Positions 1-53,917 of a stretch of DNA of 53,917 nt are shown here, one piece after another; the first letter of the stretch is position 1, and each line of letters starts with the position of its first letter. The DNA is from Candidatus Desantisbacteria bacterium CG1_02_38_46. Lineage in GTDB: Bacteria > Desantisbacteria > UBA1551 > UBA1559. A model generated the notes under the pieces. That model worked only from the letters and a program-made list of their open reading frames with translations, was not told where the DNA came from and ran no database searches. The translations under genes and the position numbers were made by a program. The DNA is taken from positions 1 to 53,917 of the forward strand of contig MNUO01000046.1 in NCBI GenBank assembly GCA_001871015.1, in the 5' to 3' direction.

Positions 1-218
1 CTATTTCGGGGAGAACCAGCTATCTCTGAGTTAGATTGGCCTTTCACCCCTATCCACAGTTCATCCCGTAGCTTCTCAAGGCTAATGGGTTCAGACCTCC
101 AGTCGCCTTCTATTTCGGGGAGAACCAGCTATCTCTGAGTTAGATTGGCCTTTCACCCCTATCCACAGTTCATCCCGTAGCTTCTCAAGGCTAATGGGTT
201 CAGACCTCCAGTCGCCTT
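1..218. repeat. 109-bp perfect tandem duplication at the contig end, inside 23S
   Basis: Bases 1-109 are repeated exactly at 110-218. The sequence is a conserved 23S core segment and the second copy continues normally into the rest of 23S. A duplicated core segment is unlikely to be tolerated in a working ribosome, so an assembly artefact at the contig tip is the simplest reading. A real duplication in a pseudogene copy is the alternative. Confidence 0.9.
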
Positions 219-280
219 TCGGCGACCTTCATCTTGACCATGGATAGATCACTCAGTTTCGGGTCTACTCGATGTAACTA

Positions 281-314
<34 letters not shown>

Positions 315-491
315 TCGTCGCCTTGGGCGACTTAACCTTGCTACACCGATGTAACTCACTGGCTCATTCTGCAAAAGGCACGCGGTCAGACTGTTTCTTT
401 TCCCGATAACCACGAGTGTTATCGGAATTAGAAACATAGTCCTTCCACTGCTTGTAAGCACATAGTTTCAGGTACTTTTCACTCCCCTCTC

Positions 492-538
<47 letters not shown>

Positions 539-889
539 TAAGTGTGTATTTAGTCTTGGCCCATGGTCGGGCCAGATTCCTGCAGGATTTCACGTGTCCC
601 GCAGTACTTGGGAATCTGAAAAAAGAAGGTTTCTTCTTTTCGCTTACAGGACTTTCACCTTCTCTGGTTAACCTTTCCAGTATTATTCAACTAAGAAGAA
701 ATTTTTTAACTTCTCGGCTGGACCATACTCCAGCCCTTCCAGACCCCACAACTTCTCGCTATACAACGGATATGGCCTATACGTATAGCAAAATTTTGAC
801 TTCTCCCCTTTCGCTCGCCACTACTCGGGGAATACCTATTGGTTTCTTTTCCTCAGGGTACTAAGATGTTTCAATTCCCCTGGTATAGC

Positions 890-945
890 CTCCCCCCTTC
901 TTGCTGTTCTCCCCCTTCTTGCTTTCGCAAGAAAGCAGGGGGGAT
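890..945 (-). repeat. GC-rich hairpin expansion inside 23S
   Basis: A C6 tract and a G6 tract flank a stem with the loop TTTCGCAAG, containing the words CTTCTTGC and GCAAGAAAGCAGG. It sits in a 5' expansion of 23S, roughly E. coli 130-150. A closely similar hairpin occurs in 16S at 3382-3418 and between genes at 51394-51430, so this is a member of a dispersed family rather than ordinary helix-length variation. Confidence 0.7.
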
Positions 946-946
946 A

Positions 947-965
947 CTCCGATTTAACATCGGAG
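947..965. repeat. CCGATTTAACATCGG palindrome in 23S
   Basis: A perfect inverted repeat (CTCCGAT / ATCGGAG) lies next to the GC-rich hairpin. The same core word, written CGATGTTAAATCG, is in 16S at 3358-3370, and a one-base variant is in the rpsD-rpsK gap at 7018-7036. Confidence 0.6.
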
Positions 966-1104
966 TGGATTTCTCCATTCAGGAATCTACGCGTCAAAAA
1001 TTGTTTGCATCTCAGCGTAGCTTATCGCAGCTTACCGCGCCTTTCATCGCCATCTTATGCCAAGGCATCCACTATGCGCCCTTAATAACTTGACCACATT
1101 TGCA

Positions 1105-1121
1105 ATTTTCAAAGAACTTTT
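1105..1121 (-). promoter_or_regulatory. boxA-like antitermination site ahead of 23S
   Basis: The minus strand reads AAAAGTTCTTTGAAAAT just after the spacer gene and just before 23S. The same word is in the 16S leader at 3671-3687. GTTCTTTGAAAA matches the boxA type known from rRNA leaders, where NusB/S10 load to prevent premature termination. Confidence 0.6.
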
Positions 1122-1126
1122 GATTA

Positions 1127-1852
1127 CTAACGCTCTAAACAAAATCCTTCATATGCCATTCCGAAGTGTCTGGATTGTAACTCAGGATTTTGGATATATG
1201 CCATTATTCTATCCCCGGGTTTAAGTTGTTTCATAGACTTAGGTCTTCCATCCCTGCATACTAGGGGAACAGTCTCAGCATCCTGGACGATTGTTTCCAC
1301 ATCAAGGTCAGCACAAATATTTGTTTGTTTATTTCTATATTTCTCAACATCTAAAACGCTAATTGGTTTCCCGGTTTTTCTTTCTTTGAGATGAAAAATC
1401 GACCTATATCCATTAAAGTAGTCTTGGCCCTCGCTGTATAAAAGTTTAAAAATAACGCTACCTCGAATCCTGTGTGTTCCTCTAATCAAAAGCATCGGTC
1501 TGGGTTCAATTTTGCTTCGCGCAACAGTATTTACTGAAGTTTTCCCTTTTGAATCTACTGTAAACAGTGCATCTCCTGGTTTAAGTTCATTAAGGTATTT
1601 CGTAGTAAAGTTGCTACAAAGTACATACATAGAAACCGGACCTGCATTAACCCTGGCAGGACGTTTACTAACAAATTGATTGGGCATAGTTTCACAATGA
1701 ATTAAAAACAAAGAACGATTATAAGAACCTACGAGCAGACCATGCCCACTTTTGAAGTTGGACATCATATCCAGGCAAACACGATCCCCATTTCCAATAG
1801 GCTTTATCTCCTTTATTTTGACAGGATGCAAATGCTTGAGCACAAATTCCAT
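1127..1852 (-). CDS. 3-dehydroquinate synthase II-like protein (C-terminal half only) in the 16S-23S spacer
   Basis: The 241-aa product matches, by remembered motifs, the C-terminal domain of archaeal-type 3-dehydroquinate synthase (AroB', DHQS-II): GDRVCLD at 22-28, RPARVNAGPV at 64-73, SKIEPRPMLL at 113-122, QDAETVPLV at 190-198 and SRHFGMAYE at 227-235. The full family is about 320-370 aa. The N-terminal domain, which I believe carries the Schiff-base lysine, is missing, and about 60 extra residues (123-185) interrupt the domain. I chose ATG 1852 because AGGTG lies 6 nt upstream. A longer ORF begins at 1888, but its ATG overlaps the CCA end of tRNA-Ala and has no ribosome-binding site. The gene lies between tRNA-Ala and 23S in the same direction, so it should be transcribed with rRNA. 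Catalysis of the usual reaction is doubtful. Confidence 0.8.
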   Translation of the reverse strand: MEFVLKHLHPVKIKEIKPIGNGDRVCLDMMSNFKSGHGLLVGSYNRSLFLIHCETMPNQFVSKRPARVNAGPVSMYVLCSNFTTKYLNELKPGDALFTVDSKGKTSVNTVARSKIEPRPMLLIRGTHRIRGSVIFKLLYSEGQDYFNGYRSIFHLKERKTGKPISVLDVEKYRNKQTNICADLDVETIVQDAETVPLVCRDGRPKSMKQLKPGDRIMAYIQNPELQSRHFGMAYEGFCLER

Positions 1853-1887
1853 TTTTGCACCTTTTCTTAAACTACCTTTTGGTTTCA

Positions 1888-1962
1888 TGGTGGAGATGAC
1901 CCGATTTGAACGGGTGACCTACTGCTTGCAAAGCAGCCGCTCTACCTCTGAGCTACATCCCC
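1888..1962 (-). tRNA. tRNA-Ala (TGC)
   Basis: A cloverleaf with a GGGGATG acceptor arm, anticodon TGC and the T-arm word GTTCAAATC. CCA appears to be encoded at 1888-1890 and shares its A with an in-frame ATG of the downstream ORF. It lies in the 16S-23S spacer after tRNA-Ile. Confidence 0.95.
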
Positions 1963-1968
1963 TTAACC

Positions 1969-2045
1969 TGGTGGGCCTATCTGGGTTCGAACCAGAGACC
2001 TTACCCTTATCAGGGGTACGCTCTAACCAACTGAGCTATAGGCCC
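1969..2045 (-). tRNA. tRNA-Ile (GAT)
   Basis: Standard spacer tRNA with acceptor GGGCCTA / TAGGCCC, anticodon GAT, T-arm GGTTCGAACC and encoded CCA. It lies between 16S and tRNA-Ala. Confidence 0.95.
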
Positions 2046-2061
2046 CTGGCCTAATAAAAAA

Positions 2062-3635
<1,574 letters not shown>

Positions 3636-3670
3636 TTTTAAATTTCCAAAAGTTTGGCTCGACTCAAACA

Positions 3671-3687
3671 ATTTCAAAGAACTTTTT
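3671..3687 (-). promoter_or_regulatory. boxA-like site in the rRNA leader
   Basis: The minus strand reads AAAAAGTTCTTTGAAAT between the promoter and 16S. It is nearly identical to the site ahead of 23S at 1105-1121. This is the position expected for rRNA antitermination. Confidence 0.6.
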
Positions 3688-3698
3688 TCCTATTTTAT

Positions 3699-3727
3699 AT
3701 TATATCACAAATTTTGCATTTTGTCAA
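3699..3727 (-). promoter_or_regulatory. rRNA operon promoter
   Basis: TTGACA (3727-3722), 17 bp, TATAAT (3704-3699): a perfect sigma-70 consensus with TGTGA directly before the -10. It begins only about 20 bp past the stop codon of the DegT gene, and no terminator is visible between them. Confidence 0.9.
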
Positions 3728-3746
3728 GTCCTCGCATTGAATTTTT

Positions 3747-4946
3747 CTATTTTAATTCTTTTTTGTTTTCCCAGACTTTTGTAATCCCATCAATAATGTT
3801 TTTCATATCTTCTTTTTTTGCCAAAAGAACAGGGTGGTTTATCCATACTGCTTCTTTACAAATTTTTTCTGCATTGGGACAAAATACTTTTGAATAATCT
3901 ATTTTCTTTCCATAATAAGGACAGGAAATGGGGCAGAACTTTGGTCCTTTTCCTTTTTTTTGAAAAAGTGGATTTTTGTACAGGGGAACAGGATAACCAG
4001 CCCAAGCAGGAATACCTTCAGCTTTAAGGGCAGCCAAAAATTTTTCTCTGGTGATTCCATTCCATTTTTCCTTTAGAAATCTAAAAATATACAGATGGTA
4101 CGAACGCCTTGTAACCCTCGGGTCCCTTTTCATTAAAGAAATACCTGGAATATTTTTTAAATTTTCATCCAGATATTTCGCATTTTCTTCCCTTTTCAAA
4201 GTCTGTTCTTCTAATCGCGTTAACTGTGCCAATAAAATTGCTGCTTGAAGTTCAGTCATTCGATAATTACTTCCTAAAAGAAAATGTTCATAAAAACCTT
4301 TTCCTTTTGCTCTTCCACAATTGGAGTAACTTCTCGCTGTTTCTACCAACTCTTTTTTATCGCTAAGAATAATTCCTCCCTCTCCACTTGTAATATTTTT
4401 ACTCATCTGAAAACTGAAACAACCACAATCTCCTAATGCGCCGGTTCCCTTCCCTTTCCATTTGCTTCCCCAGGAATGACAGGCATCTTCGATAATTCTT
4501 AATTTATATTTCTTTGCAATTTTATTCAAAGCATCCATATCACAGGGAAGTCCAGCAAAATGGACAGGAATGATTGCTTTTGTGTTCTTAGTAATTTTCT
4601 TCTCTACATCAGAGGAGTCAATATTTGAAGTATCCAGGTCAATATCTGCAAAAACAGGAATTGCATTTACTTTCAAAACAGCACTTGCTGTTGCCATGAA
4701 CGTATATGGAGGAATAATTACTTCATCTCCGGCACCAATTCCGCAAGCCAATAAAGAAATTTCCAGTGCAGCAGTTCCATTTGTGCAGGTAACACCAAAT
4801 TTTGTATCCTGGAACTCTGCATATTTTTTTTCAAATTCTTTTACTTTTTCTCCATACCACCACTTCCCGCTTTCAAAAACTTCCAGTAAATTTTTCCTTT
4901 CTTCTTCCCCAAATACTGGCCAGGAAGGAAATGCTAATTTGGACAT
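3747..4946 (-). CDS. DegT/DnrJ/EryC1/StrS-family aminotransferase
   Basis: A PLP-dependent sugar-type aminotransferase. The PLP lysine is in the word FSFQMSKNITSGEGG (Lys about 183 from this start), with TNGTAALE for phosphate binding and EDACHSWGS for the PLP-ring aspartate region. The length of about 399 aa is normal. I chose the ATG at 4946 because GAGG lies 7 nt upstream; an ATG 18 nt earlier lies inside rplQ. It follows rplQ by 7 nt, so it is translated as the last gene of the alpha operon, which is unusual. It shares the C-terminal Y-x-K-V-F-C-P-N motif with the DegT protein at 47509-48786, so the two are probably paralogues. The substrate is unknown. Confidence 0.9.
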   Translation of the reverse strand: MSKLAFPSWPVFGEEERKNLLEVFESGKWWYGEKVKEFEKKYAEFQDTKFGVTCTNGTAALEISLLACGIGAGDEVIIPPYTFMATASAVLKVNAIPVFADIDLDTSNIDSSDVEKKITKNTKAIIPVHFAGLPCDMDALNKIAKKYKLRIIEDACHSWGSKWKGKGTGALGDCGCFSFQMSKNITSGEGGIILSDKKELVETARSYSNCGRAKGKGFYEHFLLGSNYRMTELQAAILLAQLTRLEEQTLKREENAKYLDENLKNIPGISLMKRDPRVTRRSYHLYIFRFLKEKWNGITREKFLAALKAEGIPAWAGYPVPLYKNPLFQKKGKGPKFCPISCPYYGKKIDYSKVFCPNAEKICKEAVWINHPVLLAKKEDMKNIIDGITKVWENKKELK

Positions 4947-4953
4947 TTCAACC

Positions 4954-5295
4954 TCACTCCACAAATTCTAATATTGCCTGAACTGCTCCATCTCCTTTTC
5001 TATTTCCAATCTTTATAATTCGGGTATATCCTCCAGCACGTCCTGCATATCTTTCAACGTATTGTTGGACTTTAATAAAAGTTACCCTGTCCCTTACAAC
5101 CTGAGAAAGCCTGGCATAATTTTTATGTTTTCCCAGGGTAATTATCCTATCTACCACCTTCCTTCCATCTTTAGCAATTGGAAGTGTAGTTGTAACCTTC
5201 CCTTTCGAAAATAAAGAAATTACTAAATTGCGGAACATCGCTTTTCTATGCGAAGAGGTCCTGCCAAGTTTTCTATAACCAGCGCGATGACGCAT
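4954..5295 (-). CDS. rplQ: 50S ribosomal protein L17
   Basis: A 113-aa protein starting MRHRAGYRKLGRTSSHRKAM, the L17 signature, and ending ILEFVE. The start at 5295 has AGGA upstream and gives the usual length; an open frame extends 60 nt further into a repeat region. Its place after rpoA is standard. L17 lies near the nascent-chain exit on the large subunit. Confidence 0.96.
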   Translation of the reverse strand: MRHRAGYRKLGRTSSHRKAMFRNLVISLFSKGKVTTTLPIAKDGRKVVDRIITLGKHKNYARLSQVVRDRVTFIKVQQYVERYAGRAGGYTRIIKIGNRKGDGAVQAILEFVE

Positions 5296-5308
5296 ATTAT
5301 TTCCTAAA

Positions 5309-5402
5309 GTCCAATTGAAACATCGGACCGCTACAATGCAGAGTAAACTCTGCACTTCCAGAGTGCCTACTTTTGGCCACTACGATGTCGCAGACCGCTA
5401 CA
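5309..5402. repeat. cluster of tagged palindromes between rpoA and rplQ
   Basis: On the minus strand the word TGTAGCGGTC occurs twice and a variant GTAGTGGCC once. Palindromes accompany them: GCAGAGTTTACTCTGC at 5338-5353 and GTCC...GGAC at 5309-5328. TGTAGCGGTC also precedes the palindrome at 7018-7041, and GTAGTGGTC precedes the one at 43508-43523. No gene lies here. Confidence 0.65.
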
Positions 5403-5409
5403 TTTACTT

Positions 5410-6366
5410 TCATTCCCTCTTTTTAGATTTTTCTTCTGCTAAAGTTAAACCCAATTTACTCAGTTTTTCTTTTATTTCATTTAATGATTTCTTCCCGAAA
5501 TTCTTCATCTTCAAAAGTTCATTTTCTGTTTTCTGTGTAATTTCGCCTATTGTCTTTATGTTAAACTCCTTTACACAGCTGGATGCCCGGACCGATAACT
5601 CCATCTCTTCTATGCTCTGGTTCAAAATCTTTTTCCGGAGATCCTCCTTTTCATCCAATAAATCACCTCTGTCTTCACCTTCTTTTAAATCAATAAGGAA
5701 ACCAGCGTAATTTCTTAAAATTTTTGCACAATAGGTCAAAGCTTCATGAGGAGTGATACGACCATCTGTCCAGATTTCCATTATTAAGCGATCATAGTTA
5801 GTAATTTGTCCAACACGAGTTTCCTCTACGGCATAACTTACCCTTCGTGCTGGAGAAAATATAGAATCAATAGGAATAACACCAACGGGCTGATTTTCTT
5901 TCTTATTCATTTCACTTGGAACATAGCCTCTTCCCTCTTCCACTCTCATTTCCATATTAAGGGAAGCGTCGGGTTCTGTTAAAGTAGCAATATGTAAATC
6001 AGAATTTATTATTTTCACTTTTTTGCTGGTTATAATATCACTTGCTTTTATTTCCTTTACGCCTTTTGCCTTTATGTAAATTGTCTCCGGACCTTGCCCA
6101 TCTAATTTAACCAACAAACTCTTTAGATTTAGTATGATATTCAATACATCTTCCAGCACTCCGGGAATAGTTGAAAACTCGTGAAGCACTCCATCAATTT
6201 TCACAGATGTAACAGCAACGCCTGGCAATGAAGAAAGGAGAATTCGTCGTAAAGCATTACCAATAGTAATTCCGTATCCTCTTTCTAACGGCTCGACTAC
6301 TAATTTACCGTAAGTGGAAGTCTTTTTTCCCCATATAATTTTCTTAGGTCTTTCTAATTCCTTCAC
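5410..6366 (-). CDS. rpoA: DNA-directed RNA polymerase alpha subunit
   Basis: A 318-aa alpha subunit. The N-terminal assembly domain contains GYGITIGNALRRILLSS; the C-terminal domain (about 245-310) contains IEEMELSVRASSC and the helix-hairpin-helix word MKNFGKKSLNEI, which contacts UP elements and activators. It forms the dimer that holds the fused beta-beta' chain encoded at 24363. It lies 12 nt after rpsD. Confidence 0.97.
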   Translation of the reverse strand: MKELERPKKIIWGKKTSTYGKLVVEPLERGYGITIGNALRRILLSSLPGVAVTSVKIDGVLHEFSTIPGVLEDVLNIILNLKSLLVKLDGQGPETIYIKAKGVKEIKASDIITSKKVKIINSDLHIATLTEPDASLNMEMRVEEGRGYVPSEMNKKENQPVGVIPIDSIFSPARRVSYAVEETRVGQITNYDRLIMEIWTDGRITPHEALTYCAKILRNYAGFLIDLKEGEDRGDLLDEKEDLRKKILNQSIEEMELSVRASSCVKEFNIKTIGEITQKTENELLKMKNFGKKSLNEIKEKLSKLGLTLAEEKSKKRE

Positions 6367-6378
6367 CAGAACCTCCTT

Positions 6379-7002
6379 TTATTTAGAATAAAACTCCACT
6401 ATTAATGCTTCCTGAATGGGCAGACCAGATTCCTCCATGGTGGGAAATGACTTTACAATTCCTGCAAGATTTGTTTCATCTATTTCAAGCCAGGAAGGTA
6501 CTCCTCTCTCCGCGGCGAGAGACATCGATTCCTTAATTCTTTCAAGCAAACCAGAACCATCATTTATCCTTACTACATCTCCTATCTTAATCTGGTATGA
6601 CGGAATATTGACCTTTTTATCATTTATGAGAATGTGTCCATGCGTAATAAGCTGGCGTGCTTCAGCCCGAGTGGAAACAAAACCAAACCTGAACACTACA
6701 TTATCAAGTCTCCTCTCCAATAGTCTGATTAAATTTTCTCCAGTGATTCCATTCTCTTTCCGTACCCGAAAAAAATAATTTTTAAATTGACCTTCCATTA
6801 TGCCATAAATCCGGCGTAATTTCTGCTTCTCCCTCAAGCGAATTGCGTAATCAGTCGGCTTTCGTGGTTTCTGACCATGTTCACCAGGACGATAAGATCT
6901 GCGGTCTAACATGCATTTTGTTAAGCATCTTTTGCCTTTTAGAAATAGTTTAACTTTTTCCTGACGACACATTTTACATTTCGGACCAATATACCTACCC
7001 AC
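6379..7002 (-). CDS. rpsD: 30S ribosomal protein S4
   Basis: A 207-aa primary 16S-binding protein. The N-terminus keeps four cysteines (CKMC at 9-12, then C and C before MLDRRSYRPGEHG), the zinc-type form. The S4 RNA-binding domain contains RLDNVVFRFGFVSTRAEARQ. The start is GTG at 7002 with GAGGAGG upstream. Confidence 0.96.
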   Translation of the reverse strand: MGRYIGPKCKMCRQEKVKLFLKGKRCLTKCMLDRRSYRPGEHGQKPRKPTDYAIRLREKQKLRRIYGIMEGQFKNYFFRVRKENGITGENLIRLLERRLDNVVFRFGFVSTRAEARQLITHGHILINDKKVNIPSYQIKIGDVVRINDGSGLLERIKESMSLAAERGVPSWLEIDETNLAGIVKSFPTMEESGLPIQEALIVEFYSK

Positions 7003-7017
7003 TTTTCCTCCTCAAAG

Positions 7018-7041
7018 TCCGATTTGACATCGGACCGCTAC
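7018..7041. repeat. GTCCGATTTGACATCGGAC palindrome with TGTAGCGGTC tag
   Basis: A 19-bp palindrome fills the rpsK-rpsD gap; on the minus strand it follows TGTAGCGG. It is a variant of the palindrome in 23S (947-965) and 16S (3358-3370). Confidence 0.6.
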
Positions 7042-7047
7042 ATGTAT

Positions 7048-7422
7048 TCATACCCTTCTCCTCTTGGGAGGTCTACAACCGTTATGGGGAATTGGTGTTA
7101 CATCTTTAATGGAAGTTATCTCAAGTCCTGCTATCTGTAATGCCCTGACAGCAGTTTCCCTGCCTGCACCCGGACCTTTTATCTGAACACTCACCTCTCT
7201 TACTCCTTTCTCTATTGCTTTCCTTGCAGAAGAATCCGCCACTCTCTGGGCAGCAAAAGGTGTCCCCTTGCGCGTGCCCTTAAATCCAATGGTACCGGCA
7301 CTGGCCCACGATATGACATTTCCCTTTACATCGGCAATGGTAACGATTGTGTTATTGAAAGTGGATTGAATATGAGCGATTCCTCTAATTTCTCCTTTAA
7401 TTATTTTCCTGGGATTCGGCAT
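7048..7422 (-). CDS. rpsK: 30S ribosomal protein S11
   Basis: A 124-aa S11 with the family core [20 protein letters not shown] and the C-terminal word [10 protein letters not shown]. The ATG abuts the rpsM stop codon (TAAATG), and the AGGAG in the end of rpsM serves as its ribosome-binding site. S11 shapes the platform and mRNA exit channel. Confidence 0.97.
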
Positions 7423-7824
7423 TTATTTCTCCTCTTCTTCTAACATCTCGCGTGCCTTTCTTTTTATTGCGCCAATTGTTTTTCTGGGCCCCTTTCTTGT
7501 CCTGGCATTTGTCCTGGTCCTCTGTCCCCTCACTGGCAAATTACGAAGATGACGCATCCCTCTATAAGATTTAACATCGATTAATCTTTTTATGTTCATT
7601 GAAATCTCACGGCGCAGATCCCCCTCAATTTTATATTCCCTTTCAATTACATTTCTTAAACTTACTATTTCATTCTCTGTAAGTTCCTTAACCCGAGTAT
7701 CGGGATTGACACCTGTACTAGCCAAAATTTTCCGAGATGTCGTCCAACCAATTCCATAAATGTAAGTAAGAGCCGCTTCAACTCTTTTCCCTGCTGGTAA
7801 TTCTATGCCTGCAATTCTAGCCAT
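7423..7824 (-). CDS. rpsM: 30S ribosomal protein S13
   Basis: A 133-aa S13 starting [20 protein letters not shown], with the C-terminal [14 protein letters not shown] segment that touches tRNA. ATG 7824 has AGGGAG at good spacing; the in-frame GTG 6 nt upstream falls between them and is less likely. It is translationally coupled to rpsK. Confidence 0.97.
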
Positions 7825-7843
7825 AATCACTCCCTGTCATTTT

Positions 7844-7957
7844 TTACCCCTGACGTTGTTTGTGTTTAGGGTTAGTACAAATAATTCTTATTACACCTTT
7901 TCGTCGGACAATTTTACACTTATTGCAAATAGGTTTAACTGATGCTCTAACTTTCAT
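7844..7957 (-). CDS. rpmJ: 50S ribosomal protein L36
   Basis: A short gene read directly from the sequence: 37 aa, starting [20 protein letters not shown] and ending PKHKQRQG. The zinc ligands CNKC, C and H are all present, so this is the zinc-binding L36 form. It lies between infA and rpsM as usual. Confidence 0.95.
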
Positions 7958-7963
7958 AGTATT

Positions 7964-8182
7964 TCACTTTGACCTGTAAATTATTCTTCCCTTCGTTAAA
8001 TCATATGGAGAAATTTCAACGGTCACATTATCACCTGGTAAAATTCTTATGAAATGCATTCTCATCTTACCAGAGACATGTGCTAATATTCGATGCCCGC
8101 CTTCTAACTCCACGCGAAAAACTGCACTAGGAAGAGCTTCTATTACTTTACCCGTTACCCTCATTGGTTCTTCCTTAGGCAT
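7964..8182 (-). CDS. infA: translation initiation factor IF-1
   Basis: A 72-aa OB-fold protein starting [20 protein letters not shown] and ending [11 protein letters not shown], binding the 30S A site during initiation. ATG 8182 has AAGGAG upstream. The open frame extends upstream through the end of map, but the short start gives the exact family length. It overlaps map by 8 nt, so the two are coupled. Confidence 0.96.
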
Positions 8183-8942
8183 TCTTTCTCCTTGTATTGA
8201 GTTTTGTGAGAATTTGTGGTCCCCTTGTTGTAATGACGAGAGTGTGTTCAAAATGAGCAGACAGACTGTGGTCCTCGGTTGCAACTGTCCATCCATTATT
8301 TAATATTTTAACCTTCCAGTCGCCCGAGGCGACCATCGGTTCAATTGCCATAACCATACCTTCCCTTAAACGAGGTCCCCTGTTGGGTGGACCAAAATTT
8401 GGAATCTGTGGTTCCTCATGCAGGTTGCGTCCAATTCCATGTCCAACTAAGTCTCGAACAACAGAAAATCCATCTGATTCAACATGTTTCTGAATTGCAT
8501 GAGAAATATTGGAAAGCCTGTTCCCGACCCGAGCTTCGTCTATTCCGCAATAAAGAGCCTTTTCTGTGACACGCATCAGCAGGTCTGCAACAGAAGATAT
8601 TCCATCTACGCCAACAGTAAAAGCTCCGTCTCCATAATATCCGTTATTCAAAATTCCTATGTCAATACTTATTATATCCCCTGCCTTTAAAATCCTGGAA
8701 GAGGGTATTCCGTGTACAACTTCATCGTTTACCGAGGTGCAAATGCCTTCAGGGAATCCACGATATCCTTTAAAAGCCAGTTTAACTTTTTTCTTCACTG
8801 CTTCTCTCTCTGCACTCTCGTTTAAATAATTAGTGGTAATTCCAGGTTTAATTATTTTTTTTAATTCTTCTTGAATTTCTGCTACTATTTTACAGGCTTT
8901 TTCAATCTCTGCAATTTCCTTATCTGACCTTAGATAAATCAT
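8175..8942 (-). CDS. map: methionine aminopeptidase, type I
   Basis: A 255-aa enzyme that removes the N-terminal Met from new proteins. The metal ligands are visible: SIDIG and YYGDGAF (two Asp), GHGIG (His), IEPM (Glu) and HFEHT (Glu). The gene overlaps adk by 4 nt (ATGA) and infA by 8 nt, so adk-map-infA are translated together. A GTCGCC...GGCGAC palindrome lies in the coding sequence at 8319-8333 without disturbing the frame. Confidence 0.96.
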
Positions 8943-9511
8943 TTCAAGTACTTCCTAATTGTTGAAAAAATTTTTTCCTCAACTCCTTCGCCATCAATTA
9001 CTATCAAAAATCTTTTTTTCCTATAGTATTCCACCAGTGGACTGGATTCCTTTTCATAAACTTTCAATCTGTTTCTTATCGCTATTGGCTTATCATCGTC
9101 CCGCTGGTAAAGAAGAACCTTACGCCGCTTGCTCAATCGTCTAATTATCGTACTGGTTTTGACCTTGAGGTTGAACACTTTAAGGTTAGCACGTTTACCT
9201 AATATCTTCTCTAAAACTTCAGCCTGTTGAATATTTCGGGGAAAACCATCTAATACAAAACCTTTTTTTGCATCTGCTTTTTTCAGGCGTCTGCGAATAA
9301 TTGAGAATATTATTTCGTCAGGAACCAATTTGCCTTTGTTCATATAAGCCCTTACATGTTTAGCAATCTGGCTCGAATCTGCAAGAGATTTGCGTAAGAT
9401 TCCCCCTGTAGAAATATGAGGAACTTTACAAAATTCACTTATTCTTTTCGCCTGTGTTCCTTTCCCCGAGCCCGGTGGTCCTAATAGAATAATTCTTGAT
9501 GATAATCTCAG
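8939..9511 (-). CDS. adk: adenylate kinase with a non-AUG start
   Basis: The 190-aa frame runs ILLGPPGSGKGTQAKR (P-loop), HISTGGILRKS, the NMP-binding part, then LDGFPRN and the short-LID word QRDDDKPIAIRNRLKVY. There is no ATG before residue 57, but the P-loop half is in the same frame without a stop. The best starts are CTG at 9511 or ATT at 9514, with GGGAGG 8-11 nt upstream inside the secY 3' end. The start would overlap the secY stop. An ATG-only call would wrongly give a 134-aa fragment without the P-loop. It converts AMP and ATP to two ADP. Confidence 0.88.
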   Translation of the reverse strand: MRLSSRIILLGPPGSGKGTQAKRISEFCKVPHISTGGILRKSLADSSQIAKHVRAYMNKGKLVPDEIIFSIIRRRLKKADAKKGFVLDGFPRNIQQAEVLEKILGKRANLKVFNLKVKTSTIIRRLSKRRKVLLYQRDDDKPIAIRNRLKVYEKESSPLVEYYRKKRFLIVIDGEGVEEKIFSTIRKYLK

Positions 9512-10821
9512 AATCTTGTAGCCCTCCCAATCAATCTACCCTTCTTCATAAATCCTTCATAGTGGCGCATTAAGAGATGTGATTCTATCTGCTTCATTGT
9601 ATCCAGAGCAACTCCAACGACTATTAACAATGCTGTCCCACCAAAACTGAAAGGGATGTTGAACTTTCCCTGAATCATGTCAGGAACAATTGCAATTACT
9701 GCTACGCCAACAGCTCCAATCAGGGTTATACGAGTAAGAATCCAATCAATGTGCTCTGCAGTGGGTCTACCAGGTCTTATTCCAGGAACAAAACCTCCAT
9801 ACCTTTTCATATTCTCAGCCACATCTAAAGGATTGAAGACTATTGCATTATAAAAATAACAGAAGAAAATTATAAGTGGAGCGTATATAAGGGTATAAAA
9901 AATGTTTCCACTTTCAAGCCAGCCCGCAAAAGTCTTAAGAAATTGAAGTGGAATAATTTTTGCAAGCATTGTCGGAATCATAAAAACTGACATTGCAAAA
10001 ATAACTGCTATTACACCTGACATATCAACTTTTAATGGTAAATATGTACTCTGGCCCCCGTAGACCTTTCTACCAACAATGTGCTTTGCGTATTGAACCG
10101 GAATTTTTCGGACACCCTGCTCTATAAAAACAGCACCAACTATTGTCAGAAGAGCTATCGCTCCTATAAAAATTGCGATAAAAAGACTTAGCTGTCCAAT
10201 CTTCAAAAGTTTAAATGTTCCGGTAAAAGCCTGTGGAATTCTGTCAATAATCCCGGCAAATATAAGAAGGGAAATACCGTTTCCTATACCATATTCGGTT
10301 ATCTGTTCGCCAATCCACATCAGAAAAATTGTACCTGTAGTCAGTGTGAGCATAGTAAGTAAATAAAAACCAACTCCAGGGTTAATTACCAGTGGCATTC
10401 CTTCGAAACTTTGACTTTGCAACCATATGCTGATAGCAAGTGATTGGAATACACATATTAAGACTGTTGCGTATCTTGTCCATTGATTGATTTTCTTTCT
10501 ACCCATTTCTCCCTCTTTGCTCAATTGCTCTAACTGTGGAATAACCACGGTCAGAAGGGAAAAGATAATCGAGGTGCTTATATAGGGCATAATACCAAGG
10601 GCAAATATTGAAAATTTACTGAAAGCTCCTCCTGAAAACATATCCATAAGTCCCAATACTCCCTTTGTTCCGGTTTCAAAGAAAGCTCGCAGTGCATGTG
10701 TATCTATGCCCGGGGTAGGAATAAAAGAACCAAGCCTGAATACTGCAAGCATTCCCATTGTAAATAAAAGTCGTCTTTTCAACTCAGGTATCCTGAAAAT
10801 ATTCTGAAAAGCAGATAACAT
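9508..10821 (-). CDS. secY: protein translocase subunit SecY
   Basis: A 437-aa membrane protein with about ten hydrophobic segments. It has the plug-region word GIMPYISTSIIFSL, NGISLLIFAGI, and the C-terminal cytoplasmic word GFVPGIRPGRPT. It overlaps rplO by one nucleotide (TGATG). It forms the channel with SecE (34624-34821). Confidence 0.96.
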   Translation of the reverse strand: MLSAFQNIFRIPELKRRLLFTMGMLAVFRLGSFIPTPGIDTHALRAFFETGTKGVLGLMDMFSGGAFSKFSIFALGIMPYISTSIIFSLLTVVIPQLEQLSKEGEMGRKKINQWTRYATVLICVFQSLAISIWLQSQSFEGMPLVINPGVGFYLLTMLTLTTGTIFLMWIGEQITEYGIGNGISLLIFAGIIDRIPQAFTGTFKLLKIGQLSLFIAIFIGAIALLTIVGAVFIEQGVRKIPVQYAKHIVGRKVYGGQSTYLPLKVDMSGVIAVIFAMSVFMIPTMLAKIIPLQFLKTFAGWLESGNIFYTLIYAPLIIFFCYFYNAIVFNPLDVAENMKRYGGFVPGIRPGRPTAEHIDWILTRITLIGAVGVAVIAIVPDMIQGKFNIPFSFGGTALLIVVGVALDTMKQIESHLLMRHYEGFMKKGRLIGRATRF

Positions 10822-11264
10822 CAGTGACCCCCTAAAAATTGAATTGCCTTTCCACCTGCATTCTCAATTTTGCTCTTAGCACTTTTGCTAAAAGCATCAG
10901 CTTTTATTGTTAATGCCTTATTCAAATTTCCTGCGCCTAAGATTTTCACCTTTTTTTGTAGATTTTTTATCATACCTGTTTCAAATAATTCCTTTGGTGT
11001 TACAACATCTGTAAACCTGTCCAGATCTCCTACATTTATAATAGTATAGTCTTCTGAAATACGTGTAAATCCCCTTTTGGGAACCCGCCTGTAAAAAGGG
11101 AGTTGTCCTCCTTCAAATCCCGGCTTAGTATTTCCACCGCTGCGAGCTTTTTGTCCCTTGTGACCTCGACAGGATGTTTTCCCATGTCCACAACCCGGAC
11201 CTCTTCCTATTCTTTTTGGTTTGTGCCTGGAACCCAATTCTGGTTTAAGTTCCCAAAGATTCAC
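10821..11264 (-). CDS. rplO: 50S ribosomal protein L15
   Basis: A 147-aa L15 with GRGPGCGHGKTSCRGHKGQKARSGG-type Gly/Lys-rich N-terminus split over residues 20-45 and FEGGQLPFYRRVPKRGF after it. It overlaps the end of rpsE by 20 nt. In most bacteria rpmD (L30) sits between these two genes; here there is no room for it. Confidence 0.96.
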   Translation of the reverse strand: MNLWELKPELGSRHKPKRIGRGPGCGHGKTSCRGHKGQKARSGGNTKPGFEGGQLPFYRRVPKRGFTRISEDYTIINVGDLDRFTDVVTPKELFETGMIKNLQKKVKILGAGNLNKALTIKADAFSKSAKSKIENAGGKAIQFLGGH

Positions 11265-11751
11265 TTTTTTCCTCTTTTCCTCTTACCCTTTTTATTTCTT
11301 CTTCAGTCCTGAGTTGTTTTAATCCATCAAATGTAGCACATACCAGATTAAATGGATTGGTGGAACCTATGGATTTAGCTACAATATCATTTATTTCAGC
11401 ACATTCCATTATTGCCCGAACAGACCCGCCGGCAACTACGCCTGTCCCGGGTGAAGCTGGTTTTAAAACTACAGAGCTTGCTCCAAAATGTCCTGTTACC
11501 TTGTAAGGTATTGTCCTACCATTGAGGGAAATGGATATCATATTCTTTCTAGCTCTTCCTGTTCCTTTTCGAATTGCATCACTGACATCATTTGCTTTTC
11601 CCAGTCCATGCCCAACCTGCCCCTTTTCACCTCCGACTATAACAAGAGCATTAAAACTAAACCTTTTTCCCCCTTTCACTACTTTAGAAACACGATTAAT
11701 AGTAACTACCTTCTCTTTTAAAGATTTCTCTTCCTTTTTATATTCTGCCAA
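11245..11751 (-). CDS. rpsE: 30S ribosomal protein S5
   Basis: A 168-aa S5 with the dsRNA-binding-like N-domain (VVKGGKRFSFNALVIVG) and the C-domain word PASPGTGVVAGGSVRAIME. The start appears to be TTG at 11751 with GAGGGGG upstream. The C-terminus overlaps rplO. S5 helps mRNA unwinding and decoding accuracy. Confidence 0.95.
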   Translation of the reverse strand: MAEYKKEEKSLKEKVVTINRVSKVVKGGKRFSFNALVIVGGEKGQVGHGLGKANDVSDAIRKGTGRARKNMISISLNGRTIPYKVTGHFGASSVVLKPASPGTGVVAGGSVRAIMECAEINDIVAKSIGSTNPFNLVCATFDGLKQLRTEEEIKRVRGKEEKSESLGT

Positions 11752-11763
11752 TATTCCCCCTCA

Positions 11764-11828
11764 TTTTGACCAACCCACGACGTTTTGTTGCGAGAAACAA
11801 GGTTCTTGAGCGAAGCGAAAGGTTCTTA
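11764..11828 (-). repeat. TAAGAACC-type intergenic element
   Basis: On the minus strand the element begins with the rplR stop codon, TAAGAACCTTTCGC, continues with AAGAACCTTGTTTCTCG, and ends GGTCAAAATGAGGGG. Similar sequence starts at the stop codons of rplE (13451), secE (34626) and rpmG (34957). Confidence 0.6.
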
Positions 11829-12194
11829 AAATTCCAATCCTTCTTTTCGTGCGCCTTCAGCTAATGCTTTTATTCTTCCATGGTACAAATAACCGCTTCT
11901 ATCAAATACGACTTTTTTAATATTTTTTGCTAATGCTCGTTTGGCTAGATCTGAGCCGACCAACCTTGCTGCCTCTAAATTTTTTGTTGATTTCAATTTA
12001 TCCTTAGTTTCTAAATTAAGAGTTGAAGCAAAAACCAATGTGCATCCTTTTTCATCGTCAACAATCTGAGCATAAATGTGTTTCAAGCTTCTGAATACAC
12101 TAATCCTTGGTTTAAGAATCGTCCCCATTGCCTTTTTTTTTGTTCTCAGATGCCGACGCTTGCGTCCACTTCGCCTGCTTTCTTTCTTTATCAT
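11826..12194 (-). CDS. rplR: 50S ribosomal protein L18
   Basis: A 122-aa L18 that carries 5S rRNA into the central protuberance. The N-terminus is strongly basic ([15 protein letters not shown]), followed by [15 protein letters not shown] and the C-terminal [20 protein letters not shown]. Its TAA stop is the first codon of a repeat element. Confidence 0.96.
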
Positions 12195-12209
12195 TTTCTT
12201 CCTTTTTCA

Positions 12210-12758
12210 TTAACCTGTTGTTATCTTGCCAACAGCCTTCCCCATTTTCTTCTTTATTTGTTCACCCGCATATTTGATACCGGTACCCTTATAAGGCTCG
12301 GCTGGTTTAGAACTACGGACGATACTTGAAACCTCACCCACTAATTCTTTATCTGCACCTTTAACTGTTATTACCTTTTCCTTGGTTTCAATCTTGATGC
12401 CCTCTGGAATATTTATCTTTACTGGATGGCTATAGCCAATCTGAAGAATCAATTTATCCCCATCCACTTGCGTTCTAAATCCTAAACCACTTATCTCCAA
12501 CTTCTTCTCAAACCCCATCAAAACTCCTTCGAGCATATTCTTAATAAGCTTATGAATTAAACCATGTAATGATTTATCCAATTTTGTATCAGTAAGTCTC
12601 TTTACTAAAATCTGGTTATCTGATAATGTAACTTTCACTCCTGCAGGCAGAATCTTTTTAATCTTACCAACCGGACCTTCAGCACTGATGAGGCTATCTT
12701 GAATTTCCACTTGGACACCATCAGGAACAATTATCGGCGAACTGCCTAAACGCGACAT
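12210..12758 (-). CDS. rplF: 50S ribosomal protein L6
   Basis: A 182-aa protein with the usual two homologous alpha-beta domains. It starts MSRLGSSPIIVPDGV and has the C-terminal signature EPYKGTGIKYAGE. L6 lies near the sarcin-ricin loop and the EF-G site. Standard spc-operon position. Confidence 0.96.
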   Translation of the reverse strand: MSRLGSSPIIVPDGVQVEIQDSLISAEGPVGKIKKILPAGVKVTLSDNQILVKRLTDTKLDKSLHGLIHKLIKNMLEGVLMGFEKKLEISGLGFRTQVDGDKLILQIGYSHPVKINIPEGIKIETKEKVITVKGADKELVGEVSSIVRSSKPAEPYKGTGIKYAGEQIKKKMGKAVGKITTG

Positions 12759-12767
12759 CTTCTCTCC

Positions 12768-13163
12768 TTACCAGACATAACAAAGAAATTCCCCGCCGAC
12801 ACCAAGGGTTCGAGCTTCCCTATCTGTAAGAACTCCTTTAGAGGTAGACAGAAGGACAATTCCTGATCCCCCAAGAATTGTTGGAATCTTTCCTTTTTCC
12901 ACATATTTTTTCAATCCAGGCTTGCTCATTCTTCTAATTCCATTTATCACCGTTTCGTTGCGAGGACCGAATTTTAAATATATTCTTATAATCCCCTGCT
13001 TTCTATCTTCAATACATTTATAATTTTTAATAAAACCCTCATTCTGCAAGATTCTTGCGATTTGTTCTTTTATTTTCGAACGGGGAATATCCACCCTTTC
13101 ATGTTTTGCCTTGATTGCGTTCATAATTTTTGCTAACATATCACCAATTGAATCGCTGGACAT
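12768..13163 (-). CDS. rpsH: 30S ribosomal protein S8
   Basis: A 131-aa S8 with the N-terminal word DSIGDMLAKIMNA and the C-terminal signature GSGIVLLSTSKGVLTDREA. S8 binds the central 16S domain and in some bacteria represses the spc operon; no such site is evident here. Confidence 0.96.
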   Translation of the reverse strand: MSSDSIGDMLAKIMNAIKAKHERVDIPRSKIKEQIARILQNEGFIKNYKCIEDRKQGIIRIYLKFGPRNETVINGIRRMSKPGLKKYVEKGKIPTILGGSGIVLLSTSKGVLTDREARTLGVGGEFLCYVW

Positions 13164-13175
13164 CTTTTCTCCTTT

Positions 13176-13361
13176 TTACCAACTCGCTTTTCTTATTCCA
13201 GGTATCTGTCCCTGATTGGCAAGTGTACGGAAACATATTCTACACATTCCGAATTTTCTCAAATAGGCTCGTGGACGACCACAAATTTGACACCTATTAT
13301 ATTTTTGCACTTTGTATTTAGGTTCTCTTTTTGATTTTTCAATTAAGGATATCTTCGCCAT
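13176..13361 (-). CDS. rpsN: 30S ribosomal protein S14, zinc type
   Basis: A 61-aa short S14 with a complete zinc site: [20 protein letters not shown]. The short zinc form is usual in Gram-positives and several deep lineages. It lies 12 nt before rpsH. Confidence 0.96.
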
Positions 13362-13390
13362 GTTCTCTCCTGTTCATACTTCTTTATTGC

Positions 13391-13451
13391 GACGTTCTAC
13401 CGACATTTACTTCCGAGCAACAAGGTTCTACAACGAAGTTGCAGGTTCTTA
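13391..13451 (-). repeat. TAAGAACC-type intergenic element
   Basis: Starts at the rplE stop codon (TAAGAACCTGC), followed by AACTTCGTTG and AGAACCTTGTTGCTCGG. It belongs to the family at 11764-11828 and 34597-34626. Confidence 0.6.
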
Positions 13452-13991
13452 TTTCTTAGCAAAAGGCATTCCCATAAGTAAAAGTAATTCTTTAGATTCT
13501 TGGTTTGTCTTAGCAGTAGTTATTATTGAAATATCCATTCCACGGATTTTATATACTTTGTCATAATCAACCTCCGGGAAAATTATCTGCTCTTTAATAC
13601 CTATAGTCAAATTCCCCTTGCCATCAAATACTGCAGATGGAATACCTTTAAAATCTCCGATTCTTGGAAGTGCCACATTGACCAGACGGTCAAAGAATTC
13701 ATACATATTGTTTCCTCTTAAGGTTACTTTACAACCTATAGGCAATCCCTTTCTAATCTTAAAGTTTGAGATTGATTTCTTAGCTCTTGTAATTACGGGA
13801 TGCTGGCCGGTAATCGATGCTAATTCATTCATAGCAGATTCAATTGCCTTCTGGTCTTCTCCCCCTTCACCTATGCCCGCATTAACCACTATTTTTTCAA
13901 TTCGTGGTACCTGCATTACATTTTTATATTCTAATTTTTTCATAAGGACAATTCGGATTTCCTTTATATATTTCTCTTTTAATAGAGACAT
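13449..13991 (-). CDS. rplE: 50S ribosomal protein L5
   Basis: A 180-aa L5, a 5S-binding protein of the central protuberance. It contains [35 protein letters not shown] and the C-terminal [14 protein letters not shown] 13991 overlaps the rplX stop (TAATG) and has GAGGTGG upstream; a frame 21 nt longer lies within rplX and is unlikely. Confidence 0.95.
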
Positions 13992-14302
13992 TAGTTGACC
14001 ACCTCTTTGCATTTTTTACAGAATCGAACTTTTGTTCCTTCTTCTAAATTTTTTTTGCCAAGCCGGCAGGGTTGTCCACATTTGGGACAGAGAAACATAA
14101 CTTTTGAAATATGCACAGATGCTTCTTTCTCCCTTATCCCGCCTTGTGGGAATTCAGAACTTGGACGCATATGCCGTTTTACGAGATTGACCTTTTCAAT
14201 AATAATCCTCTCTTCGCCGGGGAAAACCAGCAATACTCTTCCAGATTTTCCCTTTTCATTTCCTGAAATTACTGTGACTAAATCACTCTTTTTTAGATTC
14301 AT
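13991..14302 (-). CDS. rplX: 50S ribosomal protein L24
   Basis: A 103-aa L24 with the KOW motif ([20 protein letters not shown]) and a C-terminal zinc-ribbon-like set CPKCGQPC...FCKKC. L24 starts 50S assembly and lies near the exit tunnel. Confidence 0.96.
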
Positions 14303-14306
14303 TTTT

Positions 14307-14675
14307 TCACACCACTTCTGGAGCCAGAGAGATTATTTTCATAAACTTCTTTTCGCGCAATTCCCCGGTTACTGGACCGAATATTCTGGTCCCCCTTGGA
14401 TTTCCTGTCTCATCTATTAGCACAGCCGCATTATCATCAAATCTGACATATGAACCATCTACCCGCCTTAATTCTTTTCTGGTTCGAACTACCACAGCCT
14501 TAACCACCTCACCTTTTTTTACTCCACCTTCAGGAATCGATTCTTTAACCGAAGCAACAATTAAATCGCCTATTCTTGCATATTTTCTATTGGAACCACC
14601 TAAAACTCTGATACACATTATTCGCTTTGCACCAGAGTTGTCAGATACTTTCAAAATTGTCCGGGTTTGAATCAT
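14307..14675 (-). CDS. rplN: 50S ribosomal protein L14
   Basis: A 122-aa L14 starting [20 protein letters not shown], with [20 protein letters not shown] and GPVTGELR near the end, all family signatures. It contributes to intersubunit bridges. Confidence 0.97.
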
Positions 14676-14690
14676 CTTTTCTTCTCACAA

Positions 14691-14936
14691 TCACGACAAA
14701 ATCTTCAACAACTTCCATCTTTTCAATTTACTCAATGGGCGGGTTTCTATTACTTCAACTTCGTCGCCTGCCTTTGCTTGACTTTGAGGATCATCCACAA
14801 AGAGATGGGTAGATTTTCGAATCACTTTCTCATAAAATGGGTGTCTGGTTAACCTTTCTACTTCTACAACTATCGTCTTTTCCATTTTATTACTTATTAC
14901 TTTACCTTTCATTATTTTCTTTCTAACCGCGGTCAC
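14691..14936 (-). CDS. rpsQ: 30S ribosomal protein S17
   Basis: An 81-aa OB-fold S17 with MEKTIVVEVERLTRHPFYEK and EVEVIETRPLSKLKRWKL. The start is probably GTG at 14936, with AAGGAG upstream, overlapping rpmC by 14 nt; an internal ATG at codon 9 has a weaker site. Confidence 0.95.
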   Translation of the reverse strand: MTAVRKKIMKGKVISNKMEKTIVVEVERLTRHPFYEKVIRKSTHLFVDDPQSQAKAGDEVEVIETRPLSKLKRWKLLKILS

Positions 14937-15138
14937 CTTGTTTCTCCTTTTCCCTCAAGATAGTATTCACTACTGCTACATCGCGGCGTAACATTCGCAA
15001 GGACAGGGGATTCTTTAACTCTCTCCCTTTCAATTTAACCCTCATATTTAATAATTGCGTTTTAAGTTCGTTTATTTTCGTCTTTAATTCAGTAATGTTC
15101 GATGTTCGCAATTCCCTCAACAAATCCATCCTTTTCAT
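14923..15138 (-). CDS. rpmC: 50S ribosomal protein L29
   Basis: A 71-aa helical hairpin protein with LRELRTSNITELKTKINELK and RMLRRDVAVVNTILREKE. L29 neighbours L23 at the tunnel exit and helps form the docking site for SRP and trigger factor, so it is relevant to the odd L23 at 17794. Confidence 0.95.
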   Translation of the reverse strand: MKRMDLLRELRTSNITELKTKINELKTQLLNMRVKLKGRELKNPLSLRMLRRDVAVVNTILREKEKQGDRG

Positions 15139-15142
15139 CCCT

Positions 15143-15577
15143 TCAACCTCTCCTTCCAGAGGACATACTCCTGTCGCGTTTGATGAATTTAGTCTTAAAT
15201 GGTAATTTGCTTGCAGCTAGCCCCATTAATTCTCTAGCAAATGTCTCGTCCATTCCTTCCAATTCAAAAAGGATTCTTCCGGGTTTTACAATTGCCACCC
15301 AGTGGTCTGGTGCACCTTTACCCTTCCCCATCCTTGTCTCTGCAGGTTTCTTGGTGACACATTTATCAGGAAAAATTTTCACCCAGAGTTTGCCTCCTTT
15401 TTTAATCCCATGGGATATTGCAACTCTTGCAGCTTCGATCTGTTTTGCTTTAAACCAGCATGGCTCAAGAGATTTTAAACCATATTCACCAAAAGTTAAG
15501 GAACAACCACCTGATGATATTCCTTTCATCTGGCCACGATGATGTTTACGAAATTTTACTCTGCGGGGCATTAACAT
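15143..15577 (-). CDS. rplP: 50S ribosomal protein L16
   Basis: A 144-aa L16 starting [22 protein letters not shown] 15577 has CGGAG upstream and matches the usual start; an earlier ATG in the same frame lies deep inside rpsC. It overlaps rpsC by 32 nt. L16 organises the A-site region of the peptidyl-transferase centre. Confidence 0.95.
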
Positions 15578-16247
15578 CTTTTTTCTCCGAAGGAACTTCT
15601 CTAATTTCTTTCTTTGAAGGAAGAATTTCACCTTTAAATATCCAGACCTTTACACCAATTCTCCCGTAAGTAGTATTACTTTCTGCAAATCCATAATCGA
15701 TATCGGCCCTTAAAGTGTTAAGAGGAACTCTTCCCTCTCTGTACCATTCTGTCCTTGCTATTTCATTGCCACCAAGTCTGCCTCCACAACTCACTTTTAC
15801 TCCCTGGGCACCTGCCCTCATAGCACCTGAAACTGCCTGCTTCATTGCACGACGAAATGCAATTCTTCTTTCCAATTGCAATGCCATATTCTCTGCAACT
15901 AGATGGGCATCGAGTTCAGGATTTTGAACCTCTTGAATATTTACATAAACCTGTTTTCCAGTGAGTTTCTGCAATTCTTCCTTCAGTTTCTCAATTTCTG
16001 TCCCCTTGCGTCCAATGATAATACCTGGACGGGAAGTGTATATGATAACAGTCAACCTTTGATGGATTGCCTTTCTCTCGATTTCTATCTTTGATATTCC
16101 AGCGTGGTATAATTTTTGTTCAATCAATTTTCTAATTTTTAAATCCTCTAAAAGCAATGAAGAGTAATTTTTCTCTGTAAACCATTTTGAATCCCAGGAT
16201 TTTGTAATACCTAACCTAAAACCTATTGGATTTACCTTCTGACCCAT
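15546..16247 (-). CDS. rpsC: 30S ribosomal protein S3
   Basis: A 233-aa S3 starting [20 protein letters not shown], with the KH-domain word [20 protein letters not shown] and the C-domain [20 protein letters not shown]. It lies at the mRNA entry channel. The extended C-terminal tail overlaps rplP. Confidence 0.97.
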
Positions 16248-16259
16248 CTGTTCTCCTCT

Positions 16260-16592
16260 TTAGCTCTTCTCAGCAAGTACAACAGTTAAATGACTTGTCC
16301 TCTTCCTGATAGTGCGCACATGGTATCTTGAAGCCGCCTTAAACCTTTTTATCATTGGACCCTGCTGAACAACTAATTCCTTTATATATAAATTAGTTAT
16401 GTTAAGATTTGACTGCCTGGCATTTGCAATCGCAGATTTCAAAAGTTTCTCGATAATAGTGGAGGCATTGGCTGGGCTAAATTTAAGAATCTCAAGTACC
16501 TCGCCTATAGGCTTGCCATGGATAGACCTTGCAACCCTTACTATTTTTCTGGAACTTCCTTTTATAAATTTTGCGATTGCTTTCACTTCCAT
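16260..16592 (-). CDS. rplV: 50S ribosomal protein L22
   Basis: A 110-aa L22 with SSRKIVRVARSIHGKPIGE and the tunnel-loop C-terminus RYHVRTIRKRTSHLTVVL. It lines the exit tunnel. Standard S10-operon position. Confidence 0.96.
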   Translation of the reverse strand: MEVKAIAKFIKGSSRKIVRVARSIHGKPIGEVLEILKFSPANASTIIEKLLKSAIANARQSNLNITNLYIKELVVQQGPMIKRFKAASRYHVRTIRKRTSHLTVVLAEKS

Positions 16593-16616
16593 CTTTTTCC
16601 TTATGCATCTGTGAAT

Positions 16617-16901
16617 TTAGGTTAAAGCTGCTGACTTTTGAGTCGGAGTCCCATGTCCCCTGAATGTCCTGGTTGGAGAAAATTCTCCTAATTTATGACC
16701 CACCATATTCTCGGTCACACTAACTGAAATAAAATCTTTTCCATTGTGAACCACAAATGTATGTCCCACCATCTCAGGAGAAATAACTGAATTTCTTGCC
16801 CATGTCTTTATTACTTTTTTCTCACCTGTTTTATTCATCTTTTCTACTTTTTTTAATAATTTCGGATCGACATAAGGCCCTTTTTTTAACGAACGCGACA
16901 T
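16617..16901 (-). CDS. rpsS: 30S ribosomal protein S19
   Basis: A 94-aa S19 starting [16 protein letters not shown], with [15 protein letters not shown] and [11 protein letters not shown]. Its ribosome-binding site belongs to the word GGGGTCTACGAGGAGG, which also precedes the DegT gene at 48786. Confidence 0.97.
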
Positions 16902-16971
16902 CCTTCCTCCTCGTAGACCCCTGCGTTACTTTCTATAGAAAGTGTTAGCTAATATTACTCCGATTGTGATT

Positions 16972-17790
16972 TTATTTCGAACGATGTTGAATAATCCATC
17001 TCCCTGTTGTCTTGTTGCGTCTTGTCTTATAACCTTTTGCAAGTTGTCCCCATGGGCTAACCGGGTGTCTGCCGCCTTTGGATTTTCCTCGACCTCCACC
17101 CATTGGATGGTCGACCTTATTCATTGCAACTCCACGAACAGTTGGTCTAATGCCCAACCATCTTGTGCGTCCGGCTTTCCCAAAAGATATATTCTCATGT
17201 TCTATATTCCCAACTTGACCAAAGGTAGCCATACAATCCAAATGAACTAACCTGATTTCACCAGAAGAAATCTTTAACTGTGCGTAATCACCTTCTTTAG
17301 CCATAAGCTGGGCAAAACTACCTGCAGAACGTGAGAGTTGACCTCCCATTCCCTTTCTTAATTCAATATTATGAACAAAGCTTCCTGCTGGAATATTTCT
17401 AAGTGGCATTGCATTACCAATTCTAACCTCTACTTTCTCTCCACTCATTATAATATTGTTTACTCTTAACCCAATAGGCTGAAGGATATATCTCTTTTCA
17501 CCATCAGCATATTGAACAAGAGCAATGCGCGCAGATCTGTTCGGGTCATATTCCACAGCAATAACCTTACCCGGAATATTTTTCTTATCTCTCTTAAAAT
17601 CTATAATTCGGTAAAGACGCTTATGCCCTCCCCCTCTATGCCTGACACTGATATGTCCCAACCCATCCCTGCCCCCACCTCTTCCCAATGAAACCAACAG
17701 AGATTTCTCGGGTTCTTTATCAGTCAACTCATCAAAAGAGGCAATGCTCATCATTCTTGTTCCAGGTGTTACTGGTTTTAATTTTCTCAC
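16972..17790 (-). CDS. rplB: 50S ribosomal protein L2
   Basis: A 272-aa L2 with [20 protein letters not shown], the peptidyl-transferase-region word [20 protein letters not shown], and [13 protein letters not shown]. It is needed for subunit joining. It lies 3 nt from the L23 stop. Confidence 0.97.
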
Positions 17791-17793
17791 CTT

Positions 17794-18216
17794 TTACTCC
17801 AAAGATTCAATTCTATCTCCAATTCTAAGTGTTGCTATTGCTTTTTTCCAATCAGGACGTTTTCCAACTTCATAACGAACCCTTCTCTTTTTACCATGCA
17901 TAATTAAAGTATTAATCTTCATTGCTTTTACTTTGTATAATGACTCAACAGCCTTCATAATTTCAATTTTGTTCGCATTTCTATCAACTTCAAAAGTGTA
18001 CTTGTTTTCTTTCTGTTTTAAACCTCTAGTTTTTTCTGTGTTCAATATTCCTTTTATAATATTAGCCTTTGCTGCCAAAATTGGGGTTACTTTCTCCCTG
18101 GAGAGCTCAGGTTCTGGTTTTTGTGGTTTTATTTCTTCTACTTCTTTTTTCTTCCTAAAATATATAATCCCAATGATAGCAATTATAGAAACCAAAATAA
18201 CCAATGCGAGAATCAT
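17794..18216 (-). CDS. rplW: 50S ribosomal protein L23 with an N-terminal transmembrane anchor
   Basis: Residues about 50-140 are a normal L23 (EVDRNANKIEIMKAVESLYK, RYEVGKRPDWKKAIATLR). The first 20 residues are an unbroken hydrophobic segment (Leu, Ile, Val, Ala, Gly) followed by FRKKK and a Glu/Lys/Pro-rich linker (about 21-48), a layout typical of a single-pass anchor with the rest in the cytoplasm. ATG 18216 has GGAG 8 nt upstream and lies 24 nt after rplD. No ATG occurs between it and the L23 core; a TTG near codon 47 has only a distant purine-rich site. L23 is the ribosomal dock for trigger factor, SRP and SecYEG at the tunnel exit, so such an anchor would hold translating ribosomes at the membrane. 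Family assignment is firm; tethering is inference. Confidence 0.9.
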   Translation of the reverse strand: MILALVILVSIIAIIGIIYFRKKKEVEEIKPQKPEPELSREKVTPILAAKANIIKGILNTEKTRGLKQKENKYTFEVDRNANKIEIMKAVESLYKVKAMKINTLIMHGKKRRVRYEVGKRPDWKKAIATLRIGDRIESLE

Positions 18217-18240
18217 GTTACTTCTCCAGCAAGAAATTCT

Positions 18241-18867
18241 TTATTTGATTTTTTCCTGAATTTTCATAATTGCATCTTTTGTAGTAATTATCTTGTCACA
18301 ATTTAATAGTACATATGCATTAATCTGCGAATAAGAATACACTTTTAAATTTTTGATATTCCGGGCGGCTCTTTTCAAGATTCCATTATTTTCATCAATC
18401 AATAAAAGCGGTTTTTTTACTTTGAAATTTCCTAAAATTTTAACCAGCTCTTTAGTTTTGGGCTGCGTTAGTTTAAGTTCATCTAAAACAATAAATTCAC
18501 CCTTCTCCACTTTGGATGAAAGAGCAGCCATTGTCGCCAATTTCTTTACTTTTTTTGGAATAGAATATTCATAGCTGCGTGGTTTTGGGCCAAAGGTAAT
18601 TCCACCTCCAATCCACAGCGGGGAACGGATACTTCCTACCCTTGCCCTGCCTGTTCCTTTCTGGCGCCAGGGCTTTCTTCCACCTCCCCGTACTTCAGAG
18701 CGGCCCCTGGTAGATGCCGTACCTCTTCTTTGAGATGAAAGATAATTAATTACTGCACAGTGCAGGACGCTGGGCTTAACTTTAACATCAAAAACTTCAT
18801 TTAAAAGTGCGATTTTTCCAGTTTTATTTCCTTCTATATTATATGTATCTAATTCTATGGTTTTCAT
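18241..18867 (-). CDS. rplD: 50S ribosomal protein L4
   Basis: A 208-aa L4 with the tunnel-loop region RRGTASTRGRSEVRGGGRKP and WRQKGTGRARVGSIRSPLW. L4 lines the exit tunnel constriction, and in some bacteria it represses the S10 operon. Confidence 0.97.
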   Translation of the reverse strand: MKTIELDTYNIEGNKTGKIALLNEVFDVKVKPSVLHCAVINYLSSQRRGTASTRGRSEVRGGGRKPWRQKGTGRARVGSIRSPLWIGGGITFGPKPRSYEYSIPKKVKKLATMAALSSKVEKGEFIVLDELKLTQPKTKELVKILGNFKVKKPLLLIDENNGILKRAARNIKNLKVYSYSQINAYVLLNCDKIITTKDAIMKIQEKIK

Positions 18868-18881
18868 AAGTTTCCAAATAT

Positions 18882-18904
18882 CAGGGCTAAAGCCCTGAGT
18901 TACA
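18882..18904 (-). repeat. TGTAACT-tagged palindrome at the rplC stop codon
   Basis: On the minus strand TGTAACT is followed by CAGGGCTTTAGCCCTG. The TAA inside the tag is the rplC stop codon. The stem carries compensating changes (GGGC/GCCC) relative to the commoner GGAC/GTCC copies. Confidence 0.8.
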
Positions 18905-19463
18905 TTTTAATAGAGGTTCTTATTAAAAGGTATCCACCTTTAACACCCGGAATAGCACCTTTTACTAATAATATTTCATGCTCACTGTCAACTTTAATGA
19001 TTTTCAGATTTTGAACTGTCACTCGCCTGAATCCCATGTGGCCAGGCATAGTTTTTCCCTTGAAAACTCTACCTGGAGAAGTACCCTGACCAACAGAGCC
19101 TATTCTGCGATGAGACATCGAACCATGAGATGCACCTCCACCTGCCCAACCCCAACGCTTCATACCTCCCGCAAAACCCTTCCCTTTAGAAATCCCTGTA
19201 ATATCTACGTATTCACCCTCCTGAAAAATACTTACTTTAACTTCATCGCCTAATTTATATGGAAATTCGCCACGAATTTCCCTGATAAATCTCAAGGGTT
19301 TTGCAAAGCCTAATTGAATTGCATCATATCCATCTGTTTTTTTGGTCTTATGCTGGAGCACCACGCATGGTCCTGATTCAATAACGGTAACTGGAATTGC
19401 TCTACCATCCTTATCAAATATTTGTGTCATTCCCAATTTTCTACCTAAGATTCCTTCTCTCAT
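18900..19463 (-). CDS. rplC: 50S ribosomal protein L3
   Basis: A 187-aa L3, on the short side. It has the start LGRKLGMTQIFDKDG and the loop region GWAGGGASHGSMSHRRIGSV, whose tip approaches the peptidyl-transferase centre. The stop codon TAA lies within a repeat element, and the last residues may have been altered by its insertion. Confidence 0.96.
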   Translation of the reverse strand: MREGILGRKLGMTQIFDKDGRAIPVTVIESGPCVVLQHKTKKTDGYDAIQLGFAKPLRFIREIRGEFPYKLGDEVKVSIFQEGEYVDITGISKGKGFAGGMKRWGWAGGGASHGSMSHRRIGSVGQGTSPGRVFKGKTMPGHMGFRRVTVQNLKIIKVDSEHEILLVKGAIPGVKGGYLLIRTSIKM

Positions 19464-19473
19464 TTTAAATCCT

Positions 19474-19541
19474 TCGCAAGACCTACTCGGTCGTAAGACC
19501 TACTCGGTCGCAAGACCTACTTGGTCGTAAGACCTACTTGG
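19474..19541. repeat. four tandem 17-bp repeats between rpsJ and rplC
   Basis: Four units of TCG(C/T)AAGACCTACT(C/T)GG in a row: 19474-19490, 19491-19507, 19508-19524 and 19525-19541. Variation is at two positions in a regular pattern. The array starts right after the rpsJ stop codon and ends at the ribosome-binding site of rplC. Confidence 0.95.
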
Positions 19542-19853
19542 TTAGGTTTTAATCTGAACCTCAACTCCAGCAGGTAAATCAAGCTTCATCAACGCTTCTA
19601 TTGTCTGGGGAGTGGGAGACAATATATCAATTAACCTTTTATGAGTTTGCATTTCAAATTGTTCACGCGATGCTTTGTCTATATGAGGAGAGCGTAGAAC
19701 TGTCCATCTACTCCGCTTTGTTGGTAAAGGGATTGGTCCAGATACAGATGCACCCGTATTTTTGGCAATCTGAACTATTTCTCTTGCAGAACGGTCCAAT
19801 GTCCCATGATCATAGGATTTCAAACGAATCCTTATTCTTCCTTCCTCAATCAT
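19542..19853 (-). CDS. rpsJ: 30S ribosomal protein S10
   Basis: A 103-aa S10 with [40 protein letters not shown] and the C-terminal PAGVEVQI. Besides its ribosomal role it is NusE, the partner of NusB at boxA sites such as those in the rRNA operon here. Confidence 0.97.
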
Positions 19854-19866
19854 TTCTCTCCCCCCG

Positions 19867-21066
19867 TTACTCTACTATCTCACTAATTGCACCTGCGCCA
19901 ATTGTATGCCCACCTTCTCTGATAGCAAATCTTTGGCCTACTTCCATTGCTATTGGAGTAACTAATTCTACTTCTAAAGAAGTGTTATCACCAGGGAGAA
20001 CCATCTCAACTCCCTCTTTTAATTTCACAGTTCCAGTAATGTCAGCAGTGCGCAGGTAAAACTGAGGACGATATCCAGTAAAGAAAGGAGTGTGCCGACC
20101 TCCTTCTTCTTTTGTCAATACATATACCTCACATTTAAACTTTTTGTGAGGAGTAATTGTACCAGACTTAGCAATAACCTGACCCCTTTCTACCTGATCT
20201 TTCTCTATACCTCTTAATAATATTCCTACATTATCTCCGGCTTGTGCTTCATCTAAAAGTTTTCTAAACATTTCCAACCCTGTAGCAACGCTTTTCTTTG
20301 TTTCTTGAATTCCAATTATTTCAACTTCTTCACCAACCTTAACTTCACCTCTTTCAACCCTTCCTGTAGCAACTGTACCTCTGCCAGTAATACTGAAAAC
20401 ATCCTCAACTGCCATCAAGAAAGGCTTATCTACTTCACGTTTTGGAGTCGGAATATATTCATCCACTTTTTCCATCAACTTAAGAATTGGACCACACTTA
20501 GGACAATCTTTTTTGCCGCAAGCGCAGTTTAAAGCCTGAAGAGCAGACCCACGTATTATTGGAATTTCATCTCCAGGAAAGTCATATTCAGAAAGTAATT
20601 CTTTAAGTTCCAATTCTACAAGGTCAATAAGTTCCTGGTCATCTACCATATCGCATTTGTTCAAAAATACCACTATATAAGGAACTCCAACCTGCCTTGT
20701 AAGAAGTATGTGTTCCCTTGTCTGAGGCATAGGACCATCAGCAGCAGAAACCACTAAAATTGCACCGTCCATCTGAGCAGCACCTGTAATCATATTTTTG
20801 ACATAATCTGCGTGCCCCGGACAATCAATATGTGCATAATGACGCTTTTCTGTCTCGTATTCTGCATGATAAATGGCTATGGTTATACCTCTTTCTTTTT
20901 CTTCAGGCGCATTATCAATTTCATCCATTGTCTTAGCGACAGCAAAATTGTGTTTTGCCAGAACTGTGGTAATTGCTGCAGTTAAACAAGTCTTCCCATG
21001 ATCCACGTGACCAATCGTCCCCACATTTACATGTGGCTTTTTCCTCTCAAATTTTCCCTTTGCCAT
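19867..21066 (-). CDS. tuf: elongation factor Tu with a four-cysteine insertion
   Basis: A 399-aa GTPase delivering aminoacyl-tRNA. It shows the P-loop GHVDHGKT (20-27), [12 protein letters not shown] (81-92), NKCD (137-140) and the catalytic His in PGH. Between the G-domain word RGSALQAL and the helix [13 protein letters not shown] it has [13 protein letters not shown], giving Cys181, 183, 188 and 191 in a CxC-x4-C-x2-C zinc-knuckle-like pattern where most EF-Tu proteins have a short acidic loop. The rest is canonical. It follows fusA across a 280-bp repeat array. Confidence 0.96.
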
Positions 21067-21143
21067 CTTCCCCTCCTTGTACCCCTGTTAGTTTCGACAT
21101 AGGTCGCCCTATGGCGCAAGAAACTGGGGGTACTCCTTTTTTT

Positions 21144-21346
21144 GGTGTCAGGTCTTGACATGTAACTCAGGACTTTAGTCCTGATTGTCAATGTAACTCA
21201 GGACTTTAGTCCTGATTGTCAATGTAACTCAGGACTTTAGTCCTGATATGACACCATGACATTTGTAACTCATGACTTTAGTCCTGATTGTCAATGTAAC
21301 TCAGGACTTTAGTCCTGATATTTGTCATTTGTCAAGACCTGACACC
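21144..21346. repeat. composite repeat: 17-bp inverted ends around five tagged palindromes
   Basis: The outer arms are GGTGTCAGGTCTTGACA (21144-21160) and its exact complement (21330-21346). Inside are five TGTAACT-tagged palindromes of the type CAGGACTTTAGTCCTG at 21168, 21199, 21230, 21271 (one mismatch) and 21302, spaced mostly 31 bp apart with ATTGTCAA linkers. The right arm abuts the fusA stop codon. A one-palindrome version with the same arms lies at 47436-47504. Confidence 0.9.
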
Positions 21347-23413
21347 TTATCTTTTAATTATTGTCTGTGCAATATTGCCCGGTACCTCTGTATACTTAAG
21401 AGGCTCCATTGTAAATATGCCTCGCCCCTGGGTGAGTGAACGCAAGACAGTAGCATAACCAAACATCTCAGCCAGAGGTGTAATTGCTCTTATTACTTGC
21501 ATGTTAACCCGGCGCTCCATCTTTGTTATTTGAGCACGACGAGAATTAATATCTCCAATCACATCCCCCATATATTCCTCTGGAACAATGACCTCTAAAT
21601 CCATTAATGGTTCCAACAATATGGGTGAAGCTCTCTTCAAACCTTCACGAAAAGCCATTGCGGAAGCGATCTTAAAAGCTATTTCTGAAGAATCCACCTC
21701 ATGATAAGAACCATCTGTTAAAGTAACTGATAAATCCACGACTGGATAACCAGCCAGAACCCCTGTTTCCATTGATTCCTTTATACCTTTCTGCACTGCA
21801 GGAATATATTCTCTTGGAATTGTTCCTCCTTTAATTGCATTAATAAATTCATAACCTTCTCCTCTTGGACGGGGAGCAATATCTATCCATACATGACCGT
21901 ATTGACCCCTTCCTCCTGATTGTCTGATAAACTTGCCTTCACTTTCTGTAGGTTTAGTGATTGTTTCCTTATAAGCAACCTGAGGTTTACCCACATTTGC
22001 CTCAACCTTAAACTCACGGAACATTCTATCAACTATTATTTCCAGGTGAAGTTCGCCCATACCTGAAATAATTGTTTGACCTGTTTCTTTGTTAGAGCTA
22101 GTAATAAATGTTGGATCCTCTTCACTTAATTTATTCATAGCAATTCCCATTTTTTCCTGGTCAACCTTAGTCTTAGGCTCAATAGATACTGAAATCACAG
22201 GCTCTGGAAATTTCATTGATTCTAAAATTATAGGACTTTCTTTAGCACAAAGCGTATCCCCGGTAGTAGTGTACTTCAAACCAACTGCAGCCCCTATCTC
22301 ACCTGCATAGAGTGCGATTATCTCCTGTCTCTTGTCTGCGTGCATTTCTAACAATCTTCCTATTCTCTCCTGAGCACTCTTTGTGGCATTATGAACATAT
22401 GAACCATTAGAAAGAATACCGGAGTAAACCCTTATATAAGTCAATTTGCCTGCATAAGGGTCAGTAGCAACTTTAAACGCTAAACTGGAAAGAGGTTCAT
22501 CATCACTTGCTTTTCTTTCTACATCTTCCCCTTTTTTATCTTTACCTTGGACAGGAAGAATATCGAGAGGAGATGGTAAATAATCCACCACAGCATCTAA
22601 TAGTGGCTGGACCCCCTTACTCCTGAAAGATGCACCACAAAACACAGGCACAAAAATTCCCCTCAGAGTAGCACTTCTGATTCCTCTTTTTATTTCCTCT
22701 TCAGATAATTTTTTATCTTCTAAATATTTTTCCATCAAATCGTCATTTAACTCTGCAATGGCTTCCTGCATTTTGTTATGTGCTTTATTTGCTTCATCTA
22801 AAAGTTCCTCAGGAATAGGCTGTTCTTCAAATGTAGCACCCAGATCCTCAGAGTGCCATACAATGGCTTTCATTTTTATTAAATCAATCACTCCTTTGAA
22901 TTTATCTTCGCTGCCAATAGGAATCTGCAAAGGAATGGCATTAGCCATAAGCTGGTCATGCATCATTTTTACTGCCCTGTTAAAATCAGCACCTGTTCTA
23001 TCCATTTTATTTATATAAGCGATTCTTGGAATTCCATAACGATCTGCCTGATGCCAGACAGTTTCTGATTGAGGTTCTACTCCTCCAACTGCACAAAAAA
23101 TTCCTATAACACCATCTAACACTCGCAATGAACGCTCCACCTCTGCTGTAAAATCAACATGGCCGGGGGTGTCTATAATATTAATTTTTATTTTTCTCCA
23201 TAAAGCGGCCGTTGCAGCACTTGTTATGGTAATTCCTCTTTCTCTTTCCTGCTCCATCCAATCCATCTGGGTAGTCCCTTCATCTATCTCACCAATTTTA
23301 TGGATTTTACCAGTATAATAAAGAATTCTTTCTGTTGTTGTAGTTTTTCCTGCATCAATGTGAGCTACAATCCCGATATTCCTAATTTTCTCTAAAGGAA
23401 ATTCTCTTGCCAT
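21347..23413 (-). CDS. fusA: elongation factor G
   Basis: A 688-aa translocase GTPase: P-loop [15 protein letters not shown] (about 17-31), the switch word [21 protein letters not shown] and NKMDR in domain I. Domain II, III ([15 protein letters not shown]), IV ([13 protein letters not shown]) and V (INSRRAQI) follow in order. Length is normal. It lies 5 nt after rpsG in the str cluster. Its stop codon abuts a composite repeat. Confidence 0.97.
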
Positions 23414-23418
23414 TTTTT

Positions 23419-23889
23419 TTACCAGCGATAGTGGGCAAATGCCCTGTTAGCCTCAGCCATCTTATGAATATCTTCTTTCTTCTTCACCGCTCCACCTGTA
23501 TTATTTGAGGCATCTATTAATTCAAGAGCAAGTCTCCAAGCCATAGGTGCTCCTTTTCTTTGTTTTGCAGTTTGTATTATCCATCTTATTGCCAATCCAA
23601 TTCCCTTTTTTTCTCGAACCTCTACAGGTACTTGATAAGTGGCTCCGCCTACTCTGCGTGATTTAACTTCAAGAAAAGGCTTCACATTCTCAATGGCTTT
23701 TTTAAATACTTCTTCAGGTTCTTTTTTGGTCCTTTCCTTTATAATATCAAAACTGGAATAGAAAATTTCTTGTGCCAGACTCTTTTTGCCCTTGCGTAGT
23801 AATCCATTTATAAATCTCCCTATAATTAAATTGTGAAAAATAGGGTCTGATTCAATTTTTCTTTCAGAGAATAGTTTCCTTCTTGGCAT
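23419..23889 (-). CDS. rpsG: 30S ribosomal protein S7
   Basis: A 156-aa S7 with [38 protein letters not shown] and the C-terminal [15 protein letters not shown]. It nucleates the 30S head. A repeat block separates it from rpsL. Confidence 0.97.
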
Positions 23890-23900
23890 TTTCTCTCCTA

Positions 23901-23985
23901 ATCAGGACTAAAGCCCCAAGTTACATTATATCAGGACTAAAGTCCTGAGTTACATTGACAATCAGGACTAAAGTCCTGAGTTACA
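23901..23985. repeat. three tagged palindromes between rpsL and rpsG
   Basis: Copies of the TGTAACT/CAGGACTTTAGTCCTG family at 23903 (imperfect), 23932 and 23963, in the orientation that places the tag toward rpsL. The block fills the whole gap right after the rpsL stop codon. Confidence 0.9.
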
Positions 23986-24360
23986 TTATTCTTTGGGAGC
24001 TTTTGCACCGTACAATGACCTTCCCTGTTTTCGCCCTTCCACACCAGCGGTATCATATACCCCACGCACGATATGATATTTGACACCTGGTAAATCTTTT
24101 ACACCTCCACCCCTCACAAGCACTATAGAGTGCTCCTGTAAATTGTGGCCAACACCCGGAATATAAGCAGTAACCTCTTTTCCGCCGCTCAATCTAACAC
24201 GAGCTATCTTTCGCAGTGCTGAGTTCGGTTTCTTGGGCGTGATAGTTTTTACAATAAGACAGGTCCCTCTTTTAAATGGTGAGTCTCCCAGCGCTACAGA
24301 TTTTAGTTTCTTTTGTTTATCTTTTCGACACCCTCTAAGCAATTGATTGATTGTAGGCAT
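23986..24360 (-). CDS. rpsL: 30S ribosomal protein S12
   Basis: A 124-aa S12 with [17 protein letters not shown] and [19 protein letters not shown], the two loops at the decoding centre. The lysines of PKKPNS and the GVKYH region are present. It starts 2 nt after the rpoBC stop, so it is tightly coupled. Confidence 0.97.
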
Positions 24361-24362
24361 AC

Positions 24363-27300
24363 TTACTCCCCGATTTTTTCTATCTTTAGATTTTGATATT
24401 TGGATAAACCTGTACCAGCAGGAACTAACCTGCCAATAATTACGTTTTCCTTCAAACCCAACAGTTCATCACTTCTGCCTCTAATAGCAGCATCAGTAAG
24501 TATGTGAATAGTTTCCTGAAATGAGGCGGCAGCAATAAAACTATCGCTCTTTAACGCCCCTTTTGTAATGCCCTGCAATATAGGTTTTCCTTTAGCAGGT
24601 TTTCCACCACTTACCAGGATGCGATTATTCTCCTTTTCAAACCTGAATTTATCCACCTGTTCCCCGGAAAGAAAATTGGTATCTCCTGAATCTTCAATTT
24701 CAATCCGACGCAACATTTGTCTGACTATTATTTCAATGTGCTTATCGTTAATATCCACACCCTGCAGACGATAAACCGATTGAATTTCATTTACGAGGTA
24801 TTCCTGGAGAGCTCTTTCACCTTTGACTGCTAGAATATCGTGAGGATTAATTGGGCCACTGGTCAAGGGTTCTCCTACATTGACTTTATCTCCTTCTCGA
24901 ACTCTTAAATATTTACCTTCTGGAACAAGATATTCTCTTGTTCCTCTGTCTCCCTTTACCACAATTTTCCTCATACCTCGGGAAGAAGGAGCAAAATCAA
25001 CTATTCCATCCACTTCGCTTATCATGGCACTATCTCGAACATGTCTTGCTTCAAATAATTCTTCAACTCTAGGCAATCCTCCTGTTATATCCCTGGTCTT
25101 AACAATTTGATGCGGAATTTTTACTAAGGCATCTCCTGAAGACACCTTCTTGCCATCTGTGGTCACTAAATGTGCACCGGTGGGAATTGGATATGTAATT
25201 GTTTTCTCTTTATTTACAACCTCTATCCTTGGGTGGTATCTGCCTTCCTTATGCTCAATTATCTCCCGTTCCAGTAATCCTGTTGTTTTATCGAGCTCCT
25301 CCCGCACAGTCTCACCTTTTATAATATCTTTGAATACAACTTCTCCAGATATTTCAGTGAGTATTGGTTCATTGTATGGATCAAACTCTGCCAGAGGTTT
25401 GTTTGCAGGCACTATTTCACCAGGGCTTACTTTTATTTCGGCTCCGGCTTGAACAGAAAGAGGATATTCCTCACCCATTATAAAAACAGTACCCTGCTCC
25501 TCATCAATTTTTACTATTCCAGTAACTTCAGTGGGAACAGACTTTCCATCCTCTTTTGCAAGTTGCTCGCCTGTTGTGACCCACAATCCATCAAAAACGG
25601 TAATTTTTGCCCTGGGGGAAAGTATATATTTACCAAGAATTCTTCTTACTATTATCTCTCCATGTCTATTTGCGACAAGTGCCCCATCATTTTCTCTTGT
25701 AATCAAATTCCCGGGAATATCCATCACTTCAACTGGGAATTTAACTCTTATATCCTTTTCCTCTACCTGGGTATAGGCCGTTCCACCTATATGGAAGGTG
25801 CGCAGTGTAAGCTGTGTTCCTGGCTCACCTATGCTCTCAGCAGCTATTACTCCAACTGCCTCACCAAGTTCCACAATTTTACCTGTTGCAAGGTCTATGC
25901 CATAACATTTCCTGCATACTCCCCTCTTTGCTTCACAGGTAAGCACAGTACGTATTCGAACTTTTTCTATTCCTGTTTTCTCAATCTTTTGCGCATCTTC
26001 CTGGGTCACTTCTTGATTATCCTTTACAACTACCTCCCCTGTTAGCGGGTCTATTACATCTCCAAGCACAACTCTTCCTAAAATTCTGTCACCCAATGAT
26101 TCAATGGTCTCGCCACCTTCTTTCAAAGCTGAGACATTTATACCATTAACTGTTCCACAGTCCTCTTCACTAACAATTTCTTCTTGAGCCACATCCACTA
26201 ATCTGCGCGTTAAGTATCCAGCATCTGCTGTTTTTAATGCGGTATCAGTTAATCCCTTTCTTCCTCCATGAGTGGAAATGAAGTATTCCAACACATTCAG
26301 TCCCTCACGAAAATTAGTGGTAATGGGCAACTCAATAATTTCACCTGATGGTTTGGTCATCAAACCACGCATTGCCGCAAGTTGCCTTATTTGCCGCTCT
26401 CTACCACGTGCCCCAGAATCAAAAATAAGATAGAGAGGATTAAAACCTCCCTGGTCTTGCTTTATATTTTCAAGCATGGCATCAGTAAGTTTGTTGGTTG
26501 CTCTTGTCCATATGTCGATAACACGATTATATCTCTCGCCCTCAGTTATTAATCCACGGTGATATTGTCCTCTTATTTTCCTCTCTTCTTCCTTGCTTTC
26601 CCTTATGATTTCTTCTTTTTGTGATGGAATTTTTATATCTGACATTCCTATTGAGATACCAGACTTAGTGGCAAACTCAAAACCTAATTCTTTTATTTCA
26701 TCCAAGAGTTCAGCAGTCCTGGTGTTCCCGTACATCTTACAACATCTATAAACAAGGTCGCTCATTATTTTCTTATTTAATGTTTTATTGATAAACCTCA
26801 ATTTTTCTGGAAGAACGTCATTGAATATCGCTCTTCCAACCGTGGTACCGATTATTCTCTTCTCTTGGCGAGCAGTAGAAAATTGTAATCTTATTTTGGC
26901 ATGCAGCCCTACAAGACCCAATTGATATACATGGATTACCTCATTTATATCCGCGAAATATTTACCTTCTCCGCGCTCTTTTTCGCCTTCCTTTGTTAAA
27001 TAATGACAACCTAAAACTATATCCTGACTGGGAGAAGAAATTGGCCTGCCATTAGATGGCGAGAGAAGATTGTTCGTAGACATCATAAGCAGCCGTGCTT
27101 CAAGTTGTGTCTCTAAAGAAAGTGGAATATGCACCGCCATCTGATCACCATCAAAATCAGCATTAAACCCTGCGCAGGCTAAAGGGTGAATCTGTATAGC
27201 CTTACTCTCAATCAAAACAGGTTCAAATGCCTGAATTCCCAGACGATGAAGAGTTGGAGCTCTATTTAATAATACGGGGTGGCCCTTAATTACTTCCTCA

Positions 27301-30300
27301 AGAATGTTCCATACTTCTTCGCTCTCTTCTTCTACCATTTTCTTTGCACTTTTGATATTGGGTGATATTTCCTGCTTGGCTATTTTCTCAAGAACAAAGG
27401 GTCTAAAAAGCTCCAGGGCCATTTTCTTGGGGAGTCCGCATTGATGAAATTTTAATTGAGGTCCAACAACAATAACTGATCTCCCAGAATAATCTACACG
27501 CTTACCTAATAGATTCTGTCTGAACCTTCCTTGTTTTCCACCTAATAAATCCGAAAGCGAACGCAAAACCCGATTGCCCATTATAACCGGATAACCACGG
27601 CGCCCATTCTGGAACAGAGAATCAACTGCTTCCTGAAGCATTCTCTTTTCATTCTGAATAATAATTTCAGGAGCTTGATGCTCATACACCAACTTGTGCA
27701 ATCGAGCATTTCTATTAATAACTCTCCGATACAGATCATTTATATCGGATGTGGCAAACCGTCCACTTTCTAACTGTACCATTGGCCGTAATTCCGGTGG
27801 AATAACTGGAATAACACTCAACATCATCCATTCTGGTTTGTTTCCTGATTTCAAGAAAGTCTGAACCAGTTCAATCTTTTTAGTTAACTTTTTATTTTTT
27901 TGAGACAAAGGCTTTTTTTTCAGTTCTGCCTGCAGATCCCTCTCTACTGCCTTTAAATCCAATTCCGCTAACAATTCCTTAATCGCCTCTGCCCCCATTC
28001 TGGCTTTAAACGAATCTCCATATTTCTCTTTATATTCCCGATATTCCTCTTCTGAAATTATGTCCTTTTTGTTGCACTGCACCTTCCCAGGGTCCATTAC
28101 AATATATCTTTCAAAGTAAAGCACTCTCTCTAAATCGTGACTGGTTATATCAAGGAGTACTGCTACCGGAGATGGAATTTCCTTAACATACCATATGTGA
28201 CTCACCGGGCTAGTAAGTTCTATATGTCCCATCCTGCTCCTTCGCACACTTGATTCAGTAACTTCAACACCACACCTATCACAGGTAATACCTTTATAAC
28301 GAAGACCTTCATATTTCTCACAAAAACACTTCCAGTCCTGAGTCGGTCCAAATATTTTCTCGCAGAATAGACCTTCGCGCTCAGGCCTGAAAGTTCTATA
28401 ATTTATTGTCTCGGGCTTTTTTACTTCTCCATGTGACCAACTACGAATTATCTCTGGGGAAGCCAGTCCTATTCTTATGGATACAAAATCCTCTAATGAA
28501 GAATTTGATTCTTGAGATCCAGGCAAGCCTTCAGTTTTGGGTAGTGCTTCAATATTTAGCAATCTGCCTTTTTTATCAAGAAAAGAAATATTTAATCCTA
28601 AACCCTGGAGTTCCCTCACAAGCACATTAAAAGATTCAGGAACACCCATCTTGGGTGGCGTTTTGCCCTTGATAATAGCCTCGTACAATTTTGCCCTTCC
28701 TATTGTATCATCACTCTTTACTGTAAGCATCTCCTGAAGGGTATAAGCTGCGCCGTAAGCCTCTAATGCCCATACCTCCATTTCCCCAAATCGCTGCCCT
28801 CCGAATTGAGCCTTACCACCGAGGGGTTGCTGAGTCACGAGGGAATAAGGGCCTATGGAACGGGCATGCATTTTGTCATCTACTAAATGTGACAACTTCA
28901 TCATATAAATATATCCAATTGTAACATCCTGATCAAATGGCAAGCCTGTACGCCCATCATAAATTTTCATTTTGCCCGATTCGGGAAGAGCTGCTTTACG
29001 CAACATTCCCCTTATTTCTTCTTCAGAAGCACCATCAAATACAGGGCTAATGAACTTTAAGCCCAGAGCCTTCGCAGCCAATCCTAAATGTACTTCTAAT
29101 ATCTGGCCTATGTTCATTCTGGAAGGAACACCGAGGGGATTGAGTACTATTTCTACAGGGGTACCATCTTTCAAATAGGGCATGGATTCCTCGGGTAATA
29201 TTTTTGATACAACTCCTTTATTACCATGCCGACCAGCCATTTTATCTCCTTCAGATACCTTCCTTTTTTGAGAAATGTACACCTTTATCAATCTGCTTAC
29301 ACCCAATGGCAATTCGTCACCACCCGCTCGCGAAAATACCCTGCTTTCAATAACTTTACCATCATAACCCGGTGGAACCCGTAAAGATGTATCCCGAACT
29401 TCCTTTGCTCTCTCACCAAAAATAGCCCTTAAAAGTCTCTCCTCAGCTGAAAGTTTGGTTTCTTCACGAGGTGTAAGCTTTCCAACCAATATATCCCTTG
29501 GTTTAACATCAGCGCCAATTCTCACAATTCCGTTTTCATCCAGATCCTTCAAACTTTCTTCACTCACATTTGGAATATCCCGCGTGATTTCCTCCTCACC
29601 CAATTTTGTATCCCTTACTTCAACCTTAAACTCCTCAATGTGGATAGAGGTGAAAGTATCCTCCCTTACCAATTTCTCACTTATGAGAATAGCATCTTCA
29701 AAGTTATATCCTTCCCAGGGTAAATAAGCAACCAGCACATTTCTTCCTAATGAAAGTTCGCCATCTTTTATGCAGGAACCATCGCTAATTATCTGCCCGT
29801 TTCTAACCTTTTCACCTTTTTTCACAATTGGCCTCTGACTTATGCAGGTACTTTGATTAGAACGGATATACTTATCTAACCAATATATTTCTTTTTCTTT
29901 ATTTCCTTTAGCAGTTTTTTCATACTCAAGAATTATCCTGCGGGCATCAACCTCTTTTACAACCCCATCTTTCCTGGCAATTTTTACTCTTCCGGAGTCC
30001 CTTGCTATAACAGATTCCAATCCGGTCTGTACCAAAGGAGGTTCTGGAAAAATTAGAGGGACGGTCTGCCTCTGCATATTAGAACCCATTAAAGCCCTGT
30101 TTGCATCATCATGTTCTATAAAGGGAATTAGACTTGCAGTAACGCTAATCAATTGTTTTGGGGACACATCCATATAATTAACTTCCTCACTTTTAGCCAT
30201 TATGAAATTGTCCTCAAACCTGCAAGGAACTTCCTTATTTATAAATCTATTATTCTTATCAACTGGAGCATTTGCCTGCGCAATTATAAATTGGTCTTCA

Positions 30301-31967
30301 ACATCAGCAGTTAAGTATTCTATTTCATCAGTAACTTTACCGCTTTCTACTTTTCGGTATGGAGTTTCCAGGAGTCCAAGGTAATTGGTCCGCGCATAGG
30401 TACTTAAAGAAACTATCAATCCAATATTAGGACCTTCTGGTGTTTCTATAGGGCAAATTCGTCCATAATGGCTGAAATGCACATCGCGAACTTCAAATCC
30501 GGCCCTTTCTCTTGTGAGCCCTCCGGGTCCTAAAGCGCTAAGCCGGCGTTTATGCGTAAGTTCTGCAAGCGGATTAGTCTGGTCTAAATACTGGGAAAGT
30601 TGGCTGGTTCCAAAAAATTCATTTATACCTTCAGCCACCGGCCTGATAACAAGAAGAGAACGAGGCATTGCTTTGTCAAGGTCTACTGTAGCCATTCGCT
30701 CTCTGGTCATTCGGACAACCTGCAGCATTATCTTTCTGAATTGATTCTCCAATAGTTCGCCAACCGAAACAATCCTTCTGTTTCCTAAATGGTCTATATC
30801 ATCACCTTGCCCCCTGGTCCTCTTTAATTCTATTAGTCCTTTAATTACTTCTATGATATCTTCCTTAGATAATACCTTCTCGTTTAAGGGTACATTTAAT
30901 TTTAGCCTTTTGTTCAGCCGGTACCTGCCTATTTCACCAAGACTATATCTCTTAGGAGACATGAAGATATTTTCCAGAAGGCTCTTTCCGCTTTCGGGCG
31001 TAGCTGGTTCATTTGGACGAAAACGACGATAAATCTCCACGCACGCTTCTTCTTCATTGCGTGCAAACTCGCGCGATAAAGTATTGGGAAAAATTATGTC
31101 GGTTTCCTCGCTACCCAAAACCTTTATTTTATCAAGATTTAATCTCCTTATTATTTTAATTAAACCTCTGTCAATTGGAGTGGAAATTTTTGCTACGGCT
31201 ATCCCATCCTTATCGCTCAGTGTCTCGCCTAATCTCCTCCCGATTAATTCATCAAGTTTATGGCCCCTTATGTGAATCTCCTTCAAATTGCCAAACATCC
31301 TCAACATTTTTTCTTCACTATATCCTAATGCTTTCAAAAAAATTGTAACAGGTATTTTTCGTTTTCTATCAAGTGAAACATTGATAATATTGCTGGATTC
31401 CAGAGTAAATTCCATCCATCCTCCCCAGTATGGAATAATCCTGGCTGAATATTGCCGTTCTCCCCCCGAGCGAACCTCCACTTGATAGAAAACTCCGGGA
31501 GCACGATGAAGTTGATTTACAACTGTTCTCTCAACGCCATTAATTATGAAAGTACCCTGTTCAGTCATACAGGGAATGTCACCTAAAAAAACTTCCCCTT
31601 GTTCCTTCACTTCGCCTGTACGTTTATTCACAAGTCTCAACTTTATTTTTACAGACGAACTGTAACTTACTCCTCTCTCAATGCACTCCCAGGGACCATG
31701 CCTGGGTTCAAAAATTTTATAATCCACAAACTCAAGAGCGACTCTTTCATTGAGGTCAGTTATCGAAAAGGATTCTAAAAAAAGTGCCTGCAATCCTATA
31801 TTCTTCCTCTTGTCAGACGACACATCCATCTGGATGAATTGCTCATATGATTTCTTCTGGATTTCTACCAGGTCCGGAATTTCCATTATCTCTGGAATTT
31901 TACCAAAATTAATCTTTCTGACCGATTTTTTCTCTTTATCTTTTTTTTGTTTCATTGTTCCACTCAC
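24363..31967 (-). CDS. rpoBC: fused RNA polymerase beta-beta' subunit
   Basis: A single 2,534-aa frame. The beta half (about 1-1150) has the Rif-region words [20 protein letters not shown] and [32 protein letters not shown], and ends in [17 protein letters not shown] linker of about 30 residues without Met leads into beta' (from about 1158): [19 protein letters not shown], the zinc word [18 protein letters not shown], the catalytic [12 protein letters not shown], the second zinc site [11 protein letters not shown] and [19 protein letters not shown]. The junction is near 28,480-28,560 and no stop occurs around it. The start may be GTG 31967, overlapping the rplL stop, or ATG 31955. Such fusions are known in Helicobacter relatives and Wolbachia. 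Confidence 0.96.
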
Positions 31968-32359
31968 TTAATCTCTACTTTTGCTCCAGCTGATTCTAAT
32001 TTAGCTTTAATTTCCTCAGCTTCTTTTTTGGAAACTTTTTCCTTTACCGTCTGTGGTGCACCCTCAACTAGATCCTTTGCCTCTTTCAAACCTAAATTAG
32101 AAACTGCCCTGACTTCTTTAATAACTTGAATTTTCTTATCGCCAACACCTGCAAGAATAACTTTAAATTCAGTCTGCTCGGCCGCGGGAGTTTCACCAGA
32201 AACACCCTGTGGCATCTCTGTCGAAGCCGCAACAGAAGCAGCAACCGGGGCAGCCTTCACACCAAACTTTTCTTCCAGTGCCTTTACTATCTCAGCTAGT
32301 TCCAGAACACTCAAGTTTGCTATCCCTTCTATTATTTCTTCCTTTGATAAATTAGCCAT
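31964..32359 (-). CDS. rplL: 50S ribosomal protein L7/L12
   Basis: A 131-aa stalk protein: the N-terminal dimer domain ([19 protein letters not shown]), an Ala/Pro-rich hinge (about 36-62) and the C-terminal factor-binding domain ([20 protein letters not shown]). It overlaps rpoBC by 4 nt if the GTG start is used. Confidence 0.96.
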
Positions 32360-32375
32360 TTACCCCCCTCATAAA

Positions 32376-32404
32376 GGGGACAGGCTACTTTTTTACCTGT
32401 CCCC
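32376..32404 (-). terminator. stem-loop between rplJ and rplL (attenuator candidate)
   Basis: On the minus strand GGGGACAGG and CCTGTCCCC form a perfect 9-bp stem with an 11-nt loop. The left arm encodes the last residues of L10 (KGDR) and the loop holds its stop codon. A short T run (CCTTT) follows. It could lower readthrough into rplL or simply be an inserted palindrome. Confidence 0.5.
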
Positions 32405-32905
32405 TTTTTTCCTTCTTTGTAGCAGTACACTTAACAACTCTCTAATCGGTTCCTCAAACAAACAAACCAACTTTAAAATAGGAAACTGCATAACTGTAAG
32501 TAATTTCGACAACAGAGCTTCCCGGCCGGGTAATTTAGCAATTGACTCTATTGCACTTGCATCCAGAAGTTTTTTGTTCAATAGACCACCCTTGATTTTT
32601 AATCCCTCGTGCTCTTTTGCAAAATTAGCCAGAAGCCTTGAAGGAGCAATCTCATCTTGCATACAAAATGCAATAGCTGTTGGACCGGTAAGGTATGCAT
32701 CAATTCCTTCAATACCAAATTTTTTAAAAAGAATTGAGGAAAGGGTGTTTTTTATTACCCTGAACTCAACTGCCCTGTGTTTCAATTCTCTCCTCAAAAG
32801 ACTAATCTCGCTGACATTTAGTCCTCTATAGTCAGCAAATATCAAATACCTGGCATCGGCAAATTTCTGGGTTTCAGAAAGAATAGATTCATTTTTACTC
32901 TTCAT
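32393..32905 (-). CDS. rplJ: 50S ribosomal protein L10
   Basis: A 170-aa L10 with FADYRGLNVSEISLLRREL, FRVIKNTLSSIL and a C-terminal helix region that binds L7/L12 dimers. The last few residues, RRKKGDR, come from the stem-loop at its 3' end. It overlaps rplA by 11 nt. Confidence 0.95.
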   Translation of the reverse strand: MKSKNESILSETQKFADARYLIFADYRGLNVSEISLLRRELKHRAVEFRVIKNTLSSILFKKFGIEGIDAYLTGPTAIAFCMQDEIAPSRLLANFAKEHEGLKIKGGLLNKKLLDASAIESIAKLPGREALLSKLLTVMQFPILKLVCLFEEPIRELLSVLLQRRKKGDR

Positions 32906-33575
32906 TCCTCATACTCCTGGGTTCAATTTTTATTCTGGGACCCATCGTGGAAGTAAGTATTATACTCTTAAATTCGGCCAGAGGTTTTAATTTCATAATC
33001 GCATCAAATACTACTTTAGAGTTTTCCTTCAATTGTTCAGGAGAGTGGGAACGTTTACCAATGCTTACCTGGATAATTCCTGCTTCATCCATTTTAATTT
33101 CCCTGCGTCCACCTTTTATTTCCTTTATTATACGTGGTAAATCAGAAGTTACAGTTTCATTCTTGGGATTAGGCATCAGTCCTTTAGGACCCAAAATACG
33201 ACCTAACTTTGTAACTATCGGCATCGTTTCTGGTGTGGCGAGAACTACATCAAAATCAACCCATCCACCTGTTATTTTTTCTGCCAGATCCTCAGCTCCA
33301 ACAAAATCCGCTCCTGATTCTTGAGCTTCCTTTACCTTTTCACCTTTTGCAAATACGAGAATTTTCTTAAGGCTTCCAAATTGATGAGGGAATGAAATTG
33401 TTGTCCTCAACACTTCTTTTTGTTTCCCAGTTACCAATCTTAAGCTCAAATCTACAGTTTCATCAAACTTCACATGGGGCATATCTTTAGTTAACCCCAG
33501 GGCTTCATCAAAAGGATATAATTTTTTTGAATCAACCATCTCTTTGATTTTCCTGTATCTCTTACCTCTTTTCAT
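32895..33575 (-). CDS. rplA: 50S ribosomal protein L1
   Basis: A 226-aa L1 with TVDLSLRLVTGKQKEVLRTT, GRILGPKGLMPNPKNETVT and the C-terminal TSTMGPRIKI. It forms the mobile stalk at the E site. Standard position between rplK and rplJ. Confidence 0.96.
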   Translation of the reverse strand: MKRGKRYRKIKEMVDSKKLYPFDEALGLTKDMPHVKFDETVDLSLRLVTGKQKEVLRTTISFPHQFGSLKKILVFAKGEKVKEAQESGADFVGAEDLAEKITGGWVDFDVVLATPETMPIVTKLGRILGPKGLMPNPKNETVTSDLPRIIKEIKGGRREIKMDEAGIIQVSIGKRSHSPEQLKENSKVVFDAIMKLKPLAEFKSIILTSTMGPRIKIEPRSMRNEE

Positions 33576-33590
33576 CGTTTAACCTTTCCA

Positions 33591-34016
33591 TTAGTCTTCT
33601 ATTTCAATACCCATACTTAAAGCAGTCCCCTCTATCACCGCTATGGCTTTTTCCAGATTGTCTGTATTAAGATCTACCATTTTAAGATTTGCAATCTCTA
33701 TAATTTTTTCCTTTGAAATTTTTGCCACCTTTGTTTTGTTTGGCTCTCCTGACCCTTTTTCTATACCAGTTGCTTTCTTTAAAAGTTCTGCTGCGGGTGA
33801 TTTTTTAGTAATAAAAGTAAATGTTTTATCCTGATAGATGCTTATTACTACAGGCAGAATCATTCCTTCCTGGTCCACAGTCTTTTCATTAAAAGCCTTA
33901 CAGAATTCTATAATGTTCACCCCGCATTGTCCCAGCGCCGGCCCAATTGGAGGTGCAGGGTTGGCCTTTCCTGCAGGAATCTGTAATTTTATCGTCTTAA
34001 CTAACTTCTTCGCCAT
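33591..34016 (-). CDS. rplK: 50S ribosomal protein L11
   Basis: A 141-aa L11 with [20 protein letters not shown] and [19 protein letters not shown], part of the GTPase-associated centre. Normal length and position. Confidence 0.97.
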
Positions 34017-34035
34017 TCTTTTTCCCTTTTTAAAA

Positions 34036-34566
34036 TCATAACTTTTGAACTTGTGAAAATTCTAACTCTACGGGAGTTGCCCTTCCAAATATTGTTACCA
34101 GAACTTTAACTTTCCCGCGTGATGGACTCACATCCTCAACTACTCCGGTGAAATTGGCAAAAGGTCCTTCTGTAATTCTAACTGTCTCATCCTTCTCAAA
34201 CTTAAACCTCATTACTGGTTGAACAGCAATTCTTTCTTTTCTCTTCAAAATATTTTCAACCTCTGCGGGCATCAGTGACATTGGCCGTTTGCCCGGTCCA
34301 ACAAAACCTGTGATGCCTGGAGTACTTTTCACCACATGCCAGGTTTTTGTATCCATTTCCATCTCTATGAGGAGATAACCCGGATACACTTTTCTTTCGG
34401 AGATTGTTTTCTTCTTACCCTTTATGTCCATAACTTCTTCTGTCGGAATAACTATCTGTATAATTTTATCTTTCAGATTCCTTGATTTACATTTATTCTC
34501 TAAAGCCCCTTTGACTTTTTCCTCATATCCCGAATAAGTATGGATAACGAACCATCCTTTAGCCAT
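34036..34566 (-). CDS. nusG: transcription antitermination factor NusG
   Basis: A 176-aa NusG. The NGN domain has [18 protein letters not shown] and [20 protein letters not shown]; the KOW domain has [20 protein letters not shown]. It binds RNA polymerase and links it to S10 or Rho. Standard secE-nusG-rplK order. Confidence 0.97.
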
Positions 34567-34596
34567 TTTATTTTGACATTCTATCGACTCCGCCCC

Positions 34597-34626
34597 CGAG
34601 AAACAAGGTTCTCGAAGAGGTTCTTA
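34597..34626 (-). repeat. TAAGAACC-type intergenic element
   Basis: Starts at the secE stop codon: TAAGAACCTCTTCG then AGAACCTTGTTTCTCGG. It is a shorter member of the family at 11764-11828 and 13391-13451. Confidence 0.6.
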
Positions 34627-34821
34627 TCTGATAATTAAACTGATTAATTTTGAAAAAACAAAATCCAGCAAGCCTATAAAAATAGCAACGAGCAGTGCCG
34701 TAACGATTACTACTGTTGTAGAAGCAATGAGTTCTTTTCGATTAGGCCAGACAACCTTTCTTGCTTCAATATTCACTTCGCCAAGAAACTGTCTGAAACG
34801 GTTGATTATATTCTGCTTCAT
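34624..34821 (-). CDS. secE: protein translocase subunit SecE
   Basis: A 65-aa short SecE: the amphipathic region with EARKVVWPNRKELIAST, then one membrane segment (about 36-57). It clamps SecY. Its stop codon starts a repeat element. Confidence 0.94.
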   Translation of the reverse strand: MKQNIINRFRQFLGEVNIEARKVVWPNRKELIASTTVVIVTALLVAIFIGLLDFVFSKLISLIIR

Positions 34822-34856
34822 AGTTTGACTTCGCTCACTATTTTCAATTTTTAATC

Positions 34857-34927
34857 CGGGACTGGGGTGATTCGAACACCCAAAAACGGTTTTGGAGACC
34901 GTCAGTTTACCATTAGCTTACAGTCCC
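34857..34927 (-). tRNA. tRNA-Trp (CCA)
   Basis: Acceptor GGGACTG / CAGTCCC, anticodon CCA within GGTCTCCAAAACC, T-arm GGGTGTTCGAATCACCC. The D stem is weak and CCA is not encoded. It lies between rpmG and secE, a common place for tRNA-Trp. Confidence 0.9.
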
Positions 34928-34954
34928 CTCATTTTGACCTACCCTTTGAGGTTC

Positions 34955-35101
34955 TTACTTTTCTTTATGGAGAGTATGCTTTCTGCAAAATCGACAATAT
35001 TTCTTCATTTCCAATTTTTTAGTTTTCTTTTTCTTGTTCCTGGTAGTTGTATAATTCTGCCTCTTGCATTCATCGCAAGCAAGCGTGATTATTTCTCTCA
35101 T
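34955..35101 (-). CDS. rpmG: 50S ribosomal protein L33
   Basis: A 48-aa L33 starting [20 protein letters not shown], with the two zinc pairs CDEC and CRFC. ATG 35101 has AGGA upstream; a longer open frame starts at 35143 but adds non-homologous sequence. First protein gene of the secE-nusG-ribosomal block. Confidence 0.95.
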
Positions 35102-35151
35102 TATTATATCCTTTATATTATATAGGTAGGAAAAGATGCCCAAAACTTAAT

Positions 35152-35179
35152 ATTATATCATAAAATTTTAATTTGTCAA
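35152..35179 (-). promoter_or_regulatory. promoter for rpmG and the ribosomal/RNAP block
   Basis: TTGACA (35179-35174), 16 bp, TATAAT (35157-35152), about 50 bp before rpmG. I see no other strong promoter until the rRNA operon, so it may drive a very long unit. Confidence 0.85.
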
Positions 35180-35222
35180 TACCCCCTTGCATTTTTTTTG
35201 ATTTTTAGGTAAAAGACTGGAA

Positions 35223-35296
<74 letters not shown>

Positions 35297-35310
35297 AAAA
35301 TTTAGTAAAA

Positions 35311-35386
35311 TGGAGCGGGAGACGGGATTCGAACCCGCGACCCTCGGCTTGGAAGGCTGATGCTCTACCGACTGAGCTACTCCCGC
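35311..35386 (-). tRNA. tRNA-Gly (TCC)
   Basis: Acceptor GCGGGAG / CTCCCGC, anticodon TCC within GCCTTCCAAGC, T-arm CGGGTTCGAATCCCG, CCA encoded. Confidence 0.96.
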
Positions 35387-35405
35387 TACTACTTGGTTCT
35401 AAAAA

Positions 35406-35490
35406 TGGGGAGAGAAGGATTCGAACCTTCGAAAGCACTACGGCTAACGGGTTTACAGCCCGTTCCCTTTAACCGCTCGGGCACCTCCCC
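35406..35490 (-). tRNA. tRNA-Tyr (GTA)
   Basis: An 85-nt class II tRNA with a long variable arm, acceptor GGGGAGG, anticodon GTA within GGGCTGTAAACCC, T-arm AAGGTTCGAATCCTT. First of the cluster. Confidence 0.96.
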
Positions 35491-35502
35491 AATGAAAAAT
35501 AT

Positions 35503-35531
35503 ATCTTATCACAATTTTAAGGAAATGTCAA
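35503..35531 (-). promoter_or_regulatory. promoter for the Tyr-Gly-Thr tRNA cluster
   Basis: TTGACA (35531-35526), 17 bp ending TGTGA, TAAGAT (35508-35503). It lies 13 bp before tRNA-Tyr. The spacer resembles that of the IS promoter at 39957. Confidence 0.8.
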
Positions 35532-35544
35532 ATTTCTTTTTTCT

Positions 35545-35835
35545 TCACTTTTTGCCTCTATAAGCACTGGCTCGATCATCTGCGGCTATCATAAGTACTA
35601 TTTTCTTGTGTTTGTCAATTTCATAAAAAAACCGCCAGTCGCCTATTCGATATCTCCACATATCGTATTTGTAATTTGTAAGTTTTACTATATGTGGGCC
35701 GAAATAAGGTTGCTGCTTTAATTGAGGGTAAACATAGTCCTTAAGCTTAGCCCTTATTTTTTCCTGCCGCCCTCTAAAATCTTGTTCCAGGTCCTCCAGA
35801 AACCCTTTAGTTTCGAATATTTTATATTCGTTCAT
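35545..35835 (-). CDS. RelE/ParE-family toxin
   Basis: A 96-aa protein with the RelE-like fold pattern: an N-terminal beta strand and helices, then HIVKLTNYKYDMWRYRIGDW and RFFYEIDKHKKIVLMIAADD. The WRYRIGDWRFFYEI word is characteristic of RelE toxins that cut mRNA. It overlaps the antitoxin by 4 nt (ATGA), the usual coupled arrangement. Which subfamily and whether it acts on the ribosome cannot be told. Confidence 0.88.
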   Translation of the reverse strand: MNEYKIFETKGFLEDLEQDFRGRQEKIRAKLKDYVYPQLKQQPYFGPHIVKLTNYKYDMWRYRIGDWRFFYEIDKHKKIVLMIAADDRASAYRGKK

Positions 35836-36071
35836 ACAAATTTGCCTTTTAGGACTTTTGCTTGTCTGTGTCCTCTTTCCAGTTTCCTCATTAGACTTTT
35901 ATTGGCTTTTATCTCGGCCATTTCAGCTGGGTCGATAAAAGTAGATTCTTCAATTTGTCTTAAAGCCATTGTCTCGATAAAATTAGATATTGGGCGATTG
36001 TCTAATTTAGCCCCGATTGCAAATTCTTCATAAACTTCTTCCCTAAGTCTTAAAGTAATTGTTTTTGGCAT
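35832..36071 (-). CDS. ribbon-helix-helix antitoxin
   Basis: A 79-aa protein starting MPKTITLRLREEVYEEF, a ribbon-helix-helix DNA-binding N-terminus, then SNFIETMALRQIEE. The charged C-terminal part should bind the toxin. ATG 36071 has AAGGAGG upstream. Such antitoxins normally repress their own promoter (36104-36132). Confidence 0.85.
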   Translation of the reverse strand: MPKTITLRLREEVYEEFAIGAKLDNRPISNFIETMALRQIEESTFIDPAEMAEIKANKSLMRKLERGHRQAKVLKGKFV

Positions 36072-36103
36072 AATAACTACCTCCTTCAATTTGTTTCATA
36101 TAT

Positions 36104-36132
36104 ATTCTAACATATTCTTTTCTATTTGTCAA
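36104..36132 (-). promoter_or_regulatory. promoter of the toxin-antitoxin pair
   Basis: TTGACA (36132-36127), 17 bp, TAGAAT (36109-36104), about 33 bp before the antitoxin start. Confidence 0.8.
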
Positions 36133-36187
36133 GTTTTGGTGCATTTTTACACCAGAAACCCATTTTAAATTGTTTAAGAGCGAAGTC

Positions 36188-36263
36188 TGGAGCTGGCGAC
36201 CCGATTTGAACGGGTGACCTGAGGTTTACAAAACCCCTGCTCTGGCCACTGAGCTACGCCAGC
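36188..36263 (-). tRNA. tRNA-Thr (TGT)
   Basis: Acceptor GCTGGCG / CGCCAGC, anticodon TGT within GGTTTTGTAAACC, T-arm CCCGTTCAAATCGGG, CCA encoded. It lies 5 bp after purA and is probably transcribed with it. Confidence 0.95.
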
Positions 36264-36268
36264 ATCAT

Positions 36269-38300
<2,032 letters not shown>

Positions 38301-38420
38301 TTCAATCTCCTGACACCTATTTTTGACACGGCATCATTGCTGTACTGTTTATCCCTCAGCCACTTAAGGTTTCTTAACTTCAAGGCCCTCCTGTTGAAGT
38401 ATTCTATCCTACCATAAATT

Positions 38421-38448
38421 ATTATACTACAAAATCTTAATTTATCAA
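38421..38448 (-). promoter_or_regulatory. promoter for the lipM-like gene and purA
   Basis: TTGATA (38448-38443), 16 bp, TATAAT (38426-38421), leaving a leader of about 115 nt in which I see no clear riboswitch. Confidence 0.75.
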
Positions 38449-38455
38449 GAAAAAT

Positions 38456-38561
38456 CAGACCTGAAGGTCTGAGTTACGTAACTCAGGACTTTAGTCCTGA
38501 ACTAATCAAACCTGAAGGTTTGAGCTACAACATACAGATGTAACTCAGGACTTTAGTCCTG
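38456..38561. repeat. four tagged palindromes with covarying stems
   Basis: Stems CAGACCTGAAGGTCTG (38456), CAGGACTTTAGTCCTG (38484), CAAACCTGAAGGTTTG (38507) and CAGGACTTTAGTCCTG (38546), in alternating orientation. Each is joined to GTAACT or GTAGCT. The differing stems keep full pairing. Confidence 0.9.
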
Positions 38562-38703
38562 AAGGTTGTGGATAACTTTTGGTATAATTTCCTTAGCTAT
38601 CAAGAAAAATCACCGATTTTTTTTCGCATTTTGGTGTCGCATTTTGGTTGCTTGAATCCTGTGGGGTTAACTAAGTGGTCTATTTCATAAATTCTGTTAC
38701 GTA
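38562..38703. other. gene-free flank of the insertion sequence
   Basis: AT-rich with the direct repeat CGCATTTTGGT at about 38622 and 38638. No gene or terminal inverted repeat could be fixed. This and the preceding repeats fill the 38301-38703 gap. Confidence 0.5.
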
Positions 38704-39777
38704 TTATGCATAAGCATATGAAGTTTCTTGTATTTCACTCCGAAACGGAAATTCTTCGGTGTTTGAATCTTGGGAAATTGTAGGTTGATATTGTTCGATG
38801 ACATGGTCACTAATAAGTTTGATTCTTTCTTTGAGGTCTTGACGATTAAATTTCCATTTGAAAGGATGGGCTATCTCTTGGTATCGAAATTGAAAATCCA
38901 ATAGACGTTTTTCAACCATCCCAAGACCCGATGGAAAATCATTGGGAGTTAGAACTTTTCTCTGAACAATAGCAAAGTAGATTTCAATTTGGTTAAGCCA
39001 GCTGGCATGGACGGGTAAATGGACAGCAATGGCATTTGGCCATTTCTTTTGGAGACGTTCAACAAAGGGCTGTCCTCGATGAGAAGAACCATTGTCTACA
39101 ATCCAGAAGACCCTCTTGGCTGTGTTATAGGGTGCTTGCGACATCACCTGGTCCACCAGTCGGTCAAATGGTTCAATTCCACTTTTAGCTTCGCAACGAC
39201 CAAAGATTTTTGCCCTGTGAACATCCCAGGCAGCAAGGTAAGTCCATGCTCCACCACGAGTATACTCATGTTCTACTTTCATCGGTTTTCCCGAAGATGG
39301 AGGAGTAGTAGAATGTTTACGAATTCTGGCTTGGATACTGGTCTTTTCATCAGCACAGATGCTATAATCATCTGGTCCCAGAGGATTACCTTCCCATTGC
39401 CTGGCATAAAGATCGAGTACTTTCCCAGATTTTTCAATAAACTGGGTATCTCTGGGGTAAATCCAGGAGCGGTGGAACCAGGGGCGGATGGCATCTTCAT
39501 GCAGCCATCGCCAAACGCTGGAATCGCTTACTGAGGGAACAATGGCAGCAGAAATTACCTCTCGGACAATCTCGGTAATACTGAACCGGCTTAATGGAAT
39601 ACCGCGTTCTGCAGGGAGTTGGCAGGCAAGTGCTTTTATCTGTGCTATTTCTTCAGGAAAAAAAAATGAACGGGCGGCCGGTTCTGGATTCATCCACAAG
39701 CCCCTGGTCTCGCTTATAGAAAAAGCGCTTGCGCCACTTACTGACAGTTTTTCTTGGAAGATTAAGTCTTTGACCAA
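38704..39777 (-). CDS. IS630-type transposase, catalytic part
   Basis: The DDE domain: SICADEKTSIQA with the first Asp, VFWIVDNGSSHRG with the second Asp, and PVHASWLNQIEIYFAIVQRK with the Glu. All three catalytic residues are present. The frame begins upstream of its homology and joins the HTH frame at a run of nine T near 39660. Function needs a frameshift or transcriptional slippage there. C-terminal tail is Ser/Glu-rich. Confidence 0.85.
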   Translation of the reverse strand: MVKDLIFQEKLSVSGASAFSISETRGLWMNPEPAARSFFFPEEIAQIKALACQLPAERGIPLSRFSITEIVREVISAAIVPSVSDSSVWRWLHEDAIRPWFHRSWIYPRDTQFIEKSGKVLDLYARQWEGNPLGPDDYSICADEKTSIQARIRKHSTTPPSSGKPMKVEHEYTRGGAWTYLAAWDVHRAKIFGRCEAKSGIEPFDRLVDQVMSQAPYNTAKRVFWIVDNGSSHRGQPFVERLQKKWPNAIAVHLPVHASWLNQIEIYFAIVQRKVLTPNDFPSGLGMVEKRLLDFQFRYQEIAHPFKWKFNRQDLKERIKLISDHVIEQYQPTISQDSNTEEFPFRSEIQETSYAYA

Positions 39778-39928
39778 TTTCCTTGTTCTCCATGCCCTCT
39801 GCAGCCAGCAGGATTACTTGTGCTCTAATTACATCTTTATAAGGTGCCGTATATTTTCTGGCCAAGGAGGTTAGGTGATCTCGCTCTTCGTCAGTCAGAC
39901 TAATTTCAAATGGACTTTCTCTCGGCAT
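39653..39928 (-). CDS. IS630-type transposase, N-terminal HTH part
   Basis: A 91-aa helix-turn-helix protein (LTSLARKYTAPYKDVIRAQV, AEGMENKEIGQRLNLPRKTV, SKWRKRF) that stops just after a run of nine T. Moving by +1 (or -2) at the run continues as SFFFPEEIAQIKAL in the catalytic frame. It may be expressed alone or as part of the fusion. Confidence 0.82.
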   Translation of the reverse strand: MPRESPFEISLTDEERDHLTSLARKYTAPYKDVIRAQVILLAAEGMENKEIGQRLNLPRKTVSKWRKRFFYKRDQGLVDESRTGRPFIFFS

Positions 39929-39956
39929 AATATCCCCCTTTCTTCTTACAGGAGAT

Positions 39957-39985
39957 ATTATATCACAATTTTAGGAAAAAGTCAA
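39957..39985 (-). promoter_or_regulatory. promoter of the insertion sequence
   Basis: TTGACT (39985-39980), 17 bp ending TGTGA, TATAAT (39962-39957), about 30 bp before the transposase start. Confidence 0.8.
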
Positions 39986-40035
39986 GAAAAAATACGAAAC
40001 CTTACTTATGAAAATGGGCACTAAGGTTGATGCTG

Positions 40036-41259
40036 CTAAGGCAAAGAGGACAGCCATCTATGTGCAGTTACAATCAGTAATTTATTGTTATCATTTTTTA
40101 TATACTTAAAAACCCCCTCTTTATTTACAAGTTGGACAGCCGGGATATTCAGAATTTTTTGAAATTTCATTAAACTTTTTGCAGGCTCATCGTCTGAAAG
40201 TTTTGTCTCAATTAATAAAATTGGAACATTGTTATCGGCAATTAAAAAATCAACCTCTTCTTTCTCTTTGTTCCGGATATAATGTAATGTAAATTTTCCA
40301 TACCCATATTCATTCCAGTTATAAATAGCCCTTAGAAACTCAAGGGCTACCATATTTTCAAATTTATAACTTTCGTTTTCAATTTCAGGATAATTAAAAA
40401 GATATATTTTTTTTTCTTTTAAAATCGCTCTTGATATTTTTTTTGTCCAGGGTCCTATTCTGAATGCGAGGTAAAAGACCTCAAACAGTTTTAACCATTC
40501 CCTTACACTCTTAAAAGAAACCTGCAATTCTTGGGCGATATTATTTATTGAAAAAGGACTCCCGATTTTTGAAGACAGGAGAGTAAATAGGAGTTCAATA
40601 TTATCAATATTCTTGATACCATGTATACTTCTTATATCTTCTCGAATAATTTGCGAGGCATAATTTTTTGCCCATTTAATAAAAAAAGTGTCTTTTCCTT
40701 TTACAAAAGGTTCCGGGAAACCACCTATTTTAAAAAGCGTCTGCCAGATTTTCTGCGTGGAGTTTTTATTATTGATATCAAAATTAGCAATAGGGGTTTT
40801 CATAAATTCATTAAAACTTCTTCTGCTGTCATTTAATTCCGCAATAGTAAATGGAAATAAACGAAATTGAAAATATCTGCCCGCAAGGGAATCCCCGCCC
40901 TTTTGATACAAATCCAATCTGCCGCTTCCAGAAACAAGGAATTTATAATCTGATGCAAACTGGTCGTAAATCCCTTTCAAATAATTTTTCCAATGTTTGT
41001 ATTTATGTATTTCATCAAAAATTACAATTGGCGTTGTTTCATCTTGCCTGTTTATATTTTCAAAAAATGCAGGATTTTTAATCAATAATTTTTTATGCTC
41101 AAGGATATCCCAATTAAAATAAACGTTGTTCCTAAATTCTCCTGCTATTTCTTTTGCAAGGGTAGTTTTCCCAACCTGTCTGGGACCAGAAAGAAATATC
41201 ATTTGTTTTTCTGCTGATAATTCCTTCCATAAGTTAATATACATTAATCTTTTTATCAT
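40036..41259 (-). CDS. AAA+ ATPase with DUF4143-type C-terminus
   Basis: A 407-aa protein: Walker A GPRQVGKTT (about 26-34), Walker B PIVIFDEIHK, an arginine-rich sensor region, then a winged-helix-like part and a nuclease-like C-terminal domain (DFLIADNNVPILLIETKLSD), where D...E-x-K resembles a PD-(D/E)XK core. Family role is unknown, often linked to mobile or defence-like islands. No ribosome-binding site is evident before the ATG. The second copy at 51728-52909 is a distant relative, not a duplicate. Confidence 0.85.
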   Translation of the reverse strand: MIKRLMYINLWKELSAEKQMIFLSGPRQVGKTTLAKEIAGEFRNNVYFNWDILEHKKLLIKNPAFFENINRQDETTPIVIFDEIHKYKHWKNYLKGIYDQFASDYKFLVSGSGRLDLYQKGGDSLAGRYFQFRLFPFTIAELNDSRRSFNEFMKTPIANFDINNKNSTQKIWQTLFKIGGFPEPFVKGKDTFFIKWAKNYASQIIREDIRSIHGIKNIDNIELLFTLLSSKIGSPFSINNIAQELQVSFKSVREWLKLFEVFYLAFRIGPWTKKISRAILKEKKIYLFNYPEIENESYKFENMVALEFLRAIYNWNEYGYGKFTLHYIRNKEKEEVDFLIADNNVPILLIETKLSDDEPAKSLMKFQKILNIPAVQLVNKEGVFKYIKNDNNKLLIVTAHRWLSSLP

Positions 41260-41282
41260 ATGACTATTTTATACCGAAATCT

Positions 41283-41302
41283 AAAAAAGTCTTGACTTTT
41301 TT
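41283..41302. terminator. AAAAAAGTC palindrome in the ATPase leader
   Basis: AAAAAAGTCTTGACTTTTTT is a 20-bp near-perfect palindrome with T runs on both strands. It lies between a promoter at 41335 and the ATPase start, so it could act as an attenuator or bidirectional terminator. Confidence 0.45.
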
Positions 41303-41334
41303 AACATTGACTATGAAAAAGTCGTAATATCTAA

Positions 41335-41363
41335 ATTATATCACACTTCTGCCTCTTTGTCAA
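41335..41363 (-). promoter_or_regulatory. promoter within the 3' end of the GH20-like gene
   Basis: TTGACA (41363-41358), 17 bp, TATAAT (41340-41335), with TGTGA before the -10. It overlaps the last seven codons and stop of the GH20-like gene and points at the ATPase gene. Confidence 0.8.
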
Positions 41364-43494
41364 GTCCCCCAGGTAGGTTTTCTGCGATTTTTTTATTTTT
41401 CCTCAGGAGGAGGCAGGTCAGATAATCGCGCATGGGCATTAAATTTCTCAATGTGCCGGGAACTATATATTGAGATTTGACTCTTTCTATTTCAGCCATC
41501 ATATCATTATGCATATTAAGTGCTTCTTTTAATTTGTAAATTATCTGCCTGGATTTGGATGAAACCTTGCGCAGATTTTCTACTTCAAGAATAATCAGCA
41601 GTTCACGGTTGATATTTTTTATACGCTTGCACTCCGCCAGCCAGCAATCAATAAGGCGGGGGAAATTAGTTTTCTTTTCCTTAAAAGAAAGAAATCCTTT
41701 TTCGGCACTGGTTATATTTTCAATCATCTGCCCTATATCCTCACAGTATTTTTTCCCTTCTTTAGATAACGACTCGATAACTTCCTGAGGATAATGACGC
41801 GGGTAGGGATGACCGCCGGCAACGTAAGTATAGAAATAATATGGTAATTTACGTGCATAATGATCACAAGCATATTCATCTGTTGTAACGGCTTTTTCAA
41901 GTTCATCGAGAGCAGCTTTTCCTTTTTGCCATTGTGCACCGAAGATAAAACGAGCATATTTCTCTCGAAATTGCTCAAGCGTTTCTTTTTTTCTTTGATT
42001 CCAGGAATATTCAGCAAGACAATAGTAATTCTGATGATATCCGTAGTCGTAAACAGTGTAGCTTTGAGCTCCCTCAGCACCTTCCTTGTAACCCTTATCG
42101 AGCATATTGAAAATATTATTCAAGTAACTGCCGTACCAGCTCCAGTTCCAATAACAGGTTATCGGTTTCACCCATAAATTAAGCCCTAATTTATTATTTA
42201 CACCTGAAGGAAAATGGGGAAATTTTGAAGAAATTTCAGGTGCATACCACCAGCAGTCAATTACAACCTCCTTAAAAAGATTTTCTTTTTTCAGTCGCGA
42301 GGAAAAAGACTCATTAATTAAGCCAATTTTTGAGATGTAATCAGCATAGAGGATAATTTTTTTCATACCCTTCTCTTTAAGGTGCCGGGCAAGTTGTATG
42401 AAGAAATCAATAAAAAGTTCTTCCTTGGTTTTTGCAGAACACTGACTGCATTTACACCAGGGGTCAACTTTACGGTAGAGGTCTTTGAAGTCTACTCCAT
42501 TAACTTCATAAACTTCGTCTAACTGCAGGTGGAAGAAATCAATACCCTGAGGTTTAAGATATCTATCGATTATCTCGTCATAGATATTAAAAAGTAATTC
42601 GTAAGTTTTTGGATTGGTCAGGTAAAAACCGTAATTTGTAGGGACCCCAGTACTTTCTTTTGCTGAAACATCCGGATAAAGACGCGGTATAAGAGTATTA
42701 TGACCAGCACTGTTGAAATATGGAAAAACAATAACGTTTCTTTTTCTGCCATATGCAATTACTTCATCAAAAAAATCCCTCGTGAACATCTCCGGTAAAT
42801 AATCTGAAATCACTTCTCTTTTTCGCAAAGGAGAATAATAATGAATTCGCCAGGGGGTTTTTAAATCAGGATATTTCTTAAACGGCAATAAGAGAAACTC
42901 GGTAATTTTATTTTCATACTGGACGCACCAGCATCCGTACACTCCTATACCCAGAGCATTGAGTTTTATATTTGCCATATAATCAATGAGGTTTTTCCAG
43001 TCCTGAAGGGTCATCAAGTCAGGTCCCCATTTATTTTCTATGAACAAACCACGGTATTTATAATCTGGGAAATCCTTAATTTCTACTTCAGGCACAGTCA
43101 ATATACCATTTTTAAAATTGATTAGCTGAATCAAGGTCTGCACTGCATATAAAACGCCTGCAGGATTCTTACCTTCAATAATAACCTGCTCATCCCCGAT
43201 TTTTAAAAAATATCCATCCTCATCAGAAAATCCCTTTTTATGACTTGATTTCTTATTGTTTAAACTTCTGAGAAGAATCATTCTTTTCTTATTTTCAATT
43301 TTATCTGTTTTAATCAGCAAAAGTTTTTTCTTGCTTACATCTTCAATATATTTAATAAGCAACTCGGCAGATTCCTTCTCTAATTCAGATGCACTTTTGC
43401 TGATAACTACCGGCATATCTAATGCAATTGCTACTTCACCTTTCCTAATTTTTAATTCCTGCGGCTCAGGAAATATAACAATGTCTTTTTGCAT
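41341..43494 (-). CDS. glycoside hydrolase family 20-like protein
   Basis: A 717-aa protein. Residues about 1-150 look like the GH20 N-terminal alpha-beta domain (PAGVLYAVQTLIQLI). The barrel then begins at PDYKYRGLFIENKW and includes VFPYFNSAGH and FFHLQLDEVYE, whose Asp326-Glu327 pair fits the GH20 catalytic Asp-Glu. The YPYYWNW-type aromatic region and a helical C-terminus follow. It has no signal peptide, so it would act inside the cell. ATG 43494 has AGGAG upstream; a frame 108 nt longer overlaps the preceding gene. It is the last gene of the ROK operon. The specificity is unknown; a beta-hexosaminidase-type reaction is the best guess. Confidence 0.75.
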   Translation of the reverse strand: MQKDIVIFPEPQELKIRKGEVAIALDMPVVISKSASELEKESAELLIKYIEDVSKKKLLLIKTDKIENKKRMILLRSLNNKKSSHKKGFSDEDGYFLKIGDEQVIIEGKNPAGVLYAVQTLIQLINFKNGILTVPEVEIKDFPDYKYRGLFIENKWGPDLMTLQDWKNLIDYMANIKLNALGIGVYGCWCVQYENKITEFLLLPFKKYPDLKTPWRIHYYSPLRKREVISDYLPEMFTRDFFDEVIAYGRKRNVIVFPYFNSAGHNTLIPRLYPDVSAKESTGVPTNYGFYLTNPKTYELLFNIYDEIIDRYLKPQGIDFFHLQLDEVYEVNGVDFKDLYRKVDPWCKCSQCSAKTKEELFIDFFIQLARHLKEKGMKKIILYADYISKIGLINESFSSRLKKENLFKEVVIDCWWYAPEISSKFPHFPSGVNNKLGLNLWVKPITCYWNWSWYGSYLNNIFNMLDKGYKEGAEGAQSYTVYDYGYHQNYYCLAEYSWNQRKKETLEQFREKYARFIFGAQWQKGKAALDELEKAVTTDEYACDHYARKLPYYFYTYVAGGHPYPRHYPQEVIESLSKEGKKYCEDIGQMIENITSAEKGFLSFKEKKTNFPRLIDCWLAECKRIKNINRELLIILEVENLRKVSSKSRQIIYKLKEALNMHNDMMAEIERVKSQYIVPGTLRNLMPMRDYLTCLLLRKNKKIAENLPGGLDKEAEV

Positions 43495-43507
43495 TTCATC
43501 TCCTTGT

Positions 43508-43523
43508 CGAGTAAACTCGACCA
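43508..43523. repeat. GTCGAGTAAACTCGAC palindrome
   Basis: A perfect 16-bp palindrome in the 41-bp gap, preceded on the minus strand by GTAGTG. It resembles the GCAGAG palindrome at 5338-5353. Confidence 0.55.
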
Positions 43524-43535
43524 CTACAAAAAATT

Positions 43536-44969
43536 TTATTCCAATTCCGGGCCCAATATACCATAACCCCAGGGTTCTGTGGAAGGCTTGACTTTCGGAC
43601 ATTCTGGAATCTTTCCAGGCTTGAGTTTATTTGCAAGCTCTACACATGTTTCAACAATTTTTTCTCCTGCAGAAATCTCCAAATTGGAATAACTTGTTAA
43701 AACTGTTTCATATCCTCCGCCCTGCGAGTTGAATGCTTCTTCTGTGGGAACATAGCCCACACATCCATTAGCTAATTCCACAATGTAAGTAAAAGGAAAA
43801 GGACTTTTCTTTTTTATATCCAGCCCCAGCTGGCAGAAATACTCTGCGGGATTTGATAAGAAAATTGCTGGTCCAATCTGGATTGCCTGAACTTCTGCAT
43901 CTATACAAGGTTCTTTTTTCACCAAATAGTTGAGAACAATGACTTCTTTAGCAAATGTCCAGGCTGTTGAATTTTTAGGAGAACTTTTAACAATATTAAA
44001 GCTTTTTTTAAGATGTTCTTTACCTGGTTTTCTTCTTTTAAAACGGAGCACTCTGCTTGCCGCCTTTATTGGTTTCAATTCTCCCGGAAATGCTGTTGCA
44101 AGGACCTTTAATGCTTCTGCTCCAACTCTCTGACCTACGATGCGGGAAACCCTTTCTCCGAAATCCGAACCTTCCAGAGATAAATTGTTTACCTGAGTAA
44201 TGTCACCGCAGGCACCATTAAGAAAAACGACATTTGCATCCCTGCCGTAAACTCCCTGAATTGTATTTTCCAGGAAATAAATCCAATCTGCAGAAACCCC
44301 TTTAAAAGGAGCAGTAGTAGCATGACAGGCGTAATTAACAACACACCCAAGAAGTTTTCCGTTTTTTTCCCAGGCAGCAAGAACTCCAACTTCCGGGTCA
44401 ATCGGACCGGAGGGTCCAATGATTTCTGGATTACCTTTTCCTGGATGGGTGTATGTCCTTGCGTTTTTCATTTTAAAACGACGATTATAACAAGCCTTAT
44501 CCTCATAACCACTTCCAACAGAAAGTAAAACTTCCTTTTTATTCTGCTCGGCTTCACAGATTGCAGAAACAGTCTGGTTTATTACTGATTGATAATAAAA
44601 TGAATCGGTAATAACTGAATGATTTAAAGCAAGAGATTTTATCAGAGCAGGAGCATCTTTAAATTTTTCAGGCAGGGGCCCAAAAAACGGCCCAGCCGAA
44701 TGGTCATGGGAAGCAGCAATCAAAATACAATCCCCTTTAATTCCACATCTTTTTTCTACTTCTTTTCTTATTTCTTCCACTGCTTGAAATGACTGGATGG
44801 CAAGAGTGTCAATTCCAACTAAAGCAACTTTTTCTTTTCCGTCATCAAACACACTTGCTCTCACTTTTAAAGAATCGTGAATTTCGCTAATATAAACTTT
44901 ACTATATCCACCCGGTTTTTCCATTCCAATTGCTGGAGTAATATCTCTTTCACAAAAACCTGCTTTCAT
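43536..44969 (-). CDS. neutral ceramidase-like metallohydrolase (copy A)
   Basis: A 477-aa protein of the neutral/alkaline ceramidase N-terminal family: CERDITP near the start, AASHDHSAG (His88/His90), VNYACHATT (His216), FLNGACGDI (about 249-257), NPAEYF and VGYVPTEEAF. By eye the zinc ligands of the Pseudomonas enzyme (His, His, Glu, Tyr) are kept. The nucleophile position in the enzyme's GDVSPN word reads Thr here (GDITQVN), so ceramide hydrolysis is uncertain. No signal peptide. It lies between an oxidoreductase and the GH20-like gene. Confidence 0.8.
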   Translation of the reverse strand: MKAGFCERDITPAIGMEKPGGYSKVYISEIHDSLKVRASVFDDGKEKVALVGIDTLAIQSFQAVEEIRKEVEKRCGIKGDCILIAASHDHSAGPFFGPLPEKFKDAPALIKSLALNHSVITDSFYYQSVINQTVSAICEAEQNKKEVLLSVGSGYEDKACYNRRFKMKNARTYTHPGKGNPEIIGPSGPIDPEVGVLAAWEKNGKLLGCVVNYACHATTAPFKGVSADWIYFLENTIQGVYGRDANVVFLNGACGDITQVNNLSLEGSDFGERVSRIVGQRVGAEALKVLATAFPGELKPIKAASRVLRFKRRKPGKEHLKKSFNIVKSSPKNSTAWTFAKEVIVLNYLVKKEPCIDAEVQAIQIGPAIFLSNPAEYFCQLGLDIKKKSPFPFTYIVELANGCVGYVPTEEAFNSQGGGYETVLTSYSNLEISAGEKIVETCVELANKLKPGKIPECPKVKPSTEPWGYGILGPELE

Positions 44970-45043
44970 TTTATTCTCCTCAAAACATAACCACTTCCAT
45001 AGGCGCCAGCAGATAAAGAGTAAGGCAATTTACCTGGTATTTG

Positions 45044-46054
45044 CTATTTGTCATATGTCAAGACCTGACACATAATTCCTGATTTTGAAGATTCTACTGC
45101 TGCTAAACAGGTAGCAACTGTTCTTGCTCCTTCTCTTGCATCCATTAGCAAAGGATTCCTGCCACGAATACAATCTATAAACTCATTTACTTCTGCACGT
45201 ATATTATGAGAAGCAATATCCACGGGAATATCAACAAATTCAAGTTTCTCCATTCCTGTATCATAAATCTTGATATGGGGAGTGGTATTATCGCTTATTA
45301 TAGTACCCTTACTTCCATAAAATACTGAGCGCATGGTATAAGGCCGTTTACACCCAATAGATACAAAAACTTTACCTATAACACCACTCTTAAATTTAAA
45401 TGCAGCAATTGTACAATCGTCAACAGGCCAATCAGTCAGAACCCGGTGATTTGCATAAGCAAAAGTTTCTTCAACATCTCCAGCTATCCAGCGCACAAGG
45501 TCCACAGCATGGCATCCTCCACCCAAAAAAGGCTCTCTTATTTTCACCGGGTCCTTTCTCCACCCCCCAACTCCACCAACCTTCCTATAGTCATGTGCAT
45601 ATTCAGATTCAACATAAAATAGCTCTCCAATCCTGCCTTCATCTATTAATTTTTTGGTCATTTGAAAACCAGGTGCAAATCTACAAATCTGCCCTACCAT
45701 AAACTTACATTCTGATTTCTCTGCAGCCTCAATAATAGTCTGACAATCTTCAAGTGTGGGAACCATTGGCTTTTCACATAGAACATGTTTTCCAGATTTT
45801 AAAGCAGCAATTGATTGCTCAGCATGCAAGTAATCGGGTGTTGCCACTGAAACTATATCAATATCTTTTTTATCCAGAAGTTCTTTATAATCCTGAGTTA
45901 TAAATTTGACATTGTACTTCTCGGCTAATTCTTTAAGCTTCTCCTCATCTGTATCACAAATACCTTTCACCTCAACCTCGGGATGATTTGCATATGCATA
46001 TAGATGTTCGCCCCCCATTCTTAATCCTATTACTCCTGCTCCAAGTTTATCCAT
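45044..46054 (-). CDS. Gfo/Idh/MocA-family oxidoreductase (A)
   Basis: A 336-aa NAD(P)-dependent dehydrogenase. The Rossmann start is GAGVIGLRMGGEHL; HVLCEKPM carries the conserved Lys-Pro; GGGCHAVDLVRWI holds the catalytic-region His. The C-terminus after the normal end, CQVLTYDK and the stop codon, is written by a repeat element (TGTCAGGTCTTGACA). It overlaps ceramidase-like copy B by 8 nt. Substrate unknown, probably a sugar or inositol derivative. Confidence 0.88.
   Translation of the reverse strand: MDKLGAGVIGLRMGGEHLYAYANHPEVEVKGICDTDEEKLKELAEKYNVKFITQDYKELLDKKDIDIVSVATPDYLHAEQSIAALKSGKHVLCEKPMVPTLEDCQTIIEAAEKSECKFMVGQICRFAPGFQMTKKLIDEGRIGELFYVESEYAHDYRKVGGVGGWRKDPVKIREPFLGGGCHAVDLVRWIAGDVEETFAYANHRVLTDWPVDDCTIAAFKFKSGVIGKVFVSIGCKRPYTMRSVFYGSKGTIISDNTTPHIKIYDTGMEKLEFVDIPVDIASHNIRAEVNEFIDCIRGRNPLLMDAREGARTVATCLAAVESSKSGIMCQVLTYDK
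45057..45072. repeat. half copy of the 17-bp composite-repeat arm
   Basis: TGTCAAGACCTGACAC, the arm sequence found at 21330-21346 and 47488-47504. Here it forms the last codons of the oxidoreductase at 45044. Confidence 0.8.
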
Positions 46055-47423
46055 TATCTCCTCCCAATTCCTTTAAAACTCCCAGAGATAATTTTACCAT
46101 TTTATCCCCAGCACTCTGTTCTGCCCAACTCGAACTTCCTAACATTGTTTCATATCCACCTTCAGAAAATGCTTTTTTTGTCGGGACATATCCAACCCAG
46201 TCATTGGCAAGTTCTGCAATGAATGTCCAAGGCTTAAATGGAGATTTCTTTTTGATTTCAAGGCCAAGTTCAACAAAAAATTCACACGGAACCCCAACAA
46301 TTACTCCCTTCCCTATCCTGATTACCTGAATCTCTGTATCTTCCCATTTATTTTTTAGTGAAGATAATCTCAAAATTGATTTTGCATATGTCTTTGTGAT
46401 TAAGGGGTCGTCTCTCATTCCCATTATAGGAGTTTTTTCATCACAGATTTTCTCAAGTTCTTCCGGATTTGCTTTTAAAACCCGCTTTGCCCACCCTACA
46501 TCTTTATTAGAAATCTTTCGATGTTTTATCCTTAAAGGTTTAAGCATTGCACCTATTTTACAATCTTCATCCATCATTTTAATTTTCTCAATAACCTTTA
46601 ACGCCTCTGCTCCGAGTAAAGTTCCCATATATTTCGCCTGGCCAAAATAGCGTTTTCGGTAAGCCGGAGGGAATTTTTTAACATTGATATGGTTTATATC
46701 TCCACAGGCACCGTTCAAACATATTATTTCTACTCCTTCGCCAACAATATCCCGGATAACTTTTCTTGTATAACCAAGATATCCCGCAGAAATGAGATTT
46801 CCACCAACAGTATCTGAATGGCAGGTGTAATGGACAATCAATGCCTTGAGCTCACCATTCAAATCTTCAATTTTAATAACTCCTACCTGCGGGTCTATTG
46901 GCCCTGCAGGTCTGATAATGTTTGGATTCAGAAAGCCAGGATTAGTCCTGACTATTCCTTCTTTTAACCAGTATCTTCTATTAAAAGCAATGGTGTTTTC
47001 TCTGCCGTTTCCAAATCCGATTCGTACTTCTTTTAATCTGGAATTGGCAAGGACAATTGATTCAGCAACCTTTTTTACGAATGTTTGTTCTGTCCATTCC
47101 TTTTCATAAGGAATACGGTCGAACAGACGGGTAACTGAAGTAGGACCTGTATGTATGTGGGTGCAATGGATTAGGATGTTATTCTTTGGAATCCCTGTTT
47201 TTCTTTCAGCAATTTTGCGAATTTTTTGCGTCATTGGTAGTTGCAAAGCACAGAGGTCCACAGAAACAATTGCTATTTTTTTATTTCCGTCAGAAAGAAC
47301 CAAAGCGTTTGAAAAAATCGGGTCGTGAACTCCTTCAGACCTTCTTTCATGAAAATATCCCATCATGCTTGTTCCCTTTGGTGGGCTAATATCAACCCGT
47401 GATGCTCCGGCATAAACAGACAT
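46047..47423 (-). CDS. neutral ceramidase-like metallohydrolase (copy B)
   Basis: A 458-aa homologue of copy A: ASRVDISPP, HCTHIHTGP (His89/His91), VHYTCHSDT (His202), CLNGACGDI, VPCEFFVELG and WVGYVPTKKAF. At the nucleophile position it reads Asn (GDINHIN) rather than Ser. ATG 47423 has AGGAGG upstream; an upstream in-frame start lies inside the repeat at 47436-47504. It is about as long as copy A, and the two differ widely, so they are old paralogues with perhaps different substrates. Confidence 0.8.
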   Translation of the reverse strand: MSVYAGASRVDISPPKGTSMMGYFHERRSEGVHDPIFSNALVLSDGNKKIAIVSVDLCALQLPMTQKIRKIAERKTGIPKNNILIHCTHIHTGPTSVTRLFDRIPYEKEWTEQTFVKKVAESIVLANSRLKEVRIGFGNGRENTIAFNRRYWLKEGIVRTNPGFLNPNIIRPAGPIDPQVGVIKIEDLNGELKALIVHYTCHSDTVGGNLISAGYLGYTRKVIRDIVGEGVEIICLNGACGDINHINVKKFPPAYRKRYFGQAKYMGTLLGAEALKVIEKIKMMDEDCKIGAMLKPLRIKHRKISNKDVGWAKRVLKANPEELEKICDEKTPIMGMRDDPLITKTYAKSILRLSSLKNKWEDTEIQVIRIGKGVIVGVPCEFFVELGLEIKKKSPFKPWTFIAELANDWVGYVPTKKAFSEGGYETMLGSSSWAEQSAGDKMVKLSLGVLKELGGDNG

Positions 47424-47435
47424 TCTTCCTCCTTG

Positions 47436-47504
47436 GGTGTCAGGTCTTGACAAATGACAAATATCAGGACTAAAGTCCTGAGTTACATGTCAAGACCTGA
47501 CACC
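47436..47504. repeat. composite repeat, one-palindrome form
   Basis: Arms GGTGTCAGGTCTTGACA (47436-47452) and complement (47488-47504) enclose one CAGGACTAAAGTCCTG palindrome (47465-47480) with its tag. It fills the gap between the DegT stop codon and the ribosome-binding site of copy B. Confidence 0.9.
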
Positions 47505-47508
47505 TACT

Positions 47509-48786
47509 TCACTTTGCATAAACTTGGGCAACTTTTTTGATTGCTCTGCCAATAAGATGAGCATGCTCATCCTTAATTGTAGGCCATATATGCACAACAA
47601 AAGTCCTTTCCTCTAACCATGCACAGTTAGGACAGAAGACTTTGTCGTATTTTACTGCTTCAGGGTCAGTATATTCTTTTGATTCAAAAGGAAATTTAAA
47701 TTTCCCGAATCCATTATGCTCAGTAAATGCTTTTTCTTTATAAGACTGTGGCCAGAATTCTTTCCAGGCATAAACACCCTCAGCAATTACAGCATTCAAA
47801 AAAGTAGTCTTATCGCAAGTAAGTTTATCCAGATTGATAACAACAGGATAAACATAAAAACCATTTTTCTTCTCTTCTGTATTCACCGGCAAATATGAAA
47901 TCTGCGGACAATCTTTCAACGCATCAGTTATAATCCGGGCATTCCTCCTTCTCTGTGGTAAGTTCCAGGTATCAATTTTTTCCAGTTCTTTTAATCCAAT
48001 TACTGATTGCATCTCTGTCATACGGTAATTAAAACCTACACGGCGATGAATATAAGGAAGAGCCTGTTCCATTTCTAATAATGACATTCTTTTCTTTACA
48101 TCGTATCCGTGGTCACGGAAAGAACGAGCTTCCCACGCAGCATCTTCGTTATTGGTAATAACCATCCCTCCTTCTCCGCCAGTGGTAAAGGTTTTATTCT
48201 GACAAAAACTAAAACAACCCGCATCGCCAATACTTCCCAGTTTTTTACCTTTATATTCAGCACCGTGGGCCTCAGCTGCATCCTCAATTACATAAAGTCC
48301 ATACTTTTTGGCTGTAGCCATAATTTTATCCATTTCACAAACTTGACCGTAGAGATGCACGGGAATAATTGCTTTTGTTCGCTTGGTAATTTTACTTTCA
48401 ATCTCATCCGGGTCAATACAATGGTCTTCTTTTCGAACATCGACAAATACAGGAATTGCGCCAGCCTGTAAAATGCAAAAAGATGAAGCAATAAAAGTAT
48501 AAGGAACTGTAATTACTTCATCCCCGGGACCTACATTTAAAGCACCTAAAGCTGTATGCAGGGCACTTGTTCCGTTAGAAGTTGAAATACCATATTTTGC
48601 CCCGCACCATTTCGCAAATTTTTCCTCAAACTCCATACCCTTTTTACCTGTCCAGTAATTAACTTTCCCGCTTTTCAAAACTTCCATTACAGCATGGACT
48701 GTGCCTTCATCAAACCACGGCCAACCGGGAAGCGGATCTTTAATTACCTTTTCTCCACCTTCAATTGCTAATTTTTCTCCTGCCAT
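47509..48786 (-). CDS. DegT/DnrJ/EryC1/StrS-family aminotransferase
   Basis: A 425-aa PLP enzyme: TSNGTSALHTAL for phosphate binding, EDAAEAHGAEYKGKK with the Asp, and FSFCQNKTFTTGGEGG with Lys198 as PLP-binding residue. Full length. The C-terminal words KVFCPNC and VHIWPT are shared in part with the protein at 3747. Paired with Gfo/Idh/MocA dehydrogenases, such enzymes often turn a hydroxyl into an amine through a keto intermediate (dehydrogenate, then transaminate), or the reverse in breakdown. The ribosome-binding site lies in GGGGTCTACGAGGAGG. Confidence 0.92.
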   Translation of the reverse strand: MAGEKLAIEGGEKVIKDPLPGWPWFDEGTVHAVMEVLKSGKVNYWTGKKGMEFEEKFAKWCGAKYGISTSNGTSALHTALGALNVGPGDEVITVPYTFIASSFCILQAGAIPVFVDVRKEDHCIDPDEIESKITKRTKAIIPVHLYGQVCEMDKIMATAKKYGLYVIEDAAEAHGAEYKGKKLGSIGDAGCFSFCQNKTFTTGGEGGMVITNNEDAAWEARSFRDHGYDVKKRMSLLEMEQALPYIHRRVGFNYRMTEMQSVIGLKELEKIDTWNLPQRRRNARIITDALKDCPQISYLPVNTEEKKNGFYVYPVVINLDKLTCDKTTFLNAVIAEGVYAWKEFWPQSYKEKAFTEHNGFGKFKFPFESKEYTDPEAVKYDKVFCPNCAWLEERTFVVHIWPTIKDEHAHLIGRAIKKVAQVYAK

Positions 48787-48802
48787 TTTGCCCTCCTCGT
48801 AG

Positions 48803-48853
48803 ACCCCCCCGTTTAGATTGTCAGATTTTTTAAATCTGACAATCTGGGGGGGG
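48803..48853. repeat. long C7/G8 hairpin ahead of the DegT gene
   Basis: CCCCCCC and GGGGGGGG tracts flank the arms AGATTGTCAGATTT and AAATCTGACAATCT, a nearly perfect stem of about 21 bp. On the minus strand it precedes TCTACGAGGAGG, the ribosome-binding site of the DegT gene. Confidence 0.85.
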
Positions 48854-48869
48854 TTATATTTTAAAATAA

Positions 48870-49910
48870 TTAAATTTCAATTACTCTTTTTTCTTCTGCT
48901 GACTTATAACAACCTAAAACTACTTTTTGACTCCATAAACCATCTTCTCCGCAAACAGAAGGAGAAATATTTTCTTCAATGCAACGAGAAAAACTTTCTA
49001 TTTCTGCCTGGTACATATTTACAGGTGTAAACTTTATTTCTTCGGCACTTGATGTAGTTCTTTGCTGTGCTGCATCATATCCTTTTTCTTCTTTCTCTAA
49101 GTAAGCAATAGCCTCCCCTGTGGGCATCTGCCCTATGCTTCCCCTGGCAATCACACTTCCTTTACTTCCGTAAATTTCCAGAATATTTTTGGAAGAAGCG
49201 TCGGGGATATTAAAATAATTATCAACGAGACCCTGCGCACTATTTTCAAATTTCAACATTACCGTAGAAGAATCTTCTGCAGCATAATTTTGCACTAGCG
49301 TCCCAACAAAACAGGAAACACTTTTAACTTTTGCCTCCATAATAAATTCTAACAAATCAATGCAATGAGAACCCATATCAATAAGTGAACCTCCCCCTCC
49401 TAATTTTGGAATTTGTCTCCAGGCATTTGGAATTAAGGGATACCAGCAGGAAAGTTGAGCACGAGCAAAAACAATTTTACCAAGAATTCCTTGCTTGACC
49501 ATCTCTTTAATTTTTTGATGAAGAGAATGAAATCGCATCATAAATCCAACACCAAGATTGACATTTTCTTTTTTACAGGCTTGAATCATTTTTTCGCATT
49601 CTTCTACGGTCATACCCATTGACTTTTCACAAAGAACGTGTTTTTTATGTTTTGCAGCTAAAATTGTCTGGGAAGCATGAAGACAAGTAGGTGTAGCGAT
49701 ATAGACTGCCTCAACCTCCGGGTCTTTTAAAAGTTCTTCCTCATTTAAATAGCCCTTTACTCCATATTTCTCGCTGATTTCTTTAGCTTTGTCGGGAGCG
49801 GTATCCATGACAGCCACTAATTTACTATTACTGCCCTTTGTTATTCCCTCTGGAATTGTCCTCCTTGCAGCAATTCCTCCGCAACCAATCACTCCCCATT
49901 TTACTGCCAT
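48870..49910 (-). CDS. Gfo/Idh/MocA-family oxidoreductase (B)
   Basis: A 346-aa dehydrogenase: WGVIGCGGIAARRTIPEG Rossmann start, HVLCEKSMGMT (the usual EKP reads EKS) and GGSLIDMGSHCIDLLEF with the His. ATG 49910 has GAGGAGG upstream, and the longer frame overlaps the ROK gene. It is the second gene of the operon. It shares only family-level similarity with the protein at 45044. Confidence 0.88.
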   Translation of the reverse strand: MAVKWGVIGCGGIAARRTIPEGITKGSNSKLVAVMDTAPDKAKEISEKYGVKGYLNEEELLKDPEVEAVYIATPTCLHASQTILAAKHKKHVLCEKSMGMTVEECEKMIQACKKENVNLGVGFMMRFHSLHQKIKEMVKQGILGKIVFARAQLSCWYPLIPNAWRQIPKLGGGGSLIDMGSHCIDLLEFIMEAKVKSVSCFVGTLVQNYAAEDSSTVMLKFENSAQGLVDNYFNIPDASSKNILEIYGSKGSVIARGSIGQMPTGEAIAYLEKEEKGYDAAQQRTTSSAEEIKFTPVNMYQAEIESFSRCIEENISPSVCGEDGLWSQKVVLGCYKSAEEKRVIEI

Positions 49911-49924
49911 CTTGGCCTCCTCTC

Positions 49925-51109
49925 TCATCTTTTTCCTTCAAGACATGAAAATTCAAATACCTTGTCCATTACCAATGCATCTGCACCCAGTGCTCCTCCA
50001 TAGTCACCCAGTACGGAATTTTTGAATTCAACTGCTTTAAGTGAATCTTGATAGGCATACTCGTTTATTGCGCTATATATTGACTGAAGCAATAAATCTC
50101 CAATTTTAGTAAGACCACCTGCAAAAACAATAATCTCCGGGTTTAATAAGTTAATAAGATTTGCTGTAGCAATCCCGATATATTTACCGCTTTCCTTTAT
50201 AATATCCTGTGCCACAACATCCCCTCCTGCGGCAAGCCCTGATATTTCCTTTACATCAAAAACACGAGCAGGCGATGCTCTTTGTTCATACTCTTTTGAA
50301 ATTGCAAAACCTGAAACAATGGCCTCCAGACATCCTCTTTTTCCGCACCGACAAATTTTGCCGCTGGAATTAACAATAGTATGCCCAATTTCGCCAGCAT
50401 CAAATGTAGCACCTGTATGAAGAACGCCGTTGTTGAATATGGCACAACCAATTCCGAAACCAAGATCCATAAGAATAAAATTATCAACATCTTTACAGCA
50501 GCCAAAAACTTTTTCTGCCAACCCCATTGTGCGGGAACAATCCTCCATAAGAACAGGAATTCCAAATTTACCCTGCAGAATTTGTCTTATTGGAACATTC
50601 TGCCAGTTGCTCAGATTTGCAGCATAAACTGATATTCCATTCTGTCTGTCGATAATACCAGGAGATGCAAAACCGATACCTATAACCCTTTTGTGCTGGA
50701 TGTCTGTTAGGAGAAAATCTAAAATTTCTAAAATCTTTTGTATTATAGAGTCTTTCTCTTCATCTGCACTGATTTCTATATTTTTTGAATTATTAATGCT
50801 TCCTTTAGAATTAGTAATCACTCCTGCGATATGAGTTGCGCCGAGGTCTAAACCAATATAAAGGTCATCGGGATTCAACTGAAGCTTCTGCGCAGGCCTC
50901 CCGCCAGAGGGCGGGTTGAAACCTGCTGTCTTCACAAATCCACTCTTCATAAGTGACCTGATGAGGTTCGTGATGGTTTTTGCATCCAGATGCGTTTGGT
51001 GGGTGAGGTCAACACGAGAAAGAAATTCATTTTCTCGTAGAAGATTAAGTACTTTCAATTCGTTCTCTCGCTTCATTTTAAAATGACTATTGCTTCGAGG
51101 ATTTTTCAT
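49925..51109 (-). CDS. ROK-family transcriptional regulator
   Basis: A 394-aa NagC/Mlc-type protein. A winged helix is at about 10-65 (NLLRENEFLSRVDLTHQTHL). The sugar-kinase-like part then has YIGLDLGATHIAGV, GIGFASPGIID and DAGEIGHTIV; the zinc motif CRCGKRGCLEA follows and LNPEIIVFAGGL is near the end. NagC binds GlcNAc-6-P and Mlc senses glucose transport, so an amino-sugar inducer for the operon it leads is reasonable. It probably controls its own promoter at 51152. Confidence 0.9.
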   Translation of the reverse strand: MKNPRSNSHFKMKRENELKVLNLLRENEFLSRVDLTHQTHLDAKTITNLIRSLMKSGFVKTAGFNPPSGGRPAQKLQLNPDDLYIGLDLGATHIAGVITNSKGSINNSKNIEISADEEKDSIIQKILEILDFLLTDIQHKRVIGIGFASPGIIDRQNGISVYAANLSNWQNVPIRQILQGKFGIPVLMEDCSRTMGLAEKVFGCCKDVDNFILMDLGFGIGCAIFNNGVLHTGATFDAGEIGHTIVNSSGKICRCGKRGCLEAIVSGFAISKEYEQRASPARVFDVKEISGLAAGGDVVAQDIIKESGKYIGIATANLINLLNPEIIVFAGGLTKIGDLLLQSIYSAINEYAYQDSLKAVEFKNSVLGDYGGALGADALVMDKVFEFSCLEGKR

Positions 51110-51151
51110 AGCTTTCTTACTTTATGGAAGATTTCTAATAAGTCTACAAAT

Positions 51152-51180
51152 ATAATAGCACAAAACTTTTAAAAAGTCAA
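51152..51180 (-). promoter_or_regulatory. promoter of the ROK operon
   Basis: TTGACT (51180-51175), 17 bp ending TGTGC, TATTAT (51157-51152), about 40 bp before the ROK start. A likely self-controlled site. Confidence 0.8.
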
Positions 51181-51184
51181 GTTT

Positions 51185-51325
51185 TTATGCTACCAATCCA
51201 TTTTCTTTCATTCTCAAAAATCTTTCTCTGTCTCTCATACTCTGAGCTGGATGCTTTCTGGATTTTTTATTTGGTCTTGTCCTGGCAAAAAATCTTGCAT
51301 GATGTTTTCTGATTTTGTGTGCCAT
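51185..51325 (-). CDS. 46-aa very basic small protein
   Basis: Read directly from the sequence: starts MAHKIRKHHARFFARTRPNK and ends RMKENGLVA. GAGGAG lies 8 nt before ATG 51325, a strong site. About a third of the residues are Lys, Arg or His, which suggests RNA or ribosome binding. I do not recognise the family; it is not L34, S21 or another standard small ribosomal protein that I can match. Confidence 0.6.
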   Translation of the reverse strand: MAHKIRKHHARFFARTRPNKKSRKHPAQSMRDRERFLRMKENGLVA

Positions 51326-51393
51326 CAATATTCTCCTCAAGAAAATCGCTTTCAGCGATAACTTTAATTAATATGATTTATGTGATTTTCTTG

Positions 51394-51430
51394 CCCCCCC
51401 GTTTTGCTTCGCAAAGCGAAGCAGGGGGGA
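51394..51430. repeat. C7/G6 hairpin, intergenic copy of the rRNA hairpin
   Basis: Plus strand CCCCCCCGTTTTGCTTCG, then CAAAGCGAAGC and AGGGGGG. It closely matches the insert in 16S at 3382-3418. It lies between the two small genes. Confidence 0.8.
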
Positions 51431-51444
51431 GCTAATCCTCTAAT

Positions 51445-51618
51445 TTACGCCTCCTCATCCTCAATGTTCTTCTCGACAAACTTCTTGATATCTTCGATAT
51501 GCTCTAAAATCAGACGGGCTTTTTTCAAGCCGAATTGAAATGGATATTTATCCTCTTCGCTGTTTTTGAGAACAATTATCGGTCTGCCCTGATACTCTGT
51601 TTCTGATACTACTCCCAT
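51445..51618 (-). CDS. 57-aa small conserved-looking protein
   Basis: Starts MGVVSETEYQGRPIIVLKNS, then FQFGLKKARLILEHIEDIKK and a Glu-rich tail DEEA. GGGGAGG lies before ATG 51618. I have seen similar proteins as unnamed genes in bacterial genomes but cannot assign a function. The beta-rich start and helical end look like a complete small fold. Confidence 0.65.
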   Translation of the reverse strand: MGVVSETEYQGRPIIVLKNSEEDKYPFQFGLKKARLILEHIEDIKKFVEKNIEDEEA

Positions 51619-51633
51619 TTCATCCTCCCCTCT

Positions 51634-51697
51634 CTATTTTGATAATAAGTAAAGTTATATAAATCACCTTTGATAACATTTCAGATTATCAAAATAG
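51634..51697. terminator. 13-bp perfect inverted repeat 3' of the ATPase gene
   Basis: CTATTTTGATAAT (51634-51646) and ATTATCAAAATAG (51685-51697) with a 38-nt gap, between the ATPase stop and the 57-aa gene. It could be a terminator or an operator; there is no clear U run. Confidence 0.4.
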
Positions 51698-51727
51698 GTG
51701 AATGGTTACGCCCATGCTTTTCCCCTT

Positions 51728-52909
51728 TCAAATAAAGAACCCGAATTCTATATTTTTCTTGCCCGCTAAATCAGAGGGATAATTTTTTGAAATGACTTTA
51801 AACTTTTTCAATCTTATCTCTTTACTTATTTTTTCTAATTTTCTAAGGTCATTTTTTGTTGGATTTATTTTAACTTCAATGCCTATTTCCTTATTTAATA
51901 TAAAATCTATCTCTACCCCGCTTTTTCTTTGATAATAATTCACTTCCCCTCTTATTTCTAAATTTTGAAAAACATTGTTTTCAAATAGGCTTCCTTCATT
52001 TATTTTTGAGAAATGGTTTGCCAGCCCAGAATCGCACATATATATCTTGGGCATCTTTCTTATCTCCGTGTCTACATTTCTGGAAAAAGGTTTCACGAGT
52101 CTGATGAAATAAGTTCCTTCTAAAAAAGAAATATATTCTTTAAGTGTAATTCTTGAAATCCCTAACTCAGACGAAATTCTGTTTATATCTAACTTTGAAC
52201 CCACCCTTTCCATCAAAAGTAATATTAAATCACGAATAATTTCATTCTTCCTGAAATCTCCTACTCTTAAGACCCCTAACTGGAAATAGGAAGTGAAGAT
52301 GTCTTCTAAAGATTTTTTCTTTTCTTCAAAACTTGTTTTTAACACAACCTCAGGAAAACCACCAAGGCGAATGTATTCATCATGTAGAGGAGATATTGTA
52401 TCAAAAACTGGTTTTGTAATTGCACTTGCTCTATCCGGCAATTTGAGCTTACTACCTTTGAACAGTAAAAATTCCTCAAAATCCAATGGGAAAAGCTCAT
52501 ATATATATTTTCTTCCGACAAGTGATTCTGTAAATAAATTTTTTAAGTAGAAACTTGCAGAACCAGTGAGGAAACCCTTTATTTTATAATGGTCAATCAG
52601 ATATTTCACTACCTGTGGAAGATTTCTTACAAGTTGAATCTCATCTAAGAAAATGTATGCTTTTTTTGTAAAATCTAAACCCAGAAACTCAAGGGTTGAT
52701 TTTATCTTCTCAAAATTTGTTTCTTCAAAATATTTTTGATTCAGTGGATTTTCTAAATCCAGAAAAATTTTATTGGATGAAGGAATTTTTTCATAAATAA
52801 AGCGAATCAGCGATGTCTTACCGGTTCTCCTCATGCCGGTTATAATTATTGCTTCCTTTGAATTTATATAAGACTCAATTTGCCTGAAAATCTTTCTTTC
52901 TATAAACAT
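51728..52909 (-). CDS. AAA+ ATPase with DUF4143-type C-terminus, [20 protein letters not shown]
   Basis: A 393-aa protein: Walker A GMRRTGKTS (about 26-34), Walker B AYIFLDEIQLV, a helical middle, a winged-helix-like part (LDINRISSELGISRITLKEY) and a C-terminal IDFILNKEIGIEVK nuclease-like core. ATG 52909 follows the -10 box by only 6 bp, so the transcript should begin at or beside the ATG with no Shine-Dalgarno. A TTG further upstream lies inside the -10 box and cannot be used by this promoter. Confidence 0.85.
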   Translation of the reverse strand: MFIERKIFRQIESYINSKEAIIITGMRRTGKTSLIRFIYEKIPSSNKIFLDLENPLNQKYFEETNFEKIKSTLEFLGLDFTKKAYIFLDEIQLVRNLPQVVKYLIDHYKIKGFLTGSASFYLKNLFTESLVGRKYIYELFPLDFEEFLLFKGSKLKLPDRASAITKPVFDTISPLHDEYIRLGGFPEVVLKTSFEEKKKSLEDIFTSYFQLGVLRVGDFRKNEIIRDLILLLMERVGSKLDINRISSELGISRITLKEYISFLEGTYFIRLVKPFSRNVDTEIRKMPKIYMCDSGLANHFSKINEGSLFENNVFQNLEIRGEVNYYQRKSGVEIDFILNKEIGIEVKINPTKNDLRKLEKISKEIRLKKFKVISKNYPSDLAGKKNIEFGFFI

Positions 52910-52915
52910 ATTAAT

Positions 52916-52944
52916 ATTATACAAAAAGTTTAACTATTTGTCAA
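52916..52944 (-). promoter_or_regulatory. promoter of the leaderless ATPase gene
   Basis: TTGACA (52944-52939), 17 bp, TATAAT (52921-52916): perfect consensus and spacing. The start codon begins 7 bp past the -10. Confidence 0.9.
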
Positions 52945-53011
52945 GTAAAAAATTGATATAGGGTGGCTCCCGATTTTGGACAACTCTCAAACTTTATAAT
53001 AATCAGGTAAT

Positions 53012-53762
53012 TTAAAGGTTCTCTTGCCACTCCTTCTCAAAACTATCAAAATCCTTAATAGGTGCTACAAATTTTGAATCTCTTATAAGTTCAAACCTCT
53101 TTTTGGCACTTCTTATCTTAATTTTTTCTTCGGGTTTCAATTCATAAATATTATTAGTTCCTTTGGTTTCAACTACAAAGTAAATTTTTTCGGAAGCTAC
53201 ACCATTCTGAACTTTTTCTATTACAATCGCCCAGTCAGGTGTGTAATTACCTGCTGGTGTTTCTATTGAATACCAGTCAGGCAGTTTTATAAATAATTTT
53301 ATGCGGGAGTCTTTATCAAGTGCTTTAGCAAACTCTTCTTCTATATTTGATTCTTTAATTATTCCATCATAAATTGATTTTTGTACTTTCAACACATACT
53401 TGCCATAACTTGCCACTTCCTCCCTTAAAAGACCAACATCATAACCCTCTCCAAGATTAATATATTTAATACCCTCAACCTCAAATGTTCTTTTACACTC
53501 TTTAATAATTTCTATGACCATATCTTTATATTTTTGAGGATTTAAAAACAAAAGATTAAGATTTTTAGACCCTTCTAATATTTTGAATATTGTCCTTTTA
53601 GTTAAACTGGTTTCTCTTTCAATAAATATTATAAGATTAAGAACTCTGGTTATCTCTGTTTTTTCCGATGCCTCTCTAATAAATTTTTCCTCGATGTCTT
53701 CGAATTTGATTTTTGGAAATTATAAAGGAAATTTCACCCTTTTCTGTTAATTGAATTTTCAC
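53012..53762 (-). pseudogene. type III restriction enzyme Res subunit, C-terminal remnant
   Basis: Residues of the main frame (53012 to about 53727) end in a nuclease domain: KLPDWYSIETPAGNYTPDWA and YFVVETKG, the PD...(D/E)XK pattern of type III Res subunits. The helicase part, several hundred residues, is absent. Upstream, the frame meets TAA near 53728, but a +1 frame from GTG 53762 (VKIQLTEKGEISFII) lines up as if one base had been lost or gained near 53722. It is therefore a truncated and probably frameshifted leftover. An in-frame start inside it at 53551 would give only 179 aa. Confidence 0.6.
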
Positions 53763-53787
53763 CCCTCTCCCTTTACTTCTCCTTTAG

Positions 53788-53815
53788 ATTATACACCTTT
53801 TTGCCTTTTTGTCAA
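53788..53815 (-). promoter_or_regulatory. promoter ahead of the Res remnant
   Basis: TTGACA (53815-53810), 16 bp, TATAAT (53793-53788). The -35 overlaps the stop codon of the IstB-like tail. Confidence 0.75.
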
Positions 53816-53917
53816 TTTTCTTCTTTTGATTCCTGCTTTTTTTCTTTCTTCTTTTCCTCCTTTCCCAGCCTGCTTTGAAGCCTGTAGCTTTTCCCTGTGA
53901 TGTTAATAATGATAGAA
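53812..53917 (-). CDS. IstB-like ATPase, last 34 residues (partial)
   Basis: The open frame at the contig edge ends SIIINITGKSYRLQSRLG followed by a Lys/Glu-rich tail. GxSYRL is the usual C-terminal word of IS21-type IstB helper ATPases. Only the tail is present, so the call rests on one motif. Confidence 0.45.
   Translation of the reverse strand, partial: SIIINITGKSYRLQSRLGKEEKKKEKKQESKEEN

Follow-up and report, generated by a model that had tools for sequence, protein, structure and literature searches.

A ribosomal protein uL23 with a predicted N-terminal membrane anchor in Candidatus Desantisbacteria bacterium CG1_02_38_46

Ribosomal protein uL23 is located at the exit of the ribosomal tunnel, where it is contacted by SRP, trigger factor, SecA, and SecY (PMC6692507), in agreement with the contacts that the initial annotation of this locus had invoked. 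In the stretch of DNA analyzed here (53,917 nucleotides; hereafter, the window), the gene for this protein, rplW, is read as an open reading frame (ORF) that begins with a hydrophobic segment. This raises the question of whether the bacterium produces a uL23 with its own transmembrane anchor and whether such a protein would hold ribosomes at the membrane.

The rplW reading frame and its N-terminal extension

The gene and its surroundings are composed of the following features.

18241..18867, minus strand: rplD (uL4), 24 nt upstream of rplW
18223..18227, minus strand: Shine-Dalgarno (SD) sequence GGAGA, 6 nt before the first codon, ATG1
17794..18216, minus strand: rplW (uL23) ORF with the putative N-terminal membrane-anchor extension, 140 aa, ATG start
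18157..18213, minus strand: predicted transmembrane helix ILALVILVSIIAIIGIIYF, codons 2–20
18145..18156, minus strand: RKKK, codons 21–24, putative basic stop-transfer sequence on the core side
18067..18144, minus strand: charged K/E/P-rich linker, codons 25–50
17797..18066, minus strand: ordinary uL23 core, codons 51–140
16972..17790, minus strand: rplB (uL2), 3 nt downstream of rplW

The core was assigned to uL23 by its domain, fold, and operon position. Pfam PF00276 matched residues 53–137 with an E-value of 2.7e-27 (95.4 bits against a cut-off of 30.8), NCBIfam rplW NF004363 scored 96.4 bits against a cut-off of 81, and the top Foldseek matches were uL23 chains from solved ribosomes with target-normalised TM-scores of about 0.8–0.9. 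The gene lies between rplD and rplB, with the order of the S10 operon kept, and was the only rplW copy found in the window genome. In its core fold, conserved residues, operon position, and single copy, it thus resembles other bacterial rplW genes. Residue E61 in the TEK motif is presumably the equivalent of E. coli Glu18, the trigger-factor docking residue.

The N-terminal region has the composition that the initial annotation described, namely a hydrophobic stretch followed by a basic stop and a charged linker ahead of a normal core. Residues 2–20 have a mean Kyte-Doolittle value of 3.14, and an AlphaFold model based on 28 sequences contained a helix at residues 2–27 (pLDDT of about 95), a low-confidence linker (about 51–55 over residues 31–50), and an intact core mostly above 90. 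The linker is probably flexible, as judged from its low-confidence prediction. A hydrophobic helix of about 19–20 residues followed by positive residues on the predicted cytoplasmic side is compatible with a single-pass anchor of N-out/C-in topology, which would place the uL23 core in the cytoplasm, as expected from the positive-inside rule. A soluble N-terminus only a few residues before the core is a usual, though not strictly defining, trait of uL23; if ATG1 is used, this protein instead carries an extension of 46–50 residues.

The extension is more than a chance open frame. Its codon log-likelihood was 13.9, the top value of the six frames, and the remaining sense frames contained five and two stops. 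Its synonymous codon use fitted that of the genome (z 0.4) and exceeded a base-composition null, though modestly (z 2.1). Among 20,000 dinucleotide shuffles, 301 retained an open in-frame extension that spanned 40 or more codons and included a start codon, but a transmembrane-like segment was present in none of them. Based on the coding statistics and the shuffles, a non-coding leader was rejected. The good ribosome-binding site that had been noted directly before the ORF was confirmed, with the GGAGA sequence at a spacing typical of most window genes (3–7 nt). Inside the extension, two further features bear on where translation begins.

18093..18100, minus strand: CAGGGAGA, strong SD-like sequence 14 nt before TTG47, outside the normal spacing
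18076..18078, minus strand: TTG codon 47 (TTG47), alternative or relic start, aligned with the start codon of relatives

The anti-SD pairing of CAGGGAGA (−8.0 kcal/mol) is stronger than that of the SD of ATG1. A start at TTG47 would leave a gap of 162 nt after rplD, compared with −35 to 78 nt for the remaining gaps of the operon. Elsewhere in the window, adk (approximately 8939–9500, minus strand) has no ATG, GTG, or TTG start near its conserved N-terminus; a GGGAGG sequence 8 nt before an ATT codon suggests that it starts with AUU.

Occurrence of the extension among relatives

Conservation in relatives, which had been set beforehand as the test of the proposed anchor, failed: the phylum-mate and every other uL23 examined lacked the segment. 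The sole phylum-mate compared, G001, belongs to the same order but another family, and its assembly is 93% complete. Its uL23 is about 60–61% identical in the core, which is ordinary for the S10 operon, and begins, immediately ahead of the core, with MDPRS. At about 120 further uL23 loci, the reading frames typically start 3–5 codons upstream of the core, and the region ahead of the core contains no hydrophobic segment; the top 19-residue Kyte-Doolittle window upstream of the core in these frames was 0.84 and was located upstream of the ordinary start. Long open frames upstream of uL23 were seen in other genomes, and nearly all were judged to be read-through, mostly in GC-rich sequence, lying upstream of an ordinary start. 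When the full protein was compared with named genome contigs (80 kept) and 317 genomes, 310 of which had a uL23, only the window's own match started before query residue 29 among the matches listed, which were about half of those in the survey of the 317 genomes.

No second copy of the extension was detected in the window genome at the DNA or protein level or in G001, and no relative of it was detected among viral contigs. A similarity to the Pfam family OAD_gamma was not significant (E 0.087). The literature search retrieved no anchored bacterial ribosomal protein, and we know of no uL23 with an N-terminal transmembrane helix. On sequence comparison, the extension is thus a singleton found in one genome only, and in this respect the window uL23 differs from all others in the comparison. 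Because TTG47 coincides exactly with the position of the ancestral start, the simplest history would be the addition of an in-frame segment upstream, with the old start downgraded or kept as a second start.

Targeting machinery and a possible ribosome tether

Profile searches with the Ffh M domain (PF02978) and the SRP54/FtsY GTPase domain (PF00448) detected neither Ffh nor FtsY in the window genome or in G001, whereas 14 of 14 control genomes were positive. As judged from these protein components, the apparent absence of SRP and its receptor, which would be expected for a ribosome–membrane tether that replaces SRP, holds for both genomes. The window assembly is 88% complete, and it is unlikely that two genes are missing from both incomplete assemblies by chance. 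The one SRP54 match over the cut-off in the window genome, on contig C122, was a MinD/CooC-like P-loop fragment. The two phylum genomes without detectable Ffh and FtsY are 1.7–2.5 Mb in size. The Ffh M domain was missing in 22 of the 145 genomes surveyed, some of them larger (2–4 Mb), and the Ffh profile gave no match in G059, a complete genome on a single 786-kb contig.

YidC is encoded on contig C66 of the window genome (1489–2112, minus strand; N-terminus cut by the contig end). The protein stops soon after the last helix and has no basic tail for ribosome binding, so that its sequence gives no sign of the mode of ribosome holding known for YidC/Oxa1. The apparent absence of SRP and FtsY, together with the tail-less YidC, would give a ribosome tether a plausible job. 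Trigger factor is present, although its gene is cut by a contig end, and starts intact with the docking motif GFRPGKTP; compensation for its loss was therefore rejected as a role of the anchor.

We consider it about an even chance that the long frame is a real, lineage-specific gene fusion producing a uL23 anchored in N-out/C-in orientation, through which some or all of the large subunits would be held at the membrane. Such a fusion would have placed about 46 codons, specifying a single-pass anchor and a flexible linker, ahead of rplW within the S10 operon and moved the start of translation to ATG1. The long uL23 would be inserted N-out/C-in via YidC or SecYEG, and its core would be built into the large subunit, so that some of the ribosomes, if not all, would be tethered and their tunnel exit would face the membrane. 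A linker of about 26–30 residues may let the subunit sit at the translocon. The prediction of helix, linker, and core as separate modules by AlphaFold is consistent with a fusion, whereas the cost of anchoring every ribosome argues against it. From the sequence and the models, we infer the expression of the long form, its membrane insertion, its incorporation into ribosomes, and its purpose.

The tether could replace part of SRP targeting in a lineage in which Ffh and FtsY were not detected and YidC has no basic tail, much as mitochondria tether ribosomes. However, the link of the anchor to SRP loss is only suggestive, because G001 and other genomes without the Ffh M domain manage without an anchor. 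No anchor was present in G001 or in any other genome without the M domain whose uL23 was read, and the tether and SRP loss did not co-occur across relatives; since neither SRP nor the anchor was found in G001, SRP can evidently be lost without the anchor. The proposal that the anchor tethers ribosomes at the membrane is partly supported: the anatomy, the apparent absence of SRP and FtsY, and the tail-less YidC speak in favor, whereas the lack of conservation and the position of TTG47 at the start of relatives speak against; the constitutive membrane-bound pool would follow only by extrapolation. Its strongest version, an SRP-less bacterium in which uL23 has become an integral membrane anchor, with ribosomes constitutively docked and cotranslational insertion proceeding without SRP as a bacterial parallel of mitochondrial translation, is doubtful though conceivable.

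Mitochondria, which lack SRP, would be the closest functional parallel by analogy, as the window uL23 would likewise keep the tunnel exit of the ribosome at the membrane in the apparent absence of SRP. Mitoribosomes are held by separate membrane or peripheral proteins, namely mL45, Mba1, Chlamydomonas mL119, and the Oxa1 C-tail (PMC8998825), whereas the window helix is built into a universal ribosomal protein. A YidC with a ribosome-binding C-tail occurs in Rhodopirellula baltica and Oceanicaulis alexandrii; such a YidC tethers ribosomes at the insertase and is able to take over part of the role of the SRP pathway (Seitl et al. 2014, as cited in PMC4508563); the YidC tail in the window genome is short, and the tether would sit on the ribosome rather than on the insertase. 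In Parcubacteria, ffh and the SRP RNA gene were also not detected (PMC4508563); unlike the window genome, these are reduced CPR genomes with an altered YidC, and no uL23 anchor is described for them. The uL23 of Candidatus Marinimicrobia (PDB 7z20) is likewise a natural, lineage-specific elaboration in uncultured bacteria, but it has an extended intratunnel loop and no membrane anchor.

Alternative explanations and their weight

Internal initiation, a sequence artefact, and cleavage of the long form together carry somewhat less than even weight. If translation started mainly at TTG47 (or ATT46), an ordinary soluble uL23 would be made, the long isoform would be minor, and most or all ribosomes would be normal, or two pools would exist. 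The position of TTG47, four codons ahead of the core and at the start site of nearly all relatives, the strong pairing of CAGGGAGA, and the non-standard start apparently used by adk all point in this direction. The SD spacing of 14 nt (11 nt for ATT46) is nevertheless far from the spacing in most window genes, and the upstream frame contains no stop, so that any ribosome that initiates at ATG1 necessarily produces the long form. We regard this explanation as unlikely. The long form might also be made, inserted or recognised, and then cleaved to an ordinary uL23, perhaps coupling uL23 supply to the state of the membrane. Firmicutes bL27, which is N-terminally processed, offers a parallel, and the long linker is probably flexible and would probably be accessible to a protease; however, no signal-peptidase-like Ala-X-Ala motif was present in residues 12–50, and no protease partner was identified, leaving such processing very improbable.

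The window genome is a single draft assembly in 133 contigs, and the extension was read from the assembled sequence. A separate small membrane ORF could therefore end before rplW, its stop being masked by a base error or a chimeric join. The loss of one base in the linker would put a TAA (inside GTAACC) in frame, and the fusion was found in no relative. On the other hand, conserved genes of the contig aligned with those of G001 over their full length without a frameshift, so that indel errors look rare on this contig; moreover, no further copy of the extension was found elsewhere in the genome, and a chimera would require an in-frame join that preserves the operon order. An artefact is accordingly judged improbable.

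Provided that the cell produces the long form, this uL23 would, to our knowledge, be the first ribosomal protein of a bacterium shown to carry a transmembrane anchor of its own. It would also open ribosome tethering, as a way to bypass SRP, to direct testing, because the anchor is a short N-terminal module that could be grafted onto the uL23 of laboratory strains. Should the long form be minor, it would still be noteworthy that Ffh and FtsY are apparently absent from a phylum whose genomes measure 1.7–2.5 Mb.

Several other unusual gene structures were observed in this genome. The rpoB and rpoC genes are fused into one ORF of 2534 aa (window 24363–31967, minus strand), and the same fusion is present in G001 (2540 aa); rpoB-rpoC fusions are known in Helicobacter and Wolbachia. 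About 20 residues are missing from uL3 (window 18900–19463, minus strand) compared with G001 and the other relatives displayed in the alignment. In the ispE gene on contig C18 (11–1081), tandem 8-residue repeats of the RINSATTS type have been inserted in frame.
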